64,000 nucleotides of DNA from Hormoscilla sp. GUM202 (GTDB lineage: Bacteria > Cyanobacteriota > Cyanobacteriia > Cyanobacteriales > Desertifilaceae): assembly GCA_005518205.2 (NCBI GenBank), contig RFFC02000006.1:62001-126000 (forward strand), given 5' to 3'. Positions 1-64,000 of this stretch are shown here, in pieces. The notes beneath the pieces were generated by a model, which had not been told where the DNA came from, searched no databases, and saw only the letters and a list, made by a program, of their open reading frames with translations. Every line of letters begins with the position of its first letter. Position 1 is the stretch's first letter. A program made the translations under genes and the position numbers.

Positions 1-939
1 TTTGAGTTACTGAAGCGAGAGGAAAAGCGCGGCAAATATACCATTTACAACGGCGGCCCGAGTCCTGGCATTCGCTTTGTCGGTTTCAATCTCAATCAAG
101 CCCGCAATGCTAAAGGTAAACCCTTTGTAGACCCCATCAAGTCTCGCTGGTTCAATAGCTTAGCCTTCAGACAAGCAGTCGCCTATGCCATCAATCGCTC
201 CCGAATAAAAAACAATATTTATCGGGGACTGGGTCAATTACAAAATTCGCCCCTGGCAGAGCAAAGTCCTTATTATCTGTCTCCCTCTTCAGGGTTAAAG
301 GTCTACAACTACGACCCCCAGAAGGCAAAGAAAATATTGCTAGAAGCAGGTTTTCAGTACAATAGGGAAAAGGAGCTTCTGGACTGGGATGGAAATCGGG
401 TACAATTTACTCTCCTGGTAAAATCTTCCGAGAAGGCTCGGATCGATACGGCGGTTCATATCCAACAAGACTTGGCTCAGATTGGCATCAAAGCGGATTT
501 ACAGGTACTCAACTTCAATGTTATCCTCAAAAAGCTGTTGATAAGTCGAGATTGGGAATGTTATGTGGGTTCCTTTGCCGTTTCTGGTGCCGATATTGAA
601 CCTAACCTGCTATCCTTGTTCTGGTCGAGTAGGGGCTCCTTTCATCAATTTAACCAAGGTCCGCAACCGGGACAACCCCTGATCGAAGGTTGGCAGGTTT
701 CTGACTGGGAACGAGAGATAGACAGTCTGTTCGCGGCGGGAGCCGCCGAACTGGATGAGAACAAGCGCCAGCAGATTTACGGCAGATTTCAGCAAATAGT
801 CGCCGAACAGTTACCCGTGTTTTTCCTGGTGAATCAACTAGATATGCAGGCGGTGCGCGATCGGGTACAGAATATTAAATTTTCAGCAAATAGCGGACCA
901 TTCTGGAACATTGAGGAGTTGAGCATTGCCCCAAATTGA
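1..939 (+). CDS. Peptide/nickel-type ABC transporter substrate-binding protein, C-terminal part
   Basis: The reading frame is open from base 1, so the first ATG (337) is internal and the gene starts outside the window; 312 codons are visible. The protein belongs to solute-binding family 5 (DppA/OppA-like), which captures oligopeptides or related solutes in the periplasm for an ABC importer. Supporting features are the segment PGIRFVGFNLNQ, the domain II stretch FRQAVAYAINRSRI near visible residues 57-70, the closing DPQKAKKILLEAGF helix region, and the C-terminal LPVFFLVNQLDMQAVRDRV region typical of the family end. The substrate cannot be inferred. No permease or ATPase gene follows, so the transporter partners lie upstream or elsewhere. 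Confidence 0.85.
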   Translation, partial: FELLKREEKRGKYTIYNGGPSPGIRFVGFNLNQARNAKGKPFVDPIKSRWFNSLAFRQAVAYAINRSRIKNNIYRGLGQLQNSPLAEQSPYYLSPSSGLKVYNYDPQKAKKILLEAGFQYNREKELLDWDGNRVQFTLLVKSSEKARIDTAVHIQQDLAQIGIKADLQVLNFNVILKKLLISRDWECYVGSFAVSGADIEPNLLSLFWSSRGSFHQFNQGPQPGQPLIEGWQVSDWEREIDSLFAAGAAELDENKRQQIYGRFQQIVAEQLPVFFLVNQLDMQAVRDRVQNIKFSANSGPFWNIEELSIAPN

Positions 940-1008
940 CATCGGGACTACAATCAGGTAAACATGCTATCATCAGGAAAACCAATAGCAAGAGGGAACA
1001 GAGGAAAC

Positions 1009-1331
1009 ATGAACGATCGACCGGCATTAATATTTTACGCTAACCGCAATTGCCCCTATGCTCAAAGGAGTTGGATCGCGCTGTGAGAGCTGCAAGTTGA
1101 TTTTACCTACAAGAACATTGAATTAGGTAAAGACAATAAAACAGACTGGTTTCATCAACTAAACCCGAATGGCACCGTACCTGTAATTCAGCATGGCGAA
1201 ACAGTAGTCTATGAATCACTGGTAATCAACGAATACCTCCAGGAAGTATTTGGCAGCGATCGGATGAAGCTTTACCCACAAAACCAGGGTTGAGAGCCTA
1301 TGCCAGAATCCTGATTTCCCGCTGCGATTGA
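1009..1331 (+). pseudogene. Glutathione S-transferase remnant (in-frame stop plus frameshift)
   Basis: From ATG 1009 the frame encodes a thioredoxin-fold GST N-terminal domain: LIFYANRNCPYAQRSWIAL, then TGA at 1084-1086, then an in-frame continuation with the glutathione-site motif NPNGTVPVI and YESLVINEYLQEVF. A second stop (1291-1293) comes from a frameshift: one base earlier (1290) the next frame continues as LRAYARILISRCD, the expected start of the helical domain, before stopping at 1329-1331. The rest of the C-terminal domain is missing. Bases 1331-1421 on the minus strand encode QDWNWLAINSHYQTATAV, perhaps the start of an unrelated cyanobacterial protein fragment. The gene is clearly dead unless the lesions are sequencing errors. 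Confidence 0.8.
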
Positions 1332-1443
1332 ATTTCCCTCTTGCAAAAGTTGTTGCACAGCAGTGGCGGTTTGATAATGAGAGTTGATGGCTAACCAGTT
1401 CCAATCTTGTTTCGTTGGCATTGCTACACCCCATTTAATTAGA

Positions 1444-1929
1444 CTACTCTCCTGACAATTGCAGAACATCATCAATTATTTTGTCAGTCAACCACATTCC
1501 TTTAGTACGCAGCATTGATATTGCTACTGCTACAGATGCTATATACCCTGCTTGTTTGGCCTTGACTAAAACACCTAGAGTGCCCGTGTATGTTAAATTA
1601 TATAGATCGGCAATCCGTCTAGCCAATCTATCGTCAAAAATTAGTAGACTATCGGGTTTCTCCAAGCCTAATGCAATTACTTCTGCTTCACCTCTTCCTA
1701 AATCAATGACTGCCGGGACAAGAGTATCATCAGCAACTGCTGTCATCGAAATCCATGCAATCGAGTTTAATTCTGGTACATCAACCCCTTTAATTTTCCC
1801 TGCTTTCAATTCTTGGAATACCGCCGGTGGTACGATAATATTACCGTACAACTTGCGGAGTAATTCCATCTGGTTTATTTGGTGAAGATAAAGCAGAGGC
1901 GACGTGTTAACAACAACTGTATTAGGCAT
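1444..1929 (-). CDS. PIN-domain (DUF3368-type) toxin nuclease
   Basis: This 161-residue PIN-like protein is probably a Mg-dependent RNase and the toxin of a type II toxin-antitoxin pair. The N-terminal VVVNTSPLLYLH carries an Asn where many PIN proteins have Asp. LGRGEAEVIALG supplies the conserved acidic residue of the middle motif, and LIFDDRLARRIA gives the C-terminal acidic pair. This arrangement is typical of the DUF3368 subfamily. The gene overlaps the upstream UPF0175 gene by 8 bases, a common coupled antitoxin-toxin layout. A DUF3368 partner next to UPF0175 is a recurrent cyanobacterial pair; the RNase activity is inferred from the family. Confidence 0.85.
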   Translation of the reverse strand: MPNTVVVNTSPLLYLHQINQMELLRKLYGNIIVPPAVFQELKAGKIKGVDVPELNSIAWISMTAVADDTLVPAVIDLGRGEAEVIALGLEKPDSLLIFDDRLARRIADLYNLTYTGTLGVLVKAKQAGYIASVAVAISMLRTKGMWLTDKIIDDVLQLSGE

Positions 1930-2173
1930 TTTTTACATCCTTCTCTAATTCTCCAGTTGTTAAGGAGAAAGGGGATACTTGATAATCTCCTAGCAACATG
2001 ATAAATTCTACGCGGGATATACCGGCCAATTGGGCCCCACGACCAGAAGATAATTTGCCAAGTTCAAATAGCTTGACTGCTGCTAATAATCTTAATTGCT
2101 TGGCAATAGTCTCTGGTGTTTCTTTGAGACTGATCAAAACTTCTTCGGGGACTTCCAGTTGAATTGTAGTCAT
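1922..2173 (-). CDS. UPF0175 family antitoxin
   Basis: This 83-residue protein matches the UPF0175 pattern: an N-terminal strand TTIQLEVPEEVL, then a helical region with LRLLAAVKLFELGKLSSGRGAQLAGISRVEFIMLL, which resembles a winged or ribbon-type DNA-binding segment. It is the presumed antitoxin of the overlapping PIN toxin and the first gene of the pair. By analogy with other type II modules it should repress its own promoter in the AT-rich stretch 2174-2220. Start ATG 2173 fits the family length. Confidence 0.85.
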   Translation of the reverse strand: MTTIQLEVPEEVLISLKETPETIAKQLRLLAAVKLFELGKLSSGRGAQLAGISRVEFIMLLGDYQVSPFSLTTGELEKDVKNA

Positions 2174-2822
2174 AATCTGATGATAATGAACTGTACCTCT
2201 TTATCATAGCACCTTTTTAGGCAAAATTCAAGGTTGTACGGAAAGTTAATCTTCAATCCCCGTAGGACAGGTAAGATGCCTGTCCTTGATAGCATGATAC
2301 CCGGACGAGTCAACTGTGGTCTTGCGCCCGTTGGTACCAGGCTGCAAACAGCGCCCCCAGCGTAGCGCTATCGGCCTCCCCGCCCGAACCCGTGCATGGC
2401 CTGGCTACTCCGCAACATTGCCCGCCCTTCGGCTCCTTTCGACTTCGCTCAGGGACCAAGCTCAGGGACCGCCTGCGTGGTCGGGTGAGCGTTAGCCTAC
2501 CGGCGGGCTATATTACATGCATCTGAGATGCACCTGGCTATCAACTACAAGTGAGCGCGAGAGACCCTGTCGCCCGATCGCGAAAAATCGGGCAGGGCAC
2601 AACCGTTCCCTGGGCACGAGGTTCCGTTTAGGGGAACGAGTGCGAGTTGTGCTTAACGCGGTCTCGTTGTGCTTAACGCGCACGGGTCACTATCCAATGC
2701 CCATAGGTCACTACTCAACGCGCCCAGGTGCAAGCTTAACGCGCAGGTGTGCAAGCTTAACCCAACCCAGGTGGAGCTCCAACGGGCACGGGTCGCTACT
2801 CAACGCGCAGGGGTGGAGATCT
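2174..2822. other. Repeat-rich non-coding spacer
   Basis: No credible gene was found. The stretch holds a hairpin around 2262-2284 (GGACAGG/CCTGTCC arms), duplicated fragments of a common palindromic motif near 2436-2475 (two copies of CTCAGGGACC), and degenerate copies of the array that follows (repeated TTAACGCG and CTCAACGCG units from about 2650). The plus-strand frame here has no domain and is composed of repeats. Confidence 0.6.
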
Positions 2823-3017
2823 AACGCCGACCCTTGACTACCCAACGCCGACCCTTGACTACCCAACGCCGCTCCTTGACTACCCAACGCCGCTCCTTGA
2901 CTACTCAACGCCGATCCTTGACTACTCAACGCCGACCATTCGCTACCCAACGCCGATTCTTGACTACCCAACGCCGACCATTCGCTACCCAACGCTGACC
3001 CTTGACTACCCAACGCG
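2823..3017. repeat. 21-bp tandem repeat array, nine units
   Basis: Nine consecutive 21-bp units begin at 2823 with consensus AACGCCGACCCTTGACTACC plus C, including variants in which the centre reads ATTCG or CTCCTTG. Because the period is a multiple of three, the minus strand reads as an open heptapeptide repeat (GSQGSAL). I see no start signal or domain to support a gene, so it is listed as a repeat. Confidence 0.9.
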
Positions 3018-3041
3018 GAAGATTCATTGTGTCGAACGCAG

Positions 3042-3110
3042 TTGATCTGCCCTAACCCAATCTATTGATCTGCCCTAACCCAATCTATTGATCTGCCCTA
3101 ACCCAATCTA
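3042..3110. repeat. 23-bp tandem repeat, three perfect copies
   Basis: Three identical 23-bp units occur at 3042-3064, 3065-3087 and 3088-3110, each beginning TTGATCTGCCCTAACCC. They lie just after the 21-bp array. No gene overlaps them convincingly, and 3111-3291 holds only the spacer before the methyltransferase 3' end. Confidence 0.95.
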
Positions 3111-3291
3111 TTCTACTCACAGCCTCCCTACCTTGTCAACCTCTGGGGGTGTGGTTATGTGTCAGTTGGTTGTTGTTGCCCAAACCCGCGAATGGTGGGT
3201 CGATATATCCACTATGAATGTGCGATTAGCGCGAGTGGATATATCGAAGGTGCCCACCCTACCAATGCAACGGTCTGCATGACCGCACCCG

Positions 3292-4242
3292 TCAACTAGG
3301 CTTAATGCCAACGATCGCGCGATGACGGGGGTCGCTTGCTACGGTGGTTTTGTACTGGAAACCTACCTCCTGCATCGCCGCCTCTACGTCAAAAGTGTGG
3401 TAGTCATCAAGCCAAGGTTCGGTACTTTTTAGCAGCACAAACAGTGCTGGCGGCAGATTTTGAAGTACGGGCGATCGCGGATCTTGGTCGAAAATTGCCA
3501 AACAGCCACCGGGGCGCAAAACCCGCAGCGCTTCTTGGAAAACATTCCGAGTTGCATGGCGCGGTAGGTGGTGAAGTACCGATTTTAGCGTTACTACGTC
3601 AAACGAATTTTCTGGTAAACCGGTCTTTTCTGCGTTAGCGTGTATCCACTCGGAAATATCGCCGTTGACATCTACAGTTTTGGCGACAGCTAGCATATAA
3701 GGGGACAAGTCTAAACCCACCGTCCTCACTTTCGTTTTTTGTCGCTGGCAGTAATAGCGGTGAAGCGGGAAAGTTAACATTCCCACCGAACAGCCCATAT
3801 CTAACACATCTTTTACTAACGATGGGCTGTACTCGTCCAATACTTGATAAAAATTGCCTAGCAAGCGTTCGTATGCGCTTTCTCCGCTGAGGTTTTCTTG
3901 CGGCCAAACTCTCAAAGCTCTCACATATGTAGCTGGGATAGCTTCAAAGGCAGCTTGCCAACATAGATCCCCCTCTTCATAAGCGTGGAAGGGCTTTCGA
4001 TAATAGTCTGGATACCCAACGCTCGGGTTGGTAATATCGGAAAGCAGTCCCTTCGCCCCGGAGGACTCTAACTCCTGGTAGGTTTGCCGCCAATGGACAC
4101 CATTTTTTTCGGCAGTTTTAATCATCACCTGCCTAGCTTGGCGTTTCATTACCTGGTAGATAGGTTTTGTCTGAATTAACAGGTTCACAAATCGCGATAG
4201 CAAGTCATCACCCGTCCAGTTTGGTTTCAGTTTGTTCGTCAT
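3292..4242 (-). CDS. Class I SAM-dependent methyltransferase
   Basis: This 316-residue protein has a Rossmann-fold methyltransferase domain in its second half. Motif I is LDMGCSVGMLTFPL (about residues 147-160), the acidic residue after strand beta-2 lies in TVGLDLSPYMLAVA, and the later motifs are NSFDVVTLKSVLHHLP and ALRVLRPGGCLAIFD. The N-terminal ~130 residues, with LYERLLGNFYQVLDEYSPS-like helices, are a lid or substrate domain I cannot name. Methyl transfer from S-adenosylmethionine is certain by family, but the acceptor is unknown. The gene stands alone; the next gene upstream is an amine-oxidase remnant on the same strand. Confidence 0.85.
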   Translation of the reverse strand: MTNKLKPNWTGDDLLSRFVNLLIQTKPIYQVMKRQARQVMIKTAEKNGVHWRQTYQELESSGAKGLLSDITNPSVGYPDYYRKPFHAYEEGDLCWQAAFEAIPATYVRALRVWPQENLSGESAYERLLGNFYQVLDEYSPSLVKDVLDMGCSVGMLTFPLHRYYCQRQKTKVRTVGLDLSPYMLAVAKTVDVNGDISEWIHANAEKTGLPENSFDVVTLKSVLHHLPRHATRNVFQEALRVLRPGGCLAIFDQDPRSPVLQNLPPALFVLLKSTEPWLDDYHTFDVEAAMQEVGFQYKTTVASDPRHRAIVGIKPS

Positions 4243-4288
4243 AAGTCTTAGAAGTGATTAGTCAGATCATTATTGCATAACTTTACTC

Positions 4289-4489
4289 TTATCTGCGAGC
4301 CAAAATCTCCCCCACAACTCGTTCCGCTGATTCTAAGGCTGATTCCATGCCCGGAGAGGCGATCGCCCTATGTTCTCCGGCAAAGTGAATGGGCTGCCAG
4401 GCTGATTTGTCCGGGGGCAAAATCAGGATAAGCCCCTCCGGCATAGCGATCGCCTCCCCAGGAAACCACCGGGCTATTTCTATGTTACC
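4289..4489 (-). pseudogene. Flavin amine oxidase C-terminal remnant
   Basis: Two minus-strand frames together spell the end of a flavin monoamine oxidase: SWGGDRYAGGAYPDFAPGQ in one frame, then, after a frameshift near 4400, IHFAGEHRAIASPGMESALE and SAERVVGEILARR up to the stop at 4289-4291. These are the FAD-contacting C-terminal motifs of the family (GAY...PG and IHFAGEH). The rest of the gene is absent. It is a short relic between the methyltransferase and the divergently placed sulfotransferase. Confidence 0.7.
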
Positions 4490-4593
4490 CTCTTAAGTTC
4501 TGTTAGTGACAGTTGAATTTTTGAGTATTTTTGCTCATTGTAAAACGGGGAGGCACCCAGCCAAGATAAGTTTATTGTCTTGTTTTTTGCACT

Positions 4594-5853
4594 ATGTCGC
4601 CATCAACTCAGCAAGCCGCTGCAACTGGGGCAACCTACCAACAGATTCGTCGTCCCCTCCCTCTCCAGCTTCTCAACTGGGTGGGCCACCAAATTCCCCA
4701 AACCTATCACCTAGGTCCCCTGAATCTCAACGAAACCAACCTCCTGGAAACTACCGAAAACATTACAGGTTTGTCCGACTGGGGCAGTGACACCTTTCGC
4801 CCCCGACTCCAGAAATTACTCGACGCCCTCACCACGGTCGCCGATCTCAACGCCGCTGGTCGCTATTATTTCCGCCGCTTCTACTTTGTCCGACTCCTGG
4901 CCAACCGCCTCAAACTCCAGGACCAACGCAAACGCCATCCAGAAATTGCCCAACGCCCTCTGCCCAAACCCCTCTTTGTGGTGGGGATGTTTCGCAGTGG
5001 TACCACCTTTCTCCACAATTTGTTGGCGGAAGATCCCGACTGTCGCTGGTTGCACCTAGGAGAATCCCTCGATCCTTGCCCACCACCGTCCCCTGAGACT
5101 TGGGAAACGGACCCACGCAACCAATACGCCTTCGACCTGCTGGAGTTCCAAAATACCCTGGCACCCAACTTTTCCACTGCCCACCACATTGATGTGTCCC
5201 GACCTGTAGAATGCAGTCGTCTGTTTGAACATGACATGGTGGGACATTTGTTTGATTTCCGAGCTGATGTCAAACCCTACTCTGATTGGCTTCAGGAACA
5301 AGATTTAACCGAAAGCTACCAATATTATCGCTTTCAATTGCAGTATCTCAGTCAGCACTGGCCAGGCAGTCACTGGGTGCTCAAGGCACCCGCCCATATT
5401 TATGCTCTAGATGCCTTGCTGAAGGCTTTCCCTGATGCTTCCATCGTCTACATCCACCGCGATCCCCTGCAAGTGTTGCCCTCTTGTTGCAGTTTGTCGG
5501 CGATCGGGCGGAGTCGTTTTGCCGATCGGGTAGATGCAACTGCCGTGGGTCAGCATTGGCTCCAACGGCTTTCAGAGGGCACCGCACGGGCCATGGCGGT
5601 GAAGAAAATGGCCGATCCAGACCGTTTTTACGATGTGGACTATCACGTCTTCGTGAAAGATCCAGTGGCTATGATTCGCCAGATTTATGAGTATTTCGGC
5701 TATCCCTTTACGCCTCAGTATGAGGCTAAGCTTAATGGCTGGATTAATGACAATCCTCAACACAAGCGTGGGGTTCATCGTTATACCTTAGAGCAGTTTG
5801 GGTTGACGGCAGAGGCTGTTAAAGAGCGGTTTGGGTCTTATTCCTGGAGTTGA
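4594..5853 (+). CDS. PAPS-dependent sulfotransferase family protein
   Basis: The 419-residue protein carries the 5'-phosphosulfate loop PLFVVGMFRSGTTFLHNLL near residues 126-144 and the 3'-phosphate-binding region VYIHRDPLQVLPSCCSL near residues 285-302, as in Sulfotransfer_3 enzymes. A catalytic basic residue is expected in the HWVLKAPAHIY segment (about residues 261-271). Such enzymes transfer sulfate from PAPS to small molecules, lipids or glycans; the acceptor here is unknown. Start ATG 4594 is chosen because the homologous N-terminal helices begin soon after it. The gene appears monocistronic, and a palindrome follows it. Confidence 0.85.
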   Translation: MSPSTQQAAATGATYQQIRRPLPLQLLNWVGHQIPQTYHLGPLNLNETNLLETTENITGLSDWGSDTFRPRLQKLLDALTTVADLNAAGRYYFRRFYFVRLLANRLKLQDQRKRHPEIAQRPLPKPLFVVGMFRSGTTFLHNLLAEDPDCRWLHLGESLDPCPPPSPETWETDPRNQYAFDLLEFQNTLAPNFSTAHHIDVSRPVECSRLFEHDMVGHLFDFRADVKPYSDWLQEQDLTESYQYYRFQLQYLSQHWPGSHWVLKAPAHIYALDALLKAFPDASIVYIHRDPLQVLPSCCSLSAIGRSRFADRVDATAVGQHWLQRLSEGTARAMAVKKMADPDRFYDVDYHVFVKDPVAMIRQIYEYFGYPFTPQYEAKLNGWINDNPQHKRGVHRYTLEQFGLTAEAVKERFGSYSWS

Positions 5854-5892
5854 GACTAAACGGATTAAACAGGTTACAAAAATTATCCACCC

Positions 5893-5914
5893 TCAGAACC
5901 TTTAAAGGTTCTGA
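5893..5914. repeat. Perfect 22-bp palindrome after the sulfotransferase gene
   Basis: The two 11-base halves (TCAGAACCTTT and its complement) form a perfect palindrome 40 bases after the sulfotransferase stop. No T-run follows, so it is not a classical intrinsic terminator; it may be a protein-binding site or transcript-end hairpin. The spacer 5915-6116 shows no gene I recognise. Confidence 0.7.
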
Positions 5915-6116
5915 GACAGCCATCCGGTCGAGAATAAATCTTGGGAACCAGCACCCTCACTTGGTTTTGTTCCTTGGGCGATCGCCAGTTGTCCTGCCCG
6001 GCCTGCCACCACCAGGGCCTGATTAGAACTTTTGTTAAGTTTTATGTACTTATCTATCTTAACAGCACAGAGAGCACCATTGATGATATGTTGATTCAGG
6101 GTACTACACAAGAAAC

Positions 6117-6788
6117 ATGAGTAATACTAATACTACAGAATTGCCTCTGTGGGTGCAAGACAGAAATACCGTCATTGCCAATGATGCTGGAGTAGAATGG
6201 CGAAATGGCGCACAGCCGGATTATGGCCACACGGATAAATTCCTCAAGGAAGAAAGCAAGTATAATCATCCGGAAGGTTCATTGGAGGCGATCGCCCAAA
6301 ACTTGGTGAGAACATTTGAAATGGAAGCATCTCACAAAGCCAACCCCCAACAATGGATATCCATTGTCACCGATAAGTTTCGCATGAGTACGAACGGGGG
6401 ACGGCCTTACACCGCCCCAGAGATTGCAGAGATCGGAACCTATAACGTATTTCTCGGCGATACGGAACATTATCGTTCCTCAGAGGAAACCTTTGACTCA
6501 GCGGAGAAAATCTTCCATACGGCCTTTCCTAACGGCTTTCTCTGGGAAATAACAGAAGTGCTTGCCGGACCGCCAAATGTAACATTCAAATGGCGGCATT
6601 GGGGAACTCTGAACGGACCATTCAAGGACCGCGCCCCCACGGGAGAAACGATCGAAGTCGTGGGAGTTAGTATTGCGCGCGTTAATGAAGACCTGAAAAT
6701 ATTGTCTGTGGAACATTTTTTCGATAACAGCGAGTTTCTCAAAAAGTTAAGCGCCGGCTGTCCCTTCCATTCTCAGGATAATTCTTGA
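6117..6788 (+). CDS. SnoaL-like / NTF2-fold protein
   Basis: This 223-residue protein has the look of the SnoaL-like polyketide-cyclase group (NTF2 fold): a central region with WQISIVTDK-type strands, then FLWEITEVLAGPPNVTFKWRHWGTLNGPF and GETIEVVGVSIARVNEDLKI, the typical terminal strands. The C-terminus ends in CPFH, which could bind a metal, but this is speculative. SnoaL-fold proteins range from cyclases to non-enzymatic binders, so the substrate is not inferred. The gene starts at ATG 6117 and is separated by about 110 bases from the next same-strand gene. Confidence 0.6.
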   Translation: MSNTNTTELPLWVQDRNTVIANDAGVEWRNGAQPDYGHTDKFLKEESKYNHPEGSLEAIAQNLVRTFEMEASHKANPQQWISIVTDKFRMSTNGGRPYTAPEIAEIGTYNVFLGDTEHYRSSEETFDSAEKIFHTAFPNGFLWEITEVLAGPPNVTFKWRHWGTLNGPFKDRAPTGETIEVVGVSIARVNEDLKILSVEHFFDNSEFLKKLSAGCPFHSQDNS

Positions 6789-6902
6789 TTCCCTGGGGAA
6801 ATAAGTAGGGTGGGCACCGCCCACCAGCGGGTCTTTTTTTACCAACTGGTTTTGACCACGCCCGTGGTATAATGGGAGAGAATTGAAAGAACAGGAGAGC
6901 AG

Positions 6903-7352
6903 ATGAAGACAGCAGATTACAAAGTATTTCCGAGACATGTAGGGAAATGGTCGGGGACTTTGAAAGTATTAGATGCTAACATGCAGCAAACAAAATCCTA
7001 CAAGACAACTCAAAACTGGGAGCAGTTTGAGGATAAGTGGGTAATCTCGAACACATATATTTACAATGATGGCACGTCCAAAACCAACCAGTACGATGTC
7101 TTTCCTCTTGGCAATGGTGAGGTGGAGTATAAAACAGATTCTCCGAAAATGAAACAAGTGACCATGGGGGCGATCGAACATGGAGAGAGTACAATATACG
7201 TGCAAGTTGTCCACCAGGGGACGGGTAAAGTTCTGGACCTGGAGACAATGACCCTGGTAAGCGATACCGAACGGGTGCGCACAAGTCAACTGTTCGATCG
7301 CCAGGGAGTATTTAAGGGTTTGCTAGTAATCCTTGACAGTCGAGTAGATTAA
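6903..7352 (+). CDS. Small lipocalin-like conserved protein (unknown)
   Basis: A 149-residue soluble protein beginning MKTADYKVFPRHVGKWSGTL, with a beta-rich pattern (WVISNTYIYNDGTSKTNQYD, GEVEYKTDS, STIYVQVVH). The GKWSGTL opening and alternating strands recall the DUF3598/calycin-like group seen in the next gene, but I cannot assign a family firmly. The start is supported by AGGAGAG ending 3 to 4 bases before ATG 6903. A decayed relative lies at about 8405-8630, so this gene was part of a local duplication. Confidence 0.55.
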   Translation: MKTADYKVFPRHVGKWSGTLKVLDANMQQTKSYKTTQNWEQFEDKWVISNTYIYNDGTSKTNQYDVFPLGNGEVEYKTDSPKMKQVTMGAIEHGESTIYVQVVHQGTGKVLDLETMTLVSDTERVRTSQLFDRQGVFKGLLVILDSRVD

Positions 7353-7400
7353 AATAGCGACCAATATACCATTTTGGAAAAATAATGCTACAATTACTTT

Positions 7401-7512
7401 AAGCGTGATTTTATTAGTCGGTTTTAACCGACTTTAGCTATTAGCCGGGGGTTTGAACCCCCGGCGGGCTGACAGCGAAGAGAGCAAATTACAGAAGAAA
7501 AATTGTAGCAAC
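7401..7512. repeat. Double-hairpin repeat element, copy 1
   Basis: The element starts AAGCGTGATTTTATTAG and contains two hairpins, 7416-7433 (arms AGTCGGTT/AACCGACT) and 7444-7465 (arms GCCGGGGGTT/AACCCCCGGC), then a tail with ATTGTAGCAAC. A second copy is at 8632-8745. In the second hairpin the two copies differ on both sides of the stem so that pairing is kept. Confidence 0.9.
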
Positions 7513-7564
7513 TTCACGAAAGAGTAATGTGATGTTGACCGCCGACCACTGACAAAGGAATTAT

Positions 7565-8347
7565 ATGGATCCCAAAGAACAGAACTGGAAAAACTTCACT
7601 GCCAAGCATTTGCGGGACTGGCACGGTATTTGGACCAAATACGATGCCCAAGGAGAGGTAACGGAGTCCTTTAGAGCTCTCAGAAGCTTTAGTAGCGATC
7701 GGGCGCAAACAGAAATCGCTCACAGAAATCTGTACATGTATCCTGAAGGCAACACAGAGGAAAAAAGTTGGGAGTTTAATCAGGGAGATCATAGTTTACC
7801 TGATGGACTATTTCACCCAGGAGGCAGCACAATGAGGGGGGTTTTCCTGGCATCAGGTCATGCAGGGTGGGTGACAACCCAATTAAAAACAGACTCCTAT
7901 TTTGGGGCTGAGTTATTTTTCAGGTACGAGGACTTACGACATAGTGTGGTAATTCTTTATGATGAGCAGGGTAATTTATTGAAAACGGTGCATATTCGTG
8001 AAGATGCTGGGGGTTTCCCTAGTCAATATTGGTCAACTGAACTACAGCAATTGCCCGATCGCAATTTAAGTGGCAATTGGCAAGGCACATCTGTCACCAT
8101 TACCCCGGATCTGAAGATTTCTGAGCCAGTGCCAAGCAAGCTACATTGGAATTGGGAAGGACATCATGCTTTCTTTTTGCCTGATGGTGTTTCTATCAGT
8201 TGCCCCGATCGGGTGATTGTGGGCACTCCCTTGATCCTGGCAGCCAATTGGCTAGTAACACCCTCCGATATGCATGAACTGATCCTAAAGTATGACGAAT
8301 CTGGTGCTTTTTATAGCTTGACGCTGGATATATTACACCTTATCTAG
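7565..8347 (+). CDS. DUF3598 family protein (lipocalin-like)
   Basis: The 260-residue protein opens NFTAKHLRDWHGIWTKYDAQGEV, a hallmark of cyanobacterial DUF3598 proteins, which are predicted to have two beta-barrel (phycobiliprotein-lyase-like calycin) halves. The second half begins LSGNWQGTSVTITPDL near residue 173 and ends with YSLTLDILHL. A role in pigment or lipid binding is plausible from the fold but unproven. The start ATG 7565 follows AAAGGAATTAT. The gene is bracketed by two copies of the double-hairpin repeat. Confidence 0.75.
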   Translation: MDPKEQNWKNFTAKHLRDWHGIWTKYDAQGEVTESFRALRSFSSDRAQTEIAHRNLYMYPEGNTEEKSWEFNQGDHSLPDGLFHPGGSTMRGVFLASGHAGWVTTQLKTDSYFGAELFFRYEDLRHSVVILYDEQGNLLKTVHIREDAGGFPSQYWSTELQQLPDRNLSGNWQGTSVTITPDLKISEPVPSKLHWNWEGHHAFFLPDGVSISCPDRVIVGTPLILAANWLVTPSDMHELILKYDESGAFYSLTLDILHLI

Positions 8348-8404
8348 TAGAATATCTCAACCGGATTTCGGGTGAGTAACCCAACAAAATATCTACATTT
8401 TACC

Positions 8405-8630
8405 CACAAGAAAGCCCCTTGGCAATGGTAAGGTAGAGGTGAAAACAGCATCTCCCATGCTGTTTTCAGGGGTGCATCCCAGTTTGGCAATGTAGCCCGC
8501 GCAGGCGGGCTTTGTATCTGTAGCCGGGCCCTTTAGGGTTCGGACAGCGATGCAAATATGAGATGCACCCGTTTTCAGCAACCATGCAGGCCAGAGAAGA
8601 TGGAGAGAGTATGATTGAATTAAAGGTTGT
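8405..8630 (+). pseudogene. Relic paralogue of the 6903-7352 gene, split by a MITE
   Basis: Bases 8417-8461 (CTTGGCAATGGTAAGGTAGA and on) match the part of the gene at 6903-7352 that encodes PLGNGEVEYKTDSPKM. After a 101-bp insertion the match resumes near 8598-8625 (GATGGAGAGAGTA, matching the region encoding HGESTIYVQVV). No start, no intact frame and no 3' end remain. The same double-hairpin repeat follows both this relic and the intact gene, so a gene-plus-repeat block was duplicated. Confidence 0.65.
8470..8570. mobile_element. 101-bp MITE-like insertion with 8-bp target duplication
   Basis: The element begins GGGTGCATC and ends GATGCACCC (9-bp perfect terminal inverted repeats, weaker similarity further in). 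It is flanked on both sides by the same octamer GTTTTCAG (8462-8469 and 8571-8578), a textbook target-site duplication. An internal hairpin, CCCGCgcaGGCGGG-like, lies near 8496-8510. It carries no coding capacity and interrupts the relic gene. Confidence 0.85.
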
Positions 8631-8631
8631 T

Positions 8632-8745
8632 AAGCGTGATTTTATTAGTCGGTTTTAACCGACTTTAGCTATTAGCCGTGGGTTTGAACCCACGGCGGGC
8701 TGACAGCGAAGTGAGAGAACTTTCGCGCAGCAATTGTAGCAACCT
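8632..8745. repeat. Double-hairpin repeat element, copy 2
   Basis: Nearly identical to the copy at 7401: hairpins at 8647-8664 and 8675-8696. In the second stem GCCGTGGG pairs with CCCACGGC, whereas copy 1 has GCCGGGGG with CCCCCGGC, a compensatory pair change. Confidence 0.9.
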
Positions 8746-8790
8746 TTTTTACAAATGGTATAATCCAAAGCTATTTCAGTGGTGTAGATT

Positions 8791-10096
8791 ATGAGTAAAA
8801 CGAAATGGTCCGATCTGTACAAATTGGAAGACTGGTGGGCAGTGTGGCTGGGTCTGCTGCTGCTAGGAACTGTGTTTGTGGGCCTAGTGCAAGTTGTGCC
8901 CAAGCTGCCGAAGTGGAAAGGGATAGATTTCGCTGCTGCCGTGCCATTGGATCTGATCCCGGGGCTACTGCTGCTGGCGATCGGACTGGGAATTATCTTT
9001 ACCCTGGGCAATATCATCATGCAGGGGCGAAAAGGCATCTCTATGCTGCCCGGCTTCCTGGTTATCTTTATCTTAGCAGCAGTCGCCTATATGCTGGGCA
9101 ATTCCCAGACCGCTAAAGCTATTAACCTGGGCTACGCTTTCTGGGTATTAGCGATCGGACTGACGATCGGCAATACCCTGGGGACGATGGCTATTGCCAG
9201 CGGTGCGAACTGAATATTACATTAAGACAGGCTTGGTGATTCTGGGAGCAGAAATTCTCTTTAGCCGCATCTTGGAATTCGGTCCCTACGGTCTGGCGAT
9301 CGCCTGGGCAGTCACGCCCATTGTAATTCTGTTCATGTACGTCTTCGGCACCCGTTTCCTGAAGATGCAGCAGAAAACATTAGTAATAGTAGTGGCGACA
9401 GCAACATCCGTCTGTGGCGTCTCCGCCGCGATCGCCGCCGCAGCAGCATGTCGGGCGAAGAAATACGAACTCACCCTGGCAGTCGGCATGACCCTAATCT
9501 TTACCGTGATGATGATGATAGTCATGCCCTTATTTGTCAAGGCTGTAGGGATGGACGAATTGATCTCAGGCGCGTGGTTGGGCGGAACAATTGATGCCAC
9601 CGGTGCAGTGGTAGCAGCAGGTGAAACAATAGGAGAAGTAGCAGGTAAAGCAGCCGCCCTAGTGAAGATAATTCAAAATATGCTGATCGGCGTCATAGCT
9701 TTCGCGATCGCCCTATACTGGGTCTGGTTTGTGGAGGGCGATCGCCATGGAGAGACCCCCAAACTGGGAGAATTATGGGTAAGATTTCCCAAATTCATTT
9801 TAGGTTTTGTCGCCGCATCCCTGCTAGCATCCTTTATTTTCATCCCCATGATGGGTATGGACACAGTCAAAGACTTGCTGAGTCAAACCAAGAACTACCG
9901 TGGTTGGTTATTCTGCATGGCCTTCTTATCCATCGGACTAGAGTCCAACTTTCGGGAGTTGCGAGAGCAAATGCACGGCGGCAAACCAATGGTGCTATAT
10001 ATCGTCGGGCAAACATTCAACATTCTGCTCACCTTTGCGGTAGTCTGGCTGATGTTAAGCGGCATTATTTTCCCCGTACCGGAGTTAGGGGGATGA
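8791..10096 (+). pseudogene. YeiH-type putative sulfate exporter, frameshifted
   Basis: Two adjacent frames make one multi-span membrane protein of the YeiH/UPF0324 family (putative sulfate exporter). Frame 1 (8791 to about 9186) has the N-terminal helices and ends in LAIGLTIGNTLGT. Frame 2 (from about 9188) resumes WLLPAVRTEYYIKTGLVILGAEILF and continues through GTIDATGAVVAAGE and FLSIGLESNFRELR to 10096. The expected PD residues between GT and WL are missing, so a deletion of a few bases (four or five would fit the family) at 9184-9190 broke the frame. A TTG at 9194 could start the second part on its own. It is either a recent pseudogene, two-part expression or a sequencing error. Confidence 0.8.
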
Positions 10097-10269
10097 CAAA
10101 TAACAGTCATAAATATTTGGTTTTTATCGGGACTGTTTGCGCCATCCCACTGCTGCTGTGGGGACTGAATGTCCTGATAACGGGGGGATATTTCGGACCT
10201 GTCATCCAGGATATCTACCAAACAGGTCGCGATGCCTCTGGTATTTTCTGGACTGATATTGACAATTGA
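10093..10269 (+). CDS. Small membrane protein, coupled to the exporter
   Basis: A 58-codon gene overlaps the exporter stop in an ATGA junction (ATG 10093, stop TGA 10094-10096), a sign of translational coupling. It encodes one membrane helix (YLVFIGTVCAIPLLLWGLNVLITGGYF) and a short polar tail ending DIDN. No family is recognised; it may be an accessory subunit of the exporter. It is nested in a longer same-frame ORF (from 9775) that is a shadow of the exporter. Confidence 0.55.
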   Translation: MTNNSHKYLVFIGTVCAIPLLLWGLNVLITGGYFGPVIQDIYQTGRDASGIFWTDIDN

Positions 10270-10352
10270 CAATTGGCCAAATAATTGAAGATATCCTTCA
10301 GGAGTAATTCAGCTAAGTAGGGTGGGCGATACCTGAGAAAAAAGCGATCGCT

Positions 10353-10763
10353 TCACCCTGCCGTCGAGAGCCAGTCTTCTAACTTCAGACCCGGAACCCT
10401 GAGCAGATCTCCATCGTGAGAAACCAGAGTCAAGTCCCGGGCGATCGCCGTTGCCGCGATCAAAATATCTGAATCCTCTAGCGGGGTTCCCTTACCTCTT
10501 AAATCCGCGTGAATTGATGCGGCGCGTTCCATAATTTCTAGATCATCCAAGAACAGAACTGTTACCTCTTGGCAAAACCCGTTAAAGTTTGATATCTGCC
10601 GGGTAGCACTGGCATATAAAAGTCCTCTTTTTACCTCGTAGTAGCTAATTACACTGATAAAAATTTCTTCTTCTCGAAACTTTAACTCCCAAAATTTTGC
10701 TTTAACTATTTTATTCTTTTTGACTATGTTACTTATGATATTGGTATCTAACAGATAACTCAT
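10353..10763 (-). CDS. VapC-like PIN-domain toxin
   Basis: The 136-residue protein is a canonical PIN-domain ribonuclease. The acidic residues are in LLDTNIISNIV (Asp 6), ISYYEVKRGL (Glu 43), TPLEDSDILIAATA (Asp region) and LVSHDGDLLRV. VapC toxins cleave tRNA or rRNA with Mg2+, and this is predicted to do the same. A strong ribosome site (GGAGG) precedes ATG 10763, which overlaps the stop of a 32-codon upstream ORF. The usual antitoxin is missing or reduced to that peptide, so the toxin may be orphaned or controlled by the divergent HTH gene at 11065. Confidence 0.85.
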   Translation of the reverse strand: MSYLLDTNIISNIVKKNKIVKAKFWELKFREEEIFISVISYYEVKRGLLYASATRQISNFNGFCQEVTVLFLDDLEIMERAASIHADLRGKGTPLEDSDILIAATAIARDLTLVSHDGDLLRVPGLKLEDWLSTAG

Positions 10764-10858
10764 CCTAAATTCCCTCCTAAATTTTGCTTTAACAGATACC
10801 CTTCTGGAGTCTCTTGCCAGCTGTTTACAATTCCTTTGTCTAGACGAAATCCTTCCAT
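10760..10858 (-). CDS. 32-residue peptide upstream of VapC (possible antitoxin relic)
   Basis: ATG 10858 opens a short frame, MEGFRLDKGIVNSWQETPEG and on, whose stop TGA overlaps the toxin start. The position is that of a VapB antitoxin but the product is much too short and shows no known DNA-binding motif. It may be a truncated antitoxin or the front of another gene cut by rearrangement. It begins at the edge of the 67-bp repeats. Confidence 0.35.
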   Translation of the reverse strand: MEGFRLDKGIVNSWQETPEGYLLKQNLGGNLG

Positions 10859-10861
10859 AGC

Positions 10862-11063
10862 TTTTGTGTCCACTGTTCTATATTAGCTCTTATAATATAG
10901 AATAAGCAATAATTAGCATATTTGCGACATTTTGTGTCCACTGTTCTATATTAGCTCTTATAATATAGAATAAGCAATAATTAGCATATTTGCGACTTTT
11001 GTGTCCACTGTTCTATATTAGCTCTTATAATATAGAATAAGCAATAATTAGCATATTTGCGAC
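10862..11063. promoter_or_regulatory. Three 67-bp tandem repeats with operator-like palindromes
   Basis: Copies at 10862-10928, 10930-10996 and 10997-11063 are essentially identical. Each contains a perfect 10-bp inverted repeat TTCTATATTA/TAATATAGAA spaced by 7 bases (10876-10902, 10944-10970, 11011-11037) with embedded TATAAT-like sequence. The array fills the space between the leftward VapC unit and the rightward HTH gene, whose ATG comes two bases after copy 3. This layout suggests an operator/promoter amplified by tandem duplication. Confidence 0.7.
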
Positions 11064-11064
11064 A

Positions 11065-11370
11065 ATGGAAAATATACCTATATCTTCTTTTTATCCTAAA
11101 AAGCAAAAGGATATATTGAAGTTACGCCGTAAACAATTCGCCAAAAAGATTAAGGCTTTGGTGCTTTTGCATGGGATAACAGTTCAGGAGCTTGCCAAAC
11201 ATTGCGATATACATAAATCCTCATTGTATAGGATTTTAAGGGCTGAATCGCCTTTTTTACTATCTCGGATATCCGAGCCAATGTTGCTTTTTTGTTGGCG
11301 GCCAGATAACTCATCGGAACTATCTCCCTTCCACAGCAGCGTCAAACATCTCGATTTGCTCTGGAGTTAA
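11065..11370 (+). CDS. Short HTH (XRE-like) regulator, probably truncated
   Basis: The first ~60 residues contain a helix-turn-helix: RRKQFAKKIKALVLLHGITVQELAKHC and IHKSSLYRILRAES, in the style of Cro/XRE repressors. After residue ~62 the sequence loses family character and runs antisense to the neighbouring gene, so the reading frame probably enters foreign sequence at about 11255. There is no clear ribosome site before ATG 11065; the gene may be expressed leaderless from the repeat array. It is likely the regulator of the divergent toxin unit, by position only. Confidence 0.5.
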   Translation: MENIPISSFYPKKQKDILKLRRKQFAKKIKALVLLHGITVQELAKHCDIHKSSLYRILRAESPFLLSRISEPMLLFCWRPDNSSELSPFHSSVKHLDLLWS

Positions 11371-11616
11371 ATCGTCTAACATCCCAGATAACAATTCAAC
11401 CGCCATTACACCCTTGACCCTTTTTGCCAGTCGATCGCCATCCAAAGAGATAATCTCTTCTGGCTCCACCACCCGGTCTAACAGGTCCGCAAAAATTTGC
11501 ATTAGTTCGTTTTTGTCTAGTTCTTCCTGATAGAGAGGATTTGTTTTGATTAATTCCTCGACTATAGCCGATATCCGAGATAGGGCTGCATCTTTTGCTG
11601 TAGAGACTTGAATCAT
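11320..11616 (-). CDS. Conserved-looking hypothetical protein, possibly antitoxin-like
   Basis: A 98-residue acidic helical protein (MIQVSTAKDAALSRISAI; EELDKNELMQIFADLLDRV; LDDLTPEQIEMFDAAVEGR). I do not recognise a family. Its size, acidity and position beside toxin genes are compatible with an antitoxin, but no DNA-binding motif is evident. Its 3' end overlaps the tail of the HTH frame by about 50 bases on the opposite strand. A 14-bp inverted repeat (11260-11273 and 11570-11583) links the two genes. Confidence 0.5.
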   Translation of the reverse strand: MIQVSTAKDAALSRISAIVEELIKTNPLYQEELDKNELMQIFADLLDRVVEPEEIISLDGDRLAKRVKGVMAVELLSGMLDDLTPEQIEMFDAAVEGR

Positions 11617-11874
11617 AAATTCCTCCCATTTGCGCTCGTAACTCTAAATATGGTAGCCGTCGTTATATATTCCCTTTCATTATAGCCTGCTACTTGGAAA
11701 ATTAGCAAGGTAGGATGATGTTGCACAATTCGCGGTTTCCTGTCAATACAGCCGGTGCGCAACATAAAGTTAAGTCCCAATTGAGTTTTCTCCTGTCTAT
11801 TATATCTTTAATTGGGGTAGGGTTAACGAAGGAAACCCTACCTACATAAATTTGCCCCATTACCTATTACCAAT

Positions 11875-14800
11875 TTACGCTCGCCACTGGTAAGGCGAGC
11901 GCTTGACTGCCTCATAGTTAGCATCTAACTCCGGTTCCAGTAACAAAATCGCCCCAATACGTCGGGCCATATTCGTTACTTCCTGCACTTCGGAAACTTT
12001 CAGAGGTCGTCCTAACAAATCTTCTTCGCGATAACTCAACCATTTTTTAATCACCTGATAGCCGCCGATGGTGTAATCCCAGACTCGGGCGGGGATATTT
12101 TGCCAGTAAGCGACATCGTTGAGATAAACGTCCCGGGTGTCTTCCCCCAGTTGTCCGGTTGCTTCTCCCATAGCTTTTCGTTCCTCGGGACTATAGGGGC
12201 GCTGTGCGATTTTGCCCTTGCCCGGCATGGTGATGCCGTTTTTCCCACCGTAACCCCAACTGGCCGTGACGGCAAATTCCGTATCCGGGTTGAGGTTGCC
12301 GCCACCAACTCGGACAACAACTGCCACCGCCCGGAGTTCGGGGCGAATTTTCCCCGAGGTGATGCCGGGAGTGGGAGTCTCGGTATCCAGGAGTGCGGCT
12401 ATTTGGCCACCAAGTTGGGCCGAGGCGAGGAGGGTTTCGCGGTTGTCTGGTAGGGGGATGCGAGGCCAGTCTTGACGGATGCCGTCGGCGTTTTCTGCCA
12501 GGTAGGCCGGAGAGTAACCGATCGCAAGGGCGTGCATCCAAATCAGCCCAGATGTTTCCCTATCTTCATCGGGATTAGGAAACCCCAAACCTGCTAAATA
12601 ATTTCTGGCAGCCTCCGAGAGATTGGCAAAAGGTCGATCCACCTCTGGCTTTTCTGGCAACAAATCCAGCAAACTTAATTGTTCTTTTGGGCGCAACCGT
12701 GCCCCATTCATCAGTTGCAACGGTACTGCTACTGCATCAGGTGTTAAGAGATGATCGTCTGACAAACAAGGGGTAAAATAAAAGGGAACCCCTTCATTGT
12801 CTTTTGAGGCATTAAAACGGGTGAGCAGAAACTGATTACCTGGCCAACATTGCTTCCAAAGAGAAGGACGAGGTTCATTCCACACAGGTCTAACTCCTGT
12901 GTAGTAACACCAACGAATATCAAATGGTCTGAGAGCATATCGCTTTAATCGGAGTCGATCGAATTGTTCTGCCAAGAGTAGTTTACGTCGAGCTACTTTA
13001 GGATCAAAACGAGCTTGATCCTTGACTAAGCCATAATTCAATGCGGCGTAATTATCCCAGCTTAACTCGGGATCTAGATAAGCTCTCATCCGTTGTTCTA
13101 GAGCATCTCGATCGATATCAATCAATGCTCCTCCCCGCTTTTCCATTAAACCATTGCTAGGAGCGAGCGCACAAAACTCCGTTAACTTTGGCCATTCATA
13201 ATAAGGCTCTTCAACTTCTGAAAACCGGAACGAGTAACGATTGTTAAAGGTGGGATTACATTGCTCGTAAGAATCATTAAATCCATCGGCCTTTAAACTC
13301 TGAACTAAATCCTCCCGTTTATTGACTCCCCAAAAATGCCGAAACCGCACCATAGGTTTGTCCTGGCGTTGTTCATTTCTGACCATCAAAGCGATCGCCG
13401 TACCCACTCGGATCCCCTCCCGGTTGTATTCCGTCGAAAACACGCTCGGATCCGGTTTACCCTCTGGGGTTAACTTCCCCGTCTCCCGACTGTCCCCGTT
13501 CAAACAATCAAACCACAACTGATCGAACTCCCTCAAAAAACGTTCCCGCATTGCCACATAAGACAGCCCCCCCAAGTAAGAAAAATTAGAGATGTAACAA
13601 ACTACACCTTTACCGGTTTGCTCGGAAATACATCTTTCTGCCAAGCGGAAAAACCGCACATAAAGATCGTCTAAATTAAATCTCTTAATTTTCCACTTCT
13701 CAATTAACCCTTCCTTGTAAACATCAACCAAACCGTCTTCCTCTGCTGGAGAAGTTCCCGCATAAGCATTATAAGGAGGATTGCCCAAAACCACCAAAAT
13801 CGGTTTCCCGCGCTTCACTTCGTCAGCGGCATCCTTTTCCTCTCCCAGTTCGGGAAAATTTAACGAAAGTTGCTTATACCTCACCTTCGCTTCCTCCGTT
13901 GGCGGTTCCCAACCGGTCAAAGCATTAGTCAAATAAACCCCCACTCGTTCTGAAGGCAACAGGGGTACTCCCAAATTCTGCAACAGCAAACCCAACTGTA
14001 AATGAGCGACTACAAAGGGCGCGGTCAAAATTTCAAACCCAAACACCCGATTTTTGGCCGCCTCCTTCAGTTGGGAACCCACCAATGCCCCCAACCCCTT
14101 CTCCTCTAAAGTGGCATCGATGCGCTTGAGAACTTCCACCAAATAGGCCCCAGTGCCGCAACAAGGATCGAGAATATAAACGTTTGGGTCTGCCAAACCG
14201 TCGGAAATCTCCAACTCTTCGCGCAAAACCCCATCCACCCGTTCTACCATATACTCCACAACTTCCGGTGGCGTGTACCAAACTCCTAAATCTTTGCGCA
14301 ATTTCGGATCGAATGCCTCCAGAAACGGTTCGTAAAAGTATTGAACCGCCTGCCCTTCCTCAAACTGGGAGAAAAACGCCTCGGTATCTACCCGGTTGAG
14401 GGCATCTCCCGTCCAGTCCAACACCTCCACTAAATCCAATTTCCCCAAATTTGTCGGCGTTGCCACCTTCTCGAACAGCGCTTTAATGGTGGGAACGTGC
14501 AAATCCCAAGCTGCCATCTGCCATTGGAAGTTACCCTGTTTGTTCTGTTTGTGCCACAGCACCCAGGCCGAAAAGATGCCGTAGAACAAGGTTTGAATGA
14601 GGGCGGATTTAAAAAAGCGATCGCCCTTTTTCCCCTCAAAAGAAACTCCCAACGCTTCCTCTAAAGCTTGGCGGATCTGTTTGAGTACCGGTAGTTCGGT
14701 TTTCTCGATGCGCGATCGGGCATCTTTAGCGTAGGATGCGAGAAACCAGGCAACATCTTTGGGAGTAGCGATCGCTGCCGACTGCAACATCACCCGTTTG

Positions 14801-15321
14801 AGATATTCGGTAAATTGTTCCGCTTGTTCTGCGGCCAACTTACTCGGGTTGTTCGCCTTCTGCCAAAACTCCTCCTCACTTTCTGCCAAACGATAGGTTT
14901 CCAGTTTAACCGGTTGCCCGTTGGCATCCTGCCCCACCAAGACAAAATCCCGGTAATTGGTAACTAATACTTGACGATATTTTTGCCAATACTTAGAAAC
15001 CTGCTTGCTGTCAGCAACCAACCAGGCATTATCTCCGGTACCTTTTACTTCTATGACACCCCGTTCGGGATTTTCTGGTTCTGTGGGAGTTGACGACTTC
15101 CGTTTAAACTGACGGGCGCTAAACAACCCACCATCGGGCATCCCCGCCCCCTGATTTTTTAACTGCATGACACAGCGAACCTTGGGTTTGAGGGAGTCAC
15201 CAATTTCATTCATCAGTTTTTCTAAGGCCCCATAGTAAGAAGTCTCTTTAACTGCGGCCCCCGTGGCACGAATGTCCCTCAGATCGCTAATATAGCTTTC
15301 AACTGTTTTCAAAGGTTCCAT
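11875..15321 (-). CDS. Type ISP-like restriction-modification protein (nuclease-methyltransferase), copy A
   Basis: The 1148-residue single-chain enzyme has an N-terminal Mrr-like nuclease region with a PD-(D/E)xK signature (MPDGGLF...GVIEVKGTGD, about residues 60-97), a helical coupling region, then an N6-adenine methyltransferase with motif I LDPCCGTGAYLVEVL (about 388-402) and motif IV VLGNPPYNAYAG (about 508-519). The C-terminal ~500 residues should hold the target-recognition domain. Unlike LlaGI-type ISP enzymes I see no superfamily 2 helicase motifs between nuclease and methylase, so it may act more like a type IIG enzyme. It would methylate and cut DNA at a short asymmetric site, giving phage defence. 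It is the downstream member of the tandem pair. Confidence 0.85.
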   Translation of the reverse strand: MEPLKTVESYISDLRDIRATGAAVKETSYYGALEKLMNEIGDSLKPKVRCVMQLKNQGAGMPDGGLFSARQFKRKSSTPTEPENPERGVIEVKGTGDNAWLVADSKQVSKYWQKYRQVLVTNYRDFVLVGQDANGQPVKLETYRLAESEEEFWQKANNPSKLAAEQAEQFTEYLKRVMLQSAAIATPKDVAWFLASYAKDARSRIEKTELPVLKQIRQALEEALGVSFEGKKGDRFFKSALIQTLFYGIFSAWVLWHKQNKQGNFQWQMAAWDLHVPTIKALFEKVATPTNLGKLDLVEVLDWTGDALNRVDTEAFFSQFEEGQAVQYFYEPFLEAFDPKLRKDLGVWYTPPEVVEYMVERVDGVLREELEISDGLADPNVYILDPCCGTGAYLVEVLKRIDATLEEKGLGALVGSQLKEAAKNRVFGFEILTAPFVVAHLQLGLLLQNLGVPLLPSERVGVYLTNALTGWEPPTEEAKVRYKQLSLNFPELGEEKDAADEVKRGKPILVVLGNPPYNAYAGTSPAEEDGLVDVYKEGLIEKWKIKRFNLDDLYVRFFRLAERCISEQTGKGVVCYISNFSYLGGLSYVAMRERFLREFDQLWFDCLNGDSRETGKLTPEGKPDPSVFSTEYNREGIRVGTAIALMVRNEQRQDKPMVRFRHFWGVNKREDLVQSLKADGFNDSYEQCNPTFNNRYSFRFSEVEEPYYEWPKLTEFCALAPSNGLMEKRGGALIDIDRDALEQRMRAYLDPELSWDNYAALNYGLVKDQARFDPKVARRKLLLAEQFDRLRLKRYALRPFDIRWCYYTGVRPVWNEPRPSLWKQCWPGNQFLLTRFNASKDNEGVPFYFTPCLSDDHLLTPDAVAVPLQLMNGARLRPKEQLSLLDLLPEKPEVDRPFANLSEAARNYLAGLGFPNPDEDRETSGLIWMHALAIGYSPAYLAENADGIRQDWPRIPLPDNRETLLASAQLGGQIAALLDTETPTPGITSGKIRPELRAVAVVVRVGGGNLNPDTEFAVTASWGYGGKNGITMPGKGKIAQRPYSPEERKAMGEATGQLGEDTRDVYLNDVAYWQNIPARVWDYTIGGYQVIKKWLSYREEDLLGRPLKVSEVQEVTNMARRIGAILLLEPELDANYEAVKRSPYQWRA
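13520..13783 (-). other. Divergent patch of copy A (versus 17313-17579)
   Basis: Within otherwise identical genes, this 264-bp segment differs densely from its partner. It encodes the residues just after methylase motif IV (from NPPYNAYAGTSPAEEDG to FLREFDQLWFD). About 22 of 92 residues differ from copy B, including the pair SEQTG versus TDIEPK and GGL versus RDP. The sharp edges suggest gene conversion from a third, more distant homologue. Confidence 0.85.
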
Positions 15322-15667
15322 AGTTTGTCCCTAGAAAATTAATACCAATTTCTTCTGGAGTTCTCTCGTTCCCAGGGAACGGTCTTCTGAGGCGACTGCC
15401 CCAATTTATTTAATCCGGGCTTCTTCAATTATATCTATATAATCAACATCCTTCTCTCGTTCCCAGGTTCTACCTGGGAGGCGATCGCTCATTTCTGGAG
15501 TTTCGTCAAGCCACTCTAAGCGGTTTCCTGTCAATACAGCCTTAAAGGTGTGCAACATAAAGTTAAGTCCCAATTGAGTTTTCTCCTGTCTATTATATCT
15601 TTAATTGGGGTAGGGTTAACGAAGGAAACCCTACCTACATAAATTTGCCCCATTACCTATTACCAAT

Positions 15668-18600
15668 TTACGCTCGCCACTGGTAAGGCGAGCGCTTGAC
15701 TGCCTCATAGTTAGCATCTAACTCCGGTTCCAGTAACAAAATCGCCCCAATACGTCGGGCCATATTCGTTACTTCCTGCACTTCGGAAACTTTCAGAGGT
15801 CGTCCTAACAAATCTTCTTCGCGATAACTCAACCATTTTTTAATCACCTGATAGCCGCCGATGGTGTAATCCCAGACTCGGGCGGGGATATTTTGCCAGT
15901 AAGCGACATCGTTGAGATAAACGTCCCGGGTGTCTTCCCCCAGTTGTCCGGTTGCTTCTCCCATAGCTTTTCGTTCCTCGGGACTATAGGGGCGCTGTGC
16001 GATTTTGCCCTTGCCCGGCATGGTGATGCCGTTTTTCCCACCGTAACCCCAACTGGCCGTGACGGCAAATTCCGTATCCGGGTTGAGGTTGCCGCCACCA
16101 ACTCGGACAACAACTGCCACCGCCCGGAGTTCGGGGCGAATTTTCCCCGAGGTGATGCCGGGAGTGGGAGTCTCGGTATCCAGGAGTGCGGCTATTTGGC
16201 CACCAAGTTGGGCCGAGGCGAGGAGGGTTTCGCGGTTGTCTGGTAGGGGGATGCGAGGCCAGTCTTGACGGATGCCGTCGGCGTTTTCTGCCAGGTAGGC
16301 CGGAGAGTAACCGATCGCAAGGGCGTGCATCCAAATCAGCCCAGATGTTTCCCTATCTTCATCGGGATTAGGAAACCCCAAACCTGCTAAATAATTTCTG
16401 GCAGCCTCCGAGAGATTGGCAAAAGGTCGATCCACCTCTGGCTTTTCTGGCAACAAATCCAGCAAACTTAATTGTTCTTTTGGGCGCAACCGTGCCCCAT
16501 TCATCAGTTGCAACGGTACTGCTACTGCATCAGGTGTTAAGAGATGATCGTCTGACAAACAAGGGGTAAAATAAAAGGGAACCCCTTCATTGTCTTTTGA
16601 GGCATTAAAACGGGTGAGCAGAAACTGATTACCTGGCCAACATTGCTTCCAAAGAGAAGGACGAGGTTCATTCCACACAGGTCTAACTCCTGTGTAGTAA
16701 CACCAACGAATATCAAATGGTCTGAGAGCATATCGCTTTAATCGGAGTCGATCGAATTGTTCTGCCAAGAGTAGTTTACGTCGAGCTACTTTAGGATCAA
16801 AACGAGCTTGATCCTTGACTAAGCCATAATTCAATGCGGCGTAATTATCCCAGCTTAACTCGGGATCTAGATAAGCTCTCATCCGTTGTTCTAGAGCATC
16901 TCGATCGATATCAATCAATGCTCCTCCCCGCTTTTCCATTAAACCATTGCTAGGAGCGAGCGCACAAAACTCCGTTAACTTTGGCCATTCATAATAAGGC
17001 TCTTCAACTTCTGAAAACCGGAACGAGTAACGATTGTTAAAGGTGGGATTACATTGCTCGTAAGAATCATTAAATCCATCGGCCTTTAAACTCTGAACTA
17101 AATCCTCCCGTTTATTGACTCCCCAAAAATGCCGAAACCGCACCATAGGTTTGTCCTGGCGTTGTTCATTTCTGACCATCAAAGCGATCGCCGTACCCAC
17201 TCGGATCCCCTCCCGGTTGTATTCCGTCGAAAACACGCTCGGATCCGGTTTACCCTCTGGGGTTAACTTCCCCGTCTCCCGACTGTCCCCGTTCAAACAA
17301 TCAAACCACAACCGATCGAACTCCCTCAAAAAACGTTGCCGCATCACCACATAAGACGGATCCCTCAAATAAGAGAAATTAGAAATGTAACAAACCACAC
17401 CCTTTTTCGGTTCGATGTCGGTAATGCAATACTCTGCTAGCCGAAAGAACCGAACGTACAAATCATCAAGATTAAACTTCTTAATTCCCCAGTCCTTAAT
17501 CAACCCTTTCTTATATATATCCACCAACCCCTCTTCTTCCTTAGGACTCACTCCAGCAAAAGCATTATAAGGGGGATTTCCCAAAACCACCAAAATCGGT
17601 TTCCCGCGCTTCACTTCGTCAGCGGCATCCTTTTCCTCTCCCAGTTCGGGAAAATTTAACGAAAGTTGCTTATACCTCACCTTCGCTTCCTCCGTTGGCG
17701 GTTCCCAACCGGTCAAAGCATTAGTCAAATAAACCCCCACTCGTTCTGAAGGCAACAGGGGTACTCCCAAATTCTGCAACAGCAAACCCAACTGTAAATG
17801 AGCGACTACAAAGGGCGCGGTCAAAATTTCAAACCCAAACACCCGATTTTTGGCCGCCTCCTTCAGTTGGGAACCCACCAATGCCCCCAACCCCTTCTCC
17901 TCTAAAGTGGCATCGATGCGCTTGAGAACTTCCACCAAATAGGCCCCAGTGCCGCAACAAGGATCGAGAATATAAACGTTTGGGTCTGCCAAACCGTCGG
18001 AAATCTCCAACTCTTCGCGCAAAACCCCATCCACCCGTTCTACCATATACTCCACAACTTCCGGTGGCGTGTACCAAACTCCTAAATCTTTGCGCAATTT
18101 CGGATCGAATGCCTCCAGAAACGGTTCGTAAAAGTATTGAACCGCCTGCCCTTCCTCAAACTGGGAGAAAAACGCCTCGGTATCTACCCGGTTGAGGGCA
18201 TCTCCCGTCCAGTCCAACACCTCCACTAAATCCAATTTCCCCAAATTTGTCGGCGTTGCCACCTTCTCGAACAGCGCTTTAATGGTGGGAACGTGCAAAT
18301 CCCAAGCTGCCATCTGCCATTGGAAGTTACCCTGTTTGTTCTGTTTGTGCCACAGCACCCAGGCCGAAAAGATGCCGTAGAACAAGGTTTGAATGAGGGC
18401 GGATTTAAAAAAGCGATCGCCCTTTTTCCCCTCAAAAGAAACTCCCAACGCTTCCTCTAAAGCTTGGCGGATCTGTTTGAGTACCGGTAGTTCGGTTTTC
18501 TCGATGCGCGATCGGGCATCTTTAGCGTAGGATGCGAGAAACCAGGCAACATCTTTGGGAGTAGCGATCGCTGCCGACTGCAACATCACCCGTTTGAGAT

Positions 18601-19117
18601 ATTCGGTAAATTGTTCCGCTTGTTCTGCGGCCAACTTACTCGGGTTGTTCGCCTTCTGCCAAAACTCCTCCTCACTTTCTGCCAAACGATAGGTTTCCAG
18701 TTTAACCGGTTGCCCGTTGGCATCCTGCCCCACCAAGACAAAATCCCGGTAATTGGTAACTAATACTTGACGATATTTTTGCCAATACTTAGAAACCTGC
18801 TTGCTGTCAGCAACCAACCAGGCATTATCTCCGGTACCTTTTACTTCTATGACACCCCGTTCGGGATTTTCTGGTTCTGTGGGAGTTGACGACTTCCGTT
18901 TAAACTGACGGGCGCTAAACAACCCACCATCGGGCATCCCCGCCCCCTGATTTTTTAACTGCATGACACAGCGAACCTTGGGTTTGAGGGAGTCACCAAT
19001 TTCATTCATCAGTTTTTCTAAGGCCCCATAGTAAGAAGTCTCTTTAACTGCGGCCCCCGTGGCACGAATGTCCCTCAGATCGCTAATATAGCTTTCAACT
19101 GTTTTCAAAGGTTCCAT
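15668..19117 (-). CDS. Type ISP-like restriction-modification protein, copy B
   Basis: The 1149-residue twin of copy A has the same nuclease (GVIEVKGTGD), motif I (LDPCCGTGAYLVEVL) and a variant motif IV context NPPYNAFAGVSPKEEEG. All residues outside the patch look identical to copy A, including the C-terminal recognition region, so both should have the same target site unless the patch matters. It is preceded by three copies of a ~100-bp leader repeat and followed by the duplicated 3' spacer. Such identity over 3.2 kb implies very recent duplication or ongoing homogenisation. Confidence 0.85.
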   Translation of the reverse strand: MEPLKTVESYISDLRDIRATGAAVKETSYYGALEKLMNEIGDSLKPKVRCVMQLKNQGAGMPDGGLFSARQFKRKSSTPTEPENPERGVIEVKGTGDNAWLVADSKQVSKYWQKYRQVLVTNYRDFVLVGQDANGQPVKLETYRLAESEEEFWQKANNPSKLAAEQAEQFTEYLKRVMLQSAAIATPKDVAWFLASYAKDARSRIEKTELPVLKQIRQALEEALGVSFEGKKGDRFFKSALIQTLFYGIFSAWVLWHKQNKQGNFQWQMAAWDLHVPTIKALFEKVATPTNLGKLDLVEVLDWTGDALNRVDTEAFFSQFEEGQAVQYFYEPFLEAFDPKLRKDLGVWYTPPEVVEYMVERVDGVLREELEISDGLADPNVYILDPCCGTGAYLVEVLKRIDATLEEKGLGALVGSQLKEAAKNRVFGFEILTAPFVVAHLQLGLLLQNLGVPLLPSERVGVYLTNALTGWEPPTEEAKVRYKQLSLNFPELGEEKDAADEVKRGKPILVVLGNPPYNAFAGVSPKEEEGLVDIYKKGLIKDWGIKKFNLDDLYVRFFRLAEYCITDIEPKKGVVCYISNFSYLRDPSYVVMRQRFLREFDRLWFDCLNGDSRETGKLTPEGKPDPSVFSTEYNREGIRVGTAIALMVRNEQRQDKPMVRFRHFWGVNKREDLVQSLKADGFNDSYEQCNPTFNNRYSFRFSEVEEPYYEWPKLTEFCALAPSNGLMEKRGGALIDIDRDALEQRMRAYLDPELSWDNYAALNYGLVKDQARFDPKVARRKLLLAEQFDRLRLKRYALRPFDIRWCYYTGVRPVWNEPRPSLWKQCWPGNQFLLTRFNASKDNEGVPFYFTPCLSDDHLLTPDAVAVPLQLMNGARLRPKEQLSLLDLLPEKPEVDRPFANLSEAARNYLAGLGFPNPDEDRETSGLIWMHALAIGYSPAYLAENADGIRQDWPRIPLPDNRETLLASAQLGGQIAALLDTETPTPGITSGKIRPELRAVAVVVRVGGGNLNPDTEFAVTASWGYGGKNGITMPGKGKIAQRPYSPEERKAMGEATGQLGEDTRDVYLNDVAYWQNIPARVWDYTIGGYQVIKKWLSYREEDLLGRPLKVSEVQEVTNMARRIGAILLLEPELDANYEAVKRSPYQWRA
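17313..17579 (-). other. Divergent patch of copy B
   Basis: This 267-bp counterpart is one codon longer than the patch in copy A. It encodes residues from NPPYNAFAGVSPKEE to FLREFDRLWFD. Most changes are substitutions spread over the whole patch, many conservative (V/I, D/E, R/K), as expected for a segment under protein-level constraint that came from a diverged relative rather than from sequencing error. Confidence 0.85.
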
Positions 19118-19157
19118 AGTTTGTCCCTAGAAAATTAATACCAATTTCTTCTGGAGT

Positions 19158-19460
19158 TCTCTCGTTCCCTGGGAACGGTCTTCTGAGGCTCCTGCCCCAA
19201 TTTATTTAATCCGGGCTTCTTCAATTATCATATTTCTATATAATCAACATCCTTCTCTCGTTCCCAGGTTCTACCTAGGAACGGTCTTCTGAGGCTCCTG
19301 CCTCAATTTATTTAATCCGGGCTTCTTCAATTATATCATATATTTCTATATAATCAACATCCTTCTCTCGTTCCCAGGTATTACCTGGGAACGGTCTTCT
19401 GAGGCTCCTGCCTCAATTTATTTAATCCGGGCTTCTTCAATTATATCATATATTATCTAT
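19158..19460. repeat. Leader repeat, three tandem copies
   Basis: Units starting at 19158, 19253 and 19363 (95 to 110 bp) each begin TTCTCTCGTTCCC, include the hairpin-forming ACCTGGGAACGGTCTTCTGA and end in AT-rich TTCTATATAATCAACATCC. Copy A of the gene has only one full unit and a fragment (from 15361). The AT-rich parts could contain the promoter. The remainder to 19548 shows no gene. Confidence 0.85.
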
Positions 19461-19548
19461 ATTCAACCTTCTTGATATTTTGGTAGCTTCACAGAATCCC
19501 GTAGTCGAATCGCTGGTGAATATGGTCCCAGCAAAAGTGAAATGTAAT

Positions 19549-20178
19549 CTACCCTTCATCTTTCTTAACGATCGCCACCAAAATACCCATTAAATATTCC
19601 AAGTCATTGGGTACGCGATATAAGTTCAAATCTTGGGTGATTTGCTTGTTCTCCCGTGCCAAAAACCCAAACTGCCAAATATTGCCAATGGAAACCGCAC
19701 CATAGAGACGTTGACTTTCTGGTTGCTGACCTTGGGCGATCGCTTTATCGATCGCAATTAACTCAACCCCCAATTGAGTAAACCCCCGTTGTAAATTTTC
19801 ATCCTTCGCTTCTATCACCAATAAATGATTCTGAGATTGTAAATAGTAATCTAACGCACCTTTTAACTGGTCGTTTACTGCTAAAGGATAATTCACCTTG
19901 ACTTTCACACGAGTATAATGGATCAAATCCATTAAAACTGGTGCAATCAAAAACTCTCGGCGTGCTGCTTCGCTGTCTAATGTAACCAGCGGTAAACTTT
20001 CTTCGATCCGCTGACGTAAACTCTCTAATCTATCTAGCTGACCTTGAGATTGAGGAAGCGTTACCGCTTCTGATTGGAAACTATATCCAAAATATGCGAA
20101 AATATCTTCCCTGTAATAATTGAGCTTGCTGTAATCAGAAAATGTATAAGATTGGCCGAGTTCTATAGCTTTTGTCAC
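19549..20178 (-). CDS. PD-(D/E)xK nuclease-like protein
   Basis: The 209-residue protein has the core pattern of a restriction-type nuclease fold: REFLIAPVLMDLI (the acidic helix region), KGALDYYLQSQNHLLVIEAKDEN (Asp then E-x-K on the hairpin, about residues 107-130), and a following helix with Q (GFTQLGVELIAIDKA). Similar cyanobacterial proteins are annotated as hypothetical or as type I restriction R_N-like. It lies directly upstream of the two restriction-modification genes on the same strand, separated by the leader repeats, so it could be an accessory of that island. DNA cleavage is inferred only from the fold. Confidence 0.6.
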   Translation of the reverse strand: MTKAIELGQSYTFSDYSKLNYYREDIFAYFGYSFQSEAVTLPQSQGQLDRLESLRQRIEESLPLVTLDSEAARREFLIAPVLMDLIHYTRVKVKVNYPLAVNDQLKGALDYYLQSQNHLLVIEAKDENLQRGFTQLGVELIAIDKAIAQGQQPESQRLYGAVSIGNIWQFGFLARENKQITQDLNLYRVPNDLEYLMGILVAIVKKDEG

Positions 20179-20247
20179 GATCGCCTCCTGGTGATATTGG
20201 GAATTGTTGACAGAGGGGCGATGGGGCGATCGCCCCCCAGAGGATCG

Positions 20248-20640
20248 TTATTCCTTCAATTGTGCCAGCATTGCAGCTTCATCCCAGTAAGAGGATAGTT
20301 TTTGAATCTTACCTTCAGAATTCATTTCAAAAACAGTAATCCCCTCAGCGCTAGCAGCCCTGCCATTTTTAGCGCTCGCCCGCATCGTCCATTTAGCCGC
20401 CGCCCCATTGCCAGCGATAAAGATATTATCTGGCGATACTTCCAGCCGATCGTAAAATTTCGACAACAGCGCGAAGAACTTCTCTCCATCTGCATGGGCA
20501 TTCATCGGCGGTTTGTCAACCGGGTCACAAATTACAGCATCATCAGCAAAGCTTTCCATCCAGCCCGCTGCATTCATCGCTGCCATGTTATTATAATAGG
20601 CAACTACAACTTTTTCAATTGCTTCTTTCGACATCTGCAA
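20248..20640 (-). CDS. NTF2-like (SnoaL-type) small protein
   Basis: About 130 residues in a classic NTF2-like layout: an N-terminal helix (KEAIEKVVVAYYNNMAAMNAAGW), ESFADDAVICDPVDKPPMNA, then strands ending ITVFEMNSEGKIQKLSSYWDEAAML. The family includes small-molecule isomerases and binders, usually of unknown substrate. The start may be ATG 20640 or the second Met (MSKE, 20634), the latter giving a more typical N-terminus. It stands alone, followed upstream by a tandem repeat cluster. Confidence 0.75.
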   Translation of the reverse strand: MQMSKEAIEKVVVAYYNNMAAMNAAGWMESFADDAVICDPVDKPPMNAHADGEKFFALLSKFYDRLEVSPDNIFIAGNGAAAKWTMRASAKNGRAASAEGITVFEMNSEGKIQKLSSYWDEAAMLAQLKE

Positions 20641-20705
20641 TCATCCTTCTAACTTGAAAATACCGTTCGTAGTGAGGACTAAAGTCCTCTCCCGCGAGTT
20701 AGGGA

Positions 20706-20805
20706 GATAAGGACTAAAGTCCTTACTACGAACCTGGCGAGATAAGGACTAAAGTTCTTACTACGAACCTGGCGAGATAAGGACTAAAGTCCTTACTACG
20801 AACCT
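20706..20805. repeat. 35-bp tandem repeats built on GGACTAAAGTCC
   Basis: Units begin at 20706, 20741 and 20776 (GATAAGGACTAAAGTCCTTA plus CTACGAACC). Each centres on the palindrome GGACTAAAGTCC, and a looser copy lies at 20677-20690. The same family occurs at 40910-40980. It is a dispersed cyanobacterial repeat with no coding role seen. Confidence 0.9.
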
Positions 20806-20807
20806 TA

Positions 20808-22277
20808 CTACTTATCCGCTTGTAAACTCGCAAAAAGTTCCTGCCAATTTGCCGAGGCAGCGCCATCTGTCTCCTTCACCTCAAAGGTAACATTATATGT
20901 CTGGGGTTGGCCGATCGCCTGCAAGCAGAGTTCAGCGATATCTTCCCGACTGATTTGACCTTTAATATTATCCCCTTGGTCAAGCATCAGTGCTTTACCA
21001 CCCTCCTTTTCCGTCAGGGCACAAGGTCTGATAATCATATAGGGAACGCCACTAGCGCGAATAGCATCTTCTCCCCGGAGTTTCCAGGTAAGAATTCCTC
21101 CCAACTGATCGTTCATTCTCACAGCGGGTGGTTCTTCCTCTAGATTAATCCCAGGTCGGCCTGGACGAGTCACCCCGGCGGAACTAATCTGAATAAACTG
21201 TGGTTTAACAGCACCGCCATAGGCTTTAATCGATTCCACTTGCAAAGCAAAACCACCAGGAGTAAAATGGGGATTAAGTCCGCCATCGTACTCAAATTTA
21301 CTCAACATCAACTGGCAAGCGTAAATGCTGCTAAGCTCCAGTTTAGCATCGGGCACAGTTTTGGCGCGAAACACCGGAATAAATTCATCGAAGGGAATTC
21401 TCACAGTTATCCAGCGGTTAGGTTCCGTATCGAAAGAATAGCTAAAACCAATCCCATCCCATTTCCCCTCGCTGCGCAGAATAAATTTATAGCGCTTGCC
21501 ATCCCCCTTGACCCGCAACTCCACGCCAGTGTAACCTGTCAGGTTGAGGGGAATCTCGAAGTTTTTGGTTCTCACCGACGCAAAACCACCAGAATTAGCA
21601 GTTGAGACATTTCCCGCGAATGCAGCACCCTCTGATATAAGTCTAATTTCACTTGCACTCACTCCACCCATCACCACATCATCCACTGCACCCCAGGTTT
21701 CCTTCAAATCAGCAGATGGGTTAGTGAAGTCAAAGATGACTTTTTCGTCAGCTTTTGGCAGATATCTGCCCGCAACTTGCACCAAATTAGCAATTCCCTG
21801 ATAGTCCACAATTTCTGGACTATCAACAACTTCTGGCATATAGAACTTGATGCCTTGATAGTATTTTTCCCGAGTCGGGGTGTCACCTTCAACGGGTTGC
21901 ACCCTCACCCCAGTACAGCAGATAACTGCCCTGACGTCAAGCATCATTTCGGCAGTCAAGGTTTCTGGGATAGTGATATCTCCTTCAAAGAGTTCCACTT
22001 TATCCCCCAACATCTCCCTGGCCCTGCTAACATCTCTAACTAAGGCCCGCACTGGGTAATGGCGATCGACCAGACGCCGGACGACACGCTTACCGACCCC
22101 GCCAGTAGCACCAGCTACCAGAATTACACCCATTTTTTGCTCTCCAGATGATTTATATTGATTATCCCCTATCACAGCTTTAATTAAGCGCTGTATGCAG
22201 CCAAAGAAGGGAATTACATCGAAATATGCGAGAGTTTGTACGAACCTGCCAGCATCCCACGAAGCACGATTTTTCAC
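20808..22277 (-). CDS. SDR (NmrA-like) plus CIA30 domain protein
   Basis: This fusion joins an atypical NAD(P)-binding domain, with glycine motif VILVAGATGGVGKRVVRRL (about residues 50-68) and PVRALVRD, to a CIA30 galactose-binding-like domain (VIFDFTNPSADLKETWGAVDDVVMGGVSAS, about 180-350). The Rossmann fold then resumes (FIQISSAGVTRPGR, YMIIRPCALTEKEGG). Cyanobacterial homologues share the lead-in WDAGRFVQTLAYFDVIPF. I chose GTG 22277 because AAGGAG lies 7 bases upstream; a TTG at 22301 is only an upstream extension. The function is unknown; relatives are linked to complex assembly or quinone/NADPH chemistry. Confidence 0.8.
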   Translation of the reverse strand: MKNRASWDAGRFVQTLAYFDVIPFFGCIQRLIKAVIGDNQYKSSGEQKMGVILVAGATGGVGKRVVRRLVDRHYPVRALVRDVSRAREMLGDKVELFEGDITIPETLTAEMMLDVRAVICCTGVRVQPVEGDTPTREKYYQGIKFYMPEVVDSPEIVDYQGIANLVQVAGRYLPKADEKVIFDFTNPSADLKETWGAVDDVVMGGVSASEIRLISEGAAFAGNVSTANSGGFASVRTKNFEIPLNLTGYTGVELRVKGDGKRYKFILRSEGKWDGIGFSYSFDTEPNRWITVRIPFDEFIPVFRAKTVPDAKLELSSIYACQLMLSKFEYDGGLNPHFTPGGFALQVESIKAYGGAVKPQFIQISSAGVTRPGRPGINLEEEPPAVRMNDQLGGILTWKLRGEDAIRASGVPYMIIRPCALTEKEGGKALMLDQGDNIKGQISREDIAELCLQAIGQPQTYNVTFEVKETDGAASANWQELFASLQADK

Positions 22278-22305
22278 ATTTTTTCTCCTTATGCTTTTCA
22301 ATTTA

Positions 22306-22734
22306 TTATAGCCTATTGTTTAATTTTATGATGGATGCCAGCCAGCGATAACCCGTGACAGCAATGCTATTGTTAAGTTGTAATGCTGCAACTGTCGCTC
22401 TACCGCAGGCTGTTAGCCCGATTATTTCCGTGCCATCCTCACTCCAGGTAAAATGGCGAAACCACTGCTGACTGCGAGGATTAAATAGCGGCACCAGTCG
22501 ATTACTTACTCGATCGCGTCCGTGGGTTTGAGTTCCTTTGTAGCTATTGCAAAGACGACAGGCAAGCCATAGGTTGTCCTCCGAGTCTGTGCCACCCCGT
22601 GCTATGGGAATAATATGCTCAATCTCTAACCTTCCCATAACATACTTTTGTTGACTGCGGCAATAACCACAGCGATCGCCAGCTTGTGTTCTAATAAGTG
22701 CCCTAATTTATTGAGAAATTCTGCTATTACTCAT
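22306..22734 (-). pseudogene. HNH endonuclease with early stop codon
   Basis: From ATG 22734 the frame reads MSNSRISQ, then TAA (22708-22710), then continues in frame IRALIRTQAGDRCGYCRSQQ, MGRLEIEHIIPIARGGTDSE, NLWLACRLCNSYKGTQTHGR to the stop at 22306. The HNH core (EIEHIIP, N, CRLCN) and both CxxC zinc pairs are intact, so only the ninth codon (probably once CAA) is damaged. Restart at the internal ATG 22638 would lose the first CxxC. Homologues are usually encoded just after an RHH-type gene, exactly as here. Confidence 0.8.
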
Positions 22735-22736
22735 GA

Positions 22737-23106
22737 TTATAATGGCTGCATTAGACCACGTTTTACTGCTTCCTTCAAGGCTTGGGCTTTGCGCAGCAAA
22801 CCCTCTTTATATTTCCATTAATGCTGATAACTCCGAGCGCTCTTCAATGCCGAGTGTTTCTGCCTGTTGCTTGTATAGTAACAAGCTGAGGCGATCGTCT
22901 TGAGCTGGCGGCATTTGCAGCTGTGTCAAAGCCATTACTTCTGAATCTGATGCTGATTCTACAGGTTCAATCACTTCTGCTTGCGAGAGTGAACGCTCTA
23001 TTGTCTCTGCTAGCAGATCGGCAACATCACGATTTCTCTGTTGTGCCAGACGCATTGCTATCGAGTAAACTTTTTCTGGCAGCGTAACGGTGACTTGGGT
23101 ACTCAT
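22737..23106 (-). pseudogene. RHH antitoxin-like protein, frameshifted near the end
   Basis: The frame from ATG 23106 encodes MSTQVTVTLPEKVYSIAMRL, then LLAETIERSLSQAEV and a linker ending ELSALMEI with a premature TAA at about 22807. One base off, the expected tail continues as KEGLLRKAQALKEAVKRGLM with its stop at 22737, three bases before the HNH start. A single-base deletion in the ATATAAAG stretch explains this. The N-terminal strand-helix-helix suits a ribbon-helix-helix DNA binder. The shortened 99-residue product may still fold. Confidence 0.75.
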
Positions 23107-23183
23107 GAGGTAACCTCGACTATGTGGAAGCTGATTTTATTATAGCATAGTTATAGTTGTTTTAAATAAGAATGAAAACAGCA

Positions 23184-23657
23184 CTAAATAGCACAATAAT
23201 CCCGGATAACTTCATCCAAAGATGTGCCTACAGGTGCATACATTCTGGCTCTCTTTAAGGCACTAAAATCATGCTCAATATCATTGAGGTCGGGAGAGTA
23301 TTTTGGCAAAAATAATACTTTATGACCTGCTGACTCTACTAAATCTCTAATCACGTTCTTTCTATGAATAGGTGCATTGTCCATGATTAATATTGAAATA
23401 ATTTTTAATTCGGGTAATAAATATTTTACTAACCAACCTTCAAATCCATCAGCATTTAGACTACCTCTAAATAACATTGGCGCAATTAAATCTTTTTCTT
23501 TTTTTCTTCGTCCTGCTACTAAATTTTCTCTGGTTCCCCGTTTCCCTTGTTTTTCTCCATACACTTTTTTACCTTTTTTCGACCATCCATAAATACAAGA
23601 CTGAATATCCTCAAACCCTGACTCATCAATGAATACAAGACTTTCACTTCCATACAT
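23184..23657 (-). CDS. IS630 transposase, DDE catalytic frame
   Basis: 157 residues carry the full DDE triad: first Asp in LVFIDESGFEDI, second in ISILIMDNAPIHRK, Glu in YSPDLNDIEHDFSALK. No internal stops are present, so the catalytic part may still be functional if joined to the upstream frame. Confidence 0.85.
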   Translation of the reverse strand: MYGSESLVFIDESGFEDIQSCIYGWSKKGKKVYGEKQGKRGTRENLVAGRRKKEKDLIAPMLFRGSLNADGFEGWLVKYLLPELKIISILIMDNAPIHRKNVIRDLVESAGHKVLFLPKYSPDLNDIEHDFSALKRARMYAPVGTSLDEVIRDYCAI

Positions 23658-24036
23658 TTTGATAAGGCAAAATTCTATAATACTTTATTCTTTCTTCTCT
23701 GTTTCTTTCTCGATACCGGAGTTCTTTTTTTTTTCGGGTAATTTGTATTTTGTTGAGTGCATACCAGATAGCAGTCGGGTGGACTCCAAATTTTTTAGCT
23801 CTCTCTATCAATTTGGCATCAGGATTTTCTTGGACATCTTTTTCTAATGCTTTCCAATCCAGTTTTCTCTGACGTCGTTCCACCTTGGTTGGCTCTAGGT
23901 TTTGACGATTTAACCATCTGTATATAGTGGCTCGTCCTATTCCAAAAATTTTCGCTGCCTTCGTAATGGAGCCACCATTCTCTAGATAAGTTATAACTTT
24001 TTGCCTTAAGTCTAGACTGTACGACATTGTTATCAA
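23644..24036 (-). CDS. IS630 transposase, N-terminal frame
   Basis: 130 residues with a paired helix-turn-helix: SLDLRQKVITYLENGGSITK, AKIFGIGRATIYRWLNR, then a second winged helix KLIERAKKFGVHPTAIWYAL. This is the DNA-binding half that recognises the terminal repeats. It overlaps the catalytic frame by 14 bases, and the second frame lies +1, so full-length transposase needs a +1 (or -2) slip or restart at the ATG 23657. Many IS630 elements use such split frames. Confidence 0.85.
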   Translation of the reverse strand: MITMSYSLDLRQKVITYLENGGSITKAAKIFGIGRATIYRWLNRQNLEPTKVERRQRKLDWKALEKDVQENPDAKLIERAKKFGVHPTAIWYALNKIQITRKKKELRYRERNREERIKYYRILPYQNVWK

Positions 24037-24133
24037 TCCTTAAAAATATCCTCTTTTTATTTTAGCTTACTTCTGTCTCGTTTTTAATTAAAATAACAAT
24101 AACATACATATCGCTACAATATCCGATCGCCCG

Positions 24134-24451
24134 TTATCCCGTCTTCAGAGGAATTTCCACAATAAACTCCGTACCCTTTCCCAGAGTTGAAACACACTTC
24201 ATCTGACCCCCATGTTTTTCCACTACAATCTGATAACTAATCGCCAAAGCAATGCCAGTCCCCGTAACTACCGGTTTAGTAGTAAAAAACGGGTCAAACA
24301 GCTTCGACTGCACCGCTTCGGGAATACCAGGGCCATTATCTGCCACCCCGATAATCACATTAGACATTTCCGATTCTGCCTTTGACAGTTCCGTGCGAAT
24401 AGTAATCTGACTCCTACAACTGCTGGAGAGCCCAGCAATAATGATTTCCAC
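24134..24451 (-). pseudogene. Histidine kinase ATPase-domain fragment
   Basis: Only the tail of a sensor kinase remains: the G1 box [10 protein letters not shown] box [10 protein letters not shown]2 box [11 protein letters not shown] and the terminal GKGTEFIVEIP. The start ATG 24451 precedes a poor N box, and the sensing and dimerisation domains are missing, so this is a 5'-truncated relic adjoining the IS630 element. A 105-residue product could be made but would lack the phospho-acceptor His. Confidence 0.8.
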
Positions 24452-24613
24452 AATATTTTCGACATGCGATCTTTCTCCTCACACCTGAAACATCTACAGA
24501 AAGATTCCTAACTTCTTCTGCAAATCTTACCGTCTTTGCAAACAGCAACTTCCACCCATAGCTGCAGTGAGGGGGTGGTAGCAAGTTCGTTTTCGTCTAG
24601 TTGTTTGCAGTTT

Positions 24614-24895
24614 TTACTCGATCTGGGAAATCACTTTTGCCAGATCGAAATCCTTTTGAGTTAAACCACCCGCATCATGGGTTGTCAAGTTAATTGTGAC
24701 TTTATTGTAGGAAATTGAGATATCTGGGTGATGGTTCGCCACTTCCGCTGGTTCTACCAGTTTATTCACAAAGGCGATCGCCTCGACAAAATTCTCGAGC
24801 TTCTTTGTCCGACGCAGTGATGTACCTATCTTATCCCAGTCAGTCAGGGAAGATATTTTTTCTTTTATAGATGCCTCGCTTAACAGCTCGCTCAT
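24614..24895 (-). CDS. Pterin-4a-carbinolamine dehydratase
   Basis: The 93-residue protein matches the PCD/DCoH family: the region FVEAIAFVNKLVEPAEVANHHPDISISYNKVTINLTTHDAGG contains the two catalytic histidines (NHHPD) and the third His in LTTHDAGGLT. It dehydrates 4a-hydroxytetrahydropterin, recycling pterin cofactors; in cyanobacteria the physiological pterin partner is unclear. The start at ATG 24895 fits the family length. It is monocistronic, with about 700 bases of non-coding DNA upstream. Confidence 0.9.
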   Translation of the reverse strand: MSELLSEASIKEKISSLTDWDKIGTSLRRTKKLENFVEAIAFVNKLVEPAEVANHHPDISISYNKVTINLTTHDAGGLTQKDFDLAKVISQIE

Positions 24896-25187
24896 GTCAA
24901 TTACTCCTACTTCTTGCCAACTCTTATATTATCTATTTAAAATACTATCCGCTCTCACACTAAGTTGAAATAGCCAGAGCTATAACACTTATCGGAGTGA
25001 GAGCGGTGTAGCGGATCGACAAGGTTAGCACCTGACTGCCGGTCCAAACTCCCCGCCAGTCTTGTCACGGCCAGAGTCGAAGCTCCAACCAGGGATGACA
25101 AACTGGCTGTTAGAGAACAGCCCCGGCACGCAGCCTGCATTTACCAACCTGATGACCCATGCATTTACTACTATCAATCATGGGCAT

Positions 25188-25360
25188 CACCTGCTGCGTC
25201 TAACCCTCACAAATCCAACAAGTAGATCCGTGCAAGTATAACATCAACATCTTTCGATGCTGAAGGCCGGAGCCTGCTCGTGGCGTAACACGCTACGCTA
25301 CGAGCGCGTATAGTTAGCAGTCAGGGCTAGCCATCCACTGCTTTTTCTATTTTAGCTGAT
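25188..25360 (-). other. Relic copy of the psbD leader
   Basis: Bases from 25192 (TGCTGCGTCTAACCCTCAC) match the psbD upstream region from 26691 (TGCTGCGTTTAACTCTCAC) over roughly 80 bases, including GTGCAAGTATAACAT, ATCTTTCGA and GAAGGCCG. More distal motifs also match (TTAGCAGYCAGGGCTAGCC). No psbA or psbD coding sequence follows it downstream. The rest of 24896-25510 shows no gene, only a hairpin-rich stretch. Confidence 0.75.
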
Positions 25361-25510
25361 AGCGCTGCTTTGTAGTAAGCAAAAGTACGCAATTAGTAGT
25401 GCGCGAGCGTATCCTGTTTATGAGCTTTGCGTTACGTTTTGCGCCACTAGCTTGCTGCTCCAACAGCTTTACTTACTATAACACGGTTTGCAGAAATAGG
25501 ACTGTAAAGC

Positions 25511-25542
25511 CGAAAAAAAATACCCCTGCCCAGGGGCAGGGG
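25511..25542 (-). terminator. Intrinsic terminator of psbD
   Basis: On the minus strand a GC-rich hairpin (CCCCTGCC/GGCAGGGG arms, 25523-25542) is followed by TATTTTTTTT, about 55 bases after the psbD stop. This is a textbook rho-independent terminator and shows that psbD here is not followed by psbC. Confidence 0.9.
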
Positions 25543-25597
25543 TGAAATTTACCCTAAGTCCAAAGACTTATCTTGGGTAGAAACTACCGCGAAAGCT

Positions 25598-26656
25598 TTA
25601 CAGAGCATTACCGCGAGGCAGAACTTCCTCAGGGAATTGGAAGAACTGATGAGGCTGGTCAGCCGGAGCCATCCAAGCCCGCAAGCCTTCGTTGAGGAGG
25701 ATGTTCTTGGTGTAGAAGGTTTCAAACTCTGGGTCTTCAGCAGCCCGCAACTCTTGGGATACGAAGTCGTAAGCCCGCAGGTTTAACGCTAATCCCACAA
25801 CGCCCACAGCGCTCATCCACAAACCTGTGACTGGCACAAACAACATGAAGAAGTGCAGCCACCGCTTGTTGGAGAAGGCGATGCCGAAGATTTGGGACCA
25901 GAAGCGGTTAGCCGTCACCATACTGTAGGTTTCTTCCGCTTGGGTGGGGTTGAAGGCTCGGAAAGTGTTGGCTTGCTCGGAGTCTTCAAATAGAGTGTTC
26001 TCAACGGTAGCTCCGTGGATGGCACAGAGTAAAGCTCCGCCTAGAACACCGGCCACTCCCATCATGTGGAAGGGGTTCAAAGTCCAGTTGTGGAAGCCTT
26101 GCAAGAATAGGATGAACCGGAAGATGCCAGCGACTCCGAAGCTGGGGGCAAAGAACCAGCCGCTTTGACCCAAGGGGTACATCAGGAAGACGCTGACGAA
26201 GACCGCGATCGGGGCCGAAAAGGCGATCGCATTGTAAGGACGGATGCCGACGACGCGGGAAATTTCAAATTGGCGCAGCATGAAGCCGATCAGTGAGAAT
26301 GCTCCGTGCAGGGCGACAAATGTCCACAAACCACCCAGTTGGCACCAGCGGGCGAAGTCCCCGCTTGCTTCTGGACCCCAGAGGAACAGCAGGGAATGTC
26401 CCAGACTGTTGGGGGGGGTTGAAACAGCCACCGTCAGGAAGTTGCAGCCTTCCAGGTAGGAGCTAGCCAACCCGTGGGTGTACCAGCTAGTGACGAAAGT
26501 GGTGCCAGTCAGCCAGCCACCGAGCGACAGGAAAGCGCAGGGGAACAATAATATTCCCGACCAACCGATGAATACAAACCGATCGCGCTTGAGCCAGTCA
26601 TCGAGGACATCAAACCATCCTCTTTCGCTGGTCGCGCTTCCTACTAATGTTGTCAC
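25598..26656 (-). CDS. psbD: Photosystem II D2 protein, stand-alone copy
   Basis: D2, not D1: the C-terminus ends [12 protein letters not shown]. Using GTG 26656 as start gives exactly 352 residues and canonical numbering: H117 (peripheral chlorophyll), Y160 (TyrD), H189, H197 (special-pair chlorophyll), H214 and H268 (non-haem iron), W253 (plastoquinone QA). All are present. GGAG lies 9 bases before this GTG; the TTG at 26671 gives a 5-residue extension and is less likely. In most genomes one psbD overlaps psbC; this copy is monocistronic with its own terminator, as for psbD2 copies that respond to high light. Mild differences such as GQSGWFF and STPPNSLGH distinguish it from common D2. Confidence 0.95.
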
Positions 26657-26860
26657 GACGCTTTTCTCCAAATTGGTATGATTACAGTAGTGCTGCGTTT
26701 AACTCTCACAAATCTAACAACTAGATATGTGCAAGTATAACATCCGCATCTTTCGACACAGAAGGCCGCAGCCAGCGCCGTCGTGGCTAGACGCCAGCGA
26801 GCGCTTATATTTAGCAGCCAGGGCTAGCCTACGGTGCTGCTAATTTCAAGCTTACTAGAC
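26657..26860 (-). promoter_or_regulatory. psbD leader and probable promoter
   Basis: The region upstream of psbD holds a ribosome site (GGAG, 26666-26669) and a conserved block with TTATACT on the minus strand near 26738-26744 that could be a -10 element. The same block is preserved in the relic leader at 25188-25360, which supports function. The remaining spacer to 27097 is non-coding, with a poly-A/T run near 27000. Confidence 0.5.
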
Positions 26861-27097
26861 AAGCTTGCACAAATCCCCTACCAGTTCTCGAGCCTGCTTT
26901 TCCTTAGCAGAAAACGAGTCTGACTGTGAGGAAAGTTTACTTTTCTTTACTATACACTCATTATAGAGAGAATTTTAAAGATTTCCCATCCCCCCAAAAA
27001 TTTTTTTTTCGCCATTACACCGGCAGCAAGGGGATAGATCCAGCAGAGGGTTATGAGATACTAGGAGATATTGTATCTGTGACATGATTGACCGCTT

Positions 27098-27382
27098 ATG
27101 TACGTGATCGACGTGACCTTGAAGCAAAATCCCTTGTCCCTATCGGTGGAGCGCAAGTCGGTGGAAGAGGCGGAAGCCTTGTATAAGCAGATTCTGGAGG
27201 CATTGCGTTCCGGCAGCAATGAGATCCTGGAGTTGACCTGCGACCGGCAGACAAATAAGAAAATCGGCATCCTTGTCAGTGAGATATCAGCGGTGCAGAT
27301 GGCGGAGAAATCCAGCACTGCCGCCGGTTCTGGCAGACCACCTGGTTTCTTTGCTGTCACAGATCTGGCTAATGAAGAGTAG
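27098..27382 (+). CDS. UPF0367 family protein
   Basis: 94 residues start MYVIDVTLKQNPLSLSVERK and contain ILELTCDRQTNKKIGILVSE and ISAVQMAEKS, diagnostic of the cyanobacterial/plastid UPF0367 family. The biochemical role is unknown. The last 11 bases overlap the next gene's start, so the two are translationally linked. The C-terminal GSGRPPGFFAVTDLANEE is longer than usual. Confidence 0.9.
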   Translation: MYVIDVTLKQNPLSLSVERKSVEEAEALYKQILEALRSGSNEILELTCDRQTNKKIGILVSEISAVQMAEKSSTAAGSGRPPGFFAVTDLANEE

Positions 27383-28061
27383 CGCCGGTTCCTGGAGAGC
27401 AGATCCTGCCATTCGGGTGCAGGATTTAGGCTTCAGTTGGCAATCGGGAGTTCCAGTCTTAAATAATTGTTCTCTGGATGTGCCCAAGGGCAGTTTCTGG
27501 ATGCTCTTGGGGATAAATGGCAGTGGGAAATCGACTTTACTCAGATTGGTGGCCGGACTGTTGCATCCCCAATCCGGTCAAGTTCAGGTCTCAAAACCGG
27601 TGGGGTTTGTGTTCCAAAACCCGGACCACCAGCTGGTGATGCCCACCGTGGGAGCAGATGTGGCTTTTGGCCTAGTGGCGGAAAATCTATCACCGGAGGT
27701 GACCAGACAGCGGGTGGCAGAGGCGCTCAATGCCGTTAATTTACTCCACTTGCAACGACGCCCGATTTACGCCCTCAGTGGCGGTCAAAAGCAACGGGTG
27801 GCGATCGCTGGTGCGATCGCCCGCCATTGTGAAGTGTTGCTCTTAGATGAACCGACGGCCCTACTGGATCCGGACTCTCAGTTAGATCTAGTATCTCTTG
27901 TCCGAGAGTTGGTTAAAAGTCGCGGTCTGACTGCTCTGTGGGTAACCCACCGCGTCGAGGAACTGAATTATTGTGATGGTGCTTTCTTATTGGAGGCCGG
28001 TCAAGTTGTAGATTTTGGCTCACCAGAACGATTGCGACGGCGCTTGCTCATTGAACAGTAA
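27372..28061 (+). CDS. ABC transporter ATP-binding protein (EcfA/CbiO-like)
   Basis: 229 residues from ATG 27372, which overlaps the end of the UPF0367 gene; the longer frame from 27273 just runs through that gene. Walker A is LGINGSGKSTLLRL, the Q-loop FVFQNPDHQLVMPTVGADVAFG, the signature ALSGGQKQRVAIA, Walker B EVLLLDEPTALLD and the H-loop VTHRVEEL. The Q-loop with NPDHQ is typical of energy-coupling-factor ATPases for cobalt or vitamin uptake. No permease is adjacent, as is usual for cyanobacterial orphan homologues. Confidence 0.9.
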   Translation: MKSSAGSWRADPAIRVQDLGFSWQSGVPVLNNCSLDVPKGSFWMLLGINGSGKSTLLRLVAGLLHPQSGQVQVSKPVGFVFQNPDHQLVMPTVGADVAFGLVAENLSPEVTRQRVAEALNAVNLLHLQRRPIYALSGGQKQRVAIAGAIARHCEVLLLDEPTALLDPDSQLDLVSLVRELVKSRGLTALWVTHRVEELNYCDGAFLLEAGQVVDFGSPERLRRRLLIEQ

Positions 28062-28098
28062 ACAGTTATCAGTGACCCAGGTACCGGGACCACCAGTG

Positions 28099-28290
28099 AA
28101 ACCCGGTTTCTAGTCCCTGGTGTAGGCGCGATCGTCCCCTTGTGGCAAGAAACCGGGTTTCTACGATCGCCTAGCAGTCTTTACCCAAGGTTCAAATAAG
28201 AAACCTGGTTTCTGGTTCCTGGGATGGGCGCGATCGTCCCCTTGTGGTAAGAAACCGGGTTTCCCGAGATCTAAGAGTCTTTACCCAAGA
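28099..28290. repeat. Two ~91-bp direct repeats with AAACCGGGTTT palindromes
   Basis: Copies 28099-28189 and 28200-28290 share GCGCGATCGTCCCCTTGTGG, AAGAAACCGGGTTT and GTCTTTACCCAAG. They belong to the dispersed GAAACCxGGTTTC repeat family also seen at 51911-51953 and 59850-59907. The rest of 28062-28429 shows no gene. Confidence 0.8.
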
Positions 28291-28429
28291 AGGTGTCACG
28301 ATGTGATGCCAGTCACAATTGTTCGATTGCGCAGCCCGGCGCTAGCCGTGCCCAGCCATGGATACAGCTTGCCTTTCGTGGCGAGTCCGTCTCGATGGTC
28401 AACACCAGTGCCAGCAGGAGGCGATCGCT

Positions 28430-29450
28430 ATTAATAACTCAAGTTGCTACCTATTTAAAAAAAAATAGATTACTCACTTGGATATTTTCGATATTTGTGT
28501 TTTTTTGTAGTCTATAATACAGAAAAATATTAATTTTCTGCTAGCGGTAGCCATCCCTGTTTAGAGGTTATAATGTACTAAAATAACAGTTGATTGCTTC
28601 CGACATAGATTATGGAAAATATGATTATAACAATTTTTGTTCTTTGTGATGAACTGCTCAAAGCACTCAATATCAAAGAAGATCCACAAGTAAAAATGAC
28701 TAATGCGGAGGTGATGACAGTAGGATTAGTTGCTGCTTATTTTTTTGGAGGGCATCATGATAGAGCTCGTCAATTTATGGCAGAACATAACTATATCAAA
28801 AATCTGTTAAGTAAAAGTAGGTTAAATCTTCGTTTACATAAGATTGATGAAACAACTTGGATGTGTTTATTTCAAGCAATGGCTCAAGTATTCAAAGAAT
28901 TGAATCCGGGTCAAGAATATATTATTGATAGTTTCCCGGTGCCCGTCTATGACAACATTAGGATCGATCGATGTAAAATTTATACCGAAGAAGAATATCG
29001 AGGATATATAGCCAGCTATTAACGCTATTTTTATGGATTGAGAGTTCATATGTTAGTCAACAAAACTGGTAAACCAATAGAATTTTATTTGGCTCCTGGT
29101 AGTTGTAATGACGCCAAAATTCTCCAATCTTTTTGCTTTTACTTGCCATCAGAATCGATAGTTTATGGAGATAAAATTTATAACAATTATCAATTAGAAG
29201 ATTTGCTAAAAGAGTCAATGAATATCATGTTCAAACCTTTGCGAAAAAAGAACTCAAAACGACGCTCCTTGGGTTCAATATATACAGAACGTAACTAGTA
29301 AACAAGTAGAAACGTGCTTTAGTCGATTAACTAATTTGTTTCCTAAATCAATTCATGCTGTTACATCCAAAGGGTTTGAATTAAAATTAATTCTCTTTAT
29401 CATAGCTTTTTGTGTTCAATTTTTATAGGTAGCAACTTAAGTTATTAATA
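28430..29450 (+). mobile_element. IS982-family insertion sequence, decayed
   Basis: Terminal inverted repeats of about 25 bp with a single mismatch: ATTAATAACTCAAGTTGCTA plus CCTAT at 28430-28454 and its complement at 29425-29450. Length is about 1.0 kb with one broken transposase. The left flank is AGGCGATCGCT and the right flank is a 22-bp repeat array, with no clear target duplication, so one flank may have been rearranged. Confidence 0.85.
28612..29428 (+). pseudogene. IS982 transposase, stop codon and frameshift
   Basis: Frame one (28612-29022) has the IS982 N-terminus and ends EYRGYIASY then TAA at 29020-29022. It continues in frame as RYFYGLRVHMLVNKTGKP and SIVYGDKIYNN. Near 29260 a frameshift occurs, after which DAPWVQYIQNVTSKQVETC and LKLILFIIAFCVQFL finish at 29426-29428. 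The first catalytic Asp is in YIIDSFPVPV. At least two lesions make it inactive. Confidence 0.85.
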
Positions 29451-29600
29451 AGGTTACAGACTGCGAGCAATAAGGTTACAGACTGCGAGCAATAAGGTTA
29501 CAGACTGCGAGCAATAAGGTTACAGACTGCGAGCAATAAGGTTACAGACTGCGAGCAATAAGGTTACAGACTGCGAGCAATAAGGTTACAGACTGCGAGC
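29447..29600. repeat. Seven perfect 22-bp tandem repeats
   Basis: Exactly seven copies of AATAAGGTTACAGACTGCGA plus GC fill 29447-29600, overlapping the right tip of the IS982 element by four bases. There are no spacers, so this is not a CRISPR array. It separates the IS from the broken end of the RTX cassette array. Confidence 0.95.
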
Positions 29601-29671
29601 ACCTCCCAGAGTGCGATCGCCTCGCAGCATTAAGAAACCCGGTTAAGAGCGCTCGGTCGCCTGTGTTGCGA

Positions 29672-30042
29672 GCGATAATATCGGTCGTCCTTCCTAGGGT
29701 GAAGTCTTCAATGACGTTCAAACCTGAATGTCCAATGACGAAAGTGTCTTGTCCAGAGCCACCGAAGAGAAGGTCATCCCCTTCCTCACCCACAAGTAGG
29801 TCATCTCCAGAGTCACCTAACAACCGGTCATTACCGTCTCCACCCAAGAGACTGTCATTTCCCCCAAAACCTTTCAAGATGTCGTTTCCTCCATCCCCGG
29901 CGATCCAATCGTGGCCCAGATTCAGATTCACAGGGTAGTCAGGTCCTTGAGTCCGGGAAACCTTATCACTCCTGGTGATGGCATCATCTTCATTGCCCCC
30001 AATGATTACCGTGCCATCTATTCCTGCCACCTTCGCCACCAA
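29672..30042 (-). pseudogene. Orphan RTX tail 5, 3'-truncated
   Basis: The frame begins like its siblings ([19 protein letters not shown]) and contains the GGNDxLxGG repeats, but after [15 protein letters not shown] it runs into unrelated sequence at about 29680 and reads on to 29542 through the 22-bp repeats. The C-terminal ~65 residues of the tail are lost. This marks the broken edge of the cassette array. Confidence 0.85.
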
Positions 30043-30143
30043 CAGAGTGGCTTTGATAATGCCCCGATAACCACCAGTCCCACCAAGCCCACCCTACTAA
30101 AGATTTTTATTTCACTGTCTAGGTATGTGGTAACTGATAACTG

Positions 30144-30599
30144 CTAACTGTTTCCGCTCCTTTTCGCTATGAAGGCAATGTAAATAGCAAAGGCTATAAG
30201 TACTCCGTGGTAGGCAAGTCTAGCAATAATCAAGGGAATATCTGAATCGCACCCTGTTTTCGAAAGAAAACCATATTGTCCTGGTTTTCCTGCCAAAATC
30301 GTCTCATAGAAGTAACCTCCTCTGCCACCACTCGTGGAGCCTCCCACATTAAACAGTATGGCAAAAATCAAAGTAATCACAATCAACTTTAGATAAGTCC
30401 AAAGTAATTCCATGGGTATGTAGGCTCCGACTCTGAAAAAGCAGCCAACTATAGGAATCAAGGGAGGGACTACGAACAGAGGAGCGCTAAATATATGAGA
30501 TAAAGCAGGCCATCCTTCAGTTGTGATCAACAAGAGAACCCAGCTACCAGCAGAGTAGATCGGCAACAGAAAACCAATCAGCAACAAATTGACCTGCAT
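30144..30599 (-). CDS. Small multi-span membrane protein, cassette 5
   Basis: 151 residues from ATG 30599 (AAGGAG about 7 bases upstream; the longer frame to 30659 reads spacer). Four hydrophobic segments: residues ~3-25 (LLLIGFLLPIYSAGSWVLLL), ~37-55, ~66-88 (TYLKLIVITLIFAILFNVG) and ~125-145 (GVLIAFAIYIAFIAKRS). The loop between spans 3 and 4 (GRGGYFYETILAGKPGQYGF) is the variable part and belongs to the GYYYQTIL class shared with cassette 3. No known family; an immunity-protein role is a hypothesis from context. Confidence 0.75.
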   Translation of the reverse strand: MQVNLLLIGFLLPIYSAGSWVLLLITTEGWPALSHIFSAPLFVVPPLIPIVGCFFRVGAYIPMELLWTYLKLIVITLIFAILFNVGGSTSGGRGGYFYETILAGKPGQYGFLSKTGCDSDIPLIIARLAYHGVLIAFAIYIAFIAKRSGNS

Positions 30600-30669
30600 A
30601 TTTAACTCCTTATCTTTAATAAGAAGGGTAGGGAACCGGGAACCCCAGCCCCTATACAACCCTCTATAA

Positions 30670-31242
30670 CTAGCCCACTACAAAATCCATATCGGAGTAG
30701 GGTACAAAGAGATGGGATCCCAAGTCAGAAGAACTGATGTTTCTGACCAAGCCGAGAGAATCACTCCCAGAGCTGATAAGAGTACCCCTGTTATTCACCG
30801 TTCCTCCTCGGAATTGATAGGAACTGACATCGGTGAAGGAAAGTTGGGAGTAGGTGAGACCTTCGGTGAGAGCAATCAGATCGGTCGTCCTTCCTAGGGT
30901 GAAGTCTTCAATGACGTTCAAACCTGAATGCCCAATGACGAAAGTGTCTTTTCCAGGGCCACCGAAGAGAAGGTCATCCCCTTCCTCACCCGCAAGCAGG
31001 TCATCTCCATGGTTGCCTAACAACCGGTCATTATCGTCTCCACCCAAGAGACTGTCATTTCCCCCAAAACCTTTCAAGGTGTCGTTTCCTCCATCCCCGG
31101 CGATCCAATCGTTGCCCACATTCAGATTCACAGGGTAGTCAGGTCCTTGAGTCAGGGAAACCTTATTACTCCTGGTGATGACATCATCTTCATTACCCCC
31201 AATGATTACTGTGCCATCTATTCCTGCCACCTTCGCCACCAA
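30670..31242 (-). CDS. Orphan RTX tail 4
   Basis: About 190 codons matching the last 190 residues of the lipase at 35495-38272. It contains RTX nonapeptides ([27 protein letters not shown]) that bind Ca2+ outside the cell and a C-terminal ~75-residue segment like the type I secretion signal region. No ATG start exists: the frame opens after a TAG with only TTG/GTG candidates (TTG 31242) and no ribosome site. Whether it is translated alone, is a recombination donor, or is just a duplicated 3' end is unknown. It ends SDLGSHLFVPYSDMDFVVG. Confidence 0.6.
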   Translation of the reverse strand: MVAKVAGIDGTVIIGGNEDDVITRSNKVSLTQGPDYPVNLNVGNDWIAGDGGNDTLKGFGGNDSLLGGDDNDRLLGNHGDDLLAGEEGDDLLFGGPGKDTFVIGHSGLNVIEDFTLGRTTDLIALTEGLTYSQLSFTDVSSYQFRGGTVNNRGTLISSGSDSLGLVRNISSSDLGSHLFVPYSDMDFVVG

Positions 31243-31343
31243 CAGAGTGGCTTTGATAATGCCCCGATAACCACCAGCCCCACCAAGCCCACTCTACTAA
31301 AGATTTTTATTTCACTGTCAAGGTACGTGGTAACTGATAACTG

Positions 31344-31790
31344 CTAACTGTTTCCGCTCCTTTTCGCTATGAAGGCAATGTAAATAGCAAAGGCTATAAG
31401 TACTCCGTTGTAGGCAAGTCTAGTAATAATAAAGGGATAAGTTGAATCGGATACCTTGCCAGAGTAATCTCCTGATATTCTTCCCCAAATAGTCTGATAG
31501 AAGTAGTACGATGGGCTACTACTACCATCGTCTCCCACATTAAACAGTATGGCAACAATCAGAGTAATCACAATCAACTTTAGATAAGTCCAAAGTAATT
31601 CCATGGGTATGTAGGAAGAGGCTCTGAAAAAGCGGCCAACTATAGGAATCAAGGGAGGGACTAAGAAGAGAGGGGCGCTAAATACATGACCTAAAGCAGG
31701 CCATCCTTCAGTTGTGATGAACAAGAGAACCCAGCTACCAGCAGAGTAGATGAGCAATAGAAAAGCGATAAGTAATAAATTGACCTGCAT
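31344..31790 (-). CDS. Small multi-span membrane protein, cassette 4
   Basis: 148 residues from ATG 31790 with AAAGGAG upstream. Four predicted spans; conserved RFFRASSYIPMELLWTYLKL between spans 2 and 3 and the closing AYNGVLIAFAIYIAFIAKRS. The variable loop reads SSPSYYFYQTIWGRISGDYS, the YYFYQTIW class shared with cassettes 1 and 2. The frame is intact despite many substitutions relative to its siblings, which argues for selection. Confidence 0.75.
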   Translation of the reverse strand: MQVNLLLIAFLLLIYSAGSWVLLFITTEGWPALGHVFSAPLFLVPPLIPIVGRFFRASSYIPMELLWTYLKLIVITLIVAILFNVGDDGSSSPSYYFYQTIWGRISGDYSGKVSDSTYPFIITRLAYNGVLIAFAIYIAFIAKRSGNS

Positions 31791-31869
31791 ATTTAACTCC
31801 TTTCAATTTAGCTTTAATTAAGAAGGGTAGGGAACCGGGAACCCCAGCCCCTACACAACCCTCTATAAA

Positions 31870-32442
31870 CTAGACCACTACAAAATCCATGTCGGAGTAG
31901 GGGACAAAGAGATGGTCTTCCAGGTCAGAAGAACTGATGTTTCTGACCAAGCCGAGAGAATCACTCCCAGAGCTGATAAGAGTACCCCTGTTATTCACCG
32001 TTCCTCCTCGGAATTGATAGGAACTGACATCGGTGAAGGAAAGTTGGGAGTAGGTGAGACCTTCGGTGAGAGCAATCAGATCGGTCGTCCTTCCTAGGGT
32101 GAAGTCTTCAATGACGTTCAAACCTGAATGCCCAATGACGAAAGTGTCTTTTCCAGGGCCACCGAAGAGAAGGTCATCCCCTTCCTCACCCGCAAGCAGG
32201 TCATCTCCATGGTTGCCTAACAACCGGTCATTATCGTCTCCACCCAAGAGACTGTCATTTCCCCCAAAGCCTTTCAAGGTGTCGTTTCCTCCATCCCCGG
32301 CGATCCAATCGTTGCCCAGATTCAGATTCACAGGGTAGTCTGGTCCTTGAGTCAGGGAAACCTTATCACTCCTGGTGATGGCATCATCTTCATTGCCCCC
32401 AATGATTACCGTGCCATCTATACCTGCCACCTGAGCCACCAA
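31870..32442 (-). CDS. Orphan RTX tail 3
   Basis: 190 codons, nearly identical to the lipase tail in the [20 protein letters not shown] variant. Upstream it keeps the lipase-like lead [19 protein letters not shown] that the 30670 and 33091 copies have lost in part, so duplication breakpoints differ slightly between units. No ATG start (TTG or GTG only). Ends LFVPYSDMDFVVV. Confidence 0.6.
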   Translation of the reverse strand: MVAQVAGIDGTVIIGGNEDDAITRSDKVSLTQGPDYPVNLNLGNDWIAGDGGNDTLKGFGGNDSLLGGDDNDRLLGNHGDDLLAGEEGDDLLFGGPGKDTFVIGHSGLNVIEDFTLGRTTDLIALTEGLTYSQLSFTDVSSYQFRGGTVNNRGTLISSGSDSLGLVRNISSSDLEDHLFVPYSDMDFVVV

Positions 32443-32573
32443 CAGAATCGGTTCATTATCGGAGCGAGTGGCTTTGATAATGCCCCGATAACCACCAGCC
32501 TCACCAAGCCCACCCTACTAAAGATTTTTATTTCACTGTCTAGGTAAGTGGTAACTGATAACTGCTAACTGTT

Positions 32574-33020
32574 TCAGCTCCTTTTCGCTATGAAGGCTAT
32601 GTAAATAGCAAAGGCTATAAGTACTCCGTGGTAGGCAAGTCTAGCAATAATCAAGGGAGAATCATTTGAATTTGATATACTGCCAAGATTACCATATCTT
32701 CCAGGTTCTCCTTCCAAAATAGTCTGATAATAGTAGCCCCCACTGCCACCATCACCGTTGTCTCCCACATTAAATAGTATGGCAACAATCAAAGTAATCA
32801 CCATCAGCTTTAGGTAAGTCCAAAGTAATTCCATGGGGATGTAGGCTCCGGCTCTGAAAAAGCAGCCAACTATAGGAATCAAAGTAGGGACTACGAACAA
32901 AGGAGCGCTATATATTTGAACTAAAGCAGCCCATCCTTCAGATGTGAACAACAAGAGAACCCAGTTACCAGCAGAGTAGATTAGCAAGAGAAAAGCAATC
33001 AGTAACAAATTGACCTGCAT
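32574..33020 (-). CDS. Small multi-span membrane protein, cassette 3
   Basis: 148 residues from ATG 33020. Same four-span plan; the loop between spans 3 and 4 is GDGGSGGYYYQTILEGEPGR and YGNLGSISNSNDS, clearly different from cassettes 1, 2 and 4 but similar to cassette 5. The C-terminus ends AKRS without the SGNS extension seen in three siblings, through a point change to a stop. Confidence 0.75.
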   Translation of the reverse strand: MQVNLLLIAFLLLIYSAGNWVLLLFTSEGWAALVQIYSAPLFVVPTLIPIVGCFFRAGAYIPMELLWTYLKLMVITLIVAILFNVGDNGDGGSGGYYYQTILEGEPGRYGNLGSISNSNDSPLIIARLAYHGVLIAFAIYIAFIAKRS

Positions 33021-33090
33021 ATTAAACTCCTTATCTTTAATAAGAAGGGTAGGGAACCGGGAACCCCAGCCCCTACATAACCCTCTATAA

Positions 33091-33666
33091 CTAGACCACT
33101 ACAACCGAATCAATGTCGGAGTAGGAGACAAAGAGATGGGATTCCAGGTCAGAAGAACTAATATTTCTGACCAAGCCGAGAGAATCACTCCCAGAGCTGA
33201 TAAGTGTACCCCTGTTATTCACCGTCCCTCCTCGGAATTGATAGGAACTAACATCACTAAAGGAAAGTTGGGAGTAGGTGAGACCTTCGGTGAGAGCGAT
33301 CAGATCGGTCGTACTTCTTAAGCTGAAGTCTTCAATCACATTGAACCCTGGATCCCCAATGACGAAAGTGTCTTGTCCAGAGCCGCCGAAGAGAAGGTCA
33401 TCCCCTGACCCACCCACAAGCAGGTCATCTCCATGGTTGCCTAACAACCGGTCATTATCGTCTCCACCCAAGAGACTGTCATTTCCCCCAAAACCTTTCA
33501 AGATGTCGTTTCCTCCATCCCCGGCGATCCAATCGTTGCCCACATTCAGATTCACAGGGTAGTCAGGTCCTTGAGTCAGGGAAACCTTATTACTCCTGGT
33601 GATGACATCATCTTCATTACCCCCAATGATTACTGTGCCATCTATTCCTGCCACCTTCGCCACCAA
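33091..33666 (-). CDS. Orphan RTX tail 2
   Basis: 191 codons. It carries the alternative segment [20 protein letters not shown] and SLRSTTDLIAL, shared only with the tail at 34283, in place of [20 protein letters not shown]. The RTX repeats and terminal NISSSDLESHLFVSYSDID are kept. No ATG or ribosome site. The mosaic distribution of segments points to recombination among copies. Confidence 0.6.
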   Translation of the reverse strand: MVAKVAGIDGTVIIGGNEDDVITRSNKVSLTQGPDYPVNLNVGNDWIAGDGGNDILKGFGGNDSLLGGDDNDRLLGNHGDDLLVGGSGDDLLFGGSGQDTFVIGDPGFNVIEDFSLRSTTDLIALTEGLTYSQLSFSDVSSYQFRGGTVNNRGTLISSGSDSLGLVRNISSSDLESHLFVSYSDIDSVVVV

Positions 33667-33767
33667 CAGAGTGGCTTTGATAATGCCCCGATAACCACCA
33701 GCCCCACCAAGCCCACTCTACTAAAGATTTTTATTTCACTGTCAAGGTACGTGGTAACTGATAACTG

Positions 33768-34211
33768 CTAACTGTTTCCGCTCCTTTTCGCTATGAAGGC
33801 AATGTAAATAGTAAAGGCTATAAGTACTCCGTGGTAGGCAAGTCTAGTAATAATAAAGGTAATATCAGCATTGGATACCTTGCCAGAGTAATCTCCTGAT
33901 ATTCTTCCCCAAATAGTCTGATAGAAGTAGTACGATGGGCCACTACCTGAGTTTCCCACATTTAACAGTAGGGCAACAATCTGAGTAATCACCATCAACT
34001 TTAGATAAGTCCAAAGTGATTCCATGGGGATGTAAGCTCCGGCTCTGAAAAAGCGGCCAACTATAGGAATGAGTATAGTGACCACGAACAGAGGAACGCT
34101 ATATAGTTGACCGAAAATAGCCCATCCTCCAGATGTGATAATAAAGAGAACAAAACTACCGACAGAGTAAATGAGCAAGAGAAAAGCAATCAGTAATAGA
34201 TTGACCTGCAT
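33768..34211 (-). CDS. Small multi-span membrane protein, cassette 2
   Basis: 147 residues from ATG 34211 (AAAGGAG upstream). The first half is more divergent than in cassettes 3-5 (SVGSFVLFIITSGGWAIFGQ); the loop is GPSYYFYQTIWGRISGDYSG. Span 4 is conserved (GVLIAFTIYIAFIAKRS). Same hypothesised role as its siblings. Confidence 0.75.
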   Translation of the reverse strand: MQVNLLLIAFLLLIYSVGSFVLFIITSGGWAIFGQLYSVPLFVVTILIPIVGRFFRAGAYIPMESLWTYLKLMVITQIVALLLNVGNSGSGPSYYFYQTIWGRISGDYSGKVSNADITFIITRLAYHGVLIAFTIYIAFIAKRSGNS

Positions 34212-34282
34212 ATTAAACTCCTTTCAATTTAATAAGAAGGGTAGGGAACCGGGAACCCCAGCCCCTACACAACCCTATATAA

Positions 34283-34855
34283 CTAGACCACTACAAAATC
34301 AATGTCGGAGTAGGGGACAAAGAGATGGTCTTCCAGGTCAGAAGAACTGATGTTTCTGACCAAGCCAAGAGAATTACTCCCAGAGCTGATAAGAGCACCC
34401 CTGTTATTCACCGTCCCTCCTCGGAATTGATAGGAACTAACATCGGTGAAGGAAAGTTGGGAGTAGGTGAGACCTTCGGTGAGAGCGATCAGATCGGTCG
34501 TACTTCTTAAGCTGAAGTCTTCAATCACATTGAACCCTGGATCCCCAATGACGAAAGTGTCTTGTCCAGAGCCGCCGAAGAGAAGATCATCCCCTGACCC
34601 ACCCACAAGCAGGTCATCTCCATGGTTGCCTAACAACCGGTCATTACCGTCTCCACCCAAGAGACTGTCATTTCCCCCAAAGCCTTTCAAGGTGTCGTTT
34701 CCTCCATCCCCGGCGATCCAATCGTTGCCCACCTTCAGATTCACAGGGTAGTCAGGTCCTTGAGTCCGGGAAACCTTATTACTCCTGGTGATGGCATCAT
34801 CTTCATTGCCCCCAATGATTACCGTGCCATCTATACCAGCCACCTGAGCCACCAA
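34283..34855 (-). CDS. Orphan RTX tail 1
   Basis: 190 codons immediately downstream of cassette 1. It has the [20 protein letters not shown] variant with the [10 protein letters not shown] repeat form. Upstream spacer retains SNNEPILLVAQVAG-like coding sequence as in the full gene, but a one-base change breaks the frame further up. Starts only at TTG/GTG. Confidence 0.6.
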   Translation of the reverse strand: MVAQVAGIDGTVIIGGNEDDAITRSNKVSRTQGPDYPVNLKVGNDWIAGDGGNDTLKGFGGNDSLLGGDGNDRLLGNHGDDLLVGGSGDDLLFGGSGQDTFVIGDPGFNVIEDFSLRSTTDLIALTEGLTYSQLSFTDVSSYQFRGGTVNNRGALISSGSNSLGLVRNISSSDLEDHLFVPYSDIDFVVV

Positions 34856-34985
34856 CAGAATCGGTTCATTATTGGAGCGAGCGGCTTGGAAATGCCCCGA
34901 TAACCACCAGCCCCACCAAGCCCACCCTACTAAAGATTTTTATTTCACTGTCTAGGTACGTGGTAACTGATAACTGCTAACTGTT

Positions 34986-35423
34986 TCAACTCCTTTTCGC
35001 TATGAAGGCAATGTAAATAGCAAAGGCTATAAGTACACCGTGGTAGGCAAGTCTAGTAATAAAGGGAATATCATTATTAGGGGCTGTGCCAGAGTAATCT
35101 CCTGATATTTTTCCCCAAATAGTCTGATAGAAGTAGTAGGAGGAGCTACCAGAACCTGAGTCCCCTGGATTAAACAGTATTGTAACAATCTGAGTAATCA
35201 CAATCAGCTTTAGATAAGTCCAAAATAATTCCATGGGGATGTAAGTATCTGCTCTGAAAAAGCGGCCCACTATCAAAATGAGTATGGTCAAAAAAAATAA
35301 AATAATGCTAAATGATGTTTGAACCAAAATATTCCACCCTTGAGATGTAATGACAAATACAACAGAACTACAGATAAAGTAGATGAGCAACAGAAAAACA
35401 ATCAGTAACAAATTGACCTGCAT
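34986..35423 (-). CDS. Small multi-span membrane protein, cassette 1 (partner of the lipase)
   Basis: 145 residues from ATG 35423, 71 bases after the lipase stop, with AAAGGAG upstream. It is the most divergent family member in spans 1 and 2 (FICSSVVFVITSQGWNILVQ, FSIILFFLTILILIVG) yet keeps RFFRADTYIPMELFWTYLKL and the YYFYQTIW loop class. As the gene directly following the complete lipase it would be the cognate immunity or accessory protein if the cassette hypothesis holds. Alternatives: a lipase-folding helper or a secretion accessory. Confidence 0.75.
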   Translation of the reverse strand: MQVNLLLIVFLLLIYFICSSVVFVITSQGWNILVQTSFSIILFFLTILILIVGRFFRADTYIPMELFWTYLKLIVITQIVTILFNPGDSGSGSSSYYFYQTIWGKISGDYSGTAPNNDIPFITRLAYHGVLIAFAIYIAFIAKRS

Positions 35424-35494
35424 ATTAAACTCCTTTCAATTTAATAAGAAGGGTAGGGAACCGGGAACCCCAGCTCCTACACAACCCTCTATAA

Positions 35495-38272
35495 CTAGAC
35501 CACTACAACCGAATCAATGTCGGAGTAGGAGACAAAGAGATGGTCTTCCAGGTCAGAAGAACTGATGTTTCTGACCAAGCCGAGAGAATCACTCCCAGAG
35601 CTGATGAGAGCACCCCTGTTATTCACCGTTCCTCCTCGGAATTGATAGGAACTGACATCGGTGAAGGAAAGTTGGGAGTAGGTGAGACCTTCGGTGAGAG
35701 CAATCAGATCGGTCGTCCTTCCTAGGGTGAAGTCTTCAATGACGTTCAAACCTGAATGCCCAATGACGAAAGTGTCTTTTCCAGGGCCACCGAAGAGAAG
35801 GTCATCCCCTTCCTCACCCGCAAGCAGGTCATCTCCATGGTTGCCTAACAACCGGTCATTATCGTCTCCACCCAAGAGACTGTCATTTCCCCCAAAACCT
35901 TTCAAGGTGTCGTTTCCTCCATCCCCGGCGATCCAATCGTTGCCCACATTCAGATTCACAGGGTAGTCAGGTCCTTGAGTCAGAGAAACCTTATTACTCC
36001 TGGTGATGGCATCATCTTCATTACCCCCAATGATTACCGTGCCGTTTATCCCTGCCACCTGAGCCACCAACAGAATCGGTTCATTATTGGAGCGAGCGGC
36101 TTTGATAATGCCCCGATAACCACCAGCCCCAATTTGCCGATTATCCAGTATTTGGAACTGGTCTAACCCGAGGCGATCTACTGATTCGTAGGTGCTGGAA
36201 CCAAATAACCTGCCCAATAAACTAGGCCGGTTGGGTCCGATACTATGGGTCAAAAGGTGACCGTAAGTGCGCGTAACCCATTGATGTTCGTTCGGAGAAT
36301 CTAGTGGTAGTGAGTTATATTCAATTTGAAAAGCCTCGTGAGCAGTTACAGCGTAGCCCTGATTGCCAGCAACACTCCGGGCACCATTGAAAGCCCTGGA
36401 AAATTTGGCAACAGAATTGAGGGGTTGAGGTTCCTGGTCCCCTTCTACCCTGCCATCCAGATCGTATGGCCTATTGCCAGAAGCGGTAAGCGCTGAAGCC
36501 GGGTCAAGAGCAATGATCGTCTCCACTCCGTAACCATTACCGGGAATGACCGAAAGACCGTCCCGGTAGATTCTCCCGATTTCCGAGGCCACGTAAGACC
36601 CAAGGCTGTGGCCCACTAAAATGAGGTCCGATGGATCCACGTTGTATTCTTCCCGTAAAGCCCTGGCGGCGAACTCGGCAACCGGGGTAATCCAGGTAGC
36701 AGCAGGAAAATTGGCCACACTAGGAAGACCACCTGACCGTGCCGCTTCTCGCCAATCCAATGCCAAGACCCGGTCATCGCTGTCCGCCGTACCTGTCACT
36801 GTTTGAACCAGTTCAGCCAGTGAACTCGTCTCTTCATCCAGGTTCCCATTCCAGCCGTGAATCACCACCCAGGTTTTCCCCAAACTGCTGCCACTTTGAC
36901 CTTCCCGGAAGCCAACGGCTCGAACAGTGGGGTCTTCCCTGAGATAGTCGCTATCCAGTGGTTTCTCTTTATCCTGAGACAGGTTGACGTCGGTGCTACC
37001 TCCCCAAATAACTCCTTGAACAGGCAAAATTGCTGGGTCAAGGTAAGCGGGACGAGATTCCCGGGAAAGGGGTGGATTAAATGGTCCGGTCAAATCCGTG
37101 ACAATATGAACCGGTTTATCCACACCAAAGTTGGATGAGTAGAGCTGAATCAAGTTGTCTTGCCGGTTGTAGCTCTTGACTTTCACCCTTCCCACAACAT
37201 TTTCTTCCGGGTTATCCAAATCTACATAGTCACCGGAAAACTGGCTGAGAATGTAGTCTGCATCCCCACTGTCAGGGCTAATCAAGAAGGCATCACCTAC
37301 GCTTCGCCATTGGGTTTCCGGTTCAAATGGGTCTAAAATGTCAGTGTCTCCTACAGTGACTTCCGGCCTTCGCCGCAGGGTATTATCCAGGGTGGAAAAG
37401 TCACCCATACCCCACCCACTAGTGCGGTTCGGGTCCCCAACCTGGCCAAATGAATCTACAATTTGGATCCCTTTCTTCAAAACAATGGCATCATTGCCGT
37501 TGAAAATCAGATTGACGCTGGTCTGGTCCGACTCAATCAACAGCTCTCGAACTGCTTGGGTGTGAGAAATAGTGAACTTTCCCCCAATGGGAATGGAGCC
37601 GGTTAGCTTGGTGCTATACTCAGGAGACAAACTGCCATTGGAGTAGATTTCCAGGCTAAAGTCTCCTGCTGCTAAGTCAATAGCTTCGGCGGAGCCGTTA
37701 AAGAGTTCCAGAGACTTGTTCCAGCTTTCCCCCTCCTCATATTTGGAAATAATTAACCCCAAGGGTATGGGAGGGAGTGTAGGGGCAATACCCAGGTGAT
37801 TGATTGTACCCAGTGCCAAACCATGCCATTCGTTGCTTGGGTTAAAAGGATCGCCGGCAGAGATATTGAGGGGAACATCAAATCGACGCCGGAGAGTATT
37901 GTCTTGGGTGGAGGTCAGTCCAGAACCCCACTCTGTTCCGGGATCCTGTCCGACCCGACCAATAGCGTCTATTTCGACTCCACCCTGAGCTAAAACTATA
38001 GCATCATTTCCGTTGAAGGCTACATATCCGTGGGTTTGGTCGGAAAGAGATGTAATGGCCGAGCTGGCTCGGGGATCGGCAATAACGAAAACCTCACCCG
38101 GCTGGACGAGCCCTTGGAGCTGGATTGAGCGAAACCAACTTTGACCATTATGGTAGACCCGCAGTCTGTATTCACCGTCTTCCAGGTCGATCGCTGTTGG
38201 GCCATAATTAAACAGCTCGATGGCCTTATCCCAGCTCTCTCCCTCTACATACTCTGAAATCAGCAATGTCAT
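35495..38272 (-). CDS. Secreted RTX lipase-like protein with two lamin-tail domains
   Basis: 925 residues. Two lamin-tail-like domains come first (about 1-130, SEYVEGESWDKAIELFN; and about 170-330, SKYEEGESWNKSLELFN). Next is an alpha/beta hydrolase of the pancreatic-lipase type (about 400-720) with VIHGWNGN, nucleophile elbow LVGHSLGSYVAS (Ser ~555), the acid in IALDPASALT (~588) and a candidate His in GHLLTHSIG. From ~730 the RTX tail follows: [18 protein letters not shown] repeats binding Ca2+, then a type I secretion-type C-terminus. There is no signal peptide, as expected for type I export. Predicted extracellular lipase or phospholipase; its 3' end seeded the downstream cassette array. 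Confidence 0.9.
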   Translation of the reverse strand: MTLLISEYVEGESWDKAIELFNYGPTAIDLEDGEYRLRVYHNGQSWFRSIQLQGLVQPGEVFVIADPRASSAITSLSDQTHGYVAFNGNDAIVLAQGGVEIDAIGRVGQDPGTEWGSGLTSTQDNTLRRRFDVPLNISAGDPFNPSNEWHGLALGTINHLGIAPTLPPIPLGLIISKYEEGESWNKSLELFNGSAEAIDLAAGDFSLEIYSNGSLSPEYSTKLTGSIPIGGKFTISHTQAVRELLIESDQTSVNLIFNGNDAIVLKKGIQIVDSFGQVGDPNRTSGWGMGDFSTLDNTLRRRPEVTVGDTDILDPFEPETQWRSVGDAFLISPDSGDADYILSQFSGDYVDLDNPEENVVGRVKVKSYNRQDNLIQLYSSNFGVDKPVHIVTDLTGPFNPPLSRESRPAYLDPAILPVQGVIWGGSTDVNLSQDKEKPLDSDYLREDPTVRAVGFREGQSGSSLGKTWVVIHGWNGNLDEETSSLAELVQTVTGTADSDDRVLALDWREAARSGGLPSVANFPAATWITPVAEFAARALREEYNVDPSDLILVGHSLGSYVASEIGRIYRDGLSVIPGNGYGVETIIALDPASALTASGNRPYDLDGRVEGDQEPQPLNSVAKFSRAFNGARSVAGNQGYAVTAHEAFQIEYNSLPLDSPNEHQWVTRTYGHLLTHSIGPNRPSLLGRLFGSSTYESVDRLGLDQFQILDNRQIGAGGYRGIIKAARSNNEPILLVAQVAGINGTVIIGGNEDDAITRSNKVSLTQGPDYPVNLNVGNDWIAGDGGNDTLKGFGGNDSLLGGDDNDRLLGNHGDDLLAGEEGDDLLFGGPGKDTFVIGHSGLNVIEDFTLGRTTDLIALTEGLTYSQLSFTDVSSYQFRGGTVNNRGALISSGSDSLGLVRNISSSDLEDHLFVSYSDIDSVVVV

Positions 38273-38350
38273 GTTGTACCTTTGATTGTGCTCTAATTTT
38301 TTTCACATACCATATGTGACTGTAATTGTAGCATAGATGGTAAAGTAGGT

Positions 38351-38515
38351 ATGACAAGGGATAGCTTCAACCTGGTCGTTAATAGGGATCCGGTGGTAGT
38401 CAAGCCGATCGCCGACCAAACGGCAAGCACAGGAGAAGATTTCTGCTTGACAGTTCCTGGCGATACCTTTCATGACCCAGGATGGGTCGCCTCTACCGGA
38501 CTGGTTGAGTTTTGA
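38351..38515 (+). pseudogene. Cadherin/Ig-like repeat domain fragment
   Basis: A 54-codon plus-strand frame reads DSFNLVVNRDPVVVKPIADQ and TASTGEDFCLTVPGDTFHDP, the boundary between two He_PIG/cadherin-like repeats found in very large secreted proteins. Nothing of the parent gene remains around it. It sits back-to-back with the lipase start. Confidence 0.55.
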
Positions 38516-38589
38516 GCCAGCTACGGGTGAGTTTACTGGTACTCTTGGCAAGGTCGATATCAGCAGCATCTACATTACTGTTACAGCTG

Positions 38590-39663
38590 ATGATGGTCGT
38601 GGCGGTGTCGGATGTAACCGAGGATGAATGGCCGCTGAGGGTGCGCAGTTCCCACAGTTTGATGTTATTGTCTCTACTGCCACTGACAAGAGTCTTTCCA
38701 TCGGGGGCGATCGCTACGGATTTAACATTGTTTGAATGCCGGCTGAGGGTTCTGAAACTGCGATTATATAATATGTAATCATATACCTTGGCAAGACGGC
38801 GGTACACAGCCCGCGCTATCAAGTAAGCAATAAACAAAAGACTGCCTGGGCAGGTCGGGCCCGATCGCGGTCCAGGAGGCAATTTCCCAGGGATTATAAT
38901 CAGAAGATTCAACTAGAATCGCGGGTTGATGATTTAAATAGGTGTTAATGGGAATACCCCACTTAAAAGTATTCACCTCCACCAAATTAGAACTATCCGT
39001 CGAGTTAGGAATATCCGCCGAGTTAGGATCTGACGCCACGGTAAACTGTTCCTTGGTGAGACCGTGAACTGCGATCGCCTTACCTGTGGCATCCACAACA
39101 GGTGCGCCACTCATGCCCCGTTCAGTGGTAGCGCTATAGGCAATAGCATAGCCTTAGCTTTAGGTGCAGGTACCGACAACTAGCCGCTTATTTGCCCAAG
39201 CAGGTACCGACAACTAGCCGCTTAAAAGTGGTAGTCCAGTTGAATGCCATCGGCAGGATAACCCAAGACATGGATCTGCTGACCGGGCTGCACTTGATTG
39301 GAGTCTCCCAAGGGAATAGATTTATAAGGGCAGTTTTTCCGGTCAGGTCGAAAGGTGACCGCCGCTAAATCCAGACTCCAATCGCCTATGGATGGTAATA
39401 TCTTGGGAAATGGGTTTATCCTGGAAGTACAGCCTGTAATTGGTCTGGGGAGGCAAGACATGATTTACAGTCAGGACAGTGCAGACCCCTTTTGGTCCAG
39501 GAATGAAAAAACCCGTGCCATGTCCGTCTTCGCCAACCTGTCTAATCAGAACCACGCTATCCTCGATCTGGTTGTAAATCTGGGGAGGAGATTTCTGACC
39601 AGCACAACTGGCTCCGGATAAGGCCATCATACTCCCACTAATCAGCCTGCGCCAAAACTTCAT
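38590..39663 (-). pseudogene. Trypsin-like serine protease with WD40 repeats, broken
   Basis: Several minus-strand frames reconstruct one gene. From ATG 39663: an N-terminal signal-like segment, IEDSVVLIRQVGEDGHGTGF and CTVLTVNHVL (His of the triad). After a frameshift near 39350: LDLAAVTFRPDRKNCPYKSI (Asp). After a 25-bp repeat insertion near 39166-39224: YSATTERGMSGAPVVDATGK (Ser, GMSGAPV). Then, after another shift near 38880, a membrane segment and WD40 repeats (NVKSVAIAPDGKTLVSGSRD). All three triad regions survive in pieces but no intact frame does. Similar fusions in cyanobacteria couple proteolysis to WD40 scaffolds. Confidence 0.75.
39166..39224. repeat. 25-bp direct repeat interrupting the protease gene
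   Basis: GCAGGTACCGACAACTAGCC plus GCTTA occurs at 39166-39190 and again at 39200-39224. It introduces stop codons exactly where the protease frame breaks. Confidence 0.85.
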
Positions 39664-39684
39664 AAGCAATTCAAAATTACCCAA

Positions 39685-40478
39685 ATCGCAGTTCTGTGAA
39701 TTAGACCGTTTGTAGTAAGCACTAAAGTGCTTCCCCTTTGTCTGGGCGATCGCAGTTCTGTGAATTATACAAGCTTTCGGTGCGATCGCATAGCCCTAAT
39801 TATACTCCGAACGGTCAGGAACTGCGCTTTTCTCCACAACCATGATATCGCCCCCCGATCGCCTTCAGACCAGCGAATATGCCCGCAGTGTGCAGTGTAC
39901 CTGCGACCAGTTCCTTATCCCTAACAATTTCCACAAGGAATGTAGAGATGCGAACGCTAAGCATCTCTACAGAAAATATCCTTGTAATAAGCAGATCGCA
40001 GACATTTTTATATTAGCATAAATTTTGCTATTCTCAACCCCATTCGGAGATTTATTTCAAATAAATTATCATTTTTATCTAACAATTTACACGAGGAATG
40101 TAGAGACACTCACCCTTGCATCTCTACATAAAATTTGCTTATTACAAGTCTCCAGACGCGAGATATTAATTATAACATAGATTCATTGTCAACCAGGTTT
40201 TGAAGTTTTTTCAGAAATGAATTTCAAAACTGGGTTTCTGGGTTACTGGTGAATAATGCACCGGCTTTCTCCGAGAGCAAAATAAATCACGATTTTTCAT
40301 TTTTTCGCCGGCAGCTCGATAGAAAAATATTAAATTATTCTGGATATATCAATATTTAGCAAATGCCGATATGGGATAATTGTTAAGAATGCCACAGAAA
40401 GGATAAAAAAGTGCTCAATTGGCAATGTTGCAGATCTGATGTTACAATCGAAGCAGATGTGTGAGGTGTAATCTAACC
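39685..40478. other. Non-coding region with dispersed palindromes
   Basis: No gene seen. It contains GCACTAAAGTGC (39719-39730), two diverged copies of an element with AGGAATGTAGAGA...CATCTCTAC ends (39938-39975 and 40094-40130), each a hairpin GTAGAGATGC/GCATCTCTAC, and long AT-rich tracts. The ribosome region before 40479 is GAGGTG. Confidence 0.6.
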
Positions 40479-40817
40479 ATGACAGAATTTCTAGATTTTC
40501 TCAAGCATAAATATGCTTATGTCGCGATCGGGGAATTCCAGCCCGGCAAGTTTGACGAGGCGAAGCAGCTTTATGAAAAAGTCGTAGCCACCTATGGCCA
40601 AGGCTTCGGAGGATCCTATCTGCTGCAAGAACCGGGAACCGATAAAAGCATCGCCATCATCTTTTGGTCAAGCGTAGAAGAGATGGGAACTAATAAAAAT
40701 GACGTTCATGAGGCGATCGTCAAGGAAATATCCCATTTGTTAGTGGAACCAGCGACGACATCAATATATGAAGTATGCAGCACCTTCGATCCTCCCGCAA
40801 GCCAGTCAGAAGCCTAA
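40479..40817 (+). CDS. Conserved hypothetical, dimeric alpha/beta-barrel-like
   Basis: 112 residues from ATG 40479 (the frame opens 18 bases earlier at 40461, but this Met sits 10-12 bases after GAGGTG). The pattern AYVAIGEFQPGKFDEAKQLY, GFGGSYLLQEPGTDKSIAII and FWSSVEEM matches the ferredoxin-like fold of antibiotic-biosynthesis-monooxygenase-type proteins (strand, helix, strand, strand). A function cannot be named. Confidence 0.65.
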   Translation: MTEFLDFLKHKYAYVAIGEFQPGKFDEAKQLYEKVVATYGQGFGGSYLLQEPGTDKSIAIIFWSSVEEMGTNKNDVHEAIVKEISHLLVEPATTSIYEVCSTFDPPASQSEA

Positions 40818-40904
40818 GTTGACATAGGGATCGTCTCAATGCCAGAATTAAGAAACCCTGTTTTTTGCTCATACCGGGTTAGAGGGCTACTAGTGAATCA
40901 GCCC

Positions 40905-40985
40905 TCTAAGGTCGGGAAAGACTAAGTCTTTACTACGAACGAGGAACAGAGGTAAAGACTAAAGCCTTTACTACGAACTACTAAC
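40905..40985. repeat. Dispersed GACTAAGTC / TACTACGAAC repeat pair
   Basis: Two imperfect copies (AAGACTAAGTCTTTACTACG and AAGACTAAAGCCTTTACTAC) lie just before cysS. They belong to the same family as the tandem cluster at 20706. Confidence 0.75.
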
Positions 40986-41003
40986 TCAATCAATGACACT
41001 CTC

Positions 41004-42449
41004 ATGACATTAAAGCTGTACAACACTCTCTCCCGCACAGAATCTCCCTTTTCTCCCCTATCACCTCCCCAGGTCCGCATCTATTGCTGTGGCGTCACGG
41101 TCTACGACTACTGCCATTTGGGTCACGCCCGGTCCTATATAGTCTGGGATACCCTCCGCCGCTATCTCCAATGGTGCGGTTTCCAGGTTAATTATGTTCA
41201 GAATTTTACCGATATTGATGACAAGATTCTCAACCGGGCCCGCCAAACAGGTTCCACTATGCAAGCAGTGGCATCACACTTCACTCAGACCTATTTTGAA
41301 GATATGGCCCGCCTGAATGTCCTGGAAGCTGATGAATATCCCCGCGCCACCCACGCGATCGATGGCATTCAACGCTTGATCCACGAGTTGGAACAGAAAG
41401 GCTATGCCTACCCAGCTGATGGAGATGTATATTACCATGTACGCCAATATCCCCAATACGGTAAACTTTCCCGACGTCAGTTGGAAGAGATGCAAACCGG
41501 TGCTAGCGGACGGGTGCAGGTGGCAGTCGATGAGGCCCAGAAGAAAAAAGACCCCTATGATTTTGCCCTCTGGAAGGCGGCCAAACCAGAAGAACCCAGT
41601 TGGCCATCTCCTTGGGGTGCCGGTCGCCCCGGATGGCATATCGAATGTTCCGCCATGGTGCGCGATCGCCTGGGGGACTCCATCGACATTCATTGCGGCG
41701 GCGCGGATCTGATCTTCCCCCACCACGAGAATGAAATTGCTCAGTCTGAAGCTGTAACCGGTAAGCCCCTAGCTCAATACTGGCTCCATAATGGCTTCGT
41801 GACAGTCAATGGCGAAAAGATGTCCAAATCCTTGGGCAATTTTACCACCATCCGTCAGCTGTTGGATGGGGAAAATGCTCCCTCACCAATGGCTGTCCGC
41901 TTGTTTGTCCTCCAGGGACATTACCGCAAACCTATCGATTTTACTCCTGAGGCGATCGCCTCGGCCCAAAACAGCTGGGAAACTCTCAAAGATGGGTTGC
42001 TTTTCTGCCAAAAGTATGGTCAAAAACTAGAATTGACAGAGACCGGGTCGGTGTTAAAAGAATCCGTTGCCAAATTTCAGACGGCGATGGATGACGATCT
42101 GAACACCCCTGGCGCTTTGGCAGTTTTGTTTGAACTGGCAAAAGAACTCAAGCGGGAGGGAAATATCCTCGTTCATGCCGGAATTACAGAAATCGACCCC
42201 CAAATACTCCAAGAACAGTGGTATACTCTGGTAAGCTTGGCAAAAGTATTAGGTTTAGAAGCCGGTGAAGAAAAAACAGCAGCTGATGGTTTAAGTGATG
42301 CGGAAATAGAAGCATTGATTGAGCAACGTTCCCAAGCTAGGAAAGCTAAGAACTTTGCTGAGGGCGATCGGATCCGCAACGAACTGCAAGCCCGAGGAAT
42401 CACCCTGCTTGATAAACCGGGTGGCATAACTAGCTGGCACCGCAAATAA
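41004..42449 (+). CDS. cysS: Cysteinyl-tRNA synthetase
   Basis: 481 residues, full family length. Class I signatures: HIGH variant CHLGHARSY (about residues 36-44) and KMSKS in GEKMSKSLGNF (about 271-281). Zinc-site residues Cys28 region (IYCCGVTVYDYC), HIECSAM and HHENEIAQSEA are present. It charges tRNA-Cys in the cytosol. The C-terminal SQARKAKNFAEGDRIRNEL is the usual tRNA-binding helix. It is monocistronic, with A+T-rich repeats after it. Confidence 0.98.
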   Translation: MTLKLYNTLSRTESPFSPLSPPQVRIYCCGVTVYDYCHLGHARSYIVWDTLRRYLQWCGFQVNYVQNFTDIDDKILNRARQTGSTMQAVASHFTQTYFEDMARLNVLEADEYPRATHAIDGIQRLIHELEQKGYAYPADGDVYYHVRQYPQYGKLSRRQLEEMQTGASGRVQVAVDEAQKKKDPYDFALWKAAKPEEPSWPSPWGAGRPGWHIECSAMVRDRLGDSIDIHCGGADLIFPHHENEIAQSEAVTGKPLAQYWLHNGFVTVNGEKMSKSLGNFTTIRQLLDGENAPSPMAVRLFVLQGHYRKPIDFTPEAIASAQNSWETLKDGLLFCQKYGQKLELTETGSVLKESVAKFQTAMDDDLNTPGALAVLFELAKELKREGNILVHAGITEIDPQILQEQWYTLVSLAKVLGLEAGEEKTAADGLSDAEIEALIEQRSQARKAKNFAEGDRIRNELQARGITLLDKPGGITSWHRK

Positions 42450-42459
42450 AAGTTGCCTA

Positions 42460-42536
42460 GTTGATTGTTGATTGTGAAAATAATTAATCGGGCAAGATAT
42501 TGCTGAGAATACATCATCAACCATCAACAATCAACA
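42460..42536. repeat. Inverted repeat after cysS
   Basis: GTTGATTGTTGATTGTG (from 42460) is complemented by CATCAACAATCAAC near 42521-42536, giving a long-loop hairpin with AT-rich flanks; it may end the cysS transcript. A common cyanobacterial TTGATTGTTGA-type repeat. Confidence 0.5.
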
Positions 42537-42665
42537 AGCACCGAGATTTTTTTTAAAATCTGTAAACTTTGGCAAAGAGAAAAAATGATAAGTGGTAATC
42601 ATTCAACTATAACTGACAACCAACAACTGACAACATACTTAATATTTAATACTTAATAGCTAATC

Positions 42666-43754
42666 ATGCGCGATATACGTATTACTTTTTCCATTTCTGG
42701 CCTGCTGCTGATTGTAGCATCAGTCTTGTCGATAGTGGTGTTGTGGCAGCTACAGAGTCTGCTAATAATTTTGATGATTTCGGTAGTGCTAGCAGCTTCT
42801 ATTTCACCCTTGGTAGAAACAGCTGAAAGGTGGCACATCCCGCGTTGGTTGGGGACGATCGTCGTTTACCTCACCCTGTTATCTGGATTAACAGGGGTAG
42901 GACTGTTGCTAGGTCCAGCAGTAACCGAACAAATTCAGCTTCTAGTAAAGGGGCTGCCAGTCTACGCCGAAAAGTTAATCGCCGTGGCGTCCGATACAAT
43001 AACGAGATGGAATGACATTCCGTCAGATATATTCGAGTTCTTTGATGTCCAGCAGTTCACAAGCTGGCTGTTCCGTTCCAGTCAACAGCTAGTATTGCGA
43101 TCCTATAGTATCACTAGGGGAATTTTGGGTGCTGCGATTAGCCTGATTCTCTCCTTGTTTATTTCTGGTTACATGGTAGCGGATAGTCAAACCCTAGTAC
43201 GCAGTGTCGTGCGTCTGTTTCCCCAACCTTGGGAGGAACGTTTGGCAGCTCAAGTGCCGATTATTAGTTACCGCATGGGCAGTTATATTCGGGGCAGACT
43301 TTTGGTTTCCTTGATTTTAGGCATAGCCACGACTGTTGGGTTGGGCTTTTTGGGGCTGCGGGAGTTTTCTCTCGGGTTAGGAGTCATCGCTGGTGTCACG
43401 AATTTAATCCCCTTTATCGGACCAGTTTTGGGGGCAATTCCGGCTTTGGTGGTGGCGATCGCCGCTGGGGGATGGAAGTTTCTCTGGATATTGCTGTTCT
43501 TCGTGGCGATCCAGAATATAGAAACCTATGTCCTCGATCCCTTTCTGGTAGGTTCTTCTGTAGGGTTACACCCCCTCTACCAGTTGCTAGCAGTGGTGGG
43601 AGGTACGCAAATTTTGGGTATTATTGGAGCGTTGATCGTACCGCCTTGGATGGCAGGTGCAGCTGCTTTGATCGAGAATCTGTATTTAGAGCCTAAGCAG
43701 CGGGCCGAACAGAAAACAATCGTCATTTCCCCCGAGACAAATATGCCTCAGTGA
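42666..43754 (+). CDS. AI-2E family (PerM-like) transporter
   Basis: 362 residues with about seven to eight membrane spans: N-terminal ISGLLLIVASVLSIVVLWQL, SLLIILMISVVLAASISPLV, the long central loop, ISLILSLFISGYMV, then the C-terminal cluster LGVIAGVTNLIPFIGPVLGA (diagnostic of AI-2E/UPF0118) and LGIIGALIVPPWMAGA. The family exports autoinducer-2 in E. coli (TqsA) or acts in ion/proton exchange; the substrate here is unknown. ATG 42666 has no strong ribosome site. Confidence 0.9.
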   Translation: MRDIRITFSISGLLLIVASVLSIVVLWQLQSLLIILMISVVLAASISPLVETAERWHIPRWLGTIVVYLTLLSGLTGVGLLLGPAVTEQIQLLVKGLPVYAEKLIAVASDTITRWNDIPSDIFEFFDVQQFTSWLFRSSQQLVLRSYSITRGILGAAISLILSLFISGYMVADSQTLVRSVVRLFPQPWEERLAAQVPIISYRMGSYIRGRLLVSLILGIATTVGLGFLGLREFSLGLGVIAGVTNLIPFIGPVLGAIPALVVAIAAGGWKFLWILLFFVAIQNIETYVLDPFLVGSSVGLHPLYQLLAVVGGTQILGIIGALIVPPWMAGAAALIENLYLEPKQRAEQKTIVISPETNMPQ

Positions 43755-43827
43755 TTTGAGTTGTCAGTTGCGCAGGATGGCCAGATCGCCTGTCCGGAGG
43801 TCCGGAGGTGCTCACTGATATGCTCCC

Positions 43828-44049
43828 TCAATGAGAGTCATCGAAGGGGATTTTATTGCTAATTTTGATCTTACCTCTAAGTACCGCTCGCAGCAATCGA
43901 TTTACAGCTCTTTGCTCTTGTTCGTCCAGGGACTCATCTAATATGGCCATCAGTCCATAGCGGTCAGTTAGAGTGAGCACGCCACTGTCGCTACTAGAGG
44001 CGAGAATTTCTGCAATAGCACCAGGTATAAGTTTAACTTGTGGTAACAT
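43828..44049 (-). CDS. Small conserved cyanobacterial protein (unknown)
   Basis: 73 residues from ATG 44049: MLPQVKLIPGAIAEILASSS, GVLTLTDRYGLMAILDESLD, EQRAVNRLLRAVLRGKIKIS. The tail resembles small cyanobacterial proteins of unknown role. The open frame extends to 44256, but the upstream part is Cys/His-rich and unlike coding sequence; ATG 44097 is another option. The start is not well supported by a ribosome site. Confidence 0.6.
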   Translation of the reverse strand: MLPQVKLIPGAIAEILASSSDSGVLTLTDRYGLMAILDESLDEQEQRAVNRLLRAVLRGKIKISNKIPFDDSH

Positions 44050-44314
44050 ATCATTACATTTAACCCTACTATTCCCATATCTCTCTTTTTTCCTCATGGT
44101 AAGGCGATCGCGCTCATTGGCAATCTGTGATACAAATAATCTCTGCCAGTGATGGTAAATACAGCCGATCCCCGATAGATGATGTATCGGGCTCAAGGTA
44201 TGGAGGTTGGCGCAGCAGTAGGAGTTATGTATGTATAATTTTACAGCAGTTGCCATGGTAGCACAGCAGCAGATGGGATATGCTTAAAGTTGTTCTTACC
44301 GAAGCTGTTGTCTT

Positions 44315-44485
44315 ATGACTCAAAGGTCGCAGATATGTGAAAATCTGCCAGAACAGGTGGAGAAGATACTGGGACTATTGCATCAAGAGCCATCTTTGCG
44401 GAGTCAGGATGTCTCAGCTGTACAGGGGTCCCTGAAAAAGGCGATCGCGCCCAAGTTTGAAAGCGTATTTGCGGGTGCTTTCAGT
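44315..44485 (+). pseudogene. Dynamin-like GTPase N-terminal fragment
   Basis: The frame from 44315 begins QICENLPEQVEKILGLLHQE and ends its recognisable part with KKAIAPKFESVFAGAFS. In cyanobacterial dynamin-like proteins this is followed at once by the P-loop AGKS; here the sequence diverges exactly at that point (about 44486) and reads into AT-rich DNA. The gene was cut in its nucleotide-binding site. Another short plus-strand relic (LGFRLFLLSHDICTDLQGT, about 44665-44720) is unrelated or unrecognised. Confidence 0.65.
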
Positions 44486-44769
44486 ATTATTAGTGCTACC
44501 GTCAAGTCTATCATATTAAAAAATTGTATTATTAACCGAAAGGTATTGGGCGCGGTTGCGAGAATGTTTTTTTTTGCGATAATTTCCTGGAAACGCTTTC
44601 TGGCTCTTCGTGAAATAGTATGCTAAATTGTCATCAAAAAAAGTCTCAAAGTCTTGCGTAGTCTGGGTTTTCGCTTATTCCTGCTCTCGCACGATATCTG
44701 CACCGATCTGCAAGGCACAAGCGTTGAAAGTATTGTTGGGAAAGGGTTACAGGCACATTAGCTATCAGT

Positions 44770-45069
44770 TTAGCATACTAAATTGGGAAGAGCCCGCTTT
44801 CTCATTGGAGTTGGGTTTGCTAATGCTTCTTGATAACGCTGTTCTTTCCAATCATGTAGCCGTTGCATGTAGGCATCTATTTCCTCTTGATTCCGGTAGT
44901 AGTAGGTGAGAGTTGCGTGAATCTTTTCTAAATTCAGTGATAGGAAATGATCGATAATTTCCTCGCATCCTTGGAAGTAATAATCTAGGACGTTATCAAT
45001 TCCAATTCTATGTCCCTTGATGCGGATGTCATCAGGGTCTAAAAATTAAAAGTAATCCTCTAGTTGCAT
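44770..45069 (-). pseudogene. DUF433-like protein with early stop codon
   Basis: ATG 45069 opens MQLEDYF, then TAA at 45046-45048, then in frame FLDPDDIRIKGHRIGIDNVL, IHATLTYYYRNQEEIDAYMQ to a stop at 44770. The motif DIRIKGHRIGID and the HATLTYYYRN segment are typical of DUF433 antitoxin-like proteins. One codon change would restore it. No PIN partner is adjacent. Confidence 0.75.
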
Positions 45070-45131
45070 AAGTCAACTCTTCCTATTGGAGGGTTTTTGC
45101 CGTTCGGCCAATCGCGATATCGGGCGATTCC

Positions 45132-45191
45132 GGGGCACGGCGTTAGTTAATTGTCGGGTGATGAGCGTGATTTGTTGGATGCCGTGCCCCT
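45132..45191. repeat. Hairpin with GGGGCACGGC arms
   Basis: GGGGCACGGC (45132-45141) pairs with GCCGTGCCCC (45182-45191), bracketed by CGATATCG near 45115 and 45204. The symmetrical layout suggests a small palindromic mobile element. Confidence 0.65.
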
Positions 45192-45219
45192 ACTAATTGC
45201 TGGCGATATCGCCTGGGCC

Positions 45220-45831
45220 TTAATACCAAAAAGTATTGACGACGGGATATTCTTCGTGGCCTTCAGGATAGGTATAGGGAGTCTCGGGATATTCTACCAG
45301 ATAATGTGCTGGATATTCTTGAAACTCATTTTCTTCGATATATGCTGTAGAAGATTCTGCAAATATTTTTTCTGGATCTCCTACAAGGTCTGTTTCCATA
45401 TATCCTCCCCCAACGCCGATCGCGGTATTATGGACGTTGGCATCAGTCAATACTATATCAACCATCGATGCCCCTAATACGTCCACGCTATAAATATTCG
45501 CATTGCTAAAATTCACGTTGTTCAGGTTCGCGTCATTAAGACTGGCATCGGTTAAGTGAGCGCCCGTTAAGTGAGCGCCCTGTAGGTTTGCACCAGTTAA
45601 GTCAGCACCTTCCAGGTTAGCATGGGTGAGGTTTGCCCCTTCTAGGTTAGCTTCTCTCAAGTCAGCGCCGATCAGATGTTCTTCAGATAGGTTTGCTCCT
45701 GAAAGATCGCAGCGATAACATTCCCTTGTTGTCAATAACTGTTCTACATGTTCGGGATTCTCTGCTTTAACGGCGCTAGTAAAAAGTAGAGGTGTTATTA
45801 AGGTCAGAATCACTACTGTTTTATCGATCAT
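45220..45831 (-). CDS. Exported pentapeptide-repeat protein
   Basis: 203 residues. An N-terminal signal peptide (VVILTLITPLLFTSAVKA, cleavage after KA near residue 23) is followed by about 18 A(D/N)LxX repeats from CDLSGANLSEEHLIGADLRE to NSANIYSVDVLG-like units, forming a right-handed quadrilateral beta-helix. The C-terminal ~65 residues are Glu/Tyr/Pro-rich (YLVEYPETPYTYPEGHEEYP). Likely periplasmic or thylakoid-lumenal; the role is unknown, as for most cyanobacterial pentapeptide proteins. The opening TTRECYRCDLSGANL with two Cys is common in the subfamily. Confidence 0.85.
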   Translation of the reverse strand: MIDKTVVILTLITPLLFTSAVKAENPEHVEQLLTTRECYRCDLSGANLSEEHLIGADLREANLEGANLTHANLEGADLTGANLQGAHLTGAHLTDASLNDANLNNVNFSNANIYSVDVLGASMVDIVLTDANVHNTAIGVGGGYMETDLVGDPEKIFAESSTAYIEENEFQEYPAHYLVEYPETPYTYPEGHEEYPVVNTFWY

Positions 45832-46260
45832 ATTTATTCTCCTTTGTCAATGTCTTGCTTGACTTTTGCTTCCACATTCCCTATTATAGCGATGGCTTGC
45901 CTTTATAGGGGGCGATCGCATCCACGGGTTGGTTGTGAGCCAGATCGGGTGGGGCGGCGATCGCGGTAATTAAGTGACTGGGTATATACGGTAGTGGTTC
46001 CCTGCGATCGCCGCCCCACCCGGTTTCTTAGCCCTTTGAGGAGGAACGCGCCGGCGGTATGGGGGCCTGTAGCCTTTCGATCGTGCTCCGGCGCCACCCG
46101 ACTGATGGAATGTGATACCGCCCTGGCCGGACGCGATCGCCTATAAGGGCTGTTTCGCCAGTTTTGGTCGCAATATCTCCCCGACAGCACCACAATGCCC
46201 GATCGCCCTAAAGAGGGTGCGGTCAAAAGTAGTTGATAGAGTAGAGCAATTTTATCCGGA

Positions 46261-46325
46261 TGTGGTCAAAACCCGTTGATAAAAGGGATAGGGGGGGATC
46301 CTCTTACCAACGGGTTTTGACCACA
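46261..46325. mobile_element. Palindromic element with 18-bp arms
   Basis: TGTGGTCAAAACCCGTTG (46261-46278) is perfectly complemented by 46308-46325, with a 29-base centre. The arm matches the termini of the 166-bp element at 61398-61563, indicating a MITE family. Confidence 0.75.
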
Positions 46326-46597
46326 CCCCCCTAAAGATAGTTTAGCCCGTGAGACGGAACCTGTACTATAAAAATCGGGCGGAGATACCCCTGATGTCGC
46401 TTGACGCCAGGGATCCTATATTCAATCTCCCATGGAACGTCGGGAGCGCTGCGGCATACTGGTAATATTGCATTTGAAGCATACCGCAGTTACTGCTTTG
46501 GGAGCTCCCCGATGATATAAGGGTGTGGTCAAAAGTAGTTGATATCCTGGCCAAAAGGATTGCGCTGCGCGGCTAGCTGCTGCGCAGCCGACGCTGA

Positions 46598-46734
46598 CAG
46601 ATTACAGCGTAGCGCACGTAATCCAAATTGCATGTTATATGTAATCATTAGTAGTACAAGAGCAGGCAGGAGCCGACAGGGCAGATTACAGCGTAGCGCA
46701 CGTAATCCAAATTGCGAGTTATATGCAATCATTA
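46598..46734. repeat. 53-bp direct repeat
   Basis: CAGATTACAGCGTAGCGCAC and the following ATCCAAATTGC...TAATCATTA occur at 46598-46650 and 46682-46734 with a few mismatches. No coding meaning found. Confidence 0.85.
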
Positions 46735-46806
46735 AAGTCACGCTCCCACGGGACATAAAAACAGTTTGGTAGATATTAGTACTAATACTGTTTACATGGA
46801 TGGTAA

Positions 46807-47718
46807 CTGCTGGCTGGAGAACAGTCTTTGTTTGTCGAGGCTAAATCTAGCGGTCAGCCGCGATTAGCCCGCGAAGCAGTCAATAAACTGTGGAGGGCGA
46901 TCGCCCAAAAAGGAAGTGCCTATGGGGTCTTCATCGCGCCCTACATATCTCCAACCTCAGCAGAAATATGTGCAGCAGAAGGCATCGGTTGCCTCGATCT
47001 AGCAGGTAACTGTCGCCTTTGTTTTGGACAAGTTTACATTCACAAAGAAGGAAAGCCGAATCCATTTTCACAGAAGCGATATCTGCGTTCTTTATATGCT
47101 CCCAAGTCTGAGAGAATATTGCGAGTGCTACTCAGTCAATCCCACAAGGCATGGAAGGTAAAAGCCTTAGCGTCAGAAGCAAATGTTAGTTTGGGGCTAG
47201 TATCCAACGTTAAGAAGTTGCTGTCCGATCGGGAATGGTTGAGTACCTCTGCCGATGGGTTTTGTTTGAGTCACCCAGCAGCACTGCTAGCGGACTGGGC
47301 TCAAAATTATAACTATCGCCACAACCAGGCGTTTGATTTCTATTCATTTAAGACCGTGGGGGAGATAGAAGAAGTTTTGGCATCGACTTGTTCGGAGTTG
47401 GGAATTCGTTATGCTTTAACAGGCTTTTCAGGTGCTGCTAGATATGCGCCTGTTGTTCGCTATCAGCGGGTTATGGCTTACGTGGATGCCGATATTGAAA
47501 GCTTGGCGAACCTGCTGAACTTGAAAGCCGTAAATGGCGGTGCTAATGTAAGTTTGCTCTCACCTTATGATGAAGGTGTTTTTTATCAAGCCCGATCGGT
47601 TGACGGGCAGGCGATCGCATCTGGCATTCAACTGTATCTGGACTTGTTGGGGTTCCGGGGACGCGGGGAAGAAGCAGCAACTGCACTTTTAGAACAGGTG
47701 ATAATGCCACAATGGTAG
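46807..47718 (+). pseudogene. AbiEi-like (type IV TA) antitoxin-type protein, 5'-truncated
   Basis: The frame is open only from 46807 and has no ATG; the first candidate is TTG 46828. The product has the segment LFVEAKSSGQPRLAREAVNK (nuclease-fold-like), LDLAGNCRLCFGQVYIHKEG, a winged helix (AWKVKALASEANVSLGLVSN), and the C-terminal ALTGFSGAARYAPVVRY and LDLLGFRGRGEEAATALLEQ. These match the cyanobacterial AbiEi-like family partnered with a nucleotidyltransferase. Homologues have an extra N-terminal region of roughly 50 or more residues, missing here. The stop overlaps the next gene's ATG, as in an operon. Confidence 0.7.
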
Positions 47719-48532
47719 CTAAGCGCGATTATACCGCATCCGTGTTGACGCTGCCCGCTCCGTGCTGTTGGAACTGGTGCGCTTGTTGGGGAGCTATCGA
47801 AATGATATCGTAGTGGTTGGGGGTTGGGTTCCAGAATTATTACTTTCTCAGGGGCGTCTTCAATACATTGGCAGTACTGATGTGGATATCGCTTTTAACC
47901 ACCGGACTATTCAAGATCCTGGCTATAAAACGATTCAGGAATTGCTGTTAACTAGGGGATATCGTCAAGGGAGGCAACCGTTTATCTTTTATCGTCACGT
48001 GATGGTGAATGATAGGGAGATCGTGGTACAAGTAGATTTTCGGGATGGGAATATTCAGGAACTGGTACTTCTCACCGTACTCAAAGAATACAGGATCTGC
48101 GCGCGCGGAAAGCTCGCGGTTGCGATCTGACTTTGTCAATGGCGACAGAGGTCGAAATTGTTGGCGTGCTTCCGGAAGGCGGGATAGATAATGCTCGGGT
48201 AAGAGTGGCAACAATTGTACCATTTTTGGTGATGAAGGGAATGGCGCTTTACGATCGCCTCAAAGAAAAGGATGCTTGGGATATCTATTTTTGCCTGCGT
48301 AACTATCCTGAAGGGTTAGATGCGCTAGTGAGGATGTTTCAACCGTGCGTTGGCAATAGGTTGGTGCGGGAAGGGTTGAGTAAAATTGGGGAGAAGTTTA
48401 TGTCTTACCAGCACGTGGGACCTAAGTTTGTAGCGGATTTTGAGGAGTTGATTGACTCGGAAGCGCGAGATATTACAACGAGATGCTTATGAGCGCGTCA
48501 ACTATTTATTAGAACAGTTGGGGATTAGATAG
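47712..48532 (+). pseudogene. AbiEii-like nucleotidyltransferase, three frameshifts
   Basis: ATG 47712 starts MVAKRDYTASV; a shift near 47745 leads to DAARSVLLELVRLLGSYRND, IVVVGGWVPELLL and STDVDIAFNHR (the GG...D-x-D nucleotidyltransferase core). A second shift near 48085 leads to LRARKARGCDLTLSMATEVE and MALYDRLKEKDAWDIYFCLR. A third near 48465 restores REILQRDAYERVNYLLEQLG to the stop at 48532. The active-site Asp residues survive but the chain is broken, so the toxin half is dead along with its partner. Confidence 0.75.
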
Positions 48533-48637
48533 TTAATTTTTATAGTAATTACTCTCTGGATAATACAATAGCTAAGTAAACTGATAAGATGTTATCTCAG
48601 GTAGTAGATCTTCAGCACCAACACCAAAAAACTGGAT

Positions 48638-49264
48638 ATGGCCACTATTCTCAGAGATTTAAGTTATCGCTATCAATGGCTCTATGATGCGATCGCGCAA
48701 CTATCTGCCCTGGCAGTCGGGGGAGAGAGCCGATTCCGTCAGTTACCGCTACAAGATTTAACCATCACCTCACAAACCAGGATACTAGATCTCTGTTGTG
48801 GTAGCGGTCAGGCAACTAAATTTCTGGTGCAGCAGTCCCAGGAGGTCACCGGTTTAGACGCCTCGCCCTTATCCCTGAAACGGGCCCAGCAGAACGTTCC
48901 CGCTGCCTCGTATGTGGAAGCCTTTGCCGAAAACATGCCCTTGGGCGACAATCAGTTTGATATCGTGCATACCAGCGTCGCCCTGCACGAAATGGAAAGC
49001 ATGCAGCTACGGCAGATCCTCCAGGAAGTATACCGGGTGCTGAAACCGGGAGGCATCTTTGCCCTGATAGATTTGCACACCCCCAGTAACTGGCTATTTT
49101 GGCCAGGCTTATCCATATTTATGCAATTGTTTGAAACCGAAACAGCCTGGCAGCTGCTGCGCACTGACTTACCCCAACTCCTGGGCGAAATTGGTTTTCA
49201 GGTTCAGCGCCAGACACTCCACGCCAGTGGCAGTCTGCAAGTAATCCAGGCCCAAAAACCCTAA
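48638..49264 (+). CDS. Class I SAM-dependent methyltransferase (UbiE-like)
   Basis: 208 residues with motif I ILDLCCGSGQATKFLVQ (about 50-66), the acidic residue in VTGLDASPLSL, then NQFDIVHTSVALHEM and VYRVLKPGGIFALIDLHTPS. The fold is a complete small methyltransferase. The N-terminal SYRYQWLYDAIAQLSALAVG resembles cyanobacterial UbiE-like enzymes acting on quinones or small molecules, but the substrate is unknown. It is convergent with the PIN gene; the two stop codons are adjacent. Confidence 0.85.
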   Translation: MATILRDLSYRYQWLYDAIAQLSALAVGGESRFRQLPLQDLTITSQTRILDLCCGSGQATKFLVQQSQEVTGLDASPLSLKRAQQNVPAASYVEAFAENMPLGDNQFDIVHTSVALHEMESMQLRQILQEVYRVLKPGGIFALIDLHTPSNWLFWPGLSIFMQLFETETAWQLLRTDLPQLLGEIGFQVQRQTLHASGSLQVIQAQKP

Positions 49265-49732
49265 TTAATACCGATCGCATGGCTGATAGTCATACCCCAT
49301 GAGGTCTTTATCTAAAGACCAGATAAACACGCGAAGATAGGGAGTTCTTTTGATAGCCTTTTCCCATTCTTTAATAATCGATATATCTCCCATCCCTACC
49401 CCTTGCATCGCCGAATCAGGAAATTCACTCAACCAGATGTCAATTTCTGCCACTGTGGGAACTTGCATGATTTGCCAAGGGGCCTCTCCGTTAATTGCTT
49501 TCTGAACTTGATTGACAAAAGATTGAGCGAAACGGCGACGATTTCCCCCATCAGACAATTGAGCGATATGATTACCCGTTTCGTAAACAGCAGCCATCGG
49601 TAAAAGAAATGATGTATCGTCATTGAGAAGCCTTTCAAATTCCTTCAATACTTCCTCCCTGGAATTATTCATATTGGGAATATTCAGGAACTCACAAAAT
49701 ATAGAGGTGTCAACAATTGCAACGGCTTTCAT
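49265..49732 (-). CDS. PIN-like nuclease, partner of the AAA ATPase
   Basis: 155 residues with a PIN-like pattern: N-terminal VAIVDTSIFCEFL (Asp 8), middle Glu in AAVYETGNHIAQL, GVGMGDISIIKEWEKA (Asp) and FIWSLDKDLMGYD (terminal acidic pair). It is longer than VapC and the spacing of acidic residues differs, so it is an atypical PIN-type enzyme. It starts 15 bases after the ATPase stop with GGAGAT upstream, so both are one operon. Probably the nuclease effector of a two-gene ATPase/nuclease system; the target is unknown. Confidence 0.65.
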   Translation of the reverse strand: MKAVAIVDTSIFCEFLNIPNMNNSREEVLKEFERLLNDDTSFLLPMAAVYETGNHIAQLSDGGNRRRFAQSFVNQVQKAINGEAPWQIMQVPTVAEIDIWLSEFPDSAMQGVGMGDISIIKEWEKAIKRTPYLRVFIWSLDKDLMGYDYQPCDRY

Positions 49733-49747
49733 CCACTAATCTCCATC

Positions 49748-51049
49748 TCAGCCACGAATATTAGCTAACCATTCCATTGCTTTTCGCTTCTTCTCTTCGC
49801 TTCCGGGATGGTATTTGACAAACCTTTCTAGCAAACCCCCTGTCATCAGTTGTCCAACAGTACCTCGAGCAATCAGTTCGGGGTAGTCTGGAATATCTCG
49901 TAATCGTATAAGTTGACTCGAACCATCATCGGGACTGCGATAGCAAAAGACCGTTTCTGGCACAGCCTCATCAGGTAGAGCATCAAGCAGTGCCGGATTA
50001 TGGCTGCTAATTAGAACTTGCAAATGGCGTGTTTGTGCAATATTAGAAATGCGCTTAAGTAAACTTTCTGCTCTACTGGGATGCACGCCGTTATCAATTT
50101 CTTCAATAACAACAATGCTTTGTTCTGGAGCCGAAAACATGACTGCTGCAATTGACAGAACTCGCAATGTCCCATCTGAGAGGGTTGTTGCATCATAGAC
50201 AGCGGAGATGCCACCAAAGGTTTCAGTTAGCTGCAACATAACTTCCCCACGAGCAGTTTCAATAAAGCCGATATCTTCAATATCTTGTTCGGGAAGACTT
50301 CTAACAAATTCTAATATCTCAGCCTTAATATCTAATTTTTGGCAGAGATTATAGAGAACGCCGGAGATATTTTCTCCATGTTCTTCGAGCAATCGATCGC
50401 CTTTATTACCGTAATCGCGCATTGCATTAGGTTCGGGCTCCAGAAAAACGATGCCACTCAAGCAACGAACATAATTATCGGCAATTCGAGGAATTTTTGC
50501 TCGACTCTCTTGATGCTCTGGACGGAAACGAATCTCACTCAATAACTGTGTAAAAATTGCCATGTGGCTACTGCATGGAATTTTTGGCTTATTCCTACCA
50601 CGTGCAAAATTGTTATATTCTACTAAAACATCGCTACCTGCCCCTTGAGGTTCGCTGGTAATTTGGTATAGGGGAACGGTCGATATTGGGGCGATAATTT
50701 TTTCTTGAGTGACATGGCACTCTCCTTCATTGTCAAGCCCCAGTTCGATCTCGAAATGAGTCCAGTTTTCCAACTCTAAGGTTTCAAGATCGCAGGAAAT
50801 TTTAAATGATTTTGCTCCTCGGTATCCAAGATTATCAAATTTACCTCTAAACGGCATTTCACTCTGTTGATGAGTGTTGCCCAGAAGGCTCAATCTCTCG
50901 CCTTTTGCAAGTCTTGCCAGCAATCTGAGGGCTTCAATGATGTTGCTTTTACCTGACGCATTAGCTCCAATCAAAACGGTTAAAGACGCCAGGGGCAAAA
51001 CTCCACATCGATAGCTTTTCAGGTTTGTCACTTGAATCTGGGTAATCAC
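49748..51049 (-). CDS. AAA family (OLD/AAA_21-like) ATPase
   Basis: 433 residues from GTG 51049 (GGAG 8 bases upstream; ATG 51082 gives 444). SMC/OLD-type ATPase: Walker A LIGANASGKSNIIEAL near residues 25-40, a long variable insertion, signature-like LSDGTLRVLSIAAVMF, Walker B SIVVIEEIDNGVHPS and the switch LQVLISSHNPALLDALP. There is no TOPRIM domain, so a separate nuclease is expected, and the downstream PIN-like gene fits. Such ATPase/nuclease pairs (for example Septu, PARIS) are anti-phage systems. Location next to tRNA-Ser suits an inserted island. Confidence 0.85.
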   Translation of the reverse strand: MITQIQVTNLKSYRCGVLPLASLTVLIGANASGKSNIIEALRLLARLAKGERLSLLGNTHQQSEMPFRGKFDNLGYRGAKSFKISCDLETLELENWTHFEIELGLDNEGECHVTQEKIIAPISTVPLYQITSEPQGAGSDVLVEYNNFARGRNKPKIPCSSHMAIFTQLLSEIRFRPEHQESRAKIPRIADNYVRCLSGIVFLEPEPNAMRDYGNKGDRLLEEHGENISGVLYNLCQKLDIKAEILEFVRSLPEQDIEDIGFIETARGEVMLQLTETFGGISAVYDATTLSDGTLRVLSIAAVMFSAPEQSIVVIEEIDNGVHPSRAESLLKRISNIAQTRHLQVLISSHNPALLDALPDEAVPETVFCYRSPDDGSSQLIRLRDIPDYPELIARGTVGQLMTGGLLERFVKYHPGSEEKKRKAMEWLANIRG

Positions 51050-51091
51050 TTTGATGGCTCCATTTTTATTGATATTACTCAAATATTGAAC

Positions 51092-51134
51092 GGAAGCATC
51101 TCAATTTTTTAAAGATAAAAATTGAGATGCTTCC
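51092..51134 (-). promoter_or_regulatory. Strong hairpin just upstream of the AAA ATPase
   Basis: Perfect 18-bp arms GGAAGCATCTCAATTTTT (51092-51109) and complement (51117-51134) with a 7-base loop. On the minus strand it lies 10 bases before ATG 51082, or about 43 before GTG 51049, so it would sit in the 5' leader of the operon and may block read-through or tune expression. Confidence 0.6.
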
Positions 51135-51289
51135 ATCTCCGTCATCTACGCCTGCCCTTTAGCGGATGCACCGGTTGGGTCTCCGGACGACACCCAACTT
51201 ACGCACTGCCCATCATGGTGGTAATAAACCGGTTTGGTTTCTTATGTTAACAGGTTGGGTTTCGTTCGGAGACCCAACCCACGTCTAAA

Positions 51290-51377
51290 CGGAGAGGGGG
51301 GGATTTGAACCCCCGATAGGGTTTTAGCCTATAACGCATTTCGAGTGCGCCGCATTCAACCGCTCTGCCACCTCTCC
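51290..51377 (-). tRNA. tRNA-Ser (anticodon CGA)
   Basis: The minus strand folds as an 88-nt serine tRNA: acceptor GGAGAGG/CCTCTCC, D-arm with GCAGAGCGGTTGAATGC, anticodon loop CTCGAAA (anticodon CGA, codon UCG), a long variable arm (TATAGGCTAAAACCCTATC, class II) and T-arm GGGGGTTCAAATCCCCC. Discriminator G at 51290; CCA is not encoded. Confidence 0.95.
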
Positions 51378-51521
51378 AGGTATAGTTATTCTACTATTTT
51401 ACTGATTTTAACCCAAGGGACGCCCAAAATCGGGCTGCTTGGTACAATCTGTTACTCCACTCCTTGTCCCAATATCCTATCACAGAAATATCATAGAAAT
51501 ATAGAATTTGAGGAATTTGTC

Positions 51522-51866
51522 GTGAAATACACATTTGACATCCTCGGCGTATCGCCAGTTTGGCATTTTTTTAATCACCAGCAAGAGAAGCAGGAACACC
51601 AACCCCGTGCTGGTGCGGAATATGTGGGCAGCTACCATTGTACCCTAGATGCCTTTCTGGAATCGGTCGAGACAGTGCCTCGGACTCGCGGTTGGGAATT
51701 CGATCGGGTGGTGGACAGCGTCATCGGCTATTGGATGAAAAACTCCGATAGCATCCGGCATTGGAAGCGGCGCTTGCAAGATGCTGGCGATCGGAACCTG
51801 TTAGTGGCCCGGGTAGCCGACGTTCATTCCTTAAAGACTGAGTTTGAATCTCTCTTGAATGGATGA
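51522..51866 (+). CDS. Small conserved hypothetical protein
   Basis: 114 residues from GTG 51522 (GAGG at -10; the open frame upstream runs through the tRNA). It begins KYTFDILGVSPVWHFFNHQQ and contains YVGSYHCTLDAFLESVETVP and IGYWMKNSDSIRHWKRRLQD. It appears to be a cyanobacterial conserved protein; no motif gives a function. A hairpin terminator follows. Confidence 0.6.
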   Translation: MKYTFDILGVSPVWHFFNHQQEKQEHQPRAGAEYVGSYHCTLDAFLESVETVPRTRGWEFDRVVDSVIGYWMKNSDSIRHWKRRLQDAGDRNLLVARVADVHSLKTEFESLLNG

Positions 51867-51910
51867 TGGGCGATCGGGTGTGCAAAGGTATTCAATCAAT
51901 TATGAGGTAG

Positions 51911-51953
51911 AAACCAGGTTTCTCACCAGTAGCCCTCATAAACCTGGTTTTTT
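51911..51953 (+). terminator. AAACCAGGTTT hairpin with T-run
   Basis: AAACCAGGTTT (51911-51921) and AAACCTGGTTT (51940-51950) form a stem followed by further T residues. It can terminate the small upstream gene and, read on the other strand, lies past the metK stop. It is built from the dispersed GAAACCxGGTTTC repeat. Confidence 0.55.
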
Positions 51954-51990
51954 CCATATACCTGGTTTCTTAATTCTTGATTGAATCGAA

Positions 51991-53247
51991 CTATACCGCT
52001 GCCGCCGACTGACTCAATGCTTCCTTCAACAACTCAGCCTTATCCGTTTGTTCCCAAGGCAATTCCAGATCCGGGCGACCGAAGTGGCCGTAAGCAGCCA
52101 CATCCTGGTAAAAACGTCCGCAGCGTTCCCCTGGCAGGTTGCGCAAATTAAACGTCTGAATAATTCCTGCTGGGCGGAATTCAAATATCTTCTTCACTGC
52201 TTCCAACAGGCTATCTTCATCTACCTTGCCCGTACCAAAGGTCTCAATCAACATGCTCACAGGACGGGCCACCCCGATCGCATAGGACAGTTGCACCTCA
52301 CATTTTTCTGCCAACCCAGCAGCCACAATATTCTTCGCCGCATACCGACTAGCATAAGCCGCACTGCGGTCTACCTTTGTGGGGTCTTTTCCAGAGAACG
52401 CGCCGCCACCGTGACGGGAATAGCCACCATAGGTATCGACAATGATTTTACGCCCCGTCAAGCCCGCATCCCCTTGGGGACCGCCAACCACAAATTTACC
52501 CGTCGGGTTCACCAGAAATCTGGTTCGATCGTCAGGCTTCACATTAATATCTGCGAAAGTGGGTTGCACCACAGCTGACCACAGGTCTTCTTTAATCTTT
52601 GCCTGCACGGCTGCTTCATCAGTAATGCTACCAATGGTCGGTGCATGTTGGGTAGAAATCAGAATCGTATCGATCCCCACGGGCCGTCCGTCTTCATAGG
52701 CGACTGTCACCTGACTTTTACCATCGGGACGCAGGTACGGCAACTGTCCAGTTTTACGCACCGCTGCCAGTCGCCGACAAATCCTATGGGCCAAACTGAT
52801 CGGTAAAGGCATCATTTCGGGAGTTTCGTTGCAGGCGAAGCCAAACATCAAACCTTGATCTCCAGCACCCACAGAGTCCAGTTTCTCTTCTGAAGACATC
52901 TCCCGTTGTTCCTGGGCGCTGTTCACTCCTTGGGCAATGTCAGGAGACTGTTCATCTAAAGCCACCAAAACTGCACAGCTATTGGCAGAAAAGCCACTAT
53001 CGGCACCCAAGTAACCAATCTCTGTTATTTTTTTCCGCGCTAGATCGATAAAGTTGATTTGAGCTTTAGAGGTAATTTCACCCGTAATCAAGACTAAACC
53101 CGTGTTGACCGCAACTTCCGCTGCCACCCTACTGGCGGGGTCTTCGGCCAATAATGCATCCAATATCGTATCTGAGATTTGATCGCAGATTTTGTCTGGA
53201 TGTCCTTCCGTAACTGATTCCGAACTAAATAGATAACGACGTGTCAA
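51991..53247 (-). CDS. metK: S-adenosylmethionine synthetase
   Basis: 418 residues, full length. It opens [20 protein letters not shown]; signature hexapeptide [12 protein letters not shown] (about residues 127-138) and P-loop-like [16 protein letters not shown] (about 279-294) are present. It makes AdoMet from ATP and methionine in the cytosol, the methyl donor for the several methyltransferases in this window. The C-terminus [17 protein letters not shown] is standard. It is followed upstream by the HAD gene on the same strand. Confidence 0.98.
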
Positions 53248-53323
53248 GGATATCTCCTTTCTTTGCTAAATTAAATTTTCTTCTCAACCGCGGGGTGGTT
53301 TTCCCTCTACAGGCGATCCCACT

Positions 53324-54064
53324 TTACCTTATCACTTGCATTTCGTCTACGCGGGCGATCGCCACCTCTGCCTTTTCCAGATTTACCGTACCGGTCCATC
53401 CCCAGCTGACCCCTACCACTCCTGCTGCACCGGCTACCCGTCCCAGATCGAAATCCGTCTGAGAATCTCCTACCATCAAGGTCTGCCCTGGTTCTACGCC
53501 CAACTGCCTACAGGCTTCGAGAAATACTTTCGGGTCCGGTTTACTCAAGCCTGGAAGCACTCCCATCTCTAAGCTTACGTAAGACTCTAGAGCGTATGTC
53601 TTAACAAAATCTTTAACATTTTCCGTGATATCTGACGATACAATCCCCACCTTCACCCCAGCTGTCCAAAGAGATTCCAGCAGCTGGGCCACACCTGCAA
53701 ATATAGGCGTCTCCATCGCCTTCCGCTGCATATACCTGTCAGCTTCGTCAAAGGCGGAACTGACAATTTCCAGAGATGCAATCCAATCCCGACCGGTTTC
53801 TGCCACGTAAGCAGCGGCAGCAATTTGATTTTCCCGACGGCTGCCCACGGCCATTAACCCCCCTGGGTTCAATTGATTTTCCTCCAGTCCGAACGCCATC
53901 AGTAGCGGTTCCCCCACACCCGGAATTTGGGCATCTATCAGGCGCGCGCGTTTCCGGCCCAGGTTGCGCAAAAAAGCTTCTGAATTTGCCAGGGTGCCAT
54001 CCTTATCAAAAATCACTGCCTCGATCTGAGGGAATGTTACCGCACCACATTTAATGCTTACCAA
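53324..54064 (-). CDS. HAD-superfamily hydrolase (phosphoglycolate-phosphatase-like)
   Basis: 246 residues with HAD motif I IEAVIFDKDGTLANSEAF (nucleophile Asp about 20), motif II VGIVSSDIT, Lys of motif III in LSKPDPKVF and motif IV LMVGDSQTDFDLGR. The helical cap lies between motifs I and II. It is probably a phosphatase of small phosphometabolites; 2-phosphoglycolate is a reasonable guess in a phototroph but not proven. It sits between metK and rpsA on the same strand with about 70-base gaps. Confidence 0.85.
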   Translation of the reverse strand: MVSIKCGAVTFPQIEAVIFDKDGTLANSEAFLRNLGRKRARLIDAQIPGVGEPLLMAFGLEENQLNPGGLMAVGSRRENQIAAAAYVAETGRDWIASLEIVSSAFDEADRYMQRKAMETPIFAGVAQLLESLWTAGVKVGIVSSDITENVKDFVKTYALESYVSLEMGVLPGLSKPDPKVFLEACRQLGVEPGQTLMVGDSQTDFDLGRVAGAAGVVGVSWGWTGTVNLEKAEVAIARVDEMQVIR

Positions 54065-54134
54065 TTAACTTACTCCACTTAAATAGCTCAAAATGTAGGG
54101 TGGCACGCAATACCACCCTACTTCCAAGCTATAC

Positions 54135-55358
54135 CTACTCAGCCGAAACCAGCTCTGACTCCTTCTGCTCCGTCGCAGCGGGTAATTCTTCTGTCCCAGG
54201 GGGGATTTCCTCTGAAATCTCATCTGATGTCTCATCTGATGTTTCAACTGGCGTGTCCGCTGGCGTGTCCGCTGGCGTGTCCGCTGCTGTCTCAACTGGC
54301 GTGTCCGCTGGCGTGTCCGCTGCTGTCTCAACTGGCGTGTCCGCTGGCGTGTCCGCTGCTGTCTCAACTGGCGTGTCCGCTGGCGTGTCCGCTGCTGTCT
54401 CAACTGGCGTGTCCGCTGGCGTGTCCGCTGCTGTCTCATCTGCTGGTTGTTCACCGTCCTGTTGAGAGCGCAGTTTCTGGCGATACTTTTCTGCCATTTC
54501 TTCGGCCTTGTCGTAAACCAGCTGAGGATTTTTCACCATATCCCCTGGTTCTGGCTCCAACTGTTTGGTAGAAAGTGATATCCTGCCCCGTTCCGCATCC
54601 AAGTCAATGATCATCACTTTGATTTCATCATTAACATTGAACACGCTGTGAGGGGTATCGATGTGGTCGTGGGAAATTTCCGAGATGTGGAGTAGGCCGC
54701 TGACACCGCCAATATCGATAAAGGCACCATAAGGTTTGAGTCCCCGCACCGTGCCGATGACCACTTCGGTGACTTCCAAGCGGTTCATCTTCCGTTCCAC
54801 TAGCGCTCGTCTGTGACTCAGTACTAGCCTGTTCCTTTCTTCGTCTACCTCCAAGAACTTCAGAGGTAGATCTTCTCCCATCAGGTCGTCCTTATTTTTG
54901 CGGGTACTGATGTGAGAACCGGGAATAAAGCCGCGCAACCCTTCTATTCTGACCAATGCTCCGCCCCGGTTGGTCGCAAATACTTGCGCTCGCACCGTTG
55001 CATCTTCGGTCTGCAACTGTCGCACCCGTTCCCAGGCCCGCATATACTCTATCCGGCGGATGGAGAGGGTCAGTTGTCCCTCTTCATTTTCATCTGTCAG
55101 GATAAAAAACTCACGAGTCTCATTCGATTGCAACACTTCCTCGGCTGCTTCTATCCTGTTGATTGACATTTCCTGAATCGGTATGTATGCAGATGTTTTA
55201 GCACCGATGTCAATCAGAGCGCCCCTCGGCTCCAAACTAAATACCGTTCCCGCGACTATGTCGCCGGGACTAAAGTGATAGTCGTACTTGTCGAGTAGGG
55301 CTTCAAAATCTGCATGAGTGAAACCTATGTCTGTAGCCGTTATTTGCTGATTGACCAT
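54135..55358 (-). CDS. rpsA: 30S ribosomal protein S1 with repetitive acidic tail
   Basis: 407 residues. Three S1 RNA-binding domains: DIVAGTVFSLEPRGALIDIG (about 33-100), TVRAQVFATNRGGALVRIEG (about 120-185) and VIGTVRGLKPYGAFIDIGGV (about 200-270), as in cyanobacterial S1. After EPGDMVKNPQLVYDKAEEMA the protein gains an unusual tail of five 12-residue units (TPADTPVETAAD), ending ETSDEISEEIPPGTEELPAA. Cyanobacterial S1 proteins are typically shorter. S1 recruits mRNA to the small subunit; the tail is unlikely to bind RNA. Confidence 0.95.
   Translation of the reverse strand: MVNQQITATDIGFTHADFEALLDKYDYHFSPGDIVAGTVFSLEPRGALIDIGAKTSAYIPIQEMSINRIEAAEEVLQSNETREFFILTDENEEGQLTLSIRRIEYMRAWERVRQLQTEDATVRAQVFATNRGGALVRIEGLRGFIPGSHISTRKNKDDLMGEDLPLKFLEVDEERNRLVLSHRRALVERKMNRLEVTEVVIGTVRGLKPYGAFIDIGGVSGLLHISEISHDHIDTPHSVFNVNDEIKVMIIDLDAERGRISLSTKQLEPEPGDMVKNPQLVYDKAEEMAEKYRQKLRSQQDGEQPADETAADTPADTPVETAADTPADTPVETAADTPADTPVETAADTPADTPVETAADTPADTPADTPVETSDETSDEISEEIPPGTEELPAATEQKESELVSAE
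54245..54440 (-). repeat. 36-bp tandem repeat within rpsA
   Basis: Five in-frame 36-bp units (on the plus strand each contains GTCTCAACTGGCGTGTCCGC) encode the TPADTPVETAAD tail. Units are virtually identical at DNA level, so copy number is likely to vary between strains. Confidence 0.95.
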
Positions 55359-55535
55359 GCTTATTGTTTCCTGGATGATTCTACTCCTTATTTTTTTGGT
55401 GTCTTTTACTTCCTGGACGCTTCTCCGTGGGAGGCGCCCCAGCCATTAGTCCAGACATATTATCATACCGTAATTTACCCGCTGAGTGCAAACTTTATAA
55501 CTCAGCGGGTAGAATTTTTGCCAAATAATCCTGTT

Positions 55536-56117
55536 CTAGGTCTGTTTTTCCTTGTCCACCGCGACCTCAGTTAATGCTGGTGATGAGGCTGGCAGAGTTC
55601 CAGTTGTGACATTGCCATGATAGATGTCAGCATCTGCCGATTCTTTGAGCAGGCGCATCAAACTTGCCATTTCCAGAGCACTCATGGCATAGTCCCAGCC
55701 GAGATTGCTTTTGATGCCCGCCCGTTCCAAGGCTTGCTGCATGGTATCCGTGGTCAACACGCCAAATATCACTGGCACTCCCGTCTGTAAGGCCGTGGCC
55801 GCAATTCCCTTGGATACCTCAGCCCCGACATAGTCAAAATGGGGAGTTTGACCCCGGATCACCGCACCCAAGCAAATTACGGCATCATAGCGATCGCTCA
55901 GCACCAGTTGACGGGCCACGATGGGGATTTCCCAACTGCCTGGCACCCAAGCATAATCTACTTGAGTGCCATGAGGATTGATATCGACCCCGTGGCGTTT
56001 CAAGCAATCTTGACATCCAGCTAACAGCTTGCTTGTGACCAGGTCGTTGAAGCGACCGATCACAATGGCAAACCGTAATGATGAAGTCCGTGAGAAGGTT
56101 CCCTCGAAAACTGTCAT
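55536..56117 (-). CDS. ribH: 6,7-dimethyl-8-ribityllumazine synthase
   Basis: 193 residues. Family motifs: [19 protein letters not shown] (N-terminal binding region), [34 protein letters not shown] (with the catalytic His) and [22 protein letters not shown]. It joins ribitylamino-uracil with dihydroxybutanone phosphate in the penultimate step of riboflavin synthesis and assembles into a pentamer or capsid. The C-terminal ~35 residues ([20 protein letters not shown]) extend beyond the usual end. The psbZ gene is next upstream, an arrangement common in cyanobacteria. Confidence 0.97.
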
Positions 56118-56256
56118 GTTAGTCTTTTGTGGTCATTTGTCACAACCGCATAGTTTTTGCTGAGCCTTTCGCTTCGTTTAAGCCGATATATACTTCCGAA
56201 CTTGGATCGCGACCACTGACCGATCGCACCGGGCTACTGGTCCGGCGCTAAATTGC

Positions 56257-56445
56257 TCAAACCACCAAAAAATTCAAGGCACCGACAATAATAACTAGGA
56301 GTACCCAAATCCCAGATCCGAGTAAGATCAGGTTTTTAGATTGCTCGGAGTCTTCAGGGGAAGCATAGGCGACGGGTACACCCACCACCATGACGAAGGA
56401 CATTATTACCAGAGCAGCTAGTGTAAGTTGAAATATGATTGTCAT
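56257..56445 (-). CDS. psbZ: Photosystem II protein PsbZ
   Basis: 62 residues, two transmembrane helices: [20 protein letters not shown] and [20 protein letters not shown], joined by [16 protein letters not shown] on the lumenal side, the typical PsbZ (Ycf9) sequence. It stabilises the PSII core-antenna interface. It stands upstream of ribH on the same strand. Confidence 0.97.
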
Positions 56446-56677
56446 GTTTGGTCTCCTAACAACAGCGTTTGACTGGACTATACCAGTACAGCTAGTAATC
56501 GATCGCTATCAAACAATGATACCCTCACGGTGAGCGAAGTCGAACCGCGATCGTAGAACTTGTCCCTAGGGACATCTGGTTTTGCCCGCGGTCAGTTGTT
56601 AGTTGTCAGCGGTAACTCAGTCTGGTACGGGGTTTGGCTTTAACCGGTGGGTGTAGAAAAGGAATTCGGAGCGGCAT

Positions 56678-59131
56678 ATGGATTTAATTTTGTGCCATAC
56701 CACAGCGGATTTTGACTGTTTAGGGGCAGCAGTGGGGCTAACAAGACTGAAACCAGGGTCAAAGTTGGTGCTTACTGGCGGTTCTCATCCGACTGTGCGA
56801 GATTTTTTGGCACTGCATCGGGATGAGTATGCCCTGATCGAACGTCGGGCAGTTAATCCCAAATTGATTCGTTCTCTATCGGTGGTGGATACCCAGCAGC
56901 GCGATCGCCTGGGCAGGGCGGGGTCGTGGTTGGACTTACCGCAGGTGTCTTTTGTAGAAGTCTACGACATCACCGGTCGGGACTTATATTCAGATAGAGT
57001 CAGTGCGGCGACCACTACTCTCATAGTAGAACAGTTGCAGGGAGCACAGATTAGTCTCACCCCAGCAGAGGCAACGGTAATGGCTTTGGGGATCCATGTG
57101 GATACAGGTTCTCTCACTTTTGACTCTAGTACAGCCCGAGATGCCTTGGCCTTGGCCTGGTTGATGCAGCAGGGGGCCAGGTTGGAGGGCGTAGCAGATT
57201 ATGTTTCGCCTAGTTTATCTGGCCAGCTGCAAGAGTTGTTAACAGTAGCGCTGGAAAACTTGCAAGTGGAAACGGTAAGCGGTCACCAGGTAGCTTGGGT
57301 GTTGCTGTTAACTGATGGTTTTGTGCCGGGGTTGTCTAGTCTGGCAACGCGACTGCTGGAGTTAACCGATGCTGATGCCTTGCTGCTTGCCCTGCACCAC
57401 GGTTTTTCTCATGCCCCAGTCAAGGGTTATATGAGCAAGAATCTGAAAACAATTACTCCTGATACCGGACTTAGGGCGATCGAGTCTCTGATGGTGACCT
57501 ATGATATCGGGCGCTTGCCAGTTTTGCAAGCCGGTCAGTTGGTGGGCATTGTCACCCGCACCGATGTGTTGCGCCAACTGCATGCCGAACATATCCAGGC
57601 CCAACCAACAGAAAATTTGCCCAAGCATACATGCTTGCTGCCAGAGTTGCGATCGCGCCTCACTCCACAACTCTGGCATATCCTCAAGATAGCCGCCAAT
57701 GCCGCTGTTAGTTGCGGTTGGCATCTGTACCTAGTCGGTGGCGCCGTCCGTGATTTACTCTTAGCAGACAGTGAGGATATAGTGCTCCTACAAGATATTG
57801 ATTTAGTTGTGGATGGCTTTCACCGTTCTGCTGATGCCGGTGCGGGAGTAGAACTAGCAAAAGAACTACAACAACTCTACCCAGGGGCCCGTTTGCAAGT
57901 GCATGGACGCTTTCAAACTGCTGCCTTGCTGTGGCACAAAGACCCAGAATTAGATAATCTCTGGGTAGATATTGCCACGGCCAGGACTGAATTTTATCCC
58001 TATCCGGCTGCTAACCCAGAAGTAGAGGCAAGTTCGATTAGTCAGGACCTCTATCGTCGTGATTTTACCATCAATGCCTTGGCATTGCGGCTCACGGCAC
58101 CCCGTGCGGGTGAATTGTTAGATTTCTTTGGCGGTTTGCTAGATTTAGATGCTAAGTTAATTAGAGTTTTACACGCCAATAGCTTTATTGAAGACCCCAC
58201 CCGCATTTATCGCGCCGTCCGGTTTGCTGTCCGCTTGGGGTTTGAAATTGAATCCCAGACTGAAGCATATATCCATTATGCCATAGAAAGTGGCGTGTAC
58301 GATCGCTCTGTCGCTGAAAATAGCCGAGCCCCAGCCTTAGAAACAAGGCTTAAGAATGAGTTAAAATACATCTTGCAAGCGCCTTACTGGAAACCCGCTT
58401 TACAGATATTGGGTGATTTAGGAGCGTTACGCTGCATTCATTCTACTCTGGAATTGAACGATCGACTCTGGAAACAGATGCGCTTGGTCGATCGCCTCGT
58501 TACCTGGGGACCGCCTGGTAACGGCTCGTGTCCAGAGACGCCCACCCTGTCGTTCGCCTGCCCGGCAACGACATGGGTGGGCGCTCTCGGACACGATAGG
58601 TTCAGCAAATTTGAGCTGCAAATTCCCCCTTGGGAAATGCTGCTAGAAGTATTGATTGCTCAGATCCTACCATCCGAACGGGGCAAGGTAGCGACAAATC
58701 TCCAGTTACCTGCCCAGAGTATTGAGCGACTCAGTCAGCTTGACATTGTAGCATCAGTTGTGCTAGAGAAATTGCCAGACTGTCAGCGTCCCAGTCAGAT
58801 ACTGCAACTGTTGCAACCCTATGATGTGGCTACTTTAATTTTAATTGCCGTCGGGAGTTCCAGAAGCGTAAGACAGAAAATTTGGCGTTATTTAACGGAA
58901 TTTGCGCAAGTTAAATCCCCCTTGAATGGAAATGACCTCAAACAGTTTGGTTATCAACGGGGACCTCAGTTTAAGCAAATGCTGGATGCTTTATTGGTGG
59001 CGAAGCTGGATGGCCTAGTGAGCGATCGGGCTTCAGCGGAGGCTTATCTAGCAGAACATTTCCCCCGATCTGCGGGAGCAGGGAGCAGGGAGCAGGGAGC
59101 AGGGAGAGGGGAGAAAATTATTGATTCATAA
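56678..59131 (+). CDS. DHH-CBS-CCA tRNA nucleotidyltransferase
   Basis: 817 residues. An N-terminal DHH-type phosphoesterase domain (DLILCHTTADFDCLGAAVGL; VDTQQ; GIHVDTGSLTFDSS) is followed by a CBS region (MSKNLKTITPDTGLRAIESL; LVGIVTRTDVLRQL, about 250-310). The nucleotidyltransferase head is next (YLVGGAVRDLLL, IDLVVDG, RRDFTINALAL, about 350-490), then the tRNA-binding helical domain (EDPTRIYRAVRFAVRLGFEI). Such fusions add or repair CCA/A ends in cyanobacteria. Residues ~610-640 are an in-frame palindromic insertion, and the last ~20 residues read through a GGGAGCA repeat, so the true C-terminus was probably shorter. Confidence 0.92.
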   Translation: MDLILCHTTADFDCLGAAVGLTRLKPGSKLVLTGGSHPTVRDFLALHRDEYALIERRAVNPKLIRSLSVVDTQQRDRLGRAGSWLDLPQVSFVEVYDITGRDLYSDRVSAATTTLIVEQLQGAQISLTPAEATVMALGIHVDTGSLTFDSSTARDALALAWLMQQGARLEGVADYVSPSLSGQLQELLTVALENLQVETVSGHQVAWVLLLTDGFVPGLSSLATRLLELTDADALLLALHHGFSHAPVKGYMSKNLKTITPDTGLRAIESLMVTYDIGRLPVLQAGQLVGIVTRTDVLRQLHAEHIQAQPTENLPKHTCLLPELRSRLTPQLWHILKIAANAAVSCGWHLYLVGGAVRDLLLADSEDIVLLQDIDLVVDGFHRSADAGAGVELAKELQQLYPGARLQVHGRFQTAALLWHKDPELDNLWVDIATARTEFYPYPAANPEVEASSISQDLYRRDFTINALALRLTAPRAGELLDFFGGLLDLDAKLIRVLHANSFIEDPTRIYRAVRFAVRLGFEIESQTEAYIHYAIESGVYDRSVAENSRAPALETRLKNELKYILQAPYWKPALQILGDLGALRCIHSTLELNDRLWKQMRLVDRLVTWGPPGNGSCPETPTLSFACPATTWVGALGHDRFSKFELQIPPWEMLLEVLIAQILPSERGKVATNLQLPAQSIERLSQLDIVASVVLEKLPDCQRPSQILQLLQPYDVATLILIAVGSSRSVRQKIWRYLTEFAQVKSPLNGNDLKQFGYQRGPQFKQMLDALLVAKLDGLVSDRASAEAYLAEHFPRSAGAGSREQGAGRGEKIIDS
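58528..58594. mobile_element. 67-bp palindromic element inserted in frame in the nucleotidyltransferase gene
   Basis: GTGTCCAGAGACGCCCACCC and TGTCGTT are mirrored by AACGACA and GGGTGGGCGCTCTCGGACAC, giving near-perfect arms around a CGCCTGCCCGGC centre. It adds residues of low family similarity (SCPETPTLSFACPATTWVGA) without breaking the frame. Similar GTGGGC palindromes occur at 6812 and 10318. Confidence 0.8.
59076..59115. repeat. GGGAGCA tandem repeats at the gene end
   Basis: Four to five copies of GGGAGCA (59079-59105), a well known cyanobacterial repeat, are read in frame as GAGSREQGAGRGEK at the end of the nucleotidyltransferase. Confidence 0.9.
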
Positions 59132-59289
59132 TGGTTGGGAGTTGCTGGGGGGCTACGCCCTCCAGTCGATTCGCCAACATTATCAGGTGCGAAACCCAAC
59201 CGGGTGTATCTCAACTATTTTTGGTAGTATTATAATGAGATCGGCTAGCCTTGCGCTCAGCTATCGTCGATACTCGTAACCCAGCTTAG

Positions 59290-59829
59290 ATGAATTTAGC
59301 TAAATGGTCGGTCTCCGACTATCATCGCATGATTGCAGCCGGAATAGTGAGCGATCGCCGTCTCGAACTTATTGCTGGAGATATTGTTGAAATGAGTCCT
59401 GAAGGTCCATTACACAGTTCGCGCATTAGAAAAGGGGCTAACTATCTGCGCCGGATTTTCAATGATTTGGCTCTAGTTTCAGAAGCGCATCCCATTACCC
59501 TGTCAAATTCGGAACCAGAACCGGACATTGCGATCGTCAGGCTGCCAGAATCTCGATATGACGATCGCCATCCCGCCCCCGATGATATTTTCTGGTTAAT
59601 TGAAATTGCCGATAGCACCTTACATAAAGACTTGAACGAGAAAAAACATCTTTATGCGCGATCGGGAATTAATGAATATTGGGTGATGGACGTAAACTCC
59701 AATTTATTGACAGTCTTTCGGGAACCTATTGGCGATGATTATGCCTTCCAGCAGGACTACGATCGGGGAGAGATTGCTTCTTTGGCATTTCCTGATATAA
59801 TCGTGTCAGTGACTCAGTTGTTTAGTTAA
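59290..59829 (+). CDS. Uma2 family (DUF820) endonuclease-like protein
   Basis: 179 residues in the PD-(D/E)xK-type Uma2 pattern: WSVSDYHRMIAAGIVSDRRL, RLELIAGDIVEMSPEGPLHS, SEPEPDIAIVR (catalytic Asp), FWLIEIADSTLHKDLNEKKH (E-x-x-x with Lys) and INEYWVMDVNS. The family is massively expanded in cyanobacteria and its biological role is unknown. The usual start ATG 59290 lacks a strong ribosome site. Confidence 0.9.
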   Translation: MNLAKWSVSDYHRMIAAGIVSDRRLELIAGDIVEMSPEGPLHSSRIRKGANYLRRIFNDLALVSEAHPITLSNSEPEPDIAIVRLPESRYDDRHPAPDDIFWLIEIADSTLHKDLNEKKHLYARSGINEYWVMDVNSNLLTVFREPIGDDYAFQQDYDRGEIASLAFPDIIVSVTQLFS

Positions 59830-59849
59830 TTAGCTACCACCATTAAGAT

Positions 59850-59907
59850 TAAGAAACCTGGTTTATGGCTGGCGCCACGCTGCGCGATCGGGAAAGCCAG
59901 GTTTCTG
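59850..59907. repeat. GAAACCTGG palindromic repeat
   Basis: AAGAAACCTGGTTTATGGCT pairs with AGCCAGGTTTC (arms separated by about 25 bases with GCGCGATCG). Same family as at 28099 and 51911; it could end the Uma2 transcript. Confidence 0.65.
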
Positions 59908-59957
59908 GGCCTTCGATGTGAATACTAAAAATAATCTCAAGATCCCGATCGCTCGAA

Positions 59958-60371
59958 CTATTCCCCGCTTTGTTCTCCAGTATTTTTTTCGACAAGCAGC
60001 TTGAGAATTTCCACAATCTCTCCTTGACGGTTGTCCAATTTGTTGATTACCTTGTACGTGTTGGCGGTAGTATCGGCTTGAGCCTTGGCTAAATTAGCCA
60101 AAGCATTGTTGACATTAGCCAAAGCATTGTTGACATTAGCCAAAGCATTGCCTTGAGTCTCTGCTAGACTAGCTAATGTTTCCCGCAGTTCGGCCATTTC
60201 CTGCTTCGCTTGGCGATCGCTCTCTCTAAGTTCTGCCAGAGAATCTGCCACTGCTGCAATAGCATGAGCGTTCGCCTCGATTAACTTTTTCAGTTCGTCG
60301 TTATTTTCTTTTCGGATAGGCGGAGCCCAATGGTTCGTTTCTTGCAGCTTTCTCCTCATTATTCTCATCAT
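59958..60371 (-). CDS. Coiled-coil protein with short internal repeats
   Basis: 137 residues, almost entirely helical with heptad character: KLIEANAHAIAAVADSLAEL, RQAKQEMAELRETLASLAET, then three NALAN(V/L)N units, and KVINKLDNRQGEIVEILKLL. Cyanobacteria carry many similar proteins of unknown function beside Uma2-type genes. The NALANVN repeat is encoded by a 21-bp DNA duplication (60087-60150). A damaged copy of its 3' half is at 60446-60598. Confidence 0.65.
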   Translation of the reverse strand: MMRIMRRKLQETNHWAPPIRKENNDELKKLIEANAHAIAAVADSLAELRESDRQAKQEMAELRETLASLAETQGNALANVNNALANVNNALANLAKAQADTTANTYKVINKLDNRQGEIVEILKLLVEKNTGEQSGE

Positions 60372-60445
60372 TCTTAACCTCCACTATAGCATATCTAAAT
60401 CATTTCTGTAAATTTACCGATTTTACGCCTACGGCGCGCTCACCG

Positions 60446-60598
60446 CTGAGCAGCTTGAGAATTTCGACAATCTCTCCTTGACGGTTGTCCAATTTGTTGA
60501 TTACCTTGTCCGTGTTGGCGGTAGTGTCGGCTTGAGCGCAGGCTAAATTAGCCAAAGCATTATCTTGAGTCTGTGCTATATTAGCTAATGTTTCCCGC
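60446..60598 (-). pseudogene. Duplicated 3' half of the coiled-coil gene
   Basis: The minus strand reads RETLANIAQTQDNALANLAC, TANTDKVINKLDNRQGEIVE and ILKLL, matching the neighbouring gene, without a start. It is fused at about 60598 to the broken PfaD frame, so a duplicated fragment became the new 3' end of that gene. Confidence 0.8.
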
Positions 60599-61193
60599 TA
60601 ACCGATAACGAACGATGTTGGGAGTTAAATCTAGAAATGCTGAAGCCTCCACTGTGGTAATGCCATATTTGAGATATAACTCTACCCCACGCCGTTCGAT
60701 CGCGGTAAGGACCGTATGGTACTGCTTCCTGAATGCGGTGAATGGCAGCTTCCACCCGATCGGGAACTAAACCAGCAGCACCAAAGGAACTGAGAATTCT
60801 TTCTTTGCTCAAGGCGATCGCCAATTCTTCTGAGGCAATGCCATTGGCCATTGCGCCAGTAGCATAGGCATATTTGACTCCTTGAAAATCGAGAAAACTT
60901 GGGTCTCCCAACTGTTGAGGTAGCAGAGGCGGCACCGCTGTGAGAGTCTCTACGGACGATGTTTTGCCGTTGTCAGCATCTGCAACCGCACCCAGATAAC
61001 CATCGTTGGTGATGCCCATTCGACCTTTAACTCTCAGGAAGTAACAGGGTTTGTCTAAATTCAATAGTTTAGTCTTGATACCCTGTTCGTCAAAAGCGAC
61101 AGAATTCAAATCTCCCTGCCAGCAGGGATTTTTACTGTTGGGTCCAGAGAATCGCAGTCCGTTTTCTTTAACTGTCAGAGGTTCTGCTACCAT
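60585..61193 (-). pseudogene. PfaD-like enoyl reductase, deleted and truncated
   Basis: From ATG 61193 the protein matches the N-terminus of PfaD-family enzymes, FMN-dependent enoyl reductases of polyunsaturated fatty acid and heterocyst-glycolipid-type synthases: KLLNLDKPCYFLRVKGRMGI, AVPPLLPQQLGDPSFLDFQG, KYAYATGAMANGIASEELAI, ERILSSFGAAGLVPDRVEAA. After AVPYGPY a short deletion shifts the frame; the other frame continues IERRGVELYLKYGITTVEAS and LDLTPNIVRYR and then joins the coiled-coil duplicate. The FMN-binding barrel is missing, so the enzyme is dead. Confidence 0.8.
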
Positions 61194-61218
61194 CCATTAT
61201 TCCTCAAATTTGCCGTCA

Positions 61219-61327
61219 TAATCATTTTACCAGCCTGTCGTGTCTGGGTGCATCAAGCGAAAGCAATTATGAGTGTTAGTATAGCCAGTCGCTAATCATT
61301 TTACTAGCCTGTCGTGTCTGGGTGCAT
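61219..61327. repeat. 36-bp direct repeat with GGGTGCATC
   Basis: TAATCATTTTACCAGCCTGT and CGTGTCTGGGTGCATC at 61219-61254 recur with one mismatch at 61293-61327. GGGTGCATC is also the terminus of the MITE at 8470. Confidence 0.85.
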
Positions 61328-61397
61328 CCCGTTTTTGTAATTAAGCCCGCCGGACTTAGTTCATTTAGCCCCACCCCGCCCCAACCATCGTTCCCAC

Positions 61398-61563
61398 GGG
61401 TGTGGTCAAAACCCGTCGATCGTTTATGGGCCCTCCCAGCTGTCGTATGTAGGGGCGAAGCAGATGGCGCAAATTATGACATAAATTTACAGATGTCCTG
61501 TCCTCAGGCAACGCCGGGCACCCCGCGAGAACTCCGGTGTACCAACTGTTTTTGACCACACCC
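61398..61563. mobile_element. 166-bp MITE-like element with GGGTGTGGTCAAAA ends
   Basis: 14-bp terminal inverted repeats (GGGTGTGGTCAAAA at 61398-61411, complement at 61550-61563) enclose a non-coding core. Related termini occur at 6841-6863, 46215, 46261-46325 and 46521. Confidence 0.75.
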
Positions 61564-61626
61564 GGTAACGAGGTGCGGTGGCCCGTCTGTTACAAAACCT
61601 CCCCGATCGTTGATTATTTAGTCAAA

Positions 61627-61764
61627 TTTGCGAGGGATCTGAAAAATGGCTGAAACAACTGGTTTTCGTGGGATCGCTCGCTCCCTTGACCTGTAAGGGT
61701 TTCAGCCATTTTTTTAGGGGTCATGGGGTAGGAAAAAGGGTGCGAAAACAGGATCCCTCGCAAA
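61627..61764. repeat. Nested inverted repeats flanking the ketosynthase remnant
   Basis: Outer arms TTTGCGAGGGATC (61627-61639) and complement (61752-61764); inner arms AAAAATGGCTGAAAC (61642-61656) and complement (61699-61713). The nested, symmetric design suggests a small mobile palindrome or a cruciform-forming site. The remaining 61565-61824 is non-coding. Confidence 0.75.
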
Positions 61765-61784
61765 TGGGGTCTAGACTGGAGATG

Positions 61785-63134
61785 TTAATCATCTAATCGT
61801 TTTTGTATTGTAGGATCGTGAGTTATGGCTCTTATAGCGTGTAAAGAGTGTGGTAATAAGGTCAGTGAGCAAGCCTTAAAGTGCCCAAAATGTGGCGTGC
61901 AATTGCGCAAGCCCAAGCGTGGTTTCTTTGGTAAGCTTTTTAAGTGGAGCTTCATTCTCTTTAATATCTTGATGTTTGTCTCTTTTCTGGGATTTTCCTG
62001 GCTAAATACTTCTTTGAGGGCCGCGAATTCTGTCGGATCCCCTGCTTTGGTTCCCGTGCCATGAGCTTCGATCAGGCCCACCGTGGCGGGGGAAAAGCCT
62101 GCATCTTGGTAGGCGCGACGTAAGGCTAATGCTTGCCCTGACGAACGGGGGGCGTAAATGCTCTTGTATTTGCCATCGCTGGACGTGCCGATGCCTTTGA
62201 TCGTCGCATAGATGCGATCGCCATCTGCCTGGGCATCTTCCAAGCGCTTGAGCACCATCATCCCAATCCCTTCTCCCAGCATCATCCCGTCGGACTGGGC
62301 GTCGAACGGCCTGGACTGTCCTTGTTTGGACAATGCTGGCGTTTTACTGAAGCTCATATACATGAAGATGGAGTTGTCAGCATCTACCCCGCCAACAATC
62401 ATCATGTCGCTGCGGCGCTCTGTCAATTCGCTCAGGCCCATCCGCACCGCTGTCAGTGAACTAGCGCAGGCTGCATCTACGACGCAATTCATGCCCCCTA
62501 AATCCAGACGGTTAGCAATCCGTCCAGCGATCACGTTGCCTAGCATGCCCGGAAAGGAGTTTTCTTCCCAGCCAATGTAGGCTAGTTTCATTTTCTCGAT
62601 CGTATTTTGGGTGTCCTCGTCAGAGAGGCCACTGCTTTTGAGAACCTTCTCCCAAATGGGGTATTGCAGACGACTGGTCAGGGGTGTTATCAGCTTCTGG
62701 CCGCCGCCGACCCCCAGCACTACACCTGTACGCTGCCGGATTGATTCGCTAGCTTGCTCGTAACCGGCATCCTTTATTGCTTGCTTGGCTACTACCACGG
62801 CGAGCAACTGGGCGACATCGGTTACTTCTAGAATATTGGGGGGTAGCCCAAATTCCATGGGGTTAAAGTCGATCTCGGGGATGAAACCGCCCCGCTTGCA
62901 ATAGGTTTTGTCGGGACTACCCGGGTCTGGGTTGTAGTAGTCATCAATGTTCCAGCGCGAGGGAGGCACCTCTGTTATACAATCTACTTTGCCAATGATA
63001 TTTTCCCAGTAGGCTTGCAGAGAACTGGCTTGCGGTAATATACATGCCATGCCGATGATTGCCACAGGGGTTTTACGTTTGAGTTCGCGCAGTTGGGTAA
63101 CTGGGTTTTGAAGAAGCCGGTCGTCATTGTTCAT
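61785..63134 (-). pseudogene. Ketosynthase domain of a PUFA/polyketide synthase, 3'-truncated
   Basis: From ATG 63134 comes a ketosynthase of the PfaA/HglE-like group: VAIIGMACILPQASSLQAYW, CVVDAACASSLTAVRMG (active-site Cys), EGIGMMVLKRLEDA and LIEAHGTGTKAGDPTEFAAL (first catalytic His). The second His motif (NIGH-type) is missing because homology ends after KEVFSQENPR (about 61985); residues beyond are foreign. No acyltransferase, carrier or reductase domains remain. With the PfaD remnant 600 bases away it is the debris of one biosynthetic locus. Confidence 0.85.
61825..62064 (+). CDS. Zinc-ribbon membrane protein, truncated by fusion
   Basis: The frame from ATG 61825 encodes a zinc ribbon (ACKECGNKVSEQALKCPKCG, two CxxC pairs) and one membrane helix (LFKWSFILFNILMFVSFLGF). 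After about residue 55 it reads antisense through the ketosynthase remnant, so its natural C-terminus is lost. The junction near 61985 marks the rearrangement that cut the ketosynthase. The N-terminal part is like small cyanobacterial zinc-ribbon proteins. Confidence 0.6.
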   Translation: MALIACKECGNKVSEQALKCPKCGVQLRKPKRGFFGKLFKWSFILFNILMFVSFLGFSWLNTSLRAANSVGSPALVPVP

Positions 63135-63589
63135 GTGATTGACAAAAGATCTTGGATTGCCAGATCTTTATAAAATATAGTGATCCTAAATCATTTGTGT
63201 AAACATTCTGCGCCTAGCAGCGCCCAAACCATTGAGGGGTAATAATTTCAGCTTTCCGTGGTCAACCCGTGCAAGTAGCGCCCAGCCTAGGCGTCTTTTG
63301 TGCGATTAGCGCTCTTGCGTGGAGATGCAGTAGGAGACGCGCTCCGGGAACCCTACGCTGCTCCAGGAGATGCGGGGCACGGGCGCCGTCCTCCGCAGCC
63401 CAACCAGATCTTGAGAGTCTTCACCCCGTCCCCTTGGCTTAAGTACCATTGCCATCGCACTAAAAACCTTTTTTCCGTGAGCCAAGTAACTATAGAGTTG
63501 TTCATCCCGTCTTCCTCTCCCCAGAAACTAATCGATTGGGTAACCAAGTTATAATAACTTTTGTTAAGATACCCCAAACACCACTGTTG
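63135..63589. other. Non-coding spacer with dispersed repeat
   Basis: No gene found. It contains a cyanobacterial repeat (GTGCGATTAGCGCTCTTGCG...GAGACGCGCTCC, about 63299-63340); a similar TGTGCGATTAGCGCGAG lies at 3220. The spacer probably holds the promoters of the diverging genes. Confidence 0.55.
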
Positions 63590-63919
63590 ATGAATAATCC
63601 AGTAGTTTACGCTTTTTTAGTTGGCAGGGCCCTAGCAGAAGCTCTCGGCGAGCAGCTACAATATACCCTGACAGATGCCGCCAGTACACTGGGTAAGTTC
63701 GATGCCGAGCAACGGGAAAGCTGGCGCAACTTTGCCGAGCAAGTGATGGCGCGAGCCGACCAGGCCCAAGCAACTGCAACGGTTCGGACAACTCCGATAG
63801 CCGTTGCCCCCAATGGTACCCAGCCATCGGACCTGCAAGAGATAATCGATAAACTGCGGGCAGAAACCGCTCAGTTACGAGCTGAGTTGCAACGCTATCG
63901 CTCGCGAAGCGGCGCATAA
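63590..63919 (+). CDS. Conserved cyanobacterial protein (DUF6825-like)
   Basis: 109 residues from ATG 63590 (the open frame starts at 63536 but this Met gives the conserved beginning MNNPVVYAFLVGRALAEALG). An amphipathic N-terminus with LQYTLTDAASTLGKFDAEQR, a linker rich in Ala/Thr and a C-terminal coiled coil LQEIIDKLRAETAQLRAELQ. Proteins of this kind are widespread in cyanobacteria and have no assigned function. Confidence 0.75.
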   Translation: MNNPVVYAFLVGRALAEALGEQLQYTLTDAASTLGKFDAEQRESWRNFAEQVMARADQAQATATVRTTPIAVAPNGTQPSDLQEIIDKLRAETAQLRAELQRYRSRSGA

Positions 63920-63945
63920 ACTCATTTCTGGACACAGACCAAGCA

Positions 63946-64000
63946 TTTTGAAACTGACCGAACGCATGGAAAAAGCCTATAACGATCGGGCTTATCGGTG
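63946..64000 (+). CDS. Start of a further gene, cut by the window edge
   Basis: A frame open to the window end reads LKLTERMEKAYNDRAYR; the start could be TTG 63946 or ATG 63967. Too little is visible to assign a product. Confidence 0.35.

Follow-up and report, generated by a model that had tools for sequence, protein, structure and literature searches.

Two mobile palindromes probably inserted in frame in a putative A-adding tRNA nucleotidyltransferase gene of Hormoscilla

A gene for a putative A-adding tRNA nucleotidyltransferase in Hormoscilla very probably received two non-autonomous mobile palindromes, which together make up a compound insertion that keeps the frame; the insertion is shared by the genome analyzed here and the congener SP12CHS1 and missing from a second congener, GM7CHS1pb. 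Preservation of the reading frame seems to be for the most part a property of the elements themselves and not a matter of luck or of rescue at this gene, because their net length is a multiple of the codon and they contain few stops. The stretch analyzed (64,000 nucleotides, hereafter the window) comprises positions 62001–126000 of contig 6 in a 6.87-Mb cyanobacterial assembly (G000). The two Hormoscilla genomes compared with it, GM7CHS1pb (G001) and SP12CHS1 (G002), are metagenome assemblies; parts of two papers describe these organisms as symbionts of dysideid sponges (PMC6520454, PMC7313196).

Results

The gene and its putative product

The top NCBIfam match of the gene (Table 1) is NF041569, the A-adding tRNA nucleotidyltransferase, at 361 bits, below the curated cut-off of 1440 bits; the match is split by motif loss, a 375–423 nt deletion, and inserts. 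The poly A polymerase head domain, with its GGAVRD motif, is intact, and a match to the gene was found in all 99 genomes searched. Cyanobacteria divide CC addition and A addition to tRNA between two enzymes. Only two PF01743 genes occur in G000, and the other one, on contig C19, would fit the part of the CC-adding partner; with only these two present, it is plausible that the window gene is essential, as the first-pass annotation had held. We infer that its product stays functional as a putative A-adding enzyme.

Table 1. Features of the window discussed in the text (window positions).
Feature	Positions	Strand	Basis and remarks
A-adding tRNA nucleotidyltransferase gene (putative)	56678–59131	+	single ORF, 817 aa; PF01743 and CBS matches; DHH-like N-terminal part, one remaining CBS domain, PolyA_pol head, C-terminal body
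Three deletions of 1, 19, and 1 nt (21 nt in total)	56967–57025	+	alignments
Junction of in-frame deletion	57385–57386	+	alignments with GM7CHS1pb and SP12CHS1
Whole insert, two mobile palindromes	58496–58597	+	alignment with GM7CHS1pb and SP12CHS1; missing in the 28 orthologues outside Hormoscilla
24-bp mobile palindrome GTTACC...GGTAAC (third family)	58499–58522	+	dispersed genomic repeat
71-bp mobile palindrome (main family)	58526–58596	+	translated SCPETPTLSFACPATTWVGALGHD, residues 617–640
C-terminal tail: GGGAGCA heptamers and start of dispersed repeat	59066–59128	+	sequence; second genomic copy

A compound insertion in the C-terminal body

Alignment with homologues, the check proposed in the first-pass annotation, defined the limits of the insert (Table 1). 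Its net gain over the empty site of GM7CHS1pb is 93 nt, or 31 codons; SP12CHS1 has the same insert, and 28 of 28 orthologues outside Hormoscilla lack it, with the site there reading approximately DRCLRRFDP. Residues 607–640 of the window protein (34 residues) take the place of about three residues in the other orthologues. That annotation had read the feature as a mobile palindrome lying in frame in a housekeeping-type gene, a reading open to refutation by palindrome-free relatives with the same residues; GM7CHS1pb and the 28 outside orthologues, all palindrome-free at this site, lack them, and the reading stands. It had also spoken of one palindrome of 67 bp adding about 22–30 residues without a frameshift. 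The palindrome is real and the frame is kept, but the palindrome measures 71 bp, the gain is the 31 codons given above, and a second palindrome of 24 bp, likewise a mobile repeat, precedes the first at a distance of three bases.

This 24-bp palindrome, of the third family, has 45, 48, and 33 matches in G000, GM7CHS1pb, and SP12CHS1, respectively, with up to three mismatches, and none in a reversed control. Folded as DNA, the 96 nt around the 71-bp palindrome reach −34.5 kcal/mol compared to a shuffled mean of −14.8 (z −8.8; none of 200 shuffles as good). An Rfam search of the region returned no family; a sub-threshold match to an animal lncRNA was rejected.

In an AlphaFold model, which was built on a 17-sequence alignment and has an overall mean pLDDT of only 66.5, residues 612–643 (32 residues) have a pLDDT below 50 and lie between helices 595–609 and 651–661, the latter with a pLDDT above 90. 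The model suggests that the inserted residues form a tolerated floppy loop, where the first-pass annotation had seen protein remodelling. By sequence only, the site was aligned to solved relatives from Thermotoga and Aquifex (3h37, 4wby). The target would have been the loop linking a pair of helices in the C-terminal body, ancestrally DRCLRRF.

The C-terminus of the protein ends within GGGAGCA repeats, as the first-pass annotation had stated: four heptamers occupy 59074–59101, and the tail, together with the stop codon (59129–59131), belongs to a dispersed repeat. At least one further copy of this repeat (window 59066–59200) occurs in G000 (C6:183351–183415, 92%). The tail is found only in the window and SP12CHS1, and the remaining orthologues end sooner. 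In a separate part of the window, 21-bp direct repeats at 60081–60150 (ORF 59958–60371, minus strand) yield the repeated seven-residue motif NVNNALA.

Other lesions and insertions in the same gene

As listed in Table 1, the window gene has suffered further changes upstream. The three small deletions removed the DHH motif, after which the frame is regained, and the larger deletion (375 nt compared to GM7CHS1pb, 423 nt compared to SP12CHS1) took the first CBS domain together with the last portion of the DHH part. The SP12CHS1 copy keeps an intact frame of 1009 codons despite several inserts: a 48-nt palindrome nested in frame inside the 71-mer, a second at window position 57588, and a third where the window has its larger deletion (423−375=48), each a pair of elements of the 24-bp TCGG-flanked family described below, together with a 24-nt insertion at window position 57652. 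Two of the 48-nt inserts are exactly 48 nt by alignment and the third by subtraction, and all listed insertions in this copy are codon multiples. The GM7CHS1pb copy (L039) contains a longer insertion near window position 57774, after which the reading frame is lost; this insertion contains a C-rich/G-rich hairpin formed by CCCCCCAAACCCCCC and its complement.

Dispersal, net length, and ends of the 71-bp family

At least 87 matches to the 71-mer are listed in G000, with 40 of 246 candidates scored. Among 59 genomes searched the element was present in three, all Hormoscilla (29, 13, and 28 matches), and a reversed control gave none. We sought empty sites for 26 insertions (14, plus 12 of the 16 listed) and measured net length between anchors 12 bp outside the element, the same rule being used at every site; 17 insertions gave a measurable comparison. 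Nine sites (L004, L006, L005, L044, L057, L056, L065, L078, and L075) were left out, mostly because the element is also present in the other genomes or because the match was absent or fragmented.

Of the 17 measured sites, 11 showed a net addition of 72 nt, and the other six gave 70, 73, 74, 77, 87, and 95 nt. Eight of the net-72 sites are within gene-like ORFs or border on them. The other three (L059, L045, and L108) are without a clear gene, and at L059 and L045 the frames crossing the element extend over at most about 90 flanking codons. Since only two or three net-72 sites fall outside ORFs, selection on the frame is not fully separable from intrinsic length. Frame keeping is not peculiar to this gene, because a net length of 72 nt prevails at the majority of sites measured, some of which have no long ORF. 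Copies can also break frames, as shown by L077 (+73) and L080 (+74), where the ORF ends soon after the element. The element at L077 is 72 bp long for a net 73, so the net length looks like element plus one base.

The ends of the 71-mer read TCGTGTCC...GGACACGA or variants thereof. No target duplication longer than 2 bp adjoins the 71-mer at 44 unique sites; one 3-bp match adjoins its 69-bp core in the same survey. An inverted 1-bp duplication at the ends was considered and dropped, as complementarity of the second flank pair was limited to 12 of the 44 sites. At 22/44 sites the fourth base pair outward from the core is the same on either side (mostly G/G or C/C), and at only 2/44 it is complementary, which is possibly a target preference. 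Among the matches listed there was no autonomous partner with the ends of the 71-mer, and none of the four Y1_Tnp genes of G000 was found to carry a 71-mer in the fetched flanks. At three places in G000 (C1:271153–271393, C3:143335–143575, and C23:28610–28800), 71-mer-like units are nested or in tandem with a spacing of about 55 bp, as if palindromes had been inserted into one another.

The window copy is free of stops in all six frames, as are 154 of 5000 sequences shuffled by mononucleotide and 846 of 5000 shuffled as palindromes. Among copies with distinct flanks, 40/54 are open in all six frames compared to 74/778 GC-matched stretches, a comparison that is descriptive rather than an independent test because the copies share ancestry. 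All six readings of the 71-mer occur within gene-like ORFs.

The 24-bp TCGG-flanked family

By exact-pattern search the 48-bp palindrome had seemed confined to this gene, which proved wrong, since half of it, a 24-bp unit, belongs to a large family (75, 32, and 183 matches). Ten sites were taken, eight of which could be measured; anchors failed at L201 and L199:1501, and also in a second comparison for L200 (L226). The net addition was exactly 24 nt at six of the eight, and at L197 it was 24 nt against one genome and 27 nt against the other. The A-rich end of the element abuts TCGG at 10/10 listed sites, and TCGG is also present in five of six empty sites, with TCCG in the empty L197 site of GM7CHS1pb; on the opposite strand, the family inserts just after CCGA. 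Some of these elements sit within 71-mers, at the junction CTC/TCGG. The pattern resembles that of the single-stranded DNA transposases of the IS200/IS605 type. Because of the fixed TCGG neighbor and the lack of target duplication, our guess by analogy is that a single-stranded DNA (HUH/Y1-type) transposase may move the 24-bp family; the same guess is weaker for the 71-mer.

Palindromes in other genes

A search for further in-frame copies, also proposed in the first-pass annotation, found them in several other genes; the genes named here cover the 71-mer copies that were fetched. In-frame 71-mers occur in nitrite reductase (NirA), where the element falls between the reductase and ferredoxin domains; in a DUF3352 protein, a trehalose synthase/maltokinase (TreS), and a DUF4058 protein; in a DUF748/TamB-like protein (weak matches); in a TolC-like protein, before the domain; in an aldo-keto reductase (GM7CHS1pb and SP12CHS1); and at the C-terminus of an M23 peptidase. 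In GM7CHS1pb the NirA insert has lost 27 nt of the hairpin tip and has kept the frame. Profile matches for 71-mer-bearing ORFs include the A-adding enzyme, NirA, DUF3352, TreS/maltokinase, DUF4058, the aldo-keto reductase, and LpxC, and some other such ORFs appear transposase-like by eye. LpxC (L052:1073–2278; L243, L244) has two palindrome sites, filled in G000 and SP12CHS1 and empty in GM7CHS1pb. Relative to the latter, LpxC gains 24 and 40 codons in G000 and 16 and 39 codons in SP12CHS1, always in frame.

Discussion

We consider the insertion of two mobile palindromes the most probable source of the extra residues in the A-adding enzyme. A 71-mer landing anywhere in a gene, in either orientation, would add about 24 residues and, as a rule, would cause neither a frameshift nor a stop. 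Such insertions would be frame-silent because most measured sites show a net gain of 72 nt and the majority of copies lack stops in all six frames. Copies landing in loops and linkers would then survive, and later changes within inserts, such as the 27-nt loss in NirA (GM7CHS1pb) and the 48-nt gain in SP12CHS1, may be held in frame by selection.

That the residues are instead ancestral and were lost in relatives, with no palindrome inserted, is scarcely credible: the window and SP12CHS1 have them in common, but GM7CHS1pb and 28/28 orthologues outside the genus possess the short form, and the same DNA recurs at many unrelated sites. An origin of the insert in faulty assembly or binning is very improbable. 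The congener genomes are metagenome assemblies and the indels in the DHH region of the window could be errors, yet the insert is found in two separate assemblies with independent differences. We regard as unlikely the proposal that the gene is a decaying symbiont pseudogene, in which inserts are tolerated only since the protein no longer matters. The enzyme may indeed be decaying, because the window copy is without its DHH motif and first CBS domain, and that of GM7CHS1pb is interrupted. However, every lesion in the window is in frame, GGAVRD and the head domain are intact, the SP12CHS1 frame is complete at 1009 aa despite several inserts, and G000 has just one PF01743 gene besides this one. 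Moreover, nonsynonymous changes are few relative to synonymous ones between the window and SP12CHS1 (pN 0.013, pS 0.054, residues 241–608).

Frame keeping could also reflect survivorship only, with net lengths varying at insertion and in-frame copies alone persisting in genes. Many measured sites do lie in gene-like ORFs, and frame-shifting copies exist (L077 and L080). Against this, 72 nt is also the net length at L059, L045, and L108, the first two without a long ORF, the spread of 71-mer net lengths is narrow, and the 24-bp family likewise gives 24 nt at six of eight sites; we therefore judge survivorship alone improbable. We put forward only tentatively, as possible, the stronger proposal that these are selfish palindromes adapted at the level of the element to life inside proteins, with lengths of 24, 48, and 72 nt, six-frame openness, and stacking in the A-adding enzyme and LpxC.

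Several known systems resemble these palindromes in part. Rickettsia palindromic elements (RPEs) are mobile repeats of palindromic form that occur in frame within protein genes unrelated to each other, according to parts of three papers (PMC10969869, PMC3733652, PMC6649704). The Hormoscilla palindromes likewise keep the frame in several protein genes that are not related, and their carrier too is a host-associated bacterium. They differ in host phylum, in size (71 bp versus the about 150 bp given in part of PMC10969869), and in that no CGTC tag was seen at the end of the 71-mer, whereas RPEs have this tetranucleotide at one end in the part of PMC3733652 concerned. For the Hormoscilla element the net length was measured at orthologous empty sites and the majority of copies proved open in all six frames; RPEs may share these features. 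The same part of PMC3733652 describes intragenic REPs, short hairpins in coding genes of several species with repeated insertions in one gene. The 24-bp TCGG-flanked family is REP/RAYT-like as a hairpin beside a fixed tetranucleotide; however, the tetranucleotide is TCGG/CCGA, not GTAG or CGTC, the 71-mer is without a tag, and no Y1 transposase locus accompanies the 71-mer in the flanks noted above. Because they differ in length and terminal tag, we do not class the Hormoscilla palindromes as RPEs or intragenic REPs. Like MITEs, such as the cyanobacterial Nezha, the 71-mer has terminal inverted repeats, many copies, and no coding capacity of its own; unlike them, it shows no target site duplication above 2 bp. 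No autonomous parent appeared among the matches listed. In Nostoc, small dispersed repeats (SDRs) were reportedly described by Elhai et al. in 2008 as mobile repeats of 21–27 nt in filamentous cyanobacteria, nested in repeats and heptamer arrays. The 24-bp TCGG-flanked family agrees with them in length (24 nt net) and nesting, a likeness drawn from the description only, and differs in that several Hormoscilla insertions lie inside protein genes.

RPEs, intragenic REPs, and small dispersed repeats are already known; these families and their measured frame neutrality are what the present analysis adds. Our literature search found no paper joining "multiple of three" with Rickettsia palindromic elements among the results listed, and no earlier report of the Hormoscilla palindrome families, including by term searches in the available parts of PMC6520454 and PMC7313196. 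In the excerpts cited here, coding palindromes are described chiefly from Rickettsia and some REP-rich bacteria. Three very close Hormoscilla genomes with orthologous pairs of filled and empty sites allow the net length, target, and orientation of each insertion to be determined directly, with no need to guess. Should a full census bear out the codon-multiple length, selection for gene-harmless elements would become testable, and a natural series of proteins gaining loops of about 8, 16, or 24 residues would be at hand. If adaptation at the level of the element is true, a genome could take up a flood of mobile DNA and still keep its reading frames. The Hormoscilla palindromes show a route by which junk DNA can lengthen proteins.
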